Source: Xiphias gladius
Taxonomy: Eukaryota; Chordata; Actinopteri; Istiophoriformes; Xiphiidae
Assembly (NCBI RefSeq): GCF_016859285.1
Contig: NC_053417.1
Span: 22,474,706-22,538,705 of the forward strand
Length of the DNA stretch: 64,000 nt
Reading direction: 5' to 3'
Part shown: in pieces, positions 1-64,000 of the stretch
Layout: every line of letters starts with the position of its first letter
How positions within the stretch are numbered: the stretch's first letter is position 1
Translations under genes and position numbers: made by a program
The notes under the pieces: generated by a model
What the model was told of the DNA's origin: nothing
What the model saw: only the letters and a program-made list of their open reading frames with translations
The model's database searches: none

Positions 1-37
1 TTCTTCCTCATCCTCTCAGGTCAGTTATACAAAAACG
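1..37 (+). repeat. Short duplicate of a chitinase splice-acceptor region
   Basis: The first 37 bases closely match the intron-exon junction at about 356-391, including the pyrimidine tract, the AG acceptor and the start of the exon reading V-S-Y. After about 30 bases the two copies diverge. It looks like a partial local duplication within the upstream chitinase gene, or the last part of a duplicated exon that begins outside the window. No reading frame can be followed from it. Confidence 0.55.
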
Positions 38-129
38 TCAATAGCTGTATTGTATGCCAATAGCTTTTACTGTGTTTGGTGTGACAAATCTCATTAGATT
101 TAACTGTTTTATTTGACCCCTCTTTTCAG

Positions 130-506
130 ACTTGCCTTTACATTGAAGGGGGTCAAATCCAGCTGATTCCTGATCAGAAAGTTCCATATGCCACCACAGA
201 AAATCAGTGGGTTGGATTTGATGACAAAGACAGTCGTGCTACAAAGGTAATTATCTGTTTAATTCAGTATTAACTGTGCAAATGACTGATTGCACACACA
301 TCTGGTTAAATAGATCATGTATTTTGTCAGCATGAGTTCTGCAGTAGAAATGTTTTCTTCCTCATCCTCTCAGGTCAGTTACCTAAAAACAAACAACTTT
401 GGAGGAGCTTTTGTCTGGTCTCTGGACCTGGATGACTTTAGTGGGCAGTTTTGTAAACAGGGCAACAATTCCTTCATCAGCCACCTGCATACTCTCCTGG
501 CTCCAG
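130..506 (+). CDS. Chitinase-family (GH18) gene, 3' exons only; gene starts outside the window
   Basis: Two exons of a GH18 chitinase-like protein are visible at 130-246 (39 codons) and 374-506 (133 nt, ending in phase 1). They have the same lengths and phases as the matching exons of the complete gene downstream. The first holds the ENQWVGFDD stretch and the second the FGGAFVWSLDLDDF segment that forms the end of the TIM barrel and carries a conserved substrate-site Trp. The second exon is followed by a good donor (GTAATA). The expected last exon with hinge and chitin-binding domain is not recognisable between 507 and 5400. If the donor is read through, translation ends at 544. The gene may therefore encode a short chitinase-like protein or be a decayed copy. 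The catalytic exon is outside the window, so activity cannot be judged. Confidence 0.8.
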
Positions 507-1039
507 GTAATAAAAATGCAATAAGTGTCTTTTGCGTCCTGTAGGGAGGTGGTGTTTTTTTATTTGATTTAATGCCATCAGCATTAATGTTATCACCTTT
601 TAATTGACTTTTATACTTTTTATTATGCATAGTGCAGTTGTGTGCTCCTTCTGTTTAGAAATCTGAGTATTCATGCTCAGTGATATTAACATATGATGTG
701 AGGATCAAGCAGGGTTAGAGAGTTGCCATGAGTGAAAAATGCTTATGCTTGCTCCTTTTAGGCCTCACTAATATACATGTAAATTTTAAAAACACTGTTT
801 ACACATGTCAGCGCTAACATTTTCAGATGAATCCATCAAGATTTTCAGATGGATTTTTTGTGAGCAATTTTTATTGGTTTACCTTTTCCCCTGTTTACAT
901 TCGTTATTGAGGAGACATTACATATGAAAATCAAATAACTGAAATACTGTGCTGACATTACATAACACATCTACATCTATTAACTAAGGTAATTATATAT
1001 ACATCATAAATGTATGTAAATTTATGTTTGCATAAAAAA

Positions 1040-1640
1040 ATGGAATGACATGCTATAAAAAATTACCTTTGGGAGTAAATTCATTTTTACAATAGAGATT
1101 CAGGATGCTAATGATATTGACAACTTTGACCATCTATTCAAATCCTCTTTTCAAGAGGATTTGAATAGATGTAATTTTCAAGTATCTAAAGTTTGAAACT
1201 GATGGTATACCTGAATAAAGATTTGTGTTAGTGTTATTGCCGCCTTTAGGGGAAGTAAGGAAGATTTTCCTAAATTGATCTTATAACCAGATTATGATCC
1301 AAATTCTTTAAGAATGTTTAAAACGATTGGAAGAGAAGTCATGGTATATGGTCAGGATATATTAACTGATCATCTGTGTACAAGTGTGTCTTATGAATAG
1401 TGCCCTTCACTGCTATCTCTTTCATTTCTTGGGAGTTCTGTACTTTTTGAGTTAAGGATTGGGCGAATAGCAGTGCCGAGGCTGGGCACCCCTGACGGCT
1501 ACCTTGTGCTATAGCAAACTGTGGAGAACACTGATTTCCTGTAAAGACCACAGCCATTGGATTAGAATAAAATTTTAAGCATATTTATGACATTTTTCCC
1601 AAAACCAATGTTCTGCATTGGTTACCATAGATATGACCAC
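1040..1640 (-). mobile_element. LINE (L1/Swimmer-like) reverse transcriptase fragment
   Basis: Read on the minus strand, 1557-1339 encodes a piece of non-LTR reverse transcriptase. The motif GSRQGCPASALLFA matches the usual GTRQGCPLSPLLFA, and YTDDQLIY matches the catalytic YADD box (here Y-T-D-D). Weaker similarity to the region after YADD continues to about 1040, with stops in frame. Neither 5' nor 3' end is present, so this is a 5'-truncated and internally decayed fossil. Assignment to an L1-type clade of fish rests on the spacing around the motif and is tentative. Confidence 0.7.
1131..1171. repeat. Perfect 19-bp inverted repeat with 3-base loop
   Basis: Bases 1131-1149 and 1153-1171 are exact reverse complements, separated by three bases. 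The hairpin lies inside the decayed LINE fragment. Such short-loop perfect palindromes typically arise by template switching during replication. Confidence 0.85.
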
Positions 1641-2756
1641 TGAAGGCGGTTCAGGTGGATTTCCATAAGCTCTCCATTGCGAATGAAATGTTTTTCCATC
1701 GAAGTCTGTAAATATACAAACGTTACTTCTATTATTTTAGTTATCCATATATAATATGAACAGTTTGTACTGTGTGTTTACAATTGTTGTCCTTTTGCTG
1801 TCTGTTAATTGTAACTGTATCTATATAAATTGGATGCATATGTTCCTGTTCTTTTTTCTGTCATTATCTACTCTGGCATGCCTTACTTAATTATATTGTT
1901 GCACACACCTTACTGAATGGGTGTGGTCTTGTTGGTTTATATCTAGCTATCAGATGACTGGATTTGCCTTGAGGACGCAGCTGTTCCATATTGTACTTAT
2001 TTATATACTGTAGGTCTAACTTTAATTAATACTAATTAATATTACTAAATTATTATATCAGTAATAATAAAGTGATACATTAGAAATACCACAAACGTCC
2101 CACAGTTTGTTTAGTTTCTTCAGAGGGAGTGGGTGAAGTTGTGCTAGAAATCCCAACTCTATTCATCACATAGAGACAAATGTACTGAGGTTGTCACTTG
2201 TGTAAATTCATTGCAGATCCAGTTTTTCAATCAAGGAGGATTAACAGAATAAAGAATGCAAGCATCCCCCAATAATAACAGTAAGGGTCATTCATATGTT
2301 TTTAATAGTTTCTTCACAACAATGGGGCTTTATGGCTACACAGATAGTACTTGTTAATAGCATAAATTCATTGCTGGTGAAGTCAGTCAGGAAATTATTA
2401 ATAGTACACAGAAGAAATAATGCTGGCCTTTATTAGTTCATTAGTTTGATTTCTTTCTAAATTCATTGCTTTCTCCAGTTGTAACCATGTAACTGGTGAA
2501 ATAGTCCAATAGATCATAGCATATTGGAAGAAAAAAAAGAAAGTGCACGTTTTGTAAGACATACATTTGTAACCCTTAAAAACATTTTGCGTGTGCTGGC
2601 AAGCAACATGACTTCTGATTTGCATAATAAAATTAATTGCCCTAGCTTAAACTGACATTATCAAGGGTGCAGTTGCTTGCCTTACAAGTTAAGCCATCCA
2701 ATGCTTGCACTACACCCAAGCTATGTCATTCAGTAGAACATAATTCACATTGTATA

Positions 2757-4232
2757 CAGTTAGGTGAATAGGTATTTGGACAATAACATAACTTTTGTAA
2801 TTTTGCCTCTATACACCACCGCCATTTTTATATATGGTCCCTCATTTTCAGAGGCTCAAAAGTAATTGGACTGTACACAAATGATCAGCTTCATGGCCAG
2901 GTGTGGCCTTTTCCTTCGTTATTTCATGACAAATTAAGCAGATAAAAAGTCTGGAGTTGAGTCCCAGTGCATTTGGTAGCTGTTCATGGGAACTCTCAAT
3001 ATGCGGTCCAAAGAGGTGTTGATGCAAATGAGGAAGGCCATCATTAGGCTGAAAAAACAAAACAAACCTATCAGAAAGATGGCAGAAACTTTTGGAGTTG
3101 CCAAATCAACAATTTGGTCCATTGTTAAAAAGAAGGAATGCACTGGCGACCTCAGCAACACCAAAAGGCCTGGAAGACCACTGAAGACAACTAAAGTCAA
3201 TATTCGCAGAATTCTCTCCTGGTAGAAAAACCCCTCACAACATCTAGCCAGGTCAAGAACACTCTCAGGGAGGTAGGCGCATCATTGTCAATGTCTGCAA
3301 TCAAGAGACACCGTCACTAATGTAAATACAGAGGGTTTACCACAAGATGAAAACCACTGGTAACACTGACGAACAGAAAGGTCAGATTGGACTTTGATGA
3401 ACAGACAGACAGATGAAACCAAGATTAACTTGTACCAGAGTGATGGGAAGAGAAAAGTATGGAGAAGGAAAGGAACAGCCCATGATCCAAAGCAAACCGC
3501 ATCATGTCAAACATGGAGGATCCAGTGTTATGGCATGGGCATGTATGGCTGCCAATGGAACTGGATCACTGGTGTTTATTGATGATGTGACTGCTGATAA
3601 AAGTAGCAGGATGAATTCTGAAGTGTATAGGGCTACACTCTCTGCTCCGATTCAGCCAAATGCTGCAAAACCGATAGGATGGTTCTTCACAATACAGATG
3701 GATAATTACCCAAAACATACTGTGAAAGAAACCCAAGAGCTTCTCAAGGCAAAGAAAAGGAAAATTCTTCAATGACCGAGTCACGCACCTGACCTCAGCC
3801 CAATTGAGCCTGCTTTTCCCTTGCTGAAGATAAACCTGAGGGCAGAGAGACCCACAAACAAGCAGCAACTGAAGGCAGCTACGGTAAAGGCCTGGCAAAG
3901 CATCTCAAGGGAGCAAACTCAGCATTTGGTGATGTCCATGGGTTCCAGACATCATTAGCTGCAAAGGATTTTCATCCTAGTATTAAAAATAATCCTTATA
4001 TTTACGATTATGTTTGTTTGTCCAATTACTTTTGAGCCTCAGATACGAGGGACTATGTATGAAAATGTCTGTAACAGTTAATGTGATATTTTTATTGAAA
4101 CCCCTTGAATTAAAGCTGATAGTTCACACTTCAATCACATCTTGATTCATTCGTTTCAAATCCATTGTGGTGCTGTACAGAGGCAGAATTACAAAAATTC
4201 TGTCACCGTCCAAATACTCATGTACCTGACTG
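2757..4232 (+). mobile_element. Tc1/mariner-type DNA transposon, both ends present, transposase broken
   Basis: The element is about 1476 bp and is flanked by TA duplications at 2755-2756 and 4233-4234. Its ends are imperfect inverted repeats: the first roughly 50 bases match the reverse complement of the last 50. A second matching pair lies inside (about 2850-2870 and 4019-4039), giving the IR/DR layout of Tc1-like elements. The transposase reads forward from 2986 with a helix-turn-helix and the GRP-like linker (KRPGRPLKTT). It continues in other frames with DETKINLYQSDGK, VKHGGSSVMAW, a D-N-x-PKHT block and APDLSPIEP, which together carry the DD34E catalytic blocks. At least two frame disruptions and a stop at 3223-3225 mean it cannot make a full protein. 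It lies between the two tandem chitinase genes. Confidence 0.92.
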
Positions 4233-4938
4233 TAATGGTTTGTCAAAGTTTGGTGATCAATCACAATTAATAGTTTATAATTTCGTCTTTGCTTTGCATG
4301 TCAATGGTAAAGTAAACATAAAGTACGACAAGACCGTCATATGGCTCACAGACAACAGCTTTCAAAATATTTTAATTACAGTATATTCATTAAAAACATA
4401 TGAATTAGGAATATATCTCAATTTGGAAAATTAATGCAGTCTGGAGGTTATTAATGGATACTACAGATATGTATAACTAGAAGATAATCTTTAACTTTTT
4501 AATCTCAAAATACATTATAACAATAAAATCATGTAAACGTAATTCAGAAAAAATCTACAAAATGTCAAGTGTCACTTTGTCTCTCTTAAGCATCACAGCG
4601 CAAAACCTTTATGAAGTAAAAAAGAAATTGTTGCTATAAGCCAGACAGGAGGAAGAATAAACATATTAACTCGAGAGACACAGAAGCAGAACCTGTTTGT
4701 CAAACATTCCGAGAGATGGGAGCCAACAACGACTGCATCGTGCATTAACTTCCCTTGATTATAGCCTTGGACTGGGAGTTTCGGCTCATGCAGTTTTGTC
4801 CTTCTTTTATCTGATTGACCTGAGATTGACCTGTTAACTATACTACTGACAACACACTTCCATAGTTTAGAGCGCAATCAGCTCATGGGACTGGGAGCAA
4901 TATTTAAAGCACAATCTATTATTCAGATATAAATGTAG

Positions 4939-4942
<4 letters not shown>

Positions 4943-4995
<53 letters not shown>

Positions 4996-4996
4996 A
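4943..4996. repeat. (TA)n followed by (TG)n microsatellite
   Basis: About 19 TA units run directly into about 7 TG units. It is a compound dinucleotide repeat in intergenic DNA upstream of the second chitinase promoter. Confidence 0.95.
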
Positions 4997-5398
4997 GATA
5001 TAATGTAACCCTTGAACAAAAACCCAAAACAAAAGGTTGAACTTTGTAGTGATTCGTAAACTTATTGGCAGGTCCTTTAATAAAACAACAAAAACTAATT
5101 AAGTTATTAATGTTACCTGTTTTCAAGGTATGTTATATAAGTCTTAAAAAATACCGGGGTAAATAGACTTACATTTGAAATTTGAACTGATTCTGAAACC
5201 AAAAATGATTCTGTATCTATTATGTGAGCCGCTGTACTTCAAAATTATAATTCAAACACGTTTATTCATTTAAAAATGAAGTTCAAAATATTCCCCATCT
5301 AACTTGAAAAGTCAAAGAAAAACAATTAACTTACATCGTATGTAATTATGCATTCATTTTCTGCATCCTCTAAATCTGCCCCACCTCCTTTACCTTTC

Positions 5399-5473
5399 TA
5401 TATAAAAGCCTCATTGCCACACATCCTCAGCCACAGTAAAGAGGGGATTGTAGCCTCCATCTCCAACATACGT
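5399..5473 (+). promoter_or_regulatory. TATA box and untranslated first exon of the chitinase-like gene
   Basis: TATAAAAG at 5401-5408 sits about 30 bp before a likely transcription start near 5430. The short untranslated exon ends at 5473, followed by the donor GTGAGT. The next exon starts at 6451 after a clean CCCCACAG acceptor, seven bases before the ATG at 6458. The intact chitinase at 42-45 kb also has a TATAAAAG box but has its ATG in the first exon, so the two genes differ in 5' structure. Confidence 0.65.
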
Positions 5474-6457
5474 GTGAGTATTAAACCTACTCTAAAATAA
5501 TTATATTAATTTTTTAATTATTACAATTGAGAAAATGTTACAGTCACCAAGCTAAACAAATAGACACATTTTGATAGGCACTTTGAACTAACAAGGTTCA
5601 TTTTCATGTTGTACCTCCTGTTATTTTTATTGTCAGAAATGTTGCAATTAAGTGGCCAACCTTAAAAGGTTGGTTAAATGCATACAGTAACAATCGTGTT
5701 AAATTAGATCAAATCTGACAAGACTTGAGACGTGACATCCTGTGGGATTGAAATAGTATAAAATATTACAATCTGTTTATCTCTGTCAAGCAAGTGCTTG
5801 ATTGATGAGGCAAAGCATTAAAAAATAATCATAATTAAATAATTAATAACAATGAAGTGGTTGACTCACGTTTGTCAAAGTAGCTTTCCTGTCCCCTCCA
5901 CTTCATACCTATTTTTAAATTTCTGTGGCTACACTTGCAAGTTTGCGGTGAGCTGCTGAGTTTGTCCCTTTCAGTCCTTACACTTGTGATTTATCACAGC
6001 AGTGCTCTTGTTACGTTGTTGTTACACTGTGGTTACATGATTTCTTTCTTTTCTTTTTTTATTAGATATTTCCTATTAAATGTTGTTGTAGTAATTGCAT
6101 ATGTTAGTTATGCTACGTGTTTGCCATAGCACGGCAAACACATAGCCAACAACTGAACTGACAACTACATTCTCAAGCGTCAGTGACTGACTTGACATCC
6201 CATGACATTCATGGCAGCTGGGAGAGTCTCATCAAATGATGTTCATCCCATAAGCACTTAGGCAAAACATATTTTTGTTTTATTTGTTTCTTTTTTGTTT
6301 GTTTTTTTGAGATTACATAGTTTGGGAACTGAACTCAAAGCTGTGTCGTTTCTATGACTTCTTATTTGTGCCTGAATAATTATTATTTTTCATTAATAAT
6401 ATAGTTAAATTATGTTTTCTTTTTTTGTCAATTGTTGCTTTTCCCCACAGTATAAAC

Positions 6458-9400
6458 ATGAGCAAGCTAATTCTAATTGCAGGTAAGGCACTTTTTAAAA
6501 CTGATCAAATTAACATTCACAAAAGCTCTGTTTTAACCGAATACTGACTGAGTCTGTCCCTTTGAAGGTCTCTGTGTGATCATCTCAACCTTGGGTGAGT
6601 TTATCTTTTGCATTAAAAAATCTTAAATTAAATCCCTAAATAATTAGTGTTGTCAACTCTGATCTTTATCTCAAATTAACCAACTGATTTCTTACATGTT
6701 TCAGCTTCGTCTTCCAAACTGGTGTGTTACTACAACAGCTGGTCCGAAAATAGAATAGGGGAAGGGAAGTTCACGCTATTAGATGTTGATCCAAACCTGT
6801 GTACCCATCTGATCTTTGCCTTTTCTGGCATTAATGATGCCCATGAGCTGGTCCCCAATAACAGAAGTGACCTGCAAAGCTACATAACTTTTAATGAACT
6901 GAAACTTAGGTCAGTGCTTAATCCTTTATATACTGTAGAAATTGCCTTTTTATTTTAAAGTATAAAATAATTATTGCTTAACTTCTATTCCTCACATAGA
7001 AATCCGAATCTCAAAACCCTTTTGGCAGTTGGTGGCTGGACCTTTGGCACACAAAAGTAGGATACGTAAATACAACATAACAAATTACATCTAATTTAAT
7101 ATCTGGCATGTCTCCTTCAGCGCAATTTCTGTTTAAATGTGCAGATTCAGCGCCATGGTGGCAACAGCGGCCAACAGACAAAAGTTCATCCTGTCATCTA
7201 TCACACTACTGAGAACATTCGGCTTTGACGGGATAAACTTGGACTGGCAATTCCCTGGAACACAAGGAGGCCATCCACTGGACAAAGAGAGGTTCACTCT
7301 GTTGTGCGAGGTCAGATCTATAATTTCTCCTCTGAGACAAACATAATCACAAATACACAATAAAAGATGGATATTGTTATGATTAATTATTATTATTAAT
7401 GCTACGTTATTTGACATCTAATCAAGCCAGACTGACCCATGCCTATGTATTGTACAGGAACTCCTATGTGCCTATGAGGATGAGGGAATAGAAACTGGCC
7501 GCCCCAGATTACTAGTCACCGCTGCCGTGGCTGCTGACAAAGAAATCATCGATGCCAGTTATGAAGTTGCAAAGATTTCCAAGTAAACAGAACTTTTTTC
7601 TTTCTCCATTATTATTTTCATTTCAGTGATTAGATGTCATCATGTGTTGGTGAACTCGATCACAATTGCATTTTTTTGTTTTTGTTTAGGTACCTGGATT
7701 TCATTAATGTGATGACATATGACTTTCATGGCAATTGGGACTGGTTCACAGGACATCATAGCCCTTTATACAGTAGACCCCAAGACACTGGAAGTTTCGT
7801 TTACTTAAATACTGTGAGTGGAGGATCTCATACTGTCATTTGTCAATTAGTTATTAGGTATATAGAGATAAAATTGATGACAGGTTAAGAGGGTATTTTA
7901 AGAATACACATTTAATTTAAGTTGAATTTATATGTTTTTCAATGTATCTATTTTCAGATCGTATTTGTCACTAAGATTTATAGCCAATTGGTTATGAATA
8001 CCTTTTAAGTATCATATTCCTTTATGAAACAATAATACATGCTGATAGAAGCACTGATATCAGGGAATGATATTTGCCAGCACAAATAGTGATATAAACT
8101 GCCTCGAAATGCCAGTGGGAGGTGGTCCCTCTTAGTGAATGCCATTTATTTGTAGAATATTCTTTTAAATTTGCATAATGCTGTAACTTTCCCAACTCAG
8201 GTGTGGATCGTGAATATTATTATTATTAACCATTACAGGTAATAAATATTTATTACACAGGATGCTTAACATAAAGCTGGGTATCTTCTAATCTATTTAT
8301 AAATGAATGGTGTATCTCAACAGAGCAACAGTGTAGTACCAATAATCAACAGTGACACTTTTTCATCTTTCTGCCCGTCTGCAAAAGAATCGACAGTCTA
8401 TGGAGAGAACAAACATTTTTGAGATCAGTAAAGCACGGACATTTGCCCCACGCTGACTGCAAACGGGTTCACTGCGTCAGTCCAAAAAGGGGTGTATGTA
8501 ATGACAGAACACTTCTTACCTTTTTGTTAGCACACTTTTCGGATTTACAACAAGGTACCACAGACTGAGCGACAAAATCCAGTGACTTGAGACTTTTATT
8601 TTACACTATACACTATGGAGTTGTTGCTCACATGAACTATATAGCTGTTTTGTGTCTTCTTTCTAAATTTCAGGACTTTGCACTGCGGTACTGGCAGGAC
8701 CAGGGGGTAGCTGCTGAAAAGCTAATTTTGGGATTTGCTGCATATGGACGAACCTTTACCCTATCCTCTTTATCCAGTGAGGTTGGAGCACCAATCAGTA
8801 ATGTTGGTCATGCAGGCCTTTACACCGAGGAGGCAGGCCTCTGGTCCTATTACGAGGTGAAACTGAAAGATCCAATCAGACCTAATAATTGGGCTAATCC
8901 AGTGGTTCTCAAACTTTTTCTGGCATGACCCCCCTCTTCAGAAGCCGAAACAAGTTCAAAAGTTCACCCCCGGCCCCACGCCTCCACAACTTGACTTTTA
9001 GTAAAATAAAGGTTAGCACCATAGCATCAGCAAACTCTTGTTTATTTTCCCTACATAAATGATATTCATTCATCTTAGTTTCACTCCATATTTTTCCCCT
9101 TGCCATCCATGTCCCCTCTGTAGTGGCTGTATGCCCCCCAAGGGAGGCCTGCTCCCCAGTTTGAGAACCACTGGGCTAATCATGCATATAGATTTTATTG
9201 TGTATGATGTGTAAAGTCTCTGATTAGGCGAATATGTTGTTTTAAAATTTGACCCTTCTTTTCAGGTTTGTCTTTATCTTGAAGGAAAAACAGTCCAGTG
9301 GATTGAACACCAGAATGTTCCATGTGGCAGCACAGGAAATCAGTGGGTTGGATTTGACAATAAAGAGAGCATTTACGCTAAGGTAGCCATGTGTTTTAAT

Positions 9401-10240
9401 AAAACTACTACAGTAATTCTTTAGACAATGACTAGTTGTACGCAAATCCAATCATACAGTTACTGTATTATCCTGACTTTAAATTTTTTTCTTTTGTATA
9501 CTCACAGGTCAACTACCTAACACAAAACAACTTTGGAGGAGTCTTTGTCTGGTCTCTCGACCTGGATGATTTTAAAGGGCAGTTCTGTAAACAGGGCAAA
9601 TATCCCCTTATCAGCTATCTGCATAGTCTTCTGGTGTCAGGTAAACCCAAAAGGTTTTAAAAAGTATCTATCCTATCCTGTAGAATGGTATGGGCATTTT
9701 GATGAAATTTTGGATGAAATCTCAGCAGTTAAACTCAGTCACAGTCATACAATTTATTGATCAGATAAAACTACATTACAATATGTGACCAATTTCTTCC
9801 ACACCTTCCACAAACCTCTCTAAATATAGGAGTTGGACCTGGACATGTAAATATTCATCATATTCCACATCCAGAGATTCCACCTGTGGACTACAGCGAC
9901 GAGCCTGACTATGAAATTCCAATCCCTGCCACCACCGCCCGCCCCGCCCGCCCCGCCCCGCCCCGCCCCGCCCCGCCCCGCCCCGCCCCGCCCCGCCCCG
10001 CCCCGCCCCGCCCCCGCCGCCGCCGCCCCCACGACCAATGCTGGAAAACTGGATAAAACATTCTGCGTAGGAAAGCCCAATGATCTTTTTCCCAACCCCA
10101 ATGACCCAGGCTCTTTTTTCCAATGTTTCAATGGCAAAACCTATTTCCAAGTATGTCAGCCTAATTTAGTCTTCCAAGAAAGCTGCAAATGCTGTAAGTT
10201 TCCCAACTCAGGTGTGGATCGTGAATATTATTATTATTAA
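6458..10240 (+). CDS. Chitinase-like protein (GH18 + CBM14) with altered catalytic motif; C-terminal domain out of frame
   Basis: Exons: 6458-6482, 6568-6594, 6705-6909, 7000-7056, 7145-7310, 7458-7582, 7690-7813, 8674-8856, 9266-9382, 9508-9640 and 9830-10240; phases agree through all junctions. The protein has a signal peptide (MSKLILIAG...), then the GH18 barrel: CYYNSW, GGWTFGT, the catalytic segment FDGINLDWQFPG, MTYDFHG and the FVWSLDLDDF strand. GH18 chitinases need DxxDxDxE. Here residues 136 and 140 are Asn and Gln, so loss of hydrolysis with possible sugar binding is inferred. The last exon has a hinge, then a six-cysteine chitin-binding domain (FCVGKPNDLFPNP...). A CCCCG repeat in the hinge leaves the two parts in different frames: read straight, translation stops at 10054-10056 after 462 residues; the CBM14 frame runs to TAA at 10238-10240. 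Assembly error, repeat-length allele or real truncation are all possible. Confidence 0.88.
8175..8288 (+). repeat. Near-identical copy of the gene's own 3' end inside intron 8
   Basis: About 110 bp here match 10187-10299 in the same orientation with only one or two differences. The source region covers the last codons of the chitin-binding exon, its stop codon and the start of the 3' UTR. The copy lies in the intron between the exons ending at 7813 and starting at 8674. The high identity implies a recent duplication or gene conversion. Confidence 0.85.
8900..9173. mobile_element. hAT-type MITE with perfect 8-bp target duplication
   Basis: The ends CAGTGGTTCTCAAACT and AGTTTGAGAACCACTG are perfect inverted repeats. 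The 8-bp GGCTAATC occurs immediately on both sides (8892-8899 and 9174-9181). The 274-bp element has no coding capacity, so it is a non-autonomous hAT element. It sits in the intron between exons 8674-8856 and 9266-9382 of the chitinase-like gene. Confidence 0.95.
9951..10010 (+). repeat. (CCCCG)12 pentanucleotide repeat in a coding exon
   Basis: Twelve perfect CCCCG units lie in the hinge of the chitinase-like gene, with related C/G-rich sequence on both sides (9935-10030). Every frame reads through as Pro, Arg and Ala. Because the unit is 5 bp, each gain or loss changes the frame of the following chitin-binding domain. With twelve units the upstream and downstream frames disagree by one base; thirteen or ten units would put them in agreement. 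Confidence 0.93.
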
Positions 10241-11142
10241 CCATTACAGGTAATAAATATTTATTACACAGGATGCTTAACATAAAGCTGGGTATCTTTG
10301 CTTCTTATACTTCACTACTACTTTACTGAATTCAATGCAAGGTTCTTCCTATGTAATGAAATCCAGTTTGAATGCCTCCTATTTAGATAGTCAAGTGTGA
10401 GAGAAAAATTTTAATCTTTCATTTTCTTTTTCAACTCAACAAATATATAATTTACGGGGAAATTGTGATGTCATTCATTACATCACAATTGGTAAATATG
10501 GTAAAATAAATCATATGACAACAAGCACATCATTGCAGTTATTTGTTATGTTTGTTGTATTTTTGTATACGTTTTATTTTTAAACAGTGCCCGTGTCAAG
10601 CTTGTGTCCAAATTCTAAATAGCCTTTACAAATAAGGATTCATTTTAAGGAGTCAGACATTAAAATTCAAAAAATAAATCACTGAACATGACTCAAGAAG
10701 AAGTACAAAAAATACACTTTTGAATATCACAATTCAACAATATTTATTTATTCAGTCATTTACTAAAATCATACCATCATAATTTTAAGTTAAAAAAATC
10801 ATCAGAGCAGTCCATCACAAAATCTTATTCACTTACACAAAGAAGCGTCATAACATTGGCCTGTGATTATTCCATTTCAGCAAGGTCAATATTGTATCTG
10901 ATCACACAAGATTGAAATGAGTCATGAGTTGTTTTACTGTACAGCTCAAACTATAGGCCACTGGAAAAAATTACCTTCTGGCTCTAAAATACAGATCCCA
11001 CCATTTTTTGAAATTCCGTGACAAAAGAGTGAGTCAGGCCATGGTCCACTTGAGACCTGTTGAAATTATTCTGACTAACAATAACACAGCAGTAGCCTGT
11101 GTTATTGCATTTGTTTGACTTGTTACCAATGCTGTCAATTCC
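10241..11142. other. 3' UTR of the chitinase-like gene, then 3' UTR of PM20D1
   Basis: The left part is the untranslated end of the chitinase-like gene. The right part is the 3' UTR of PM20D1 on the opposite strand, ending near the AATAAA signals at 10743-10752 (read on the minus strand). The two genes converge, leaving only a few hundred bases between their ends. No coding exon is visible. Confidence 0.6.
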
Positions 11143-14100
11143 TCAGAGTTCATGGATAGAGCTGTGAGGCTCAGGGAGGTTCTGAATGTCACAGTTTTGA
11201 ATCAGACTGAAGTAAAATACTACAAACTCCTCGTAGTTCTTTTTGGAAATCCTTTCATTGATGCCATGGAATCTAACAAAGAGAAAAAAAATGTTTTCTC
11301 ACTAATAACTTTCCTTCATGGTATCTAAGAAAAGGAAAAGACTTTTCCCTTATTCGATTGCCTGTTGCTGTTCTTGCAGGGAGAATGACTTTTTATTACC
11401 AAAACTGAGAGGTAAACTGGAGCATCACAAGTTTGTGATGTAAACGTGTGACCAGCAGCAGAAAGCTCTCTTTTGTTCAAGAAGTTGCTTCATAGTTTGG
11501 CAGTTATCACACTGCACAAGCAGTTTATTATAGTGATTGACAGCAGGTTTTGTTGAGACCTCTCTTTAGACTTTTTATATTCAGTGTTAGACATACTAGA
11601 CTCTTACCTCTGAGCATCACCTGGTTTAAACCAGGCAGGGATGAAGCGATAAATATCACGGGTCAGGTCTTTGAAGTGTCGACTGTCTGTGTTCCCAATA
11701 CAGATACCTGCACATTCAAACATTATATCAAAACACTTATGGAATACTTAAATAACTAAATAATCACATTTTTATACAATTAAGTCTACCTGGAGCGATT
11801 GTAACTGTTGGTAACACGTCCAACACAGTTTTCTTAATGATCTGGAAGCCAAAGGACTTTTCATCAGCAGAGCTGACCGGCAGAGGGTCAAACCCATCGA
11901 CGAGCTCAATCTTCACTCGCTGGTCCCCCACTGTTGAATGGATGAGGTCCAGGACCTAGAAGAGACAGCTCGCATTTTATTCAACTCAGAATATTAATTT
12001 TTACATCGGGAAATCTTGAAAAGGAGAATCACATTTCGGACTCTACCTCTTGTAATGACTGCGCTGAGTGGATTCGCAAATTTACGTAAGCTTCAGCGAG
12101 GGAAGGGATGACATTCACCTACAAGGTGGGAAAGAATTTAGGAATTTTTCTATGGCAAACTGTATTGCCTACAATCTAATTTCATGTGAATTACCTTTTA
12201 TTTTATAATTATTAACTGTACCTTAACGCCTGCATTAAATATGGTGACTGCTGTGGTTGTCCTTACAAAAGCATTAGTGTCTGGTTTTCTTTCCAGTACC
12301 CTGTAATACAAAATTTACTAAGATTTATTCCAAAGGACAGAGTCAGAAGAAAAACATGCTGAATGAATTTTAGGATGTATTTACCTGCCAAGGAGTGGAG
12401 AGAACAGCCACAAATTCGACATGATGAACTTCGTTGGAAGCCTAAACTGAAGTCAAAGAACAAGTAACAACAGGGAAAGATCTAAAATGCTTCACGTTGT
12501 GATGAGTAGTAGACAAGTAGTTGGTTCTCCCTACCTTGTGGGCCAGGTGTTCAAATGTTCCACGTTCAGGCCCATGACCAAATAACCTCGGCATAGGGTT
12601 CTCCTCTAGTCTGAGGAAACAGCATTACACAGTCACAGTCTTAGTTTTTGACTTTTTGTACACTGAGTGGTAAAAATGCACTATGTAGTCAAACATATGG
12701 TACAGCCTGAACACAGCGACCAAACAGCACACATTGTACGTTCCTCTCACCTTTTGACTGCTGCCGCCAAGATCCCAATGCTGGTCTCACTGGGAGGCAT
12801 CGAGGAGTGACCAGGGACCATAGACACACTAAGCTTTACAGTGGCTGCGCCTTTTTCACTTATCCCAATTCTGCAAAAAAACGCAGAATGTTTATCAGTC
12901 ACTCGCACCATTTAATGGAGACATGCAATTTTATACTATCCTTGTAAATTTTTTTGTGACGCCGGGTCTGGACTTTTTACCCAAGAAAAACCTGCAAAGT
13001 AAATATCATTCTGTGTTGTTACATCAGAGTATGGCAGGTTCTCACAGAGCAGCAGGTCCTTCAAGACCACTGATGACTCCATCCAGTATAGCCAGGCCCT
13101 CGTCTAGGACAAACGACAGCTGCACACCACGCTGCTTCAGCAAACGCACTATGTTCACTGCCCCCTTGTAACCACTGACCTTTAAAAAAAAATACGGAAG
13201 GACTCAGACATTCAAATATAATATTTTGAATCTTATTTAAGTTCACCGTTTCAAGAGAGTTGTATGAAAAGTTAAAGTACTTCCTCATCATGACCAAGAG
13301 CAATGTAAAATCCTCTGCGTGGAGCATAACCTTTTATGAGCAAGTATTCCAGTGCCTGAAGTATTCCCTATAAGAAATATAGCACATTAGTTTAGACTTG
13401 CAGGCATATGAAAGGTAAGTAAGTATGTAATTAAATTCTGTGTAATACCAAGATCACACAAAATATCACTTGTTCTCTCACCATTACAGAGCTCTTGTCG
13501 TCTATGGTCCCTCTACCATATATAAAGCCATCTATCTCCTTGGCAGAAAATGGCGGGGCCTCCCAGCCATCTGACTCTGAGGCAGGTACCACATCAATGT
13601 GGGCCAGCAGCAGGTATGGCAAAAGGTCAGGCTTTGATCCTGGCACCCAAAACAGGTGGCTGTAGTTGGCCACCAACTCATGATGAACCAATCTTGAAGA
13701 GAAAACTGTTGGGAAGGCTGTTACAAGAAGAAGAGCACAACGTTTACAGTGAAACTCTCTACCAATTTTTTACATATTAATGTCAGTTCATTACTATAAA
13801 AGTTGTATAACATCGGATGTGGCTCTAGTGGAGCTCCAGAGTCTGTGAAAATAAACCTGAAGATGTCATCAGCGTTATCTTTAAGGCCTTGTTAGAAAAT
13901 AGGGGCGTAAAGGTTGAAACATGCCTCTGTTGTAATCCCTCTGAATTCAATGATAAAACAATACTAACTTGCTTTCCTACCCATTTAATTCCTTCTAATA
14001 GCAGTATTACAAATATGACACTGTTGCCATGTCTGACTCTGATATCCTACAGAGAGCTGAAAGATATTTTCATATTCTATGAATTGACTAGTCAATTAAT

Positions 14101-15869
14101 AGACTATTCACTAATCACAAAAATTAATCAGCAACTACTTTGATAATTAATCTATTGTTTGAGTCCTTTTTCAAGCAAAAATGCCAAATATTTGCTGTTT
14201 CCAGCTTCTCAAATTTGAGGATTTGCTGATATTATTTGTCTTATATGATAGTAAAGTGATTATCTTTGGGTTCTGGACTGTTGGTCAGATAAAACAAGCA
14301 AAGAGAGTATAATTGTGATGGGCATTTTTCACTTTTTTGTCTGGTATTTTAGAGTTAAAATGAATAATTTATTAATCACAAAAATTGGCAGATTAATCAA
14401 TATTGAAAAAAAATGTCAGTTACACCCCTATTGTATATTTTAGCAGTGAAGTAGAGATTATTAAATATATAGTTTCGAATAAACCACATCATAACTTACT
14501 TAAAGAGTAAGAAGAAACCTTTATTAAAATGTCACATGAAAGACTGTAAGATATCTAAGGCTGGGTCACCAACCAGGCAAAGCGGGCAACTTGCCAGGCG
14601 TCCCAAACCCCCATATTTACTCCTTATCATTTGGGTCTACTTAATTTGATTAACAGCGTTAGACGTGTGTTAGACATTTACAACACTGAAGTACAACATC
14701 AGCCTTCATGCTGTGGTCCTGTTCTTGTAAAGGGGCTCTGTGTAAAAGTCTAGTTTTAGGACTTAAATTGTTTTAGTTCATATTGTGCTCATTTGTTGTG
14801 AAGTGTTTTATTAGATTGCTTTAACTTTTTCTGTGTGTCCAGTTATTAAATTCACAGAAAACCTCGGGCAAGGTAGATGATCTTACGCACTGCACTTGCT
14901 GCTGATAATTGCATTAATAAGCAGGTTTGCAGGTGTTTTAATAAAGCGCTCAGTGAGTGTATAAGGTTGTTACACTATCTGGGAGAATCCCATGTTTCTG
15001 TGTTAAGGAATGTTAAAGATATCATTTATAGAAATATCGAAATGGAAATACAGAATAAGGGGGGGGGGGGATGTCTGGAACCATCCAATCACCCTCCCAC
15101 TTCACAACTCTAGGGGGGCCCAACAACGAATGTTTGCCCAAGGGGCCCCTTACGAGGTTAGTGCGGCCATGAAGCTACCCGTTGCTCTTGGTAGAAGACG
15201 TCTGCTGCGACCTGTTGAGTCATTTTGATTAACAGTTGCGCCTCCGTAGCTAGCTAACCTTAGCTCAAGTGTAGCTTAGTAGCAATCTCTGGCACCGGGT
15301 TAACAGTTAATCGTTAGCTGTCGGTCGGCGTTAGCTTGAACAGCTCGGCTAAATCCCCGTCGTGCTCGCGGGTGTGTGAGGCCACCGCAAACCACCAAAC
15401 ACACTTGTGACTACATGAGACGGGTCAGCGTGTCGCATTATTTTAGGGCCATGTTTACCTCTTCGGAGGAGCCTGTCAAATTCAAGCAGCGCGGTGGTGT
15501 TGCTCTCAGTCCTGGAGAAAGACACTGTGGGGATCAGGATAGCCTCTGCGTGGGTTGAAGGAAGAGACACACTGTCTGTTACAAGCGGCTCCACCTAATA
15601 AACACATTTAGCTGGGTCAGGTACTTGCCTAAAACACGACTCGAATTACCTTTAAAATTTGCTAGGAGTTCCTCTCTCTGATGGTGGTCAATGACAAGCG
15701 AGATGTTTCTCGTCTTTTCCCAATTGGCGAGTTGAAGTCCGACATTTACGTCCAGTGTGAGAGTCTTGATGGATGCTATGGTAAACAGCAGCAAGACTGC
15801 AATCAGTAAGCTACTAATAACAATCTTTAAAAACTTTAATGTCTTGAACTTTGGCCCTGATTCTGACAT
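11143..15869 (-). CDS. pm20d1: PM20D1, N-acyl-amino-acid synthase/hydrolase (M20 peptidase family)
   Basis: Thirteen minus-strand exons, in gene order: 15869-15650, 15545-15459, 13717-13482, 13367-13281, 13179-13046, 12870-12751, 12610-12535, 12446-12385, 12300-12222, 12118-12047, 11955-11790, 11707-11608, 11272-11143. The phases close to 522 codons; human PM20D1 is about 500. PM20D1 is a secreted enzyme that joins or splits fatty acids and amino acids to make N-acyl amino acids. Visible features: an N-terminal hydrophobic segment (signal or anchor, residues 13-35), the zinc-site HxD (LAHIDVVPA, His142/Asp144), the bridging Asp in GRGTIDDK (Asp175), the catalytic pair GHDEE (Glu209/Glu210), the dimerisation-domain block [11 protein letters not shown], and the late His in FHGINERIS. 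All expected catalytic residues are present, so the gene looks functional. The acceptors of exons 7 and 8 were chosen by phase over nearer AGs. Confidence 0.95.
14080..14435. repeat. Interspersed repeat with 'aattaatca' ends, copy 1 (PM20D1 intron 2)
   Basis: This AT-rich stretch shares its order of blocks with 21088-21440 and 32045-32352: a TTAATC-rich end, a 'ccagcttctcaaatttgagg' block, a 'gggcattttt' block and a second TTAATC-rich end near a 'gttgcagcc'-like terminus. It is a fossil non-coding element common in fish genomes, probably a MITE. The class is not certain. Confidence 0.6.
14558..15175. repeat. Probable decayed DNA transposon in PM20D1 intron 2
   Basis: The stretch begins with a GGGCAACTTGCCAGGCGTCCC-like end and finishes with CCCAAGGGGCCCCTTAC, with G-runs at both ends as in several fish non-autonomous transposons. 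No target duplication or transposase could be confirmed. The rest of the large intron (13718-15458) shows no exon. Confidence 0.35.
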
Positions 15870-16694
15870 TATTTATCTGCTGTGACAGCGGAACTCGTTC
15901 ACTGCGACTGTGTGAAGCCGGTTGTTGAAGAGCGCCACCTGCTGGCCCGAAAGCGAGCAGTCACACTTAACTGTATATTCAAAATAATGTTATCGAAGTT
16001 TCTTTACCCTGTCACCTAGTTCACTCATTCATTTCCAGTGCTTCCATTATGTTAGAAAGCACCCATATAACTTGCACTTGTAATATTTCTCATGACATGC
16101 CGTAGAAGTGGATTTCACTCTATGAAAGATGGTTACTGATTTCTATGTCTGCATGGATTGTTTTTTCACTTTGATGCCATCAGTTGGACGGAAAAAAAAA
16201 GAATAAAAAGTATGAAGCAAAACATCCTTTAATGAAATATGATTCAAATGCTTAAAAAAAAATAAGGCACATCAATGACATACAGTGACAATTCCTTGAA
16301 AAGGTGCAGTCAGGTTACACAACTTGCGTTGGGAAATAGACAAAAATGAGAAAATTCTCATTATTTTTACATTTGACAAAACATCCAGGTCTTTAATGTT
16401 TTGACGGCATCTATATGCTTACAGAATTATTTTAACTATAGGGACAAGATTGCTAACACATCCATAAGCAAAACATATGTATGAGTAAAAATGTAAAATG
16501 TAAAAGTGGACTTTGAGGTATGCTCCCATAAAGGCACAAACACAGTGTTTAAATTAAAATGTGCTCCCCGGAGACAAAGTACAAAGTCATTAAGGCTTGC
16601 ATAAACAAAAAAGTAACAACATCTGTAAGTCAATGTAGACAGTTAAAAAACACATAATTACTCCTGTCCAGAAAGTGCTGGTGCGTTCTGTGCC
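15870..16694. other. PM20D1 promoter region and 3' UTR of the LEM-domain gene
   Basis: Only 825 bp separate the PM20D1 start codon (15869) from the stop codon of the upstream minus-strand LEM gene (16695). The right side is that gene's 3' UTR, with a possible ATTAAA signal at 16233-16228 on the minus strand. The left side must hold the PM20D1 promoter. I see no TATA box within the 150 bp before its ATG. Confidence 0.5.
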
Positions 16695-19600
16695 TCAGTC
16701 TGAATCAAAAGCCCCTCTTAAAATATCTGACCCCTGGTTTAGACTGTCCAGTAAGGCCGCAAACGGACTGAATGAGTTGTCATCAACACAAACATAAATG
16801 AGGTACAAGAGGCATGCCACAATGAGGAAGACCAAAATCTGTATCTGGATGGGCACGAGGCGACGCTCCACCTCTCGTCTCTCCAGGGTCGTGGGACTGA
16901 CGGGAGTGTCTGGGTACGCGTACTGGACAGGTCTCCCTGCTGCCCCCTTGATGGGTCTCCGACGAGTGGCACTGAAATAGAAGGATATATGGTGCTGATA
17001 ATCCAATCACAAAACTCCTACCTGTATGTGCTACTATGCAAGTTGTCCATGTGTCACCAACCACCAATTAAAATTCCTCTTAAATTTCTTGTACTTTGGT
17101 GAAATCTACTTCTCATTCAACAACTTAGAAACCTGCTAAGAGGAGTAAGAGCACTTACTAGATCCCCGTGGGTGTGGTCTCAGCATCGGGAAACATTTCC
17201 TTGAAAGTATTCTTCACAGGCTCCTGAGGAAGCTAGAAGGGAAAGCAAAAAAATGACTCAGAACAGAAAAAAAAAAAACAGAAAAACAGAAAATTGTCCC
17301 AGACAGCAGTGTCCCACAGAGACAGAGGCCCAGCCAGTCAGGTAGAAATGAAGGAAAAGGGTGATTGGTAATGTAATAACCAGATATCCGACACATACTG
17401 ACAAAGTATTAAAACTGAGCAACTGTTATTGGTTATTGGGTTTAATTTTCTAGTTGAGGCTAAGGCATAACAACACAGACATATGAAAGGAGTTACACCA
17501 GACGTAGTGTGTTCTTGTGGGCAATGCACACACCCCCATCCAGTCATATGGAATAAAAAAAAAAAAAAAAAAAGGAAAAAGAAAAGCCAGCAAGAAGATG
17601 CATGTGCCTTCATTCCCCATTCATGAGGGGAAGTCTTGGGGGTGTAGTACAGGGACTGGTTCTTCATGGTGCCGTTGTCCACAACTGGCATGTCCAGCTA
17701 AGGAAGGGAGATGTAACAGATTGTAATACAATGGATTTCAGTAAACTTAATTTCACCCTCCCTCCAGTGAACCTCTCCCACACTTGTACCACCACCAAAG
17801 TTTGAGCTCAAAGTGTGGTTGAACAATGTGGGCACTACTGACCCTGTTGGACCGCGACCAATTTTCCTTCACATTGCTCTCGTTCAACTCTCTCTCAGTG
17901 TTTTTACTAGTAGAGAGTGACCTCCGACTCTCCATCTGTTGTTTGGAGTGAGAATGTACATTACTAAGTGATTACTCACACCAATAAAGTGAAAGTGAAA
18001 TAACGGGGGATTTTTAAAGATGTGGAGTGTGGGTTTAAAAACAACTTTCCTCTTCGATCATTTGAGTGATGCTGAAGGCTTCCGAGGAAAATGATGAGCA
18101 ACCATTGGCCATAGCTAATTGTGATCCAGATGGAACCTGCAAGGATTCGCATTATCATCATGTCGACAGCTACACAAACATGTATCAGTCATCACCCAAT
18201 CCATACACCAATGAGATACCTATGCCCATCACTTTATGACCAAAAACATAGTATTAGGGGCTTGAGAAGGACGAACAATAAAGTTAGACAGCCTAAGCAG
18301 GTAATGCAGAGAATTTCAAATCCAAAAGAGACGTGAAATAAAACCCGCCTACCCCTGATCCTAATCGTTGATCTACACAGGATGCTCCACTAATTCCTGA
18401 GGGAATCTGTGAGCAGCGAGACAAACTCCGCTCTGATGATTTTGACGCACTTCCCAAATTCCATTTGGGACTAGGTTCCCTGTTTCTAGAAGCACGAGCA
18501 CGCTAGAAGAGGCCAACCCAATCAAACACAGAAATAAGAAAAACACACGGGGAAACCCCTGAGAATTCAGGTTGACAGAAATTTGTTCAAATACTAATAC
18601 TCTAAACACTCTGTAATATCTGTGATATTTACCAGTCTCGATGAGGGTAAAAAGCACTGTGGGTAAGCAAAACCACCATTCTGAAAATACATCTCTACCT
18701 GTGAAAAGTGAAAAAAAAAACAAAAAACACACACTAACACTCAAAATGCAAATGCATGGACATTTAAAACCCTATTTTATAGGTGCAGTCTGCAACCACT
18801 AAGTGGCACTGTAGGGAGGACTTATTTCAATATAGCGTGTGATGGCAAAAATACTTTAAGGAGATCTATTAACCCAAAGTGTCGTAAGTATATAGATAGT
18901 GTAAGCTCCCAGATCTCAGGTAAGTCAAGAGATACAATTCATTTACACAGAAACTACAAATCGTTTCACCAAGGAACTGCAACCTACAATTTTCTCACCT
19001 GGCTGCTCTCTTGCTGTGCCTGGTCCGACTGTTCAACTGTTTCTTGTTTTCCTTCTTCAGTACCTGTACATGTCAAAAAAAAATACATAAAAATGTAATT
19101 ATGTGATACCAACTATAAAGATAAAACATGTAGACAAAAAAAATCTGAAACATTTTAAGTCATACCTGACTCCGCATCCTCCTCTTCCCCATTTTCCTCC
19201 TCTTCTTCACTGTCAGAGTACAATATACCTTTCTCTGCTCCATTAAGTTTGTCATGTCCTTCAGACTGAAGCAGTCTGCTGAGCCTCTTCTCATACAAGG
19301 CCCTGGTGGAGGCTAGCATAGGCAAACAATACTATAGTCATTTGTTTTTTTAAAGACAGGGGAAAACAGAAGGTGAACGTGCATGGGGAATCCTATTTCT
19401 ACGATGAAAACCAATTTCAAGATAGAATAAAGTGCAACCTCACCAACAATGGGCCCAGCTTTTTCCCCGTATTCTAGCAGCGCAGCCTTGAGGTCATCAT
19501 CAGTCAGTCCACTTGGGTCGGGCATCTCCGCGTCCTCTGGATTCTCCCCCTTGTCCTCACAAAAACAAAATTTGTTGAATTTACCGAATTCTGCTCAAGA

Positions 19601-22600
19601 CGTGACAAAACGCAAACAGCTGGAGGCTTGCAGCTCAGAAATGTTTCCAATATTGTGTCAAAAATATTATGATGCCAAATCAACAACCACAGAAAAACAG
19701 GTTAAGAAAGTGAAAGACAGGTTTGTGGTAAAGCCCAAAAAAAAGATATGACAGTGCTTGTTTTATCAGCAGATAACAGTTTATCAGATATTATTATTGG
19801 CATACTGTATAGCTGTGATAAGTGATATGTAGGGATGCTACACTCCTGACCTAATGAAACGGATCTCGTATCAGACGTGATGTGACCGATCCAGACAAAA
19901 TTCAGTTTCTTCATCAGTGTCATAAAATTAAGTGTTTCACAGTCAGCTGCCAAGTCGGTTTTTAATGCCGCATCAATCCCTGACTGCATGTTACCTTAAA
20001 TAACAATGGTTCCGTGACTTCCGCACAGCGAGGTGTACAGGTTGAGGACGTAGTTGAAAACTGGTGGAACCGCTGTAAACAGCTACTTTCAATGGAAAGT
20101 ATCTAAACTCTGCTCAAAAAGTCACACTTGTCAGACAAAGGAACAAGGATGATATAGTGACTGAAAAACGGTCCATTAAGACTAAATGTTAACCAGTAGT
20201 CACTTCAAAGCCATTGCCAAGCTGCTGCTCTGCACTGCTAAAAATCCCGATTTTACAACAATCGTCTGTCAAAATCAATCACACACAAAACTTAAGGACA
20301 ACGGCCGTGCTGTGATTTCAGCAGTATTTACTTGTAAAAATGATCACTAGGGAGAAAAGTTAGAAGCTCATTTGTGTCCATGTCAGCAGCCGTGCCATCG
20401 ATTGATTTTAACGCGTAGGGAGGTGTGCCTGCAGAGGGAAAGCCAGACGTCGCGCTCGCGGGGCAATACTGGCGACTCTCTTCCACGGAAAGTAGCTGAG
20501 GTTTGTCCAAAATGTTGCTACATTTGTCGCCAGGTGCTAGCGTGAAAAAAAAGTGGCTGACGGGGTCTGAACAGTTTGGAAATGGAGCGACGAAGGCGGC
20601 GAGTTGGCCACACTGCCTGTGAATGCCACTCTCAGAACGTAATAGAAACTGTTTGCACCAGTTCATTTTGACAGAGAAACTGGCCAATGGGGAAACTCAA
20701 ACACTCGGCTGGCCAACCAATGGTTTAACTTCATCACTCAGTCAGTCAGTCAGTCAACGACAGACTTACGCGTTTATAGCGCCAGCCCCGCTGTTGCAGT
20801 CCACTCAAAAGGACACAGAATGACACAAAATTTAGGAAGAGGACTTGCAGCCATTTATAAACCACGTCAACATTATGTTTTGTCCATCAGACCCCACTGT
20901 ATACTGTTTCCTACAACACAAACTGACAGAGCGGCATCTTACAGCTAAACCAGTATCGGCCCTGTCGAGAGTACTAATGTTATTATTCTTGAACTGTGAA
21001 GTACAATATAGACACGTTTATCACAGCTCCAGCTCCCCATATAAAAACATGAACGATCCCGTCGTAAAAAACACTCAAGTATCAGTACAGCTGCAACTAA
21101 TAATTATTTTTAACTGATTAATCTGACAATTGGTTTCTGATTTCCTTGATTAATCGTTCGCTCTGTGGAAAAACCAAGTGAAAAAATTACCATCAAAGTT
21201 TCCTAGTAACGTCTAAATATTGCTTGTCTTGCCTGACCAACAGTCTAAGACCCAAATATATTAAATTTACAATTATATAAAAACAGAAAAAAAAAAAATC
21301 TGAAAATTATCGTATTTGAAAAGCTGGAGCCGGTGAACATTTTGCTTGAGAAATGACTGAAAGTATAAATTGATTATCAATATAGTTGCAGATTAATTTT
21401 CTGTTAGTCCACTAATAGAATCACTGACTAATCATTTCAGCACTAAATAGCAGTGTCGGATCTAAATTTTTCTAAATTTGAAACTCCACCGTGACTTAAC
21501 AGTACAGTTGTTTTACGCAGTCCACTTAAACGGGCTTTCTACCCCAGGTCACAGCACAGAAAACAAATTCGAGACTTCAAGTGCCGTGCTCTCTCCTCTG
21601 CACATAAATGAGTGTGACAGGTGTGGCGAGCATATTCACACGATTGCAACGGCGGCCCGCCAAGTACAGAAATGTCTCATGTAAATCTATACCAACTATA
21701 CAGCTGGCGGCTGAGCGGTCAAGGACCTGCAGTGTGCAGCGGCAATCTGAGAGGTGTGTTCAGTAGCAGTGACCCAGATCTCCCCCTCCTCCCCTCCACA
21801 GCCGCTGACCTTGCACAGCCTCGTTTTGAATCAGTTCAAATCAAGTGCCTTTGTGCACAACAGCCCCCTAATTGTCACATTGCGACTGCTGAAGTCCTTG
21901 GAGACAACATCGTTGGCATGTCTTTTACCGGGAAACAATGGCAGTGGGGAGAAAGTAACTAAGTACATTTACTAAAGCACTGTACTTCGGTACAGTTCTG
22001 AGGTACTTGTACTTGAGCATCATAATTTAATGCTTCTTGACACTTTCTGATCTGATCCATTTATCTTCACAGCTTTATTCACCAGTTATTTTTCAGACTA
22101 AGAAAAACAAAAAGCTTATATAAAACAAACAAAAAAAAAAAAAACGACAAGTTGTTTAAGATTAAACCAGCGACTCACAACTTTTTTGGTTTGCGGCCCC
22201 ATACAAAAAAAAAAAAAAAATGGTGTGTCAACTTGGGGCCCTTTGTCGCATTCCAGATGTTCCACCAAAGAGACATTTCCTCTCTAAACTTTTCACATGT
22301 TCTAATTTTAATATCTCCAAACTATCCAATATTTTCACATAAAATTGAAAACAGATTTGTGTATCAGCCCCCCCCCCCTTGTGACCCTTTGGAGGGGTGC
22401 AATCCCTAAATTGGAGACCACTGGTTTAAACTACCTATTTGTGTATAAAGTAGTTAAAACTAGGTTTAACTCAAGAGGACTCAAGACTCAAGTGCAGGAC
22501 TTTCCCTTGTTATGGAGTGTTTTTAGATGGTCGTATTGGTACTTTTACTTAAGTTAACGATCTGAGTACTTCTTCCACCACGTGCACAGGCGACAACTGA

Positions 22601-22987
22601 AAGGTTTGGGTCTTTTTCTCAGTCGACTAAGTTGGAAAACACTGTTCTGTAACTACTGGTCTTCCAAACTGATAATACAATATTATACTTAAGTTTGGCA
22701 GAGCGCGTTTTTCTCTGCAAAAGGTCAATTGTGGAAAAAAAAAAAAATACATAAATTGTGGCGACAAATCAGCAAAAGGTTGATCAACTCACAGTTACAT
22801 CTTGTACCTGATCCTCCTCGTCGCTAGAAAAATCCGCTGCCCTTTTCCGATCGACGTGCTTCAAGTGCAACTCCACATAGACCTCCTTTTTGCTCCTGGC
22901 CGGTGGCAGCTCGACATTGTGGGCGACTAGCTCTGATCTCAGTTTAGATTTCGAGAGACGAGCGGGGTCCTCCACGAACACCGGCAT
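16695..22987 (-). CDS. LAP2-type LEM-domain inner nuclear membrane protein (TMPO or LEMD1 relative)
   Basis: Minus-strand exons in gene order: 22987-22793, 19555-19444, 19312-19166, 19063-18999, 17935-17843, 17697-17608, 17232-17159, 16971-16695; total 351 codons with stop. LAP2 proteins anchor lamins and chromatin at the inner nuclear membrane through BAF. The first exon encodes the LAP2-N (LEM-like, DNA-binding) domain starting MPVFVEDP and ending near DFSSDEED. The second and third carry the LEM domain ([28 protein letters not shown]). Acidic Glu-rich linkers follow, then [27 protein letters not shown] and one transmembrane helix ([20 protein letters not shown]) with a short tail, as in LAP2-beta. 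The exon ending at 17608 needs a GC donor (AAG|GCACAT). An in-frame ATG at 23020 would add 11 residues, but MPVFVEDP matches the family start. TMPO fits the architecture; synteny suggests LEMD1. Confidence 0.88.
21088..21440. repeat. Interspersed repeat, copy 2 (LEM-gene intron 1)
   Basis: Same family as 14080-14435: it starts with CAGCTGCAACTAATAATT, contains 'aaaagctggagc', and ends in TTAATTTTCTG and 'catttcagcact'. It is non-coding and strongly diverged, so old. Confidence 0.6.
21942..22581. mobile_element. hAT-like non-autonomous element ('gtggaaagtaactaagta' family), copy 1, interrupted
   Basis: The left end CAGTGGGGAGAAAGTAACT and right end GAGTACTTCTTCCACCAC match the family seen complete at 35017-35586. 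The copy is split by a second hAT element at 22168-22423. No clear target duplication remains. It lies in intron 1 of the LEM-domain gene. Confidence 0.75.
22168..22423. mobile_element. Small hAT MITE nested in the previous element
   Basis: It is 256 bp long, starting CAGCGACTCACAAC and ending TTGGAGACCACTG, which are imperfect inverted ends of the CAGNGGTTCTC type. It is flanked by GATTAAAC and GTTTAAAC, an 8-bp duplication with one mismatch. It is older than the similar MITE at 8900-9173, judging by the worn ends. The interior contains a poly-A and a poly-C run. Confidence 0.75.
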
Positions 22988-24800
22988 GTCACAGGGACGA
23001 CGCGGAGCGCAGAAAACCAAGTTTAACTGCGGTGCTTAGCCGCGCTTTATATTCGGAGGAAAAAAAAAACAACGTCTTTAAGGTCGGGTGTGCCCGGCGG
23101 AGCTGCTTGGAGAAGCCCTCTGGCTGGGGTCCGGGAAGAACGCTGACTGGTCTGAGAACAGCTGCGACTGACGATTTGATTGACAGATTGACGGAGGTGG
23201 CTTTACGTGGCGCCAGCACGTAAACAAACAGACTAACACCGCGGGCTAACAGCCCGCTAGCTAGCTTTGAGCTTCATCACAACCGGATGAAACTTCGGAC
23301 ATTTCTTTTTTTTTTTTTTTTTTTTTTTTATTTTATTAAATGACGATAAACTTCAGAATAATAATTAAAAAAAAAAAAAACTGAAAATATTCAACGAATG
23401 TTTAAGTTCAGAGTGGCCAATATTAAAAAAGAAATAATTTAATCAACTACTTCATTTGAATGGTCTAATTTTAATATAGGCCAGTGTTTTGACTTGTCAT
23501 AGCAGGATAACAGGGTATCAACAGATTAAGTTATTAAAAAATCTTTAATTTACAAAGGGTTTTTTTTTTCCTAGCCTGCTATAAGGAATAATGTTATTAA
23601 ATATTTGAGTATCTAATTTACCTTTTTACATTACCTATTTTTTGATTAATTAATCCATCCATTCTACTGTCCATTTCTGCTGCTTATGCAGATCCAGGTG
23701 TGATTAAGTAACGAGATTATTAGGAATTATTGCGTCCTGCTTGGAAGTATATTTTTTGGCCAAAAATGTGATATAAATGTTAATGAATTCATGGACGTAG
23801 TAAATAATGCTAGGCTTTATCATCCATACTGGTTTACATTGATATCATTCATACTTTGCCCCCCCCCAAGCACCCAAAATAATCAGTTATTTCAGGTTTA
23901 AGAGCTAATTCCTCTGGCCAAGCCACTGGCAGTTGACTGTATACCTTTGACCTCCAGGTTTGACCCGGGCTTGGGTCGCTGTTGGAGTTGTGGTGTCTCT
24001 GGTGGATTATGCTGCCGCATTTTTACTGGAGTGATGGGTCCACCTAGTGCAGCAGGTAGAAGAAGCGCTGAGTAGTTCCTTTTGTAACACCTGTTAACAA
24101 ATTAAAAAAAAAAAAAAAAGTTGTTCAGGTTATTGTCTGTAAAGCAGGGAGTGCCAAATGTGCCACAGAGAACTTTTTTTTCCAACCAAACACCTACAGT
24201 AGACACCTGTTGCAACAAACACGTTGATTATCTGAGTAAGCTGCTATGAAAATCATCAGTGGGTGGTACAAGATACAACTCATTAAACCCTCTTCTTGGA
24301 ACAGCCTGGTGGGCTTTGGTTAGAATGAAAAAATGGGTCGTGGTTACCTACACCAGGGGTCTTCCTCAAAAAAAACATGATTATTGGAACCCAGGTGTCA
24401 CCCCCAAACATGTGGTACTGAAGTGACGAGAGCTGTTCCCAGCAGTTATCCTGCCTCGTGAAACAGGTCCCTGTTTTAGGGAAAACAGTCTGCACTACAA
24501 ATAATAATGATTACAATGGGGGAGCCTTTATAAAAAATTGGTCCCTTCCTGAAGTCCAGAATTTAAATAAAACAAAAAGACACAGGATAAGATAAGTTCC
24601 ATCAGGATTGTATTACATGGATAGCACTTTATACACGTCATAACATCAACGGATAAAGCAAAATGGATCTTCTGAACAATAAATTGCTTGTTTTATTCGT
24701 CTTTGCTGCAAATCGTCCAAAGCTAAAACATATTTAACTAGAATGGCACTCAGACCTCTGCCAAGGCCAGTGTCAAACAACATGCACAGGACTTAAGATA
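22988..24800. other. Promoter side of the LEM-domain gene and repeat-rich intergenic DNA
   Basis: From 22988 to about 23290 the sequence is richer in CpG, as expected of a housekeeping 5' UTR and promoter; no TATA box is evident. Beyond this lie a T-run at 23307-23329, several A-runs, and a 'ggtttgacccgggcttgggtcgctg' stretch near 23958 that resembles the promoter box and body of fish tRNA-derived SINEs. No coding exon was recognised. Confidence 0.5.
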
Positions 24801-24833
24801 AAAAAGAATTGAAAATTCATAGTAAAATATCCA

Positions 24834-24994
24834 GATCTGTCCCAAAATTTAATGGGGTCTTCCCTGGCCCATGCCCCATCGCTCCACCTAGTTCGGTGCA
24901 AATCGGTTCAGTGCTTTTTGCGTAATCCTGCTGACAAATAAAGAAACCAGCAAACAGACACGGCCGAGAACATAACCTCCTTGGCGAAGGTAAT
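24834..24994 (+). repeat. Fish interspersed repeat fragment ('cataacctccttggcgaaggtaatta' tail)
   Basis: The block reads 'ggtgcaaatcggttcagtgc', then 'cctgctgacaaataaag' and ends 'cataacctccttggcgaagg', a tail that recurs widely in percomorph genomes. It is probably the 3' end of a LINE or its SINE partner. Only this end is present. Confidence 0.55.
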
Positions 24995-27900
24995 TAGATG
25001 ACAATTTTTCTATCTCGCTGCTCTTCGAATGCAAATATGAAATGAAAAGATAGCAGGTATTTAGATCGCATTACAGTGATATTGGAGTTTTTGATCTGAA
25101 CAGACTTGATCACCTGCTGTGCCGTTTACCGTTGTGGACTTTGTGAACTGTACCATTTTCAGATTGGATCAACACATTTGTGATGTGAGAAAAACAACGT
25201 TTGTTTTCAGTGGGAATTTCCAGGGGGGTGAGGGGATTGAAATTGCCTGATCCAGATCCATCGGTTGTGTACATGTATGCTGCTTTATTATAAGATACAA
25301 ATATTATCACAACTAGATTTTGCATCCTTTTTTTTGTCACATTTTACCACTGAACTGTGAAGGGCCACCATTTGATATCGATTCACAGTGTTGTATGTAT
25401 CGGCCAGTAATTTAACAATGATTCGGAGCAGGCAGGTCAGAAAACTGTATGTTAAACTCACACAGTAAATACATCACTGTTCAAATGAGTGAGATATTGT
25501 GGTGTCCTTTGTTGTTCTTTAGCAATGTTTTACTGCTGTGGTTTTAAACATACTCTATCAAAGCATAACACATGCACAGTAGATTTCTAGTTAAGATTGT
25601 GGCATTAAAAATTAACACACAGATTGAATCTGAAATGCATACTGAAAGGTTTATGGTTAACATAAAATGTCTCATATCAAAAGCACTTGAGTCATCTGAG
25701 ACCTGACCTGCTTATACAGTATTTGCTTTGCACTGAGAAATAAAATTTGATTCAACAAGCCTGGTACAGATACTTTCAAGTTCTAGTCATGAGATATTCA
25801 ACAGAGTTATTCCGGGTCGAAGGCTGAATGCTCTCTGAATCCTTTTGAAAAATCTACTTGACAGGGAGGGTGGATGGAGCATGAGAGGCCACATTCGAAG
25901 GGCTTTATACAAGTGCTGTGATGGCTCAGTTGGCTATGGGAGCTTTATTACACGGTATCCTCTGACTTCGATCCAAAATGAGTAATAATTATTCTAAAAT
26001 CAAAATTAACATTGAATGGTCAGCTGTATCACTAAATCAAGCCAAAACAGGGGATTCATAAATGCCACTTTTTCGTTCAACAAATGTTGTAATTGTGACT
26101 GCGGTTTAGTACTGCCACAGGTCGGCACATAATCTTTGCTTGAATCTGGATCCCAGTTCACTTTAAGTTAACGAGAAGAACGATGAATGCCGAACGACCA
26201 ATAATTCTTATTTTCAGGTCACTGTCAGACAAATTAACATAGTAAACGAGATGAATTAAATTGCTTATTTTTGAAACTGAGTCCAAAAGAAAGGTCAAAA
26301 GCTGGACCGTCACAACATGGCAACTAAGTTTTTAGTTAAGATCAATTTGCCTCCAGGAATTTTCCTTTGACGTAAACATCTTTTTTCACCTCCGAGAATG
26401 AAAATATTTTTCTATAGATATTACGCTGTGGTATGATATGCTCCTCATGTTTCTAGTCATTTCATCACTGTAAAATAATAATCTTCTCTAATAACACTTG
26501 TCTTTTAACCGCTGAATAGTTACAAGACTAATAGGCAACAAGACAAACATAGCTTTGCAGTTGGTCCATATCTTAATTTGTGATTAACTCTAACTGTCCT
26601 ACAGAAAGTAACTAATGTATCACTGGAGTGAATAATCTTACCCCATATTTTTATTACTAGGAAAATATGGAAGCATTGCATATAAAAAATGGAAAAACAC
26701 AAAAGAACAATACCATTATATCAGCGGCTGTGACGTAGGTCTATTTCTTTCAGGATCAGTTTCAATGCATAACTGCTGTTTGTGGTAGAGTTGGGATTTT
26801 TAGAGCTTTATCTTTGTAGAGCTCTTAGATCTGTAAAGTCACAACTTTAATGAAAACCAACCAGTCGTTTCCCAGAAAACATCTCCAGGAAAATAACTAA
26901 CGTTAGCTCCAACTCAAAATATCTGTATCTGTCCCACATCTGCAAAAGTTGGATGCGAGGAAAGGCTCCAACTTTTGTCGGTGTCATTACATACAGTTTT
27001 AAAGGCTACAAATAACTGGGCTGAACACCAGAGAAGCTAAACTTACATGCCAAATGATGAGTATACCTTTAAGTTTGGATTCTGTTCATTGACTTTGTTT
27101 GAGTGACCTTAAATAACATTTCCAAATAAAAGAAAAGCATAGTAAAGACATCTTAAAAATAAAATTGTCGAAAAGTCAAACACAACTCCCCATGTTGACA
27201 GTCCACGGTGTATCCAATGGCTTTAAACCCTACATGACATGTTAGAAAGAACTCACATAGGAATAGAAAGCCATAAGACACAGTTGCGGTTTGATTTGGA
27301 AGACAGTGACACAAAATCTGTAAGTCAGAGGCAGTTTGAGAAATCCTGCAGTTAGAGCTGAAAGCTTAAAAACAAAGGGGGAAAAAATAGGGGCAGGTTG
27401 CAGACAGCATTCAGGATTTAAAACTCACATCCGCATGAATAATTAACCAAAGAAACTGAAAGTATTCATCTGAGGCCCAGGGGAGTAGAATGAAACTGTC
27501 TTGTGAGTCTTTAGACAGTAGTATTGTATTTCTCACAGCACAATCCCAAATAAATCGACCTCTATCCGATGCTTAAATCTAACGGCAATATCCTGCAAGC
27601 TGTTCAGTTCCTTAAGGGGTATGTAGAATAATCTTTGATTAAAAATGCAGTTTTAAATCAGTGTCTACAGGGAAAAGGTACAATGTTAATCAAAAGGATT
27701 TTGTTTCTGAATTTAAAACAGATTACGTAAAACTCTTTCTATATTCTGTAGCAACCCCCTACTTGACTTCCTCAAGCACAAAGGAGATCATTACCTCAGC
27801 ATTTTTATTCAACCACTGAGCACAGAAAGCTTAGCAGTTTTTATTAATAATATCAAAAATATTTTTGTAGATATACAGTTAACATTTTCCTGCAGTAGCC

Positions 27901-30900
27901 GATATGCCTCTTAAATCGAAGCCCTCATGCTGATGAGTTGTGCATCATTAATGCAAAGAAACACTACTATTATGCTCGATTGATTTCGTTATAGGTTTAT
28001 TCACGCTCCCATGACTCTTTAACCTTAAAGAAGTCAAAAAAAAAAAAAAAAAATTGTAACTTCAATTTATTCAGAGTCTTTTCCATCAATTGAACTCAAA
28101 TAGCCAACTATTTACAGCAATGTTAAGCACCAAACTGTTGGAAGTCCTTTGGACCATTTTCAACCCCTCAGTGAGTAGAGACTCAGCACTCGAGCTGTGC
28201 AGGCCAAATCTGCTCACCCAGATGTCTGCTCAGAAAACAGTAGCCTTTATAAAAACATGAAAAAATCTTGTGGACAGAGAGGAAACGGGCTACTATAGAG
28301 GACAGAGGAGGCATTTGTTGACATTGTATCAAGTGCAACGCTGAGGTATTTGAGGCACAGAGGGGCCAGGTATTTGTCAGTCAGTGTTCCTTGTGCTTTC
28401 ACTGTCTCCAACTCAAACAACAAAAGCCCCATTGAGACAGCCTCTTTTTTTTTCTCTGAACAAGCACACAAAGCTTCCTGTACTAGGCTGCAACTGTCCA
28501 GTACTGAGAAAACCAATTCTAGCCATCTTTTTATGCACCTGTTTCAAGTAATTCTGGCAGTGCAAGGGAGTAAAGCACTTTGTTAGGTAGTTTCCCATCT
28601 TTTCTCATAGCTTACATTTCACCTCGATTTTTTTTTTTTTTTTTTAATTCAGTCACTTAGTTCCAACATGTCTTGACTTCTATCATAAGACATCCTAACT
28701 TTATTCTAAAGAGACAGACACACGAAGCCGGGCAGGATTTTTTGGGGTAGTCAGACTAACCAAAAATCAAACTGTTTACACGGTTAGATTAATATCTCAT
28801 TGGCCTCATATATGCTGGATATTCACGACCTCTGACAGAGAATATTTCCAAATGATTGAGGGAAAGTGTTTACTCAATCAGCCTTTTCGAGGTTTGAAAA
28901 AAGACCACTGGCACTGAGCTATGGGGAGCCTGTGCTCATGCATGTCTCAGCATAAATTAGTAAAGCCCATGTGTCAGACTCTGTCCAGACAAGAAGGTGA
29001 ATCTGAGCCACAGGGAGGATTAGCTTTAATCCCTAAACATTGTCCATGGTCCCTCTCTGCTGGGAGCCAACTCAGGCAATCGTCAGTGGCCAGATGTTTT
29101 TAATGGCTTTAGATTACAGCCATGTTTAATATATTTGAATACATTCATCTTTTCTTTTGGCAGAAAGATATGAGCAGTGTGGAAATTTTCCCTAAGAAAT
29201 TGTAGATACAAAGCTGTAAGCTTCAATATTGCAAAGGACTAATATCCCCCTGTATGATAATTAGACACTGGTTTTGAATATAAAGATAAAGATGAAGATA
29301 AAGGGTTGGCACCTGATTTCTTATCCTATCCAGTACTCTTTATTCATATATTAAAACACAGCTAAGCACCTTCCACTGGCACTCTAGACAAACACAACAC
29401 ATTAAAACACTGCATACAACACTCCAGAGCACCATTGAAGTTGCTTCTTATCCTCATTGTCAGTCTTGATGAAAACAAAAAGCTATTTTGAGCAGGACAC
29501 TCTACACTTCTGAAAGTAACAGTGACGTGCATTTAGGGCCGGATGCATTCTTATGCTATAAATCTGACTCTTACCTCCTTCTTCCTCTCCTGCGTCCCTC
29601 TCTGGAACCAGTATAGCATCCCCTCAGCCTAATACTGTATGAGGAGACAATGGGTAGTGGGGGGGAGGAGTTACTATGTGAGCTGGAGCTAGAGTGGGGA
29701 GACAGAGGGAGTAAAAGCAGAATGAAAACTGGGAGAGAGAGAGAGAGAGAGGGAGAGAGAAAGAGCGTGAGAGGGAGAAAGGGGGGCTCAGAATGGAGAT
29801 CACTTGCTTACAATACTCTCAAACCACAAATCTGATGAAACGTTACGTGAATGGCAATTCTAGGAGACCCCCAGCACCCCCACCCCCCCATCTCTCTCTC
29901 TGTCCACTCTCCCGTCCTCAGATGCAATGTCAGAGAAAACAGCAACGAGAAATCCCTCTTCACATGGGAAATGTAAGGAAAAACAAGAGACTGTGAAAGA
30001 ATGGGTCCTGATTTTAAACAAGTCCCTTTCTTTGGCTTTCTTTGAATGAGTTCTTAAGATTTCCAAGTTGGCAGAGTGCCCATGGGTCCTGGATGGGAAA
30101 GGATAAAAGAGGGGCTGAGGTAGGGGGGTAGTCTATTGTGTTTGTTCCCTTCCTTTCAGCCCTGGCACTCTAGTTGATCTTTGCAGCCAGTTGCTGAATA
30201 TTCCAGTCACTTATCCCTCAGCTGTATACAGAAAACTCACATTTTTATCATTTTAATCTCCATTCGTGCACATTTTTTCTCCCGACGATGACACATATCT
30301 TTGTCTTTGTCAAACTGCACATACAGTACTGACGGATTGGGCGTAAGGTTTAAAACTGAAACCCGCGACCAATAACAATTTACTGAATGAGCCGCGGCTT
30401 CATGTCAGCACTGATCTGAAGATTTTGGCGTCTTTAGAGTCTCTTACTCTTTGTTTAGGCCTCTTTGTCCACCTAACAATCCATCACTAGCAGAGGGAGA
30501 ATACTGTTTTGCCTGGTGAATCTGGGATGAAGACAGCAGGTGCTGTTGCCCCTCTCTGAGTCACATTCACTTACAGCTTTCTCCCCCCTCCATCCGTTTC
30601 CTCTACTAATACACCCTCCTCCCCCTGTGTGTGCAAGGGGGGGGGGGTTGGTAAGATAGGGAGAATGAAGCATTGAATAATGAAGCACAAGCAGCAAACC
30701 CAGAGAAAAGATACAGTTTGCTGAAGGTTTTTAATGAGTGACGTCACATTGTTCTGGTCAGAATGGCTAATGAACTGTGTGACACGGTGCAAATGCGATC
30801 ATGTAAAGGATTAATGCAACTGCATCTCTTGTCAGTCAGCGCTGTGCTTCTCACCGCTGCTTGTGCTGCATCAGTGCCGCAAGAGAAGCCCTGTTTTCAC

Positions 30901-32040
30901 TCACAGTCTACCCCCCTCCTCCTCCCTCCTCTCCCTTCACACCCTTCCCTACCCTCTTCCTCTTGCTTTCCCTCAAATAGACACACAGACTCGGTTCATT
31001 ACTATTCACCAGGTTCCACTAAGACACGCATCATTGCTCTGCTCTCTACAACTGTGTCAGGAGAGGCGGGTGGGGGGGAGGAGGACAGGGGCAAGGAGAA
31101 GAAGGGAAAAGCAAAAGACATCTTAGGAAGGAAAAAGAATATATCACCATTGTGTTTTCTGTGTCCGAATGTGTGTACAAACATATATTACCAGACAGCT
31201 GCATGCATGAGTTGTTCTCCTTTCAGGCTCTGACAGAAAAAATCTTCAGGGGAACAAAGCGGGATCAGTCCTCAATACAGATATGTGTTATCCTTTGTGG
31301 GGTTTTAAATTCATCACTTGCCTTTCATCACATCTACTGAGGTCGTACACTCTATCACAGCATTCAAATTATTATCTGCGCTGATATACTGACAAAGCAC
31401 TTCATCCATGAAAATGGGCACAGTGCTTGATTTCTATTCCTGTGTTGGCTCGGTGTAAGCCTTCTATACTCTAGAACAATCTGTCACATCCACTTCAAGA
31501 AAACCATACTTCACTGTGAAACTAATCCTTTTGTTATGCTACTTTTGATTTTACTCTTTAGTCAGACGTTCTCAATAGATTACACTGATGCCTACAAATA
31601 CAGCAAAGTCCCAAGTAAGGATGCTGCAGTGGTAACCTAACCATAAAATCATACGAAAATTAGATAGTTTGGATAAGGTAGGCTCCGACAGTAGATGACA
31701 TCAGTGGCAGTGGCTGTGTCATTCACCCTGATCTGCTGTTAAAACATACGAGATGAGCAGTAATATTGGAAGACCTTCGATGCTACTACATTTATAGCAT
31801 CTAGCATAAAACGATGAAAAAAAGAGGGTGTATATATTCTTTACATATATATATTTATAACCTTTCTTTTTTTCTTAGTTCAGATCAATTTATTTGGGTT
31901 CAAGAGCAGATTTCACTCTGTAGCGGGGTTTGTTGCACTTGAACTCCACTCTCTCTTTCTCAAGGTTTAAAACAAAAAATGAATAATCTCCGTAAGGATC
32001 GGATTTTTTCACAAAATGTGATGTGGCGGTGGTTTACTCT
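24995..32040. other. Gene-poor intergenic stretch
   Basis: I found no exon chain here. The part 25000-28900 is notably free of recognisable transposons and long open frames. From 29640 to 31130 the sequence becomes purine- or pyrimidine-rich with GA runs (29731-29760), C runs and (CTCC)n-like tracts. Poly-A runs occur at 28037 and 28631. An isolated 60-bp segment with splice-like borders (29575-29634) is discussed under rejected items. Confidence 0.5.
25917..25980 (+). other. Degenerate tRNA-like sequence (pseudogene or SINE head)
   Basis: TGGCTCAGTTGG at 25922-25933 fits the A box of RNA polymerase III genes, and GACTTCGATCC about 40 bp later fits a B box. The span between them is right for a tRNA-derived unit, but the acceptor and anticodon stems do not pair convincingly. 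It is a tRNA pseudogene or the head of a tRNA-derived SINE, not a working tRNA. Confidence 0.35.
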
Positions 32041-32044
32041 CAAC

Positions 32045-32352
32045 TAGAGCTGCAACGTTTAGTCAATTGACAAAAAATTAACTGGCAACTATTTTGACAA
32101 TCGATTAATCATTTAAATATTTTTTCTTTTGCCAAAATGACAACAACTGGTCGATTCCAGTTTCTCCAATGTTTGACATTTGAATAATTTTCCTAATCTT
32201 CTATGATATTAAACGTTTTAGGTTAGGCTTAGGCTTTTGGAAATTGTGATGGGCATTTTTTTTTTTTTTTACTATTTTCTAGCAGCCTTTAGACCAATCG
32301 AAGAAATAATCAACATATTAATTGATAATGATAATCGTCGTAGTTGTAGCCC
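32045..32352. repeat. Interspersed repeat with 'agagctgcaac...gttgtagccct' ends, copy 3
   Basis: This is the best preserved of the three copies. The ends AGAGCTGCAAC and GTTGTAGCCCT are imperfect inverted repeats, with TTAATC-rich blocks just inside and 'ccagtttctcc' and 'gggcattttt' blocks in the middle. It is non-coding and most likely a MITE. Confidence 0.65.
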
Positions 32353-35016
32353 TGCTGTAACTCCTGTGAGCTGACCTTGAGTTGCATCTGATGAGTAATA
32401 CTGTATATTCCCTGGATTTGTTTTAAAGTAGAGCCCACCCTACACACTGAAATCCAACTGAGAGGTATTAGTGTCAGCTTTACAGCATCCAAAGAGCAAA
32501 TTAGAACAGTTTCCCACCAAGAATCTGAAGGTGATGTCTGAGTACAATTTGCTATGAAATTCAGAGACTTTGGAAATTATGTACTGTAGATTAATATCAG
32601 TTACAAATGTTCTTGTATATTTTCTTGATGTTTAACATGATGGCAGGCAATCATAAAGACATAGGTCACTGTGCAAGACAAAGTGTAGATTAGGCAACAA
32701 CTGGCCACTAATACACCAGTCATAGTGAGGTCAGTAATAACCATCACTAACAGCACTGAGCATTGGAGTATAGTTAGCCAGTATAACAAGGATCAACACG
32801 TACAGCATCGCTCCATTCATCTGGAGTACAATGTGGGGGCTGGCTGACAGAAGCCATTATCTTCAGAGAGCTCCAGATGTGATCGGCTGCTGCGCTTTTA
32901 GAAATCCTAGGTGGGAATTCCTGATTGAAGTCTTTGGATAAGCATCGTCGCTTCACTGAACTTAAACTTGTATTCACGTAATATTAAAACCTGGACTGTC
33001 GGAGAGAAAGGCTCCGTACCCAGTCCAATACACTACAAAACTCATATGATATTCTGAAGGACTAAATGTGGACACATTACAATAAAAGAACAGCATTCTT
33101 TTAAGTTTAACAATAACCCTAGAGACGTATTAAAAGATCTCTTCTGCAAGATCAGGTTTTTTTTTTTTTTTTTTACTGCTTTCAAACCCTGTCTTGTAGT
33201 TACATTTATATATTACCATTGTGCAACAGCAAATATATTCTGTTAGAGACATAATGCCATTTTTAGCAGTACAAAAACATAGCAATTCCTCCACTGGGAA
33301 AAAACTTATATAATCCATTGTGTTTCCCATCAACATGTAACTGGCAAAGCAAATTAGTAGGCTAACCAACCTTCTAGACAGGTTTTGTGCTGTCCTTTTA
33401 AATAATGTATCTTTAGTGCATCTCAAAACAGGTTAAGATGTTAGTCAGTGCTTAAACTTAGATCACTTTCATTTCTGTTTTAGCATATTTGGAATGGTTT
33501 CCTCTTATCTCTAAAATGAATTCACATGAAAGTGACTCTCCAGATTTCTCTGAATAATTATACTCGCATAACATTTTTGATCCACCCATATACTTACTTT
33601 CACTAATGCTTAATGTATTAATTTCTAGCAGCTCGTTTGAAGGCACACAACTTTGTCTGCCCTGCAGACATATCTGCATACCACATATCCCTGGCTCTAC
33701 GTTGAGCCAGAGGAGATGTGGAGGGGTTGCACTGCAGGGCATTTCCAACCAGGGCTTCGGGGACTAAGTGGAGAAATGTGAATAGGTGGCAGATACATTT
33801 CTTATTGCTCCAAGAGGAGCCTGTGTCATGCCTACTTGAGCTAATCCCCACTCTTGTGTTAATGCACTGAATTATGTATGCTTGCCTGAGTTGACAGGTA
33901 ATGATGCACAAACATCTTGTGACTTCCTCTTTCTCATGGACAGTCAAATGTTTATTTTATCTTATTTCATCATTCATGTATGATTAAATATACACACAGA
34001 TTTAGGGCAAAATATTCATCTGGCTTTGGAAGTATTAGCATGTAATTCATGGCATTTACTCCACTTTTATCATACGTGGCAACATGTGCTTTGCTCTGCA
34101 AGCTCAGTGGACTCCAAAGGGACACAGTATATAGATAAAGCAAACAGTAGACGAGGGGGAAGAACAGTGAGAAAAAAATAGCAATCAGATTATGATTCCT
34201 GTCACATTGCCCTGGCACGGTCTCAGGTCTCTGATGGAGAGTTGGCTAAATGTCAGCCTATGGAGATGAGACGGAGAGTAGCGAGGCAACACTGCTCTTG
34301 TCCACTTTAAACCCTGTTACTGATGTCTTGTCTCTTTTTGTGGCTGCCAGCAGCAAACCGTGTGTCAGCCTGAAAAAGAGACACTCTGCTCTGAGTGTGT
34401 GTGCAACAAGAAGTATGTGTTTTTGTGTTTGTGTTTGTGTTTGTGTGTCATCATGGCGAAATATGGTCGTGGAGACTTGTACTGTAGCGGGAGCTTCCAC
34501 AGAGGCAGTTTGAGTAATTCTGCAAATTGGGAGGCGCCGGGAGGAGTTCAAAGGTGGGTGTGGTCCGACCCATGTGTACTGAGTACTCATATAATAATGT
34601 AGTAAAGACTACTGAGTACTCATGTATTAATGTAGTAATAACTACTGACTACTGAAGGGTCGAAACATTAACATGTAGACAGGCATCGCGGCTGGTGGGA
34701 TTCCGTCACAAGACAGTCTCTAATTATATTTATATAAAAGCAAACCTGATTGATTTTGCCATGAATTGTGGATGAATGCAGTACTTATACACCATCTAGT
34801 GGTGACACTAGATGGTGAAAAAAAACAGGACTTCAAGTCCCCCTCGGATCTAAAATACTTTAATTCACTTGGATGTTTGACTTGGACTCGCTTTGCGGAA
34901 TGATGGAGAGTTTGACATTGGGTAGACCACGTACAGGCATAATTTTGTGACATGGATACACAACTAGCTTGGAGGCCAGTTGTGGCACAGTGTACAATTT
35001 ACACAAGTGTGATATG
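32353..35016. other. Intergenic DNA with small repeats
   Basis: No gene is supported. Items seen are a T-run at 33158-33174, a (TGTGTT)n-like tract at 34421-34448, a roughly 33-bp direct repeat of 'tactgagtactcat...' at 34575-34640, and a 12-bp perfect inverted repeat at 34790-34817. Confidence 0.5.
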
Positions 35017-35586
35017 CATTGGTGGAAAGTAACTAAGTATATTCACTCAAGTAAAGTACTTAAGAACAATTTTGTAGTGCTTGTTCTTTTCCAGTGTATT
35101 TCAATTTTATACGGCTTTATGCTTCTACTCCACTACATTTTTGAGGCAAATATCTTTTTTCTATTTTTTTACTTCACTACATTTATTTGACAACTTTAGT
35201 TACTGACTGCTTCGGAGATTAATACTATAAATAGTAAATATAATCAACAAATGAATGAATATGAATTATTATAGTTTAAGCTACCCAGTAGTATATGAAG
35301 TAGTTCAAATTAGCCCTGCCTTTACCTACTGTAACATTAAAATGAGGTTTACACATAATGCATCAATGATTATAATCAAACAATGTACACTATTATTTTG
35401 AAACAGGCCATTCTGCACTTTTACTTTTTATAAAATCATGTATATTTTATATATTTTATTTTACTTGATGAAATTTGTTTTGTGTAATATTTTAAATGCA
35501 GGACTTTCCTTGTAGCAGAGTATTTCTAAATTGTGCTATTGCTAATTTTACTCAAGCAAAAGATCTGAGTACTTCTTCCATCACAG
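35017..35586. mobile_element. hAT-like non-autonomous element, complete copy with 8-bp target duplication
   Basis: The 570-bp element starts CATTGGTGGAAAGTAACTAA and ends TACTTCTTCCATCACAG. GTGATATG flanks it on both sides (35009-35016 and 35587-35594). The 8-bp duplication and the C-N-G-T-GG-type ends support a hAT origin. The interior has no open frame. Other copies are at 21942-22581 and, partly, 62700-62878. Confidence 0.88.
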
Positions 35587-37064
35587 GTGATATGGAAACT
35601 TGCAGCCTGCAGCAAACATACACTGATAATTGACTTTCCAGTGAAGCAGGAGACAGCCTGCGTCTAGCAGTTAAACTTCCAAAATGAACAACATTTGCAT
35701 ATTTGTAGATTGTGGATTTTTCAGAGAGAAAGATGCAATAGATGTAATTTCAAGAATTGGTACATGCACAGTGCCTCTTCCCAATCTAACCTATGTAAAT
35801 AAGTTCATTCAAAACAGATGTCCTACTTCAGTAACCAGAATTTGCTGTTGATTTTTAACACCTCCTTGCACACCTCTAAGATTACATTAGTTGACAATTA
35901 CCTGAAGAAGTCATCTTGTTTTGCCATATCTCCAGAAGAGGAAGTGGGTGTTAATGAATGCCTTTTGTGTAAACACATATATTTCTCTGGGTTTAGTACC
36001 CGACCAGCGTCTCCACCTTGTAGGACATGTTGGCAAATCAGTTACACAGCTACGCTTTGTACGCTGCGTTAGTCTGACATATAATACTGTGTAGAAAGAT
36101 ACAATCACAGGAAAATTATTGTCCTATGGTGTAACAGTTGCAAACATAGTGCATGCTGAAATCAGACAGGCTGAATCATGGCAAAGGAGCAAGATTTTTC
36201 ATAGATATGCATCATATTTCTGTATTATGGGGAAAAAACGAACTAGTAAACTCACCTTTCATCCAAGATAAGTCATTGATTGCTGAGAGCACAAAATCAC
36301 ACATTAAAAAGAATGCAAGAAATCAAAGATACAACAGGTTTGTAACATCGTCATAGTAACACATAATACAAAAAAATTCCTAGTGTCCTTGTCCTTCACA
36401 AAATCCAGGTTAAAGCTGACTAAATTTGGACTTGTAATAATAAGCCTGTGTTGTGATTTCTTTAGTTTCCCCCTATTGCAACCCTGCCGGAAGCCCATAT
36501 TTGGCCACAACCAGTAAAGCTTTGCCTCTCCTATGCAATCATTAAGGGGATTAGGTATTAAGTCCTTTCTTTTATTCATACCACTGAGGGTCAAGTAATA
36601 CAGCACATTACTCACCATTTTTCACTATAGAATACACATGTTTAAATCCATTAAACAAGTACGTGTAAGCTTCCCACATATCTAAATAATGTCTTAGGCT
36701 TGAGATGCACTGCTTCTGCTAGTGCATATATTGGCTTGACATCCTTTCTGAAATGGGGTCAAGCTAAACATAGTGTCATATCACACACATTATCCATCAT
36801 CAGATACTCTCCTGAACTTTTAGAGTGACACACGCGCGAGCGCGCAAGACCAAAGGGATCAAGAAAGTTCAGAGAAATTCTAGAAAAACAAAATACAATT
36901 CAATAACAACAGTATGGAAATTTTACTCCTTTTATTACATTGATTTTCACAAATACTATAAACGTACTGTTTGATTGATCCCAGGGAGAAATTATGTTGT
37001 TACAGCAGTCAACAATCCATCAACAGTCTACAGCCATGCAGTGGATCCGTGAGGCTGTACTCAG

Positions 37065-37790
37065 GCGCAGTGCTGTTTTGAGCTAAATGCTAATGTCAGC
37101 ATGCTAACATGCTGGCAATGACAATGCCAACATGCGGATGTTTAGCAGGTATAATGTTTGCCATGTTCCCATTTGAATTTAACATGTTAGCATGGTATGT
37201 GTTGAGTTGTAAGTGTTGTATAGCTGAGGCTGAGGGGATTGTCATTAGTTTTTTTTTAGGTATTTGGTCATAACCCCAAACTACTGGAAAATTTAAATTT
37301 TTCACCTGTATAGATGAAAAGTCAGAGGATCACCAAAATCAACCAAATTAAGTCTGTGGGAGAACATGGATGTTTGTACCAAATTTCATGGTTATCCATC
37401 CAATAGGTGTTGAGACATTTCCCCTCCAAACGACAAGTGTCAACTTCATGGAGAAAGCCATCCTCTAGGAACCACGAATGTCTGTACAAAATTTCTCATG
37501 CCAATCCATCAGTTAGATGTTGCTATATTTCACAAGATAAGTAAAAACTTGGTCGCGCAAATTGAAAAGTACTTGTCAAAATATTTCACGTAATACTATA
37601 AACGTCAACGAAAAGGTGGCGCCAGGGGAAAAGCTGATCGGCTTCATCCTCTGGGGATCATGAACATTTGAACCTAATATCATGGCATCAAATAGTTGTT
37701 GAGATATTTCAGTCTTGACCAAGGTGGTAGAATGACCGACAGACTGACACCGCCATCGATAGAGCCACTTCGCTAGACAGGCTAAAAAGA
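37065..37790. repeat. Common fish interspersed repeat ('gctaacatgctaa ... gttgagatatttcagtc')
   Basis: The block starts with repeated GCTAACATGCT-type words and continues with 'tttcatggttatccatcc', 'atcctctggggatcatgaa', 'gttgttgagatatttcag' and 'cgacagactgacaccgcc', ending near 'gagccacttcgctag'. This order of phrases is typical of a high-copy percomorph repeat, probably the 3' part of a LINE. It is decayed and has no long frame. Confidence 0.65.
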
Positions 37791-38602
37791 AAGAATAAAC
37801 AAACAGGAACAATGGGGACAAATATAATACTGGACACTGGACATATTCAGTAGTGAGATACTGTACAAAATTCTATACGAAGAATGTCAACATTAGATTT
37901 CTTGCTGACAAAAAACAAGCCCACATGTGCAAGATTTAAAAACTGTATGAGAAGAAAGAGGGAGTGATGATGACTTATGTATTATACTGGACAAATTTCG
38001 TAACATTGAAAAATTATGAAATAATGATTTGTCAGTTGTAGTCACAGCTGAACACCTTTACTGTTATTTAGTAGAATTCTGAATAGAAAATAAATAATTT
38101 TTTGTATTCATATTTTATCGACATTTTATGGCACATTGTGTAATTTTTTAGCGTCACGGCTTCTTTTGTAATAAGTGCCGCAGGTTTGTCCTGGTTTGAA
38201 AGGAAAGACAACCTGTCCATGAGACACCTATGCATCATCACTTACTGAATGATACATTTTCCATTGATAGGGTTTGGAAGTGCCACGACATATAAATGCA
38301 CATTTGCTGGTAGCATTTCAACACAGACTTTTTTTTTTCATCGCCAATCATTGACCCCATTCAAATGGGCATATCATTGTTGGAAGATCCTCCACTTCAC
38401 CCATTAACTCAAGAGGACATCCTTGTCAGTTAAGCAGTACAAAGAGGAAGGAGCTTAAAGCTTTAAAAGAGATCAAGAAACTCATTATACTGCAACAAGC
38501 ATCCACAAAACCCAGAGCTGCTATGACATTTTGAGATCGTTAGTAGTAAAAGATCCTTAGCAGTGTTTTCACTGAGTTACATCTTTCTTTATTGTGGCCA
38601 AG

Positions 38603-41465
38603 ATGTTTATGGATGAGCGGATTGTAACTCTGTTCAAAAGGAATGCCCATCACACGTTGACCTACTGGAGTGTTTTCTTCAGCTTTGGACTCTGCATTGC
38701 TTTCCTCGGACCCACAATTTTGGACTTGCAGTGTCAAACAAACTCAACACTCAGTCAGATCACCTGGGTATTCTTTGCCCAGCAGTTCTGCTTGTTGATC
38801 GGCAGCTCCGTGGGTGGCGTTTTCAAGCGGACGTAAGTATCACGAACTCACAACTGGAATATTATCCCCCAGACTCTGCTGTGCAGTTGTTTGGTTTGCA
38901 CATTATAATAATACTCTCAAAATGATTGTCTGTCAGCATTACTGGTATTTGTCTCTTTTCTATCTTAAAGGTTGTTCAGTGCTCTAGCTGCCTTATTTGT
39001 CTCTGCTCTCATCATCTCTGTAATATTTGCCATCATCCCTCTGTGCAATAATGTTCTCCTGCTGGCCATCGCCATGGCTGTGTCTGGTTTGGCAATGGGT
39101 ATTATTGACACCATTGCTAACATCCAACTGGTGACCATCTATCAGAAAGACTCAGCCGTTTTTTTACAGGTGAAAAAGCACCACAGGACCAGCACCGCAT
39201 CTGTAGAAATACTGGCACAACAGCATTCACATTCAATGAATAATTAATAGCAGGTTCAGGCAAAATAAAAACTAGAGATTTTGTCTTCCCACAAATACGG
39301 AAAGACAAATGAACTACGATTTTGTACACAATATGCTCTGTAGGAGTATATTGTCAAGTTAGATTCCAAATATACACTCTATTTTGAAAAGATACGCTAA
39401 GTCTTGTCTCTTGCCTTTGTCTTTTACCGACATTTTGCAGGCTCTTCATTTCTTCATTGGGTTTGGAGCCCTGGTGAGCCCTCTGATTGCAGATCCCTTC
39501 CTCTCAGAGACAGGCTGTGGGAATCACACAGGGAATGGGACCGAGATCATGCATCATTTCAGGAACATGCTGAGAAACAGTCCGATTGCAGAGCACAACA
39601 TAACTCAGAGCCACCTTCCCCACGAGAGAGGGGAAGAGGAGTCCATTGTGCACTATGCTTTCTGGATCATGGCACTTATTAATGTATGACATTGAACAAA
39701 CATAGATTTAGAAGTTAGTGGGTTTTTTTTAAATAAAGTCTAAATCTGTGTGGTTTTTTTTTTCTCCAGTTAAAATGTCAAAAGTGTAAAAAAATGAACA
39801 TTATTTGTGCGTCCTCAGCTGCCTGTGCCCATTGCAGTCCTGTTCCTGTTGTATCGGGAGCGTCTGATCCCATGCTGCCCCAGCGGCACTCCACGTCTTC
39901 TGGACAAAGATGAACTGGCAATGGAGAACCAGCAGGGGGCCGAGGGTCCAGATGTGGAGCAGAACGAGCACGAAGCTGGAGGTAAAGAAGTGCAAGAGGC
40001 GAGGTTTACACTGTATTTCATTATTTTATTAAAATATTTATGATACTATTGCATGCTTTCGTTGAATTTCAGCCAGTTTAGATGGAGAAAAAAAAACAAC
40101 AAATGCCATGTTATGAGCAGAATCTTTCATTTGTGACTTTTCGCTCGGTTACAGGTCATGGGGATATCTTTAGCTGCTGTCAGTATGATAACTTGCGTGG
40201 CCTGCCAATATCCTTCTTCATGATTCATGTCCTTGGTGGGATGGTGCTCTTCATGACCGATGGTATTGTGGTGAGTGAGGCGCACAGAATAATAATGCGA
40301 CCTGAATTTTGCAAATTGTGTTCCACGTAAAATTTCATGAATGTATACAAAATGTGCTTCGAATGATACAAGGACCTGCCTTTCTTTTCAGGGTGCATAT
40401 GCCGGCTTCGTGTACACCTACGCTGTGACACCACCAATGTCACTGCCTCATAAGACAGCAGGTTACCTGGCCAGCATCTTTTGGGCCGCGATCACTGCTG
40501 GACGTCTGTTGTCCATACCGCTCTCGTATCGTTTCCAGCCTGTGAGACTGCTCATGTTCAACCTGGTAAAGCCAATGAGACATTCAGCGTGCCATCACAG
40601 TACAGACGAGACATACACGATGAAACGTAAAGGTCAAACACTTGGTGATATCAACACTAACTTGATCACACCCTCTCCTCTTTGATTTTACAGGCAGGTG
40701 CTATTGTAACTGTGTTGATGCTGCTTATTTTCTACACCAGCAGCACCTTTTTGTTTGTTGGTACCTGCTTATGTGGGCTGTTCCTCAGCAGCATCTTCCC
40801 GTGTATGCTTGCCTATACTGAAGACATCCTCAATTACCAGGGTATAATGAAGTGTTTATAGCACAACAATAATAATAGCACAGTAATGGAATCGAAGTGG
40901 GGAGAGAAAATAAACCATACATTTCGTTTTTGCAGGATGTGCAACCTCAGTCCTAGTCACAAGTGCAGGAATGGGGGAGATGGTAATGCAGGTTCTGGTT
41001 GGTTCAGTAAGTCTGATGAGTAACTTCATTATTATAGAAATACAGAGTGTGCAGGAGAAGTGAAATGGGCTTATAATTGTAGAAAAAAATCCTCAGTGGA
41101 GATTTGGATTCATTTTCAGAGGTGTAATGTTGCTGCCTCATCCCTAGATTATCCAGACTGAAGGCAGCTACAGTTTCCTGCTGTGTGGAATGATAATCGC
41201 CTGCATCGGATTTATCGTCTTCATCGGTCTTCTGCTGTTCCATCGAATGCACAGAAATTACCTCACAGGTACAGTATCAGCCGGCACCTTCAACCACTGC
41301 CGCTGAAGATTTGTTTTCATTCATTTGATGCTAACCATCCCCCACTCCAACTCCCCCTGCAACCCAACAGGAACATCGAAAAAGTCTGCCATGGTGGAGG
41401 AACCAGCAGCAGAGCAGAATGGCTCTGCCAAAACAGAACCGAAAGAGGAGAAAGAGAGCAGCTGA
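38603..41465 (+). CDS. mfsd4a: MFSD4A (SLC60A1), major facilitator superfamily transporter
   Basis: Ten exons: 38603-38832, 38971-39169, 39441-39683, 39819-39981, 40155-40270, 40392-40565, 40694-40841, 40936-41006, 41148-41268 and 41371-41465, totalling 519 residues with all phases consistent. The protein matches vertebrate MFSD4A along its length: LTYWSVFFSFGLCIAFLGP (helix 1), GSSVGGVFKRT (loop 2-3), GLAMGIIDTIANIQL, YQKDSAVFLQ, GFGALVSPLIADPFLSE, a glycosylated loop (NHTGNGTE and NITQS sites), YAFWIMALIN, MTDGIVGAYAGFVYTYAV and LAYTEDILNYQGCAT. About twelve membrane segments are expected. It is an orphan or sugar-type transporter of the plasma membrane. The start ATG gives MFMDERIVTLFKRN, which aligns with the family N-terminus. 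No damage was seen. Confidence 0.96.
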
Positions 41466-42227
41466 AAGGGGCAGCAGCGCTGTTTTGTCTTTTACTGGCT
41501 GATGTAGCAGATGAAGTATCATGACGATTTGTCATCAAAGACTTCAGTTAATTTACCAAAGCCTATCAAATGTGCACTGTGCTGATATACCTTTATTGTG
41601 CTGGAAAAGGCATGGTATTTGCAAAGTATATAGTGTGCTACTGTGAGAGGATATAGTTCAAACTCTTTTTTTTTTTTTTTTCAATTTTGTAAATCACAAT
41701 GTTCATTCAGTTGTGTTCTGTACTACATTAGGGTTTGAAATTTACAATATAATGATAATGATTATATCTGCGGTTTGCCACAGAAACTATACCCTTGTAA
41801 ACTTGACAGATCTTTATATTTTCAAATTTTAATTGTAATCTTTTGTTTTCATATTGTTTTATGTCTTCTGGCATATGTAAAGGGAAATATTCATACTGTG
41901 TATTATGTCAGTTAAAACAGTTATACTGAGACGGTGAACATAGTGTAGTTTTGATCGATTCAATGGCAATACTGACACCACATTTTGTAACTGATAACAA
42001 AAAAAAAAAGAAAGTGGATACATACAACACACCTGCAACATTTCAATGTTTATTTGTCTCTGCTTAAAAAATTAACTATTCAAGATGACAGTGTCGGGTT
42101 TTACATCACAACATGTGGACGGATGTACTTTGTACTCAGAGAATTTATCCTCTGAGAACTAAGAGCAAATGTAAAACAGACTCCACCAGCCTTTGAACAG
42201 TTAACCAGTCAATCTATAACTTCAGCC
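41466..42227. other. Converging 3' UTRs of mfsd4a and chia
   Basis: The stop codons of mfsd4a (+) and chia (-) lie about 760 bp apart. A polyadenylation signal for chia (AATAAA on the minus strand) is at 42054-42049. No canonical AATAAA was seen for mfsd4a. T- and A-runs at 41670-41681 and 42000-42009 are the only repeats. Confidence 0.6.
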
Positions 42228-45200
42228 TCAGGACCAGTTGCAACAAGAACAGGAGCTGTCAAAGACCAGACCAGCAGCACAGTACTCAAAGTAGGCTTCT
42301 CCCCCTCTGCAGATGTAGAACTGGTTCTTGTTTGCTGGGTTAGGGTACATGCCGTTGGCCTTTCCAGCGCAGAACCCGCTGTCCATGCCGCTGGTGCCTG
42401 AGTCCCCACCAGAAGGGTTGCTGCCACTGGAGCTTCCTCCAGAGCTGCCTCCGGTAGTCGTGCTCACTCCGGCTATTGGAGGAAGGGGAGTGGCAGCAGG
42501 GGCACAGGCTGAAAAACACCACAAATGAATTCTTTAATGAAAGGATTTTTCTGTAAACAACCCTGTATGGATTTCACGTTGATCATTAATAATAAGGGTA
42601 TTAAGAATCTTACCTGCTTGTTCCAGATTAAGGCCCTTTTTGAGAACATTAATCAGTGGGTATTTTCCCTGGTTACAGAACGTGCCCAGGTAGTCATCCA
42701 TATCAATGGTCCACACCATGGCACCTCCAAAATCACTCTTCTTAAGCCAGCCAACCTACAGACAACCAGAAGGGGGTGGTGTTGACAGCATTTTAATTGA
42801 GGTCAAAAACAGAAATTGTTTGCTGATAACTGCAGCGGGACTCTACATACATTAAAATTGGCATCCTTTTATAATAATTAATATAGTTTTTGACAGCTTA
42901 GGGGCATTGGGAAGCTTTTTGGCTCAGAGGTAATTCATCACAGCCAAAAAGATTTGCCTGCCAAATAGTAAAACAAGTATTCTTTACGTGTCTGTTACCT
43001 TGATCTGGAAGCTCTTGATGTTGTCATAGCCCACCCACTGGTTTCCCTTATAGGCATAAGGCACATCCTGGGCCTGGTTCCAAACCTCAGTTGCTCCATC
43101 TTTCAAAAAGCCACAGATCTGTAATTTCACAAAGTAATGCGTCAATGACAACCTAGGAACTCATTCGCTTCTTCATCTAGAATCTGTAATACTATGATAA
43201 CCGGCATGCTCTGTTATTGAGCATAAAGAGGAGTATTAAGTAACAATGAACCACTATTAACATTCAAGCCTATTCGTTTTTAATTTATTATAGTAACAAG
43301 AAAGCATACCTCAAAGTAAGCGAGTTCTCCAGCCTCTTGTGTGTACTTTCCTGGAGTTCCAGCACCAGAAATAGGTGCTCCAATACCATGGTCAGCAGGA
43401 TTCCTGAGAGTGAATGTGTTTCCATACGTGGGGAAACCAACAATCAGCTTCTCAGCTGGGGCTCCCTGGCTCTTCCAGTAGTTCATGGCATACTCCTAGA
43501 ACGAAGGAATTGGAAATATACATGGCTCTGGAACCAGATAGATTTTGTGGATGCTTTAATGTAGTTACTGATAAAACTTGCAGATGTAATGAATATTCTT
43601 TTCAACACACCCAGTTTTGGTAAATTAATAAAATTTCGATGAAGATGTTCAACTACTCACCACATTGAAGTAGATGTAGCCACCGTGGTCCTCAGGGCCT
43701 CTAAACAGGGGGCTACATTCGCCGGTCATGGGGTCCCAAGAGCCGTGGAAATCATAGGTCATGATATTGATCATATCCAGGGCCCTGGGTGTGGAAAACA
43801 CACAAGGGGAGAGGTTACCACACTGACTTTAACAAGGTTTAGATCAATAATTTTAGTGTATAGAGTTGTTCCATTAAGCTGTGACCCATTTTTGTTTGCT
43901 AAGGCTAAAACTGGACACGCCACAAATATTGCTTCAAATGCTTACTGGCCAAGCTTGGGAATCTGATAAGCAGAATCAATGGTGTCCTTTCCAGCCGACA
44001 CAGCAGCCGACATCAGAAGACGAGCCTTGTGGCTCTGCTCGGCCTCATTCTCAAAGGCAGCTCTCATCTCCTGTTGAATGTCAACATATATAAAAAGATT
44101 TAGTGTTAACTGAACTCCAGGGTTCATAATCCTTGATTTGTATCATGGTCGGGGTGTGAATTGTTTTGCTTTAATGTATCTTTTATCCATCAAGGTGCTG
44201 TGGGAACGCCACAGGAATTTATCGTGGCCCAAAAATTTGAAACAAGCTTGACCAGTGTCGTCTTTGCTATATTAGGTAAGAAATTGTTTAAACCGTATTG
44301 GGGAAAAAGCAAAAGTGGAATCTGAACAGAAATGTAAACATGGTAAACAAACCTCCAGGAAAACAGAGTAGTACTGCTTATCCTCAGGAGGGCTTCCTCT
44401 GTTGGCTGGATACTCCCAGTCAATGTCAAGCCCATCAAACTCATACTTCCTCAGGAATGAAATGACTGAGTTGATGAAGGTCTGACGGTTGGCAGGGCTT
44501 GACACCATTTGTGAGAAACTATTGAACAGAGACAGAAATGTATTAACGCAGCGGATGATCCTCATTGTTTGGAGTGCCAAGTCTGCAGATTTATGCAGAT
44601 TGTCTCACCCCGCGGAGCCAAAGTTCCATCCTCCAACAGACAGAAGAGTCTTCAGGTTGCCATTCCTGCCAAGCAGTCAGACATTTTACTCTGCAGTGGC
44701 CACTAAAAACACCGCTCCTTTCTTAACTGTGCTCTCTGGGCGTAACTTTATTGGATTATTTCCTTTTATACAGGAGGAAACAGGCATTTTTAGTGACTCA
44801 CTTATTCTTCAGGCCATTGAACTGACTGTAAAGCTCCACATCATTCCACTCATAGGTGGCGAGTTGGTTGTTCTTAATGGTGGCGAAGGCATACAGAAGA
44901 TGGGTACACAGGCATGGATCAATGTCACTGGGCATATAAATGGTTGGAGGAGGTCTGTACTGTGCCCAGTTCGTGAAGTAGCATGACAGTATGAAGGATG
45001 AGCCTTTGATACATAAGAAATCCATTATTCATGGACCAAACACTCGATGCAATGCAATTTGTGATCATAAAAAGAAAAATAAACATGTGTGCAGTATCCC
45101 ATATTCATAATTTGCTTACCAGGCTGTGTATGTAGCAGCATGGCCAGAGCTGTAAAAGTTAAAAAACACACACTTATCTTTGAGCAAAAAGAAATTGACT

Positions 45201-45375
45201 GTAAGTGGAAAAAAAAAAAAGCTCAAAATTGCAGCCTAAAAATGGCTGTAATATACTGTCCATCCAAATCTGGTAAATAGCAATTCTCCGGAGACCATTT
45301 ACTATACATAAAAGAGAAAAATGTTTCAGCATACAGCAGCACAGACTTACCCATCACAAACAGTACTTTGCCCAT
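42228..45375 (-). CDS. chia: Acidic chitinase (GH18 + CBM14), catalytically intact
   Basis: Minus-strand exons: 45375-45351, 45149-45120, 45003-44802, 44665-44609, 44518-44353, 44070-43946, 43784-43661, 43495-43310, 43118-42999, 42755-42614 and 42508-42228; 485 residues, phases consistent. It has a signal peptide ([14 protein letters not shown]), then the GH18 barrel: [20 protein letters not shown], the full catalytic motif [11 protein letters not shown] with Glu at residue 140, [15 protein letters not shown] and [11 protein letters not shown] Ser/Gly/Thr-rich hinge leads to a six-cysteine chitin-binding domain ([13 protein letters not shown]...CSCCNWS). It should be a secreted endo-acting chitin hydrolase, in fish typically made in stomach or other gut tissue. 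Exon sizes and phases match the altered gene at 6458-10240, so the two are paralogues in inverted orientation. No defects seen. Confidence 0.96.
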
Positions 45376-45414
45376 GACTACCTTGTACAAAGAGGTCAAC
45401 TCACAATGCACTCA

Positions 45415-45422
45415 CTTTTATA
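45415..45422 (-). promoter_or_regulatory. chia: TATA box of chia
   Basis: TATAAAAG on the minus strand lies 40 bp before the ATG at 45375. A start site about 30 bp downstream leaves a 5' UTR of only 10-20 bases. The same box occurs before the chitinase-like gene at 5401. Confidence 0.7.
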
Positions 45423-45429
45423 CACTCCC

Positions 45430-48400
45430 AATTTGTTCAAACTACAGAAATGGGACATCTGCCAAAAGAGTTGTTTTATTTGCAAATGATTGTTTCAGAC
45501 ACGATTATCAAATGTGCTCACTTAAGGAGTTATATGTGATTACTTATCATGCTTTCCGGCATATTCTCAACATACACACTTTCTCCTTGTGTGAAGGTCT
45601 CATTTATCCGGAGCAAATACAATTCTTTGCCGCAGATGCTTGTTTGGGATGTAGATACAGTACGTTTTCCCACTTATGCCTTACTTGTAATGAAAGTTCT
45701 TATTTAAGAGCTCATTTAAAAAAAGAACAAGTTTTAAATGTTAAAATCCTTTACATAAAGTAACACATCTATACCCAGGAGACAAAGCAAAACAGGAGGA
45801 AAGACAGATTTTCTTTTTGGATTTGACTAAAGTGCATGAATCTATGAGGTCTTATCAAATAGGATTTTCATGTCATGCAGTAAATTTAATGCTTCTGTTG
45901 AGCAGTGACAAAGTATTAGAAGTCGACTCTCATAAAAAGTGGGCAAAATTGCCTTTGGAAAACTATTTAGACTGCAGATATTTGATGATAAATATGTTTG
46001 ACAACTCTAATCATGCTGAAAAGAGGATCATGATATGTCATATACACGGATTTACATTGAAATCAAAAGCAGTCACAGGGTGAATGGAGAACTTATCTAA
46101 TCGTTTAGCATCCATTATATTGCACCCTTTAACAGTTTATGTAATATTTAAAGAAAGATATGGTGGTGTCAGTGGAAAATGCCTTGGCTGAGCCAAAGCC
46201 TAGAAGCAGGAGTAATGTCATTTGCTTTTCTAAGACAGCTCTACCTGCTTTTCATGCTGTCTCGACAATTAATAAAAACAAAACGTTCTGGCAAATGTCA
46301 AGGGTACTGGGACTGGGATGTTTCAACTACCCACTGATTTGCTTAGTTAAATGTGAAAAACAATCCAGTTGAAGTTTTTTACCGAGGTCATTTCATAATC
46401 TCTGGACAGTTCATTTAGTGGCTCACTTGAGAATTCTTTCTCCAAGGTGTAAATCAAAGGCTAATCTTGCACATATCCTGTATGCACTTTCAATATACAT
46501 CCGCTGAGCTACAAAGAAAAGAATGGTAACACTGTGACCCCATTCAATAGTACCTTAAATATTCACAAACCTAAAATGAGTCAGAGATGAAATGTCACAA
46601 TTAGCAAACCTGCAGAGGTTATCGAAATAAAACATTGCAACCTTCGTACTTGTCACCACTGCATGGGTCACCGGCATAGTTCTGTTTTTACCTCTGTGGA
46701 TTGATTTCTCTGTGAGTCAGACCACATAGGCACACATTCAAGATTCCGCCTAAATTCAGAAAATCGTTTCATCTGTGCTATTGCTGTAGGTTATTAAAAG
46801 TACATAATATAGTGTAAAGTTCACAGAATTCAATAAAAAGTCATGTTTTTAAATATGGTTCATGGTGTTCAGTGTGATCCTGTGTGGCAATATACATCTG
46901 AAACAAATCAATTCAGATGACTCATCTATTATATGTCTATACCTGTGGTAGTTGGTGGTAGTGGTATCTACAAGAATTTCCTGCTAATATTCCTAAAAGC
47001 AGTCAGTGAGGAAAAAATGATCGATAAAGATCAAGATGACGTAGAAAACTAAAATACAACACGAACCCTGAAATATTTTAACCCATATAAAGTCCACTCA
47101 GGTCCATTAGACTGAACTGCACCTCAGAAAGCTGCAAAGACAACTGCTGTGAATGTGAAATGTACATGAAATATCGAAGCCCGTGAAAAGAAATCTGAAA
47201 GCATAATCTTCTATAATAATAATACTGCCATCAGTTTCATCATTATTAAGCAATTAAAAATGTAAACCAGAGAAAAATGGGAAAGAATCAAATTAAAGGA
47301 AGGAAACCTCGAGGAAATACTGAGACAGATGCAATAGATGAGAAAAAATGGGGCAAAGAGATAATATTGTTTGTCCCACGGCGAATTGCATGTGCAAACT
47401 GGATTTTCAAATTATTTTACAAAGTCTGATTAGGCTGTGCCACACTGTCGTTGATAATATGTGGAAAAAATGAATTTAGATACTGTAGTCAACATATTAT
47501 GTCTTCTGACAGTTTGGTCTTTAGTGCCACCTGCTGTTAACCAGATAAACTGGCTTTACAGCTCTCACTCTGCAGTAGTTCACACAGAGGGACAAGATGC
47601 ACAGGGAAAACATGAATGCATGAGGTCAACACAATAATGGTCCACGCACACAAACAAGCCTTTGCAAGTAAACACCGACAAGCACTCTGATTTCCCACAC
47701 ATCACATAATCTAAATGTTGCATTTTGCTTCTTCTTCATATTGTTCTAGTCCATTCTCTCTTCTATAGCTTTGTAATGGCAGAGTTACGTGGAAAAAAAT
47801 GAGTGGTTTGATTCACCATCATCATGTGAAATGTTTTTGTTTGTTTGTTTGTTTGTTTGTTTGTTTTTGCATTCTGCAGCCACAGTTCTTTGTCTCATCT
47901 GTCTAACAAAGCATACGGTGGACCCGCTTCAGCTGTCAGCTCCAGAGGGGGTAAGTGCAGCATAAGGAGGATGAGTGACGGTCTCCTGTCGGTTTGACCG
48001 TCAGTTCGGAGAAAACTGAAAGTACTGGTGCAAAGGGCCGGTGTATGACCTGTGTGCCATCGAGGCGAGAACACCCAGGAGCCCACGTAGGTGCCGAAAA
48101 CCGCCATTGCTGATGATACGGAGGCAGGAGTCTTCACTGAAACTATGATTTCACTCAGAGACAGTGATGAGGGTTTTTTCTGGTGTGTCGTCCCCATCTG
48201 GAAGGAACATCTACACTAGCGTCGAGCACACACAGGTACGCTTCGGCTGGGTTACCTCAGACACCTTCTTCAAATCTAATACAATGCTACTGCCTTTTCT
48301 TGATATTCTTGCTTTGATAGTATTGATTCAATTCTAACACAGAAAGACAAAAGCAAATTTAACGGACTGTACACTTAACTAACTTAACTTAAAACATGTT

Positions 48401-48755
48401 GTTTGGTTTAAAATTATGTTGTTGTGTTTTTTGTTTTGTTTATTTGTGTTATATTCCCAATGTCAGTCCTCAGTTAGTTGTCTTGTGTTGTTATAATGTT
48501 GTGTGATGAAGCTAAAGACAATTTTCCACATTGTGCTACAAAAAGTACCTACCAAACAAACTAACTAACTAACTAAGAGTGTTGATATTCTCTTTTGAAA
48601 GCTATATATTTATAGTAAACATATTGAGAGCTTATGTTTTGTATCAATATTCCTTGTATTTGAATTTGTTCAATTTTTACACCTCGCCAAAAAATGTAAA
48701 AATATATATATATATAATAGTTATACTGATCATATATACATATACATCCAGTATA
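45430..48755. other. Intergenic DNA
   Basis: No gene model is supported. A (GTTT)n repeat of eight to nine units lies at 47836-47866. An open frame on the minus strand at 47895-48197 has no recognisable family. The rest is unique-looking AT-rich sequence. Confidence 0.5.
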
Positions 48756-48915
48756 CACCTAGTTGGTGGTTTATTAGGTACACCTGGCTAAAACTAATAC
48801 AATAAATCCTCTTTCATGAAGGTTATAATGTTCATTTTTTTCCTTCAAAATGAGGATGCTGTATTAGATAACATTAGTTTAAGCTAGGTGTACCTAATAA
48901 ACTGGCAACTGAGTG
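48756..48915. mobile_element. Palindromic Tc1/mariner-type MITE, 160 bp
   Basis: Both ends read inward as 'gtttattaggtacacct' and the roughly 44-bp termini are imperfect inverted repeats. TA dinucleotides flank the element at 48754-48755 and 48916-48917. It has no coding potential. Confidence 0.85.
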
Positions 48916-50874
48916 TATTTGCCTATATTTGGATTTAAGCCCTAAACAAAACCAAAAAAAAATTCCTTTTAGTTTGCGGCCCCTCAATCTAATTGTTTTA
49001 TGTTACTACTGTAAGTATGCAGATGATTTGACCTTTTACCATGTTACTATTGTTAGGGGGGAAATCCAGGACTTTATTATATATTTAATTACGTTATTGA
49101 AAGGTACAAAAGTGTATTTCACGTTCTCAGGTAAGCAGAGCAACATATGATATTTCATCAAAAAAGGAATATTGGCCCCACGTAATGGTAAAAAAGTTAG
49201 TATATGGTTGTTCTTTGATATACACATAATTTCTAGGAGACAGGGTTGATCAGTCATTAGTGATTAATTTTTAATGCAGTTTTTCTTTTTCTTTTTCCAT
49301 AACCACTGCCACCACACCAGCCAACACGTCACTGACACTGGAACATCATGAAATAAGGTGACAGGAGTCTATTTTTTTTTTTTTTTTTTACTAGTTGGTG
49401 GGCGACTCTACGTCGGATGTTCTTTGTTTTGATGTTGTGTTGTTTGGTATCAATGCATATCGCTGTGTGGAGGATAAAGGGTGCAAAGACAATATGCCTG
49501 CAACAGGAATTTCACCATCAATACTCAAACACTGATGAATGAAAAGTCAGGCAACACCGTGATTTTCAATCATGGGTGAAATATAAACGCATTTATACTG
49601 AGGCTACAAAACCATTCCTCCAGCGGACACTCTATCAGTGTGCACATTAAACTGAAAAATAAACCAAGTGAAAAATTGGTTTTCAGCCTCTCTTTTCTTG
49701 TATTTAAATGATTAAAGTCTCATTAATTTCAATGCCGGGGCCTAAGATAACTTTGGGCTCCACTTTTGAATATGCAATATTAGCTCCTCCGGAGAACTGA
49801 GGCTCTTGGCCTTCATTTAATTTATTTGCAGGTCTTATATGGATGGTCATAAAGGTTGGTATTCTTTTTGCATTTAAGCACCAGTTTCTATGGGTTTTAC
49901 TAAATCTGTCAGTGCTTCAGTCCAAAGATCTGAAAACAGAATGCATAATTAAAAATCCCTCCATGCATAGGCCCTAAATGAAGGCCCAACTCTTGTGAAG
50001 TGCAAAACATGGGCAATTACGTTGAATATTTCTCTAATTTTTGTTAATCTAAGGAAGGATCAGAGAGGTATAGTTTCCTCACATTAATATACACACACAG
50101 ACTTCCTTAGAAAGTCTTATAAGATACCTACAGCTGAGATAAAGTGTTTTCTATCCAAGGTAATTTATGTAAATTGTGATTTTTCACTTACAATCGAAGG
50201 TAAATTGTGCTCAAACTCCCATGAAAATGTTACGTTTTATATTTTCTAATAGAAGGCGGTGGTGATTTTTGATCCTTGCCGAGCAGATTTCATCACCCTG
50301 CTGACAGTAGCTGGAAGATGTTGAAAAATTGTGTCTGCTGGTCAGAGAACAGCATATAGACCGTATGTTAACAGTCGTACACCAGTATGTACACCTGTAC
50401 GTAATATAATACAAAGTATAATGCAATAACCCTGAATTTAATCTTGTCTTTATGAAACACATAATGTTTGGTTTATATACAGTATATCAGAGAGGTAGTG
50501 AAGTATTTAGTCTGTGGCGGTGCTGTATAAGATTGCATTATAGATTGTTTTTGATATTCTATCACACACATATATGTAAATGGGAGTGGACAAAGCATTA
50601 GCTCAGTTCCGTTCTAGTGTCCCAGTAAGCCACAAGCACAGTACCCGGACCCCGAAACTTGAGCAGCTAAATGGAATCCAGTCATCTTTTTTGACTTTTG
50701 TTATTTACACCTGTGCTTTTCCTACTGTGACGTGGCAAAACATCCTCTGTGGAAAACGCCTGTAGCAAAGTAGCTCTGGGCCAAAACATGCCGTAATACT
50801 GTGTCAACAAACAAATAACAAAACCAGTGTAAAGAAATAGTGCTGTATTCATTTCAGCGCTGTTAACGAGAGGT

Positions 50875-51997
50875 TTCGGTAACGCTAGTTATATGAAGGA
50901 GGTACCAATGAAATACTTAGTGGTTCCTACTGGTACTTAAATGTAGGTACAGTGGAAGAAAATAAGACTATAGGGAACAACTGAGTAACAGCTTACTATT
51001 TTAGAGGAAAGGGTAAATAAATTATGCTCTTATTTTTACAGGGTACACTACTGGGGGGAAAAAAATTAAATTTGTGGAAAACTGTGCTAACAACCTTGTT
51101 CTTACTGTGTGATTAAAGAGTAAAAATGGAGGAACAGTGGACACTTGATATTACAGCCTGCCTACCTTAGCCTTACTATGTAATGTAAAGTAATTGTTGA
51201 AGTCTGATTAACAAACTTTTTAAAAAAAAATTAATGCAGTGTGGAGGAGAAAATACAATATGAAAGAGGGGTACTCATATTTTACAGGCTTCTGCGGGCA
51301 AGCTACAACCACACTACAGGCATTTATTAATATGTCTTCTACCTTAGTGTGTGATATAATACTGGAACAACATATGCAACAATAAGGACAAGTCAAGAAA
51401 TGGATCTATATTTTTTTTAAAATTGCTCCAGGCAGGAATCTTAACCAGCACTGTAGCGGCTCGTAACAGTTACACTGGCGTTGAAAACAAACGTGCCTTC
51501 CTCAAATGCAAAGCTATGGAAGGTTTCTATTGTCGTTCAAGGAGACAAAACTATATCATAATAAAGTCATGTAATAATATAACACATATATGTAGGTGGA
51601 TAAAACATTGATAGTCTTTAATGTGTAATGAGGGACCCAGTAATTTTTATTTAAATTCTTTTAATTACACAGAAAGAACAAGGTTTGTAGGCTCTGATAT
51701 CAAGTGCTGACTGTGCTCCCCTTTTTACTCTTTAATTACACGGTAAGAAAATGGTTGTTAACAGCATTTCTCCCCAAACTGCAGTTTTGTTTCAAATACT
51801 GTACCCCATAAGGGCCCCATATTTAAAATAATTATAATAGTATAATTTTTTTCTCCCTTCTTCTAAAATTCCCAATTGTTACTCCCTTATTCTCCATAGT
51901 GTTATTTTCTTCCAGCGTGCCTAAATTTAAATACCAGTAGGAACCAGTAAGTATTTTATTAGTACCTGATTAATTAATTGAAATTACACTGTAAATC
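50875..51997. mobile_element. Foldback-like element with long (>300 bp) inverted repeats
   Basis: The left arm (about 50900-51210) and the reverse complement of the right arm (about 51640-51965) share a long colinear series of blocks. Examples are AAATACTTA, GGTTCCTACTGGTA, TGGAAGAAAATAA, GTTAACAACC-like words and ATTAAAGAGTAAAAA. The middle (about 51210-51640) is unique to the element and has no long open frame. Arms differ by many point changes and small indels, so it is old. The exact ends and any target duplication could not be fixed by eye. Confidence 0.75.
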
Positions 51998-52099
51998 AAG
52001 GGATGTATTATGAAGTATTACCCAGTTGTCCTTTTTTTTCTGTTTCTATTCAGCTAAATTAAAATTACACGTTTCTCATATCTATCTCCATCTAAATCT

Positions 52100-52100
<1 letters not shown>

Positions 52101-52130
<30 letters not shown>
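52101..52130. repeat. Poly-A run of about 30 bases
   Basis: An uninterrupted A tract lies about 270 bp upstream of the cdc42 5' UTR exon. It has no obvious retroposon body beside it. Confidence 0.9.
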
Positions 52131-52133
<3 letters not shown>

Positions 52134-52399
52134 CAGGTTCAGGTGAAGACGCAGGATATAAGGGACTGAGGAGGTGATGTCACCACTTCTGCAGCCTCAA
52201 GATGCGTCAAGACAGCCAACATAACCGGAGGTTGTTAGCTTTCAAAGTAAAAGCATTAGAAGGAAAGACCCGTGTGGATATTTTCTATTTAAAAAAAAAA
52301 AACTACACACAGCGTAAAAATACCTAAAATTGACAACTGTAGATTTAATCTTGGCTTCTCCATATCCACGTTGGAACTTATTTTGTATGAGACGTAGCG

Positions 52400-52564
52400 T
52401 CGGATTTTGCAGCGCATGTTTTACTTTGAATGTGATATCTGGTGTTATTCTGTCTATCTTGACGGCGCTGGTGGAAGTACTGAACCAAGTTGCTGCTCGC
52501 TGGTGCCAACGCCCGGCGAAAATAGACAGCTAACGTTAGCGAGCGGAGATACGGAGGGACACTG
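52400..52564 (+). promoter_or_regulatory. cdc42: Probable cdc42 promoter side and untranslated first exon
   Basis: The sequence is locally CpG-richer and ends in a donor (ACTG|GTACGT) at 52564. The next exon begins at 53130 after CCCCTCCAG, with 36 untranslated bases before the ATG at 53166. The transcription start was not pinned and no TATA box is seen, as usual for a broadly expressed gene. Confidence 0.55.
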
Positions 52565-53093
52565 GTACGTACCTCAAACATTTTCAGACATCTCTGTGTG
52601 TGGTTAGTTAACAAATGCCGGTTCTGACATTGGTTTCATGTTTCATCTTGTTAGCTGGAGCCCGTTCGTTTACGAGACAGCGTTAGCCGTCCGGCTGCTA
52701 ACTAGTTAGCCAGTTAGCAGTGTTTGCTAGTGATGGCTAGCACTGCGTTAGCTTAACTTGCTAGTCGATGGGGAAAAAAAAAACAAATTTTCATTTTCAT
52801 TACCGCTACACGCTTGTTGAGGTAGATACTATTAATCTATGTCATTGCCCCATTACCTTATTTAGACATACTAAAGTTGGTAAGGTAATTAAAAGTCACC
52901 AAGTGTCAGCCAGTGAGTAACGTTGTCATTAGCTAACGTAGCCTCCAGACAGTGTTAGTAGTGGGGTGTGACACTGAACTAGTTAATGCTAGGAAACAGC
53001 CCCCCCTCCCCAGATGACATTGCCTTATCAAAGCTGTCATTAACCATTGATTGACCTGAAAATGTTTCAAGGCTAATGTTTATATGATTTTAA

Positions 53094-56915
<3,822 letters not shown>

Positions 56916-58375
56916 GTTTCGTCGCAGCCTTCTCCACACCAGTTTCCAAATCTAGGTTAACAGTACTGAAGAGGTTTCCTGCAAAAGCACATTCCAGCAT
57001 GAGTTGAGATATCATGAAATATTTGCCATCTGACTGACTTAACCCAAATACGTAGTCAATGTGCTGAACGTGATTTTAAGACTAAGTAACATTTGATGCT
57101 GTTTGTAATCACATTTCATTTGATACCACTGAAATGGTCTTACACGATGTGAACACTGAATGCTTAAAGTATATCAACAAACTGTGGGCAACATTAAATA
57201 ATATTTCAGCTTGACCACATTATGTTTAGAGTTTATTTTTACAGAAGTGCTATTCCGAAAGAACGCACTATGAGATGGTATTTTAGTGGGTATAACTTTT
57301 GTATCGAGTGCCCTGTAAAACACAAACAAGCTTAAAATGATGGGTTAGTGAGATGCTCAAATTCTGTATTTGTGGGAGTTACATGTTTCTTATTTTCCAA
57401 AAAAGTTCCTTTAAGTTAATCATTTATACTATATGTTCAGCCCTGAAATGCAAGACTGCCTTTGGTCAACACTGCGTTTTCCTTCCATCACTGATATAGA
57501 TCCGGCTAAAGTCATAGAACTCAAATATTTTGTTTTCCAGGCGTTTTTTAAGAATTGACACAATTTTCAAAGGGTTAGTATGAGTCACTGTGTTTCACTC
57601 AATGTCACTGTCAACATAATTCCCTTGTCAGATCTAAGAACGATCTGACATAATATGGCATTTCTAGGCTATGCGCCATTGCTGTTCTAGTTTGCCTAAA
57701 GAAAATCTGATAAATTGACGCCTGACAAAGCAGAGAACCCACAGAGGCTGACAGACAAGCAGGAAATGTATGAAGCTTGAGTTTTAAATACAATGTGAAC
57801 ATTCCATTGGAAGTCATCTATCACAAATGGCCAATTCAAGTAACTACATGCAAGGAGTTTGAGCACAATTTCCCAGTCATTTGCTTTTTGTGAGGTATGC
57901 ATTAACAACAAGGTGATGTGTATGCCCTTAACACTTAAAAGCTGCAATAGCAGAACTTTGTCTGAGCATTTCAGCTTGTAACCCAAGGCTAATATCTTAT
58001 TTTGTAAACTGAACACATTTGCTGCTACACTGCAGTATCATAAAGTCAGATAGCAACACATTGTGAGTTCTTATAAAATGCTATACTTAGTTTGAGATCC
58101 TGTGAAGATTGTGAAGATGACTGAACTAGTACTATTTGCATTTGTCTTTTACTATCCATGACTAGATGGTGGGCTTGAAATTGATTTGTAAATATAGTGA
58201 GAATATACTTATTGACTGAAGAAATTGTGTGCATTACTGATACTGAGATTTAAAGGAGCTGACATGACACTGAAATCACATTAACCAGGAAAATTACTGA
58301 GTTTAGTGGACTTATTCAATTTGACATCAAAGTTGTACTGTATCTTGCTTGTGATAAAGCATCACAATAAACCAG

Positions 58376-58397
58376 TATTACCAGTATTATGAATAAA
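58376..58397 (+). terminator. cdc42: Two polyadenylation signals for the CVLL-tailed cdc42 transcript
   Basis: AATAAA occurs at 58376-58381 and again at 58392-58397, about 1.46 kb after the second stop codon. The intervening 3' UTR (56916-58375) has no repeats of note. Confidence 0.7.
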
Positions 58398-59114
58398 CCT
58401 AACCTCAAATACTACATGTTTTCTGTCGTGATGATTACATAAAGTTTATGAACTTGTACACATTTTCCACAGATGATGGGGGGGTGAGATATACAAAATA
58501 ATGATTTGTAAATACAGCAGGTTCTCCACCAAGAAGAATTGTTTTAATTAAGAATTTTCAGCATCACCACTTAAACATTACAGAGCAGTGCAAAGAATAT
58601 TTCCATTGTGGCTGGTGGGCCAAAGAGTAGTGCGGACAGAATCGGTGGTGTGATAAGAAAGGTCAACTTTTTAATTTTTTTTTTTTTTTTCTTGTACGAA
58701 TCCATGTAGCAGTCATTCTGTCAAAAATGATGAGATCACAACACACAGTGATGTCTTCATATTACTTTATCACACCATCTTTCAATGAATACTGACAAGT
58801 AAACATAAACATCGGAGCCAGACAGACCATTCAAAGAGCCTGTTCCTCAAAGCTGCTTTGATGCCGTACATAGCTACTTGTCCCTGACAATTTCCGTGAC
58901 CAGATGACTTAGATGACTTTACTTAAGAGACCATTTTCAATCTACATATACTGTTTGTTTTCTCCAGGTGCAGCCTTGGGAATTTTTTTATAGCTTTTTA
59001 CGCAAAGAAAACATTCCTTTAACACGTAAAATGACCACAGATTATACAAGAAAAATATGATTGTGCAATTTCAGGCAAAGGCAGGAAGCAGGCATTACAT
59101 GAATCACACAGAGT

Positions 59115-61821
59115 CTATGTGTCTACCGCCGGGCATATCTCAACGCAGCTGTCAGTAACACGAATTCCGTACCATCCTGCCCAGAACTGCGTGTCCTTGC
59201 CTCCGTGGGTAAAACGGATGTATCTTACTCCTGGTCCATAGTTCTTGAAAACATGGGTTATCTGCAAAACAAATATCAGTAAATCTAGACTGGTCCCGGG
59301 GATTTGGGCTTCCTCTGAGCCTCGTCGTGTTAATCAACTCTTCATGCTTTTGTACATACCTGATTCCATTTCTGATCGTTCCACTGTTCGAAGAAAACGG
59401 TCCCGGGAGCAAAGGTCTGGATGCGCCTCTTTCTGTGATTCAGCAGCTCTACACAGATGTGGTACTCACTGCCACAGTCCCATCGCGGCGCATACCTAAC
59501 ATAACACAGACGCACAGGCACGTGCACATTGATCAGGGGTCAGCAGTTAGGTTCAACCGCGGGTCCGTTTTTTCAGCGCTGTTCACTGGGACACGCATTC
59601 CTTCATTTTTTTAAATATGCTTTGTTGTGTTCTGTTTTGCACTATGAGACTACTGAGTATGTTTATTTGAGTGTACAATCACATGGTGTCTCAATACACA
59701 GCACAAAAAAGAAAGGTGAGGTGGAATTGATAGGTTCTCAACACATGGTTAACAGACCCTCATTCATTGGCTGAATGAAAGTACTGTTGTCGACCAAAAC
59801 CCGTTACAGTCAAATAGGCTCAGTTTAAAATATTTGCCTGTGTTATTCATCGTTCCACGTTTATTCGACTTCTTTTCGGCGCCGTGAGCTGTAAAAAATA
59901 GCGTGCCTCTGTTCCTGTGGGGCAAGTATCTGGTGTTGCGAGGCCATATTTATCGGGATTTACATGAGCCTCGTATTTACATCATAATCTAGCATGTTTA
60001 GTTTTAATGCAAACTATCAAAGGGAAGACGGAAGATATCCTTGTTGGGAGAGCCAACAAAAGAGAGCCTTTTGGCCCACTGGCTGCTATTTGCCTTCTAG
60101 AAGCTCATTTAGTTTGACTGATATTATTTATTATTTAGCCATACATGATGTTAAATGTCGAAGTAGTTTAATGTATTAGACATCATCTTCATAATTACTT
60201 TTGGAGCCATTTTTGAAACCCAGCGCTCCCGAGGTTCTGCTATGGGTGACGCGTGTGCTCACGTGAAATGACACTTATGTCGACAGCACACTAGCGAAGC
60301 AGGCTCTATATTGCTCTATATACAACGCCGTCAAATCTGGACTGTGTGTGCGGCTGATTGTTAGATAAAGAATTTCATCGGTAGTGGTCTCACCAATCCG
60401 ATACTCTGATGTCTGGCTGGAAGTGATCCATAAATGATGGGTTGTAACCTTCCTTCTCCAAATCGATCAGCTGGGCCTTCTTGCAGATGCTGCGGAGAAC
60501 AGACGGTGTTTTAGCTACTACACAATATGACTGAACCATATGATATAATTGCCGTATGTTTTTTCTGTATCGCTCCAGGTTAATACTCACCTGTAAGAGG
60601 TCACAAAGCTTTTCTGGACTGTCTCGTCTGGGTGTGGCACCATGAGCCCCTCTACTTTCCACTTATCGCCACCATTCTCCAATATCTGCCAGCCCTTCAT
60701 GTTATCTATAAAAACAAAGACGAGGGCTGTGAGAAAAAATGATTTTGTGGATCTGATTTGTTGTTCAGCCGGTAAGCAATGGCCTTAACGCCACCAGATG
60801 TTGAGTTAAGACATTTTTGTGGCTTCGTACGTTCTCCTCTTGGATTCTTGAGAAGATTCCTCCTCTTCTCGCACAGGAAGTAAAACAACCTCCAGTCGCT
60901 GGGTATTCTGGCGGCGTCGCGGAGGCGATATCCTTCCCTTCTACATCTCTCCCGCCACAAAGACTCACTGTCGGCCACTTCTTTCCATTGATGGCACACC
61001 AGCCGACAAATACAAACCACCTGATCAGGGGGAAGATTCAGGAAGATCTCCTCCAGGATCTCCAGAGGAACAGGGAAAAACTGATAGAGACCAGAGAGGA
61101 CACAGATAAGATGAAGCTTGGAGTGATCCGTTTTCAAGCACTGACTTTGGACCGATGCAATCAAAAATTTTTTTTTAAAAGGGTCTTGTCTCACTGATAT
61201 CTCTTTGGAGTATTTACCCTTGCACTCTTACGGCTCCTGTTATTGTCTTTCGTCTGTTAGTATATTATTTTTGCCCTCTTGCCTTTCTTCGGATTTCCTT
61301 ATTATTTCATGTTTATCTCACCCCCTCCGCTCTCCCTAGCTAAGGGGAGAGGAGAATAATTATCATAAAACATGACCTTCCACGGCAATTTCACACTTCA
61401 TACATAGTCACATTAGAAATCAATTGAAATCATTACTGTTTTAGCATTTTAATTCTCTGACTATTTTTTGCCATGAGTCATTTTTATGCTTGAAAGTCCC
61501 AGTCAACCTGAACCCCCCCCCCCCTCTCCGTGTCCCACTTTATCTGACACCGTTGGGTTGAGTAGGATGGTGCTTTAAATCTGCTTTTCTTCAATTGTGT
61601 TTGGACAACATGAAATACGCCTGGTATATTTTGAGACGTCATTTCTCCGAGGATTGTTTAAAAGTGAAAGTGTTACTGTCCTGGGGTCGTTCAGCAATGA
61701 CACGAGAAACAGCTGTTGTGTCACGTAAAGCACTTACATCTTCATTGGAAGACGTTGACGGTTTTTGAGCGGAGGACACGGTCCGACTTGAAGCCGAATC
61801 ATTGCTTAGAGTTGCGCCCAT
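59115..61821 (-). CDS. F-box/FBA glycoprotein-recognition subunit (FBXO2/6/44 group)
   Basis: Minus-strand exons: 61821-61738, 61080-60831, 60705-60591, 60489-60394, 59495-59360 and 59261-59115; 275 residues, phases consistent. These proteins are SCF ubiquitin-ligase adaptors; the F-box binds SKP1 and the FBA domain binds N-glycans on misfolded glycoproteins. The F-box spans about residues 30-75 (FFPVPLEILEEIFLNLPPDQ, ICRLVCHQWKEV), followed by the linker FYFLCEKRRNLLKNP. The FBA domain runs from GWQILENGGDKWKVE through QLIDLEKEGY, FQPDIRVSDWYAPRWDCG and YGPGVRYIRFTHGGKDTQFWAGWYG, where the two Trp match the glycan-contacting W-x-x-W area of FBXO2. The start at 61821 has a strong context and gives MGATLS, an N-myristoylation-like start; an in-frame ATG at 61842 would add seven residues and remove it. 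Which paralogue this is remains open. Confidence 0.92.
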
Positions 61822-64000
61822 AGCGTTCGCTTTCCTTTTCATGCCTGGGACAAACCCAGGCCAGTTTTCTCCTCGCACGCAAATATACTCAAATACACTC
61901 AACACTATGACTTTAAGATTAAAAGAAAAAAAAAATGTATTATGGTTTACACAGCTACAGTATCACATATGAGCCTTTAATTGTTCATATACGATAACAC
62001 AACACGGAAGCGCAGTTCGACGTATTGATACTGAGGTAAAAGCAGCTACGACATCGGCGTCGCCTGTGACTCAACGTGTAACACACGACCACCAATTCCT
62101 CCCATTTTAATTGTAATGACAGACAATTTGTTTCCAAATCTCTACGCGGAGTCTCCTCGCCACGGCTGCTCCCAGAAGGTACTTTATCAGGCTTTTCCAG
62201 TCGCTCGTTATCCACCCCAGGACACCCCGGAGAAGGCCTAGAAGAGCGCGCAGGCGGAGCTTAGACGCCCGAGTAACGCAGCGAAGGGCACTACCGAGGC
62301 GAGGCGCGTTTGTTGGTTTGGCGCCTCTCAGAAGCGGGGCAACGCAAACCGCTTTGCATAGGACGTAAGCGGAATCAGGACCAGGTAGAAACATTTGCAC
62401 CCAGAAGCTGCTGTTGTCAAGTGGATTTTTTTTTCTTAATAAAAAAAAACAAACAAACCCGGAGACTTTACAAGCAGAGCGGTGCCCAAACATTTGCACA
62501 CGCCACAGTTCCCGTTTAATTTTTTTTAAGTTCATAGCATAAAATTAACGGTTCACTAACATTTGGAGAAAGGCTCTTCATTTATTTTTATGTCTGTTTG
62601 TTGCAGGGGTTGTACTTACTTCTCTTTGCTTCAAAATAAAAAAAAAATAATAAAAAATGTAATTTGCCCAAACCTTTGCACATAACTTTATATAACAGGG
62701 TAACAGCACTTTGGGGGTCTTTTACTTCTCTTACTTTAAGTACACAGTCCTGGCTATACTTACACTTTTACATTTTCACTGCCGTAATTCTACTTGTAAT
62801 TAAACACTTTTTACAGCGTGGAATTGGTCCATTTTTTTTTTACACTAGTAAAAGATCGGAGTTTTTCTTCCACCGTAGAAAAAGACTCGCATTAATGGGG
62901 CTTGAAATGAGTAAAATAAAATATGGTACGAAAGAAAATAAACTAAAACCGAACGAGACGTTACAAGCACAAGGGGCACAAGCGGACGTGCGAATAATCT
63001 GCTCGGCAGAAGCGGAAGAACGTCGGTCTTCGCTGTCGACCCCGCCTGCCCGGGCGAGCTTCGGTGTACGCCGGGCAACAAATGGCAGCGAGCCTTCTTA
63101 GAACCCAGCCTTAAAGCAAACTTCCGGTATGGGTCACCCCCGTGCTCAGTTTTAAAACGGCTTCGTTTGAACAACACGCGATTACATTTCTTGCGTTTTC
63201 CCGCTGGGTTTTCTACAGTTGTTAAGAAAGACTGTGAACTACGTTAAATTTCCCCGCAGCAAAAAAAAAAAAAAATCTTTTGGCCTCGCAACCAGGGTGA
63301 TGTACGGTGGGGAAAGGCTCGCTGTATCCGAGGTAAATACTGAACCAGTAATAAAGAAAAAAGTCGGTTTTAGATCGAATTTGCCTTGTAAAACAAGTGT
63401 AAGCCAATCGTAGATTATGCCTGTGGTTCGTGCAATTTAGATAGAGGGGCACGTTTCGTTAGGTTTGTCACTGTGTTTACTCATTTATCTTGGACAGACC
63501 CGCAGTGTTTTATCAGCGTGAAAATGGGAACCAACGCGCAGATTTGATGTATTGGACGTGATTAACATTCCCTGAATAATTCAGCAGCTGATCATTCTTA
63601 GTAATTTCGACGTCCACGACTCTAAATGGACCGGCACCAGGCGCCGCTTTCCCCGGTTTACCGGCAAACTCGAGCAGTATGGCGCCTTAAACTGAAGTTG
63701 CGAAGAACAAGAAGGCTACGAGGACTTAGAATATTTGAAGTGAATGTACCTTCGTTTGAACTTTAAGTGAGCGGACTTCAGGGGACCCGATGGACTCTCC
63801 TGACTTGTACAAAGTTTGCACCTGTTTTTGTATTTTAAACGACTATTACTTCACCTCTTTGTTGTAAATAAAGAGTAAAACCAAAAAAACAACAACTTTT
63901 TTTTTTTTTACTCAGTCGCCCCTGAATGAAAGCTGGACGCCAGCCGGGGAAAAACCCCCCCACACGAACTCAAATGTGTTAGAAATGTGTACCGCCGACG
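61822..64000. other. Upstream side of the F-box gene; no supported gene
   Basis: The region 61990-62380 is CpG-rich and is probably the F-box gene's promoter and 5' UTR. A 'cccaaacatttgcacac' motif recurs at 62487 and 62667 ('cccaaacctttgcacat'), suggesting an old transposon. The stretch 62700-62878 matches the hAT-like family seen at 35017-35586. A CTTCCGG ETS-like site in CpG-rich DNA at 63120-63126 could mark a promoter. An AATAAA at 63867-63872 followed by an A-rich tract could be a transcript end. None was tied to a protein. Confidence 0.45.
62700..62878. repeat. Fragment of the 'gtggaaagtaactaagta' hAT-like family, copy 3
   Basis: The words 'cttactttaagtacacagtc', 'atacttacacttttacat', 'aaaagatcggag' and 'tttcttccaccgtag' follow the order seen in the right half of 35017-35586. 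Only one end is recognisable. Confidence 0.55.

Follow-up and report, generated by a model that had tools for sequence, protein, structure and literature searches.

A chitinase-like gene of Xiphias gladius, probably of the CHIT1 lineage, with the Ym1-type residue pair in its catalytic segment

The window analysed here, a stretch of 64,000 nucleotides of Xiphias gladius DNA, contains a GH18 gene of 11 coding exons on the forward strand, extending from 6458 to about 10240 (gene 1; spliced from hand-picked exons), and two paralogues, which we refer to as gene 0 and gene 2 (Table 1). All donors of exons 1-10 of gene 1 carry GT and all acceptors of exons 2-11 carry AG, its barrel spans 387 codons without a stop, and each of the 11 exons starts in the same phase as its counterpart in gene 2. 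The PF00704 profile is matched with 308.8 bits over profile positions 1-317 of 317. The N-terminus suggests that the protein would be secreted.

Table 1. Features of the GH18 locus; positions are counted from the first letter of the window, and residue numbers are those of AMCase.
Feature	Position	Strand	Remark
Gene 0, upstream tandem paralogue: last two barrel exons (130-246 and 374-506)	130..506	+	remainder outside the window
TATA-box-like element TATATAAAAG	5399..5408	+	read from the sequence; role judged by eye
Probable non-coding first exon, downstream of the TATA-like element	about 5430-5473	+	judged by eye
Gene 1, coding exon 1: start ATG, signal-peptide-like MSKLILIAG	6458..6482	+	signal peptide judged by eye only
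Gene 1, coding exon 2	6568..6594	+	splicing
Gene 1, coding exon 3: W31 and F58 kept; N for Y34, R for W71	6705..6909	+	
Gene 1, coding exon 4: GGWTFG; W99 kept, T for N100	7000..7056	+	
Gene 1, coding exon 5: catalytic segment FDGINLDWQFPG, N136/D138/Q140/F141	exactly 7145..7310	+	
Gene 1, coding exon 6	7458..7582	+	splicing
Gene 1, coding exon 7: MTYDFHGNW; M210, Y212, D213 and W218 kept	7690..7813	+	
Copy of the 3' end of gene 1 (CBM14 tail, 3'UTR, AATAAA at 8241), within intron 7	8177..8287	+	
Gene 1, coding exon 8: Y267 kept; R at 269 as in CHIT1	8674..8856	+	
Gene 1, coding exon 9	9266..9382	+	splicing
Gene 1, coding exon 10: W360 kept; F for M358	9508..9640	+	
Gene 1, exon 11 in the barrel frame: proline-rich linker, stop 10054-10056	9830..10056	+	
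(CCCGC)n array with 18.6 copies of the pentanucleotide at 91% matches, the longest pure run having 12 units	9938..10029	+	
CBM14 (PF01607), six cysteines, in a frame other than that of the barrel	10064..10195	+	start taken where the Pfam match begins
Gene 2, paralogue: DGLDIDWE intact, CBM14 in frame, 11 coding exons	42228..45375	-	D136, D138, E140

A plain frame-1 translation of exon 5 contains a stop because this exon begins in phase 2. Once spliced, the catalytic segment of gene 1 reads FDGINLDWQFPG (DGINLDWQ), with N136, D138, Q140 and F141. An earlier note on this DNA had proposed that Asn136 and Gln140 replace the catalytic acids at the same residue numbers as in acidic chitinase, and both statements hold: in the alignment with AMCase, the deletion of one residue near position 17 is offset by the insertion of one near position 64, so that the numbers agree. 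Gene 2, as also stated in that note, keeps DGLDIDWE, and its codons differ from those of gene 1 at 136 (AAC in gene 1, GAC in gene 2), at 140 (CAA and GAG, two base differences) and at 141 (TTC and TAT). Active GH18 enzymes are recognized by DxxDxDxE with Glu as the general acid, a motif that gene 1 lacks, while it has what distinguishes the vertebrate chitinase-like proteins, namely a GH18 barrel close to CHIA/CHIT1 in which the catalytic Glu is replaced. The loss of Glu140 should abolish hydrolysis in this family. Gene 1 is therefore predicted to be incapable of hydrolysing chitin, since its general acid E140 is Gln and its D136 is Asn.

The earlier description of gene 1 as intact is true of the open barrel, the splice sites and the exon phases, but not of exon 11, where the CBM14 is out of frame with the barrel. 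The barrel-frame stop (10054-10056) comes before the CBM14 coding stretch is complete and lies outside the CBM14 frame, which ends at a stop at 10238-10240. The domain itself is recognizable, with a PF01607 match of 28.9 bits (cut-off 22.1) and six cysteines counted by eye. In a CBM14-bearing chitinase the domain is read in the barrel frame; in gene 1, as represented in this assembly, the two are offset by 1 mod 3. Because five and three share no factor, one length of the (CCCGC)n array in three preserves the frame. GC-rich simple repeats are often assembled with a wrong number of units, and in this one assembly the break may reflect a wrong unit count, a loss that has become fixed or a polymorphic length. 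As assembled, the gene 1 protein terminates without a complete CBM14. The mammalian chitinase-like proteins are likewise not known to carry one.

Between gene 0 and gene 1, a tblastn search with two CBM14 queries detected no CBM14 exon. The two genes are identical at 72 of 115 aligned bases of intron 9 and differ at 60 of 249 exon bases. The copy of the 3' end in intron 7 of gene 1 (8177-8287) matches 10188-10298 at 110 of 111 bases. The sole mismatch encodes Lys in the coding copy and Asn in the intron copy, and gene 2 has Asn as well (CCNW). Since the latter two agree, it is probably the coding copy that changed after a recent duplication, a suggestion that rests on one base.

To place gene 1 among vertebrate GH18 proteins, the PDB was searched with its sequence. 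The best matches were AMCase 8fg5 (447 bits), chitotriosidase (425 bits) and AMCase 2ybt (420 bits), and further matches were Ym1 (chitinase-like protein 3; 406 bits), Ym2 (chitinase-like protein 4; 391 bits), CHI3L1 (362 bits) and CHI3L2 (352 bits); the species of these chains, which the search output does not give, we take to be mouse and human. In an unrooted tree of nine sequences, gene 1 grouped with CHIT1, CHI3L1 and CHI3L2 (support 97.5/98), and Ym1 and Ym2 grouped with AMCase across a branch with support 99.3/100. When gene 0 (84 residues) was added to eight of the sequences, without CHI3L2, it paired with gene 1 (99.3/99) and the pair joined CHIT1 and CHI3L1 (99.1/99).

Long-branch attraction to other inactive proteins was checked by omitting the chitinase-like proteins and by removing the 40 columns changed in gene 1. 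The grouping of gene 1 with CHIT1 was recovered from the remaining five sequences (99.6/100), as was its position on the CHIT1 side from nine sequences without the 40 columns (98.2/97). A placement of gene 1 with CHIA was rejected by the AU test for the nine sequences (p=0.033), the five sequences (p=0.0024) and the nine without the 40 columns (p=0.043), as was a pairing of gene 1 with gene 2 (p=0.0069, 0.0039 and 0.013, respectively). By the KH and SH tests the CHIA placement was not rejected in the nine-sequence set (p=0.052), and residues diagnostic of CHIT1 and of CHIA are found in gene 1 in a ratio of 35 to 34. According to these trees, which were built without an outgroup and are read on the assumption of a root elsewhere than between gene 1 and CHIT1, gene 1 would belong to the CHIT1 lineage. 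An orthologue of Ym1 and Ym2 would descend from CHIA, and gene 1 stands apart from Ym1, Ym2 and AMCase.

With gene 1 on the side of CHIT1 and Ym1 on that of CHIA, the trees support the view that the N/Q pair arose twice, independently in gene 1 and in Ym1, and the independent route to the Ym1-type pair suggested in the earlier note is thus corroborated. This reading needs no root, since CHIT1, gene 2 and both AMCases, which all keep the acids, separate gene 1 from Ym1. Pattern searches for relatives of the 388-residue gene 1 protein yielded no match in viral contigs and 11 matches, 0 of them confirmed, in bacterial and archaeal genome contigs, a result that has no bearing on fish.

The Asn, Asp-Trp-Gln pattern that the earlier note had given for mouse Ym1 is indeed present in the Ym1 and Ym2 chains, which read NLDWQYPG and share N136, D138 and Q140 with gene 1. 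In order to determine how far the parallel extends, we defined 159 columns that are invariant in mouse AMCase, human AMCase, human CHIT1 and gene 2. Departures at these columns number 40 in gene 1, 28 in Ym1, 29 in CHI3L1 and 33 in CHI3L2. Gene 1 and Ym1 have 19 changed columns in common compared with 7.0 expected (hypergeometric p 1.2e-7), in a test that weighs all columns equally, which columns are not, and for which the weak overlap between gene 1 and CHI3L1 (8 compared with 7.3 expected) serves as an internal control. The residue is identical at 5 of the 19. The overlap of gene 1 with CHI3L2 is 12 columns (8.3 expected, p 0.077). Among the chitinase-like proteins themselves, Ym1 and CHI3L2 have 13 changed columns in common (5.8 expected, p 0.0006), Ym1 and CHI3L1 have 8 (5.1 expected, p 0.1), and the related CHI3L1 and CHI3L2 have 12 (6.0 expected, p 0.004).

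Nine positions are changed in gene 1, Ym1 and CHI3L2 alike, which are as follows: Y34, T68, E70, W71, N72, N100, T118, E140 and A170. The columns that gene 1 has in common with Ym1 include Y34, E70-W71-N72, L76, N100, T118 and M358, whereas A183, V184 and W218 are lost in Ym1 and kept in gene 1, and Ym1 and Ym2 group with CHIA rather than with CHIT1. YKL-39 (human CHI3L2) is on the CHIT1 side like gene 1, and its 12 common columns include E140, Y34, E70-W71-N72 and N100; it differs in having S138 and I140 where gene 1 has D138 and Q140, and in having lost W99, M210 and Y212, which gene 1 keeps. YKL-40 (human CHI3L1) is likewise a non-catalytic protein of the CHIT1 side, with Y28 and S30 in common with gene 1, but it carries A138 and L140 and keeps Y34, W71, N100 and M358.

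For the sugar cleft, we considered 27 hand-picked positions of the AMCase and CHIT1 structures; the four references (mouse and human AMCase, human CHIT1 and gene 2) agree at 23 of them. Gene 1 has a different residue at nine of the 23 (Y34, W71, N100, D136, E140, Y141, P265, A302 and M358) and keeps the other 14, including W31, F58, W99, D138, Y212, D213, W218 and W360. The literature describes Trp31, Trp99, Asp138, Tyr212, Asp213, Trp218 and Trp360 as lining the cleft (PMC3115046), and W31 and F58 as cleft positions (PMC11190707). Ym1 and CHI3L2 also depart at nine of the 23 and CHI3L1 at four. Six departures are common to gene 1 and Ym1 (Y34, W71, N100, D136, E140 and M358), and those of YKL-39 include Y34, W71 and N100. 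In exon 3 of gene 1, an N-R-S sequon at 70-72 has taken the place of E70-W71-N72. It is the sole N-glycosylation sequon in the gene 1 barrel and has no counterpart in gene 2, mouse AMCase, CHIT1 or Ym1.

It is reported that Ym1 has lost chitin binding and stays inactive when D136 and E140 are restored (PMC11190707, citing Okawa 2023), that YKL-39 binds chitooligosaccharides, and that YKL-40 binds chitin strongly (PMC11190707). Because the changes in gene 1 match those of Ym1 and in part those of YKL-39, but not those of YKL-40, we expect its barrel to bind chitin weakly or not at all. Binding of short oligosaccharides would be possible, since YKL-39, which also departs at nine of the 23 positions, is described as a binder of chitooligosaccharides.

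With respect to constraint, dN/dS between gene 0 and gene 1 could be estimated over 83 codons of exons 9-10, a stretch that does not include the catalytic exon. It was 0.48 by NG86 (bootstrap 95% 0.25-0.95, with 2% of 500 replicates at or above 1), 0.50 by LWL85 and 0.71 by ML. A value below 1, which the earlier note had put forward as a check across the barrel, is favored over these two exons by the first two estimates and made less certain by the third. Within these 83 codons there are 18, 18 and 24 differences at first, second and third positions, so that third positions show a weak excess. The comparison of gene 1 with gene 2 is saturated (dN 0.45, dS 3.17, NG86) and was therefore not used as a test of selection.

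The terminal branch of gene 1 is the longest in the nine-sequence tree when all columns are used (0.59). Without the 40 changed columns it falls to 0.40, compared with 0.48 for CHI3L2, and is no longer the longest. At 40/159 invariant columns gene 1 departs, and at 73/203 variable columns its residue occurs in none of the four references; the corresponding values are 29/159 and 69/197 for CHI3L1, 33/159 and 80/198 for CHI3L2, and 28/159 and 49/203 for Ym1. The contrast between the two classes of columns is thus weaker in gene 1 than in CHI3L1 or CHI3L2 and similar to that in Ym1. In hold-out controls, gene 1 showed 77/216 departures compared with 55/216 for CHIT1 when the latter was held out, 56/194 compared with 35/194 for gene 2, and 45/169 compared with 10/169 for mouse AMCase, whose human counterpart was left in the set. 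None of the 8 other aligned sequences has a Cys at the positions of Cys 159, 164 and 324 of gene 1.

Several explanations can be weighed against these results. That errors of sequencing or assembly produced the catalytic substitutions we regard as extremely improbable. A single assembly stands behind the sequence, but codon 140 is two bases away from that of gene 2, exon 5 has no reported tandem repeat, and N136, Q140 and F141 are changed together with six other cleft positions. A single miscall cannot explain a gene in which nine of 23 constant cleft positions depart, D136, E140 and Y141 among them. The frame break is a separate matter and may well be an error of this kind, since (CCCGC)n is a GC-rich simple repeat of a type often miscounted. 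The earlier note had read gene 1 as a chitin-binding, non-hydrolytic lectin, and of this reading the loss of the catalytic acids through the exact Ym1-type pair stands, while chitin binding is doubtful in view of the Ym1-like losses in the cleft. A lectin whose barrel cleft, perhaps together with the CBM14, binds chitin seems unlikely to us: 14 of the 23 cleft positions are kept, a six-cysteine CBM14 remains encoded, and YKL-39, in which Y34, W71 and N100 are also lost, is described as binding chitooligosaccharides (PMC11190707), but Y34, E70-W71-N72, N100 and M358 are all replaced in gene 1, a sequon occupies the former E70-W71-N72 site, and the CBM14 is out of frame as assembled. The match with Ym1 is itself evidence against such a lectin, because this closest parallel is reported to lack chitin binding (PMC11190707).

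A more serious, though still tentative, alternative is that gene 1 is a young pseudogene, in which the loss of catalysis came first and was followed by a relaxation of constraint across the protein as a whole, the break in exon 11 being an early mark of decay. The out-of-frame CBM14 and the longest terminal branch are what such a gene would show, as are the three extra cysteines, the 3'-end copy with its polyadenylation signal in intron 7, and a number of departures that exceeds those of Ym1, CHI3L1 and CHI3L2 at the invariant columns and that of each held-out chitinase in the controls. The salmon CHIT1 group has also been called possibly pseudogenic for its low expression (PMC10234404). The argument of the earlier note against simple decay is weakened by the broken frame of exon 11, by the branch length and by this published teleost group. 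Yet a pseudogene is not easily reconciled with 387 open barrel codons and intact splice sites, with the NG86 estimate of 0.48 over exons 9-10, which reached 1 or more in 2% of 500 bootstraps, with the TATA-like element that is still present, or with changes that are not scattered but overlap with those of Ym1 well above expectation. For much of its history gene 1 was under constraint, with recent decay also a candidate, and judging from the sequence we think that a retained protein is likelier than a pseudogene.

We therefore favor, with a probability of about 0.6, the reading that gene 1 encodes a teleost chitinase-like protein of the CHIT1 lineage that is non-hydrolytic, has kept its barrel, has a relaxed cleft, and binds short oligosaccharides or another partner. 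After the loss of catalysis, the sugar cleft would have come under relaxed constraint at the positions that changed in Ym1 and in part at those of YKL-39, while the folded barrel would have been maintained. What remains would bind such a ligand without hydrolysing it and would not be a tight chitin lectin. Ym1-type proteins are thought to act as such non-hydrolytic binders.

Inactive relatives of chitinases are already known, and gene 1 is not unprecedented. It is most likely another teleost chitinase-like protein akin to salmon Chia.5, which was described in 2023 as an inactive protein of the CHIT1 lineage whose chitin-binding domain is truncated, and whose teleost CHIT1 group was called low-expressed and possibly pseudogenic (PMC10234404). 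Gene 1 fits this group and would likely be orthologous to Chia.5, but differs from it in that its CBM14 is encoded, out of frame behind the pentanucleotide array. The same work states that fish chitinases generally keep the conserved residues of the active motif, unlike those of mammals, where inactive chitinase-like lectins have expanded (PMC10234404). A Gln in place of the catalytic Glu is also described for the Drosophila IDGFs and three oyster GH18 proteins; these belong to distant lineages, and the IDGFs have no chitin-binding domain (PMC1945033). Among the matches listed in a search of the open-access literature, there was no report of gene 1 or of a fish chitinase with N136/Q140, and no mention of the Ym1-type residues, of the depth of the parallel or of the array in such a fish gene. 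If our reading is true, the route to a Ym1-type loss is repeatable, being seen again in a fish gene of the CHIT1 lineage, and the comparison names the cleft positions that fall after catalysis is abandoned. Gene 1 would then also test the label "pseudogene" for the teleost CHIT1 group.

The linker of exon 11 invites a further, rather speculative, suggestion. The pure (CCCGC)n run encodes one cyclic pentapeptide, PAPPR, in all three frames, and the frame downstream shifts with each unit gained or lost because the unit has five bases. It is conceivable, although we hold it to be improbable, that the array acts as a natural frame switch, with alleles for a protein with CBM14 and for a bare Ym1-like barrel in one species. 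In that case, one third of the array lengths would give the CBM14 and two thirds the bare barrel.

Intron 7 of gene 1, the chitinase-like gene with N136/Q140, carries a copy of the gene's own 3' end, with 110 of 111 bases identical between 8177-8287 and 10188-10298. The copied segment comprises the final codons of the chitin-binding domain (CBM14), the 3'UTR and an AATAAA, and premature polyadenylation might occur at the copied signal (8241). Within intron 8, a stretch resembling an interspersed repeat was noted by eye at 8900-9180.

If the donor of exon 10 (506) of the upstream tandem paralogue (gene 0) is left unused, the frame would run on for 12 further codons, up to a stop at 542-544, and gene 0 would encode a barrel without CBM14. 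No CBM14 exon was found by tblastn between this exon and gene 1. By eye, the start of the window (1-60), located ahead of exon 9, is similar to 354-400, which holds the acceptor and the start of exon 10; this fragment looks as if exon 10 had been partially duplicated.

Further matches in the window are listed in the table.

Other features of the window (identifications by eye are marked as such)
Feature	Position	Strand
Peptidase M20 match, PM20D1-like by eye	13431-13769	-
LEM-domain match	19313-19594	-
MFSD4-like transporter, by eye	38969-40685	+
Ras-family match	55698-55997	
F-box match	60706-61227	-

The counterparts of the PM20D1-like, LEM-domain and MFSD4-like neighbours presumably lie, together with CHIT1, at 1q32 in human, a location that would fit the grouping of gene 1 with CHIT1, not CHIA, in unrooted trees. 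Two ORFs of the MFSD4-like transporter region had no Pfam match.

Two similar exons (56125-56209 and 56829-56913), spaced 704 bases, are probably alternative last exons of CDC42, judging from their sequence. Read by eye, they end in ...KCCLF and ...KCVLL, respectively.
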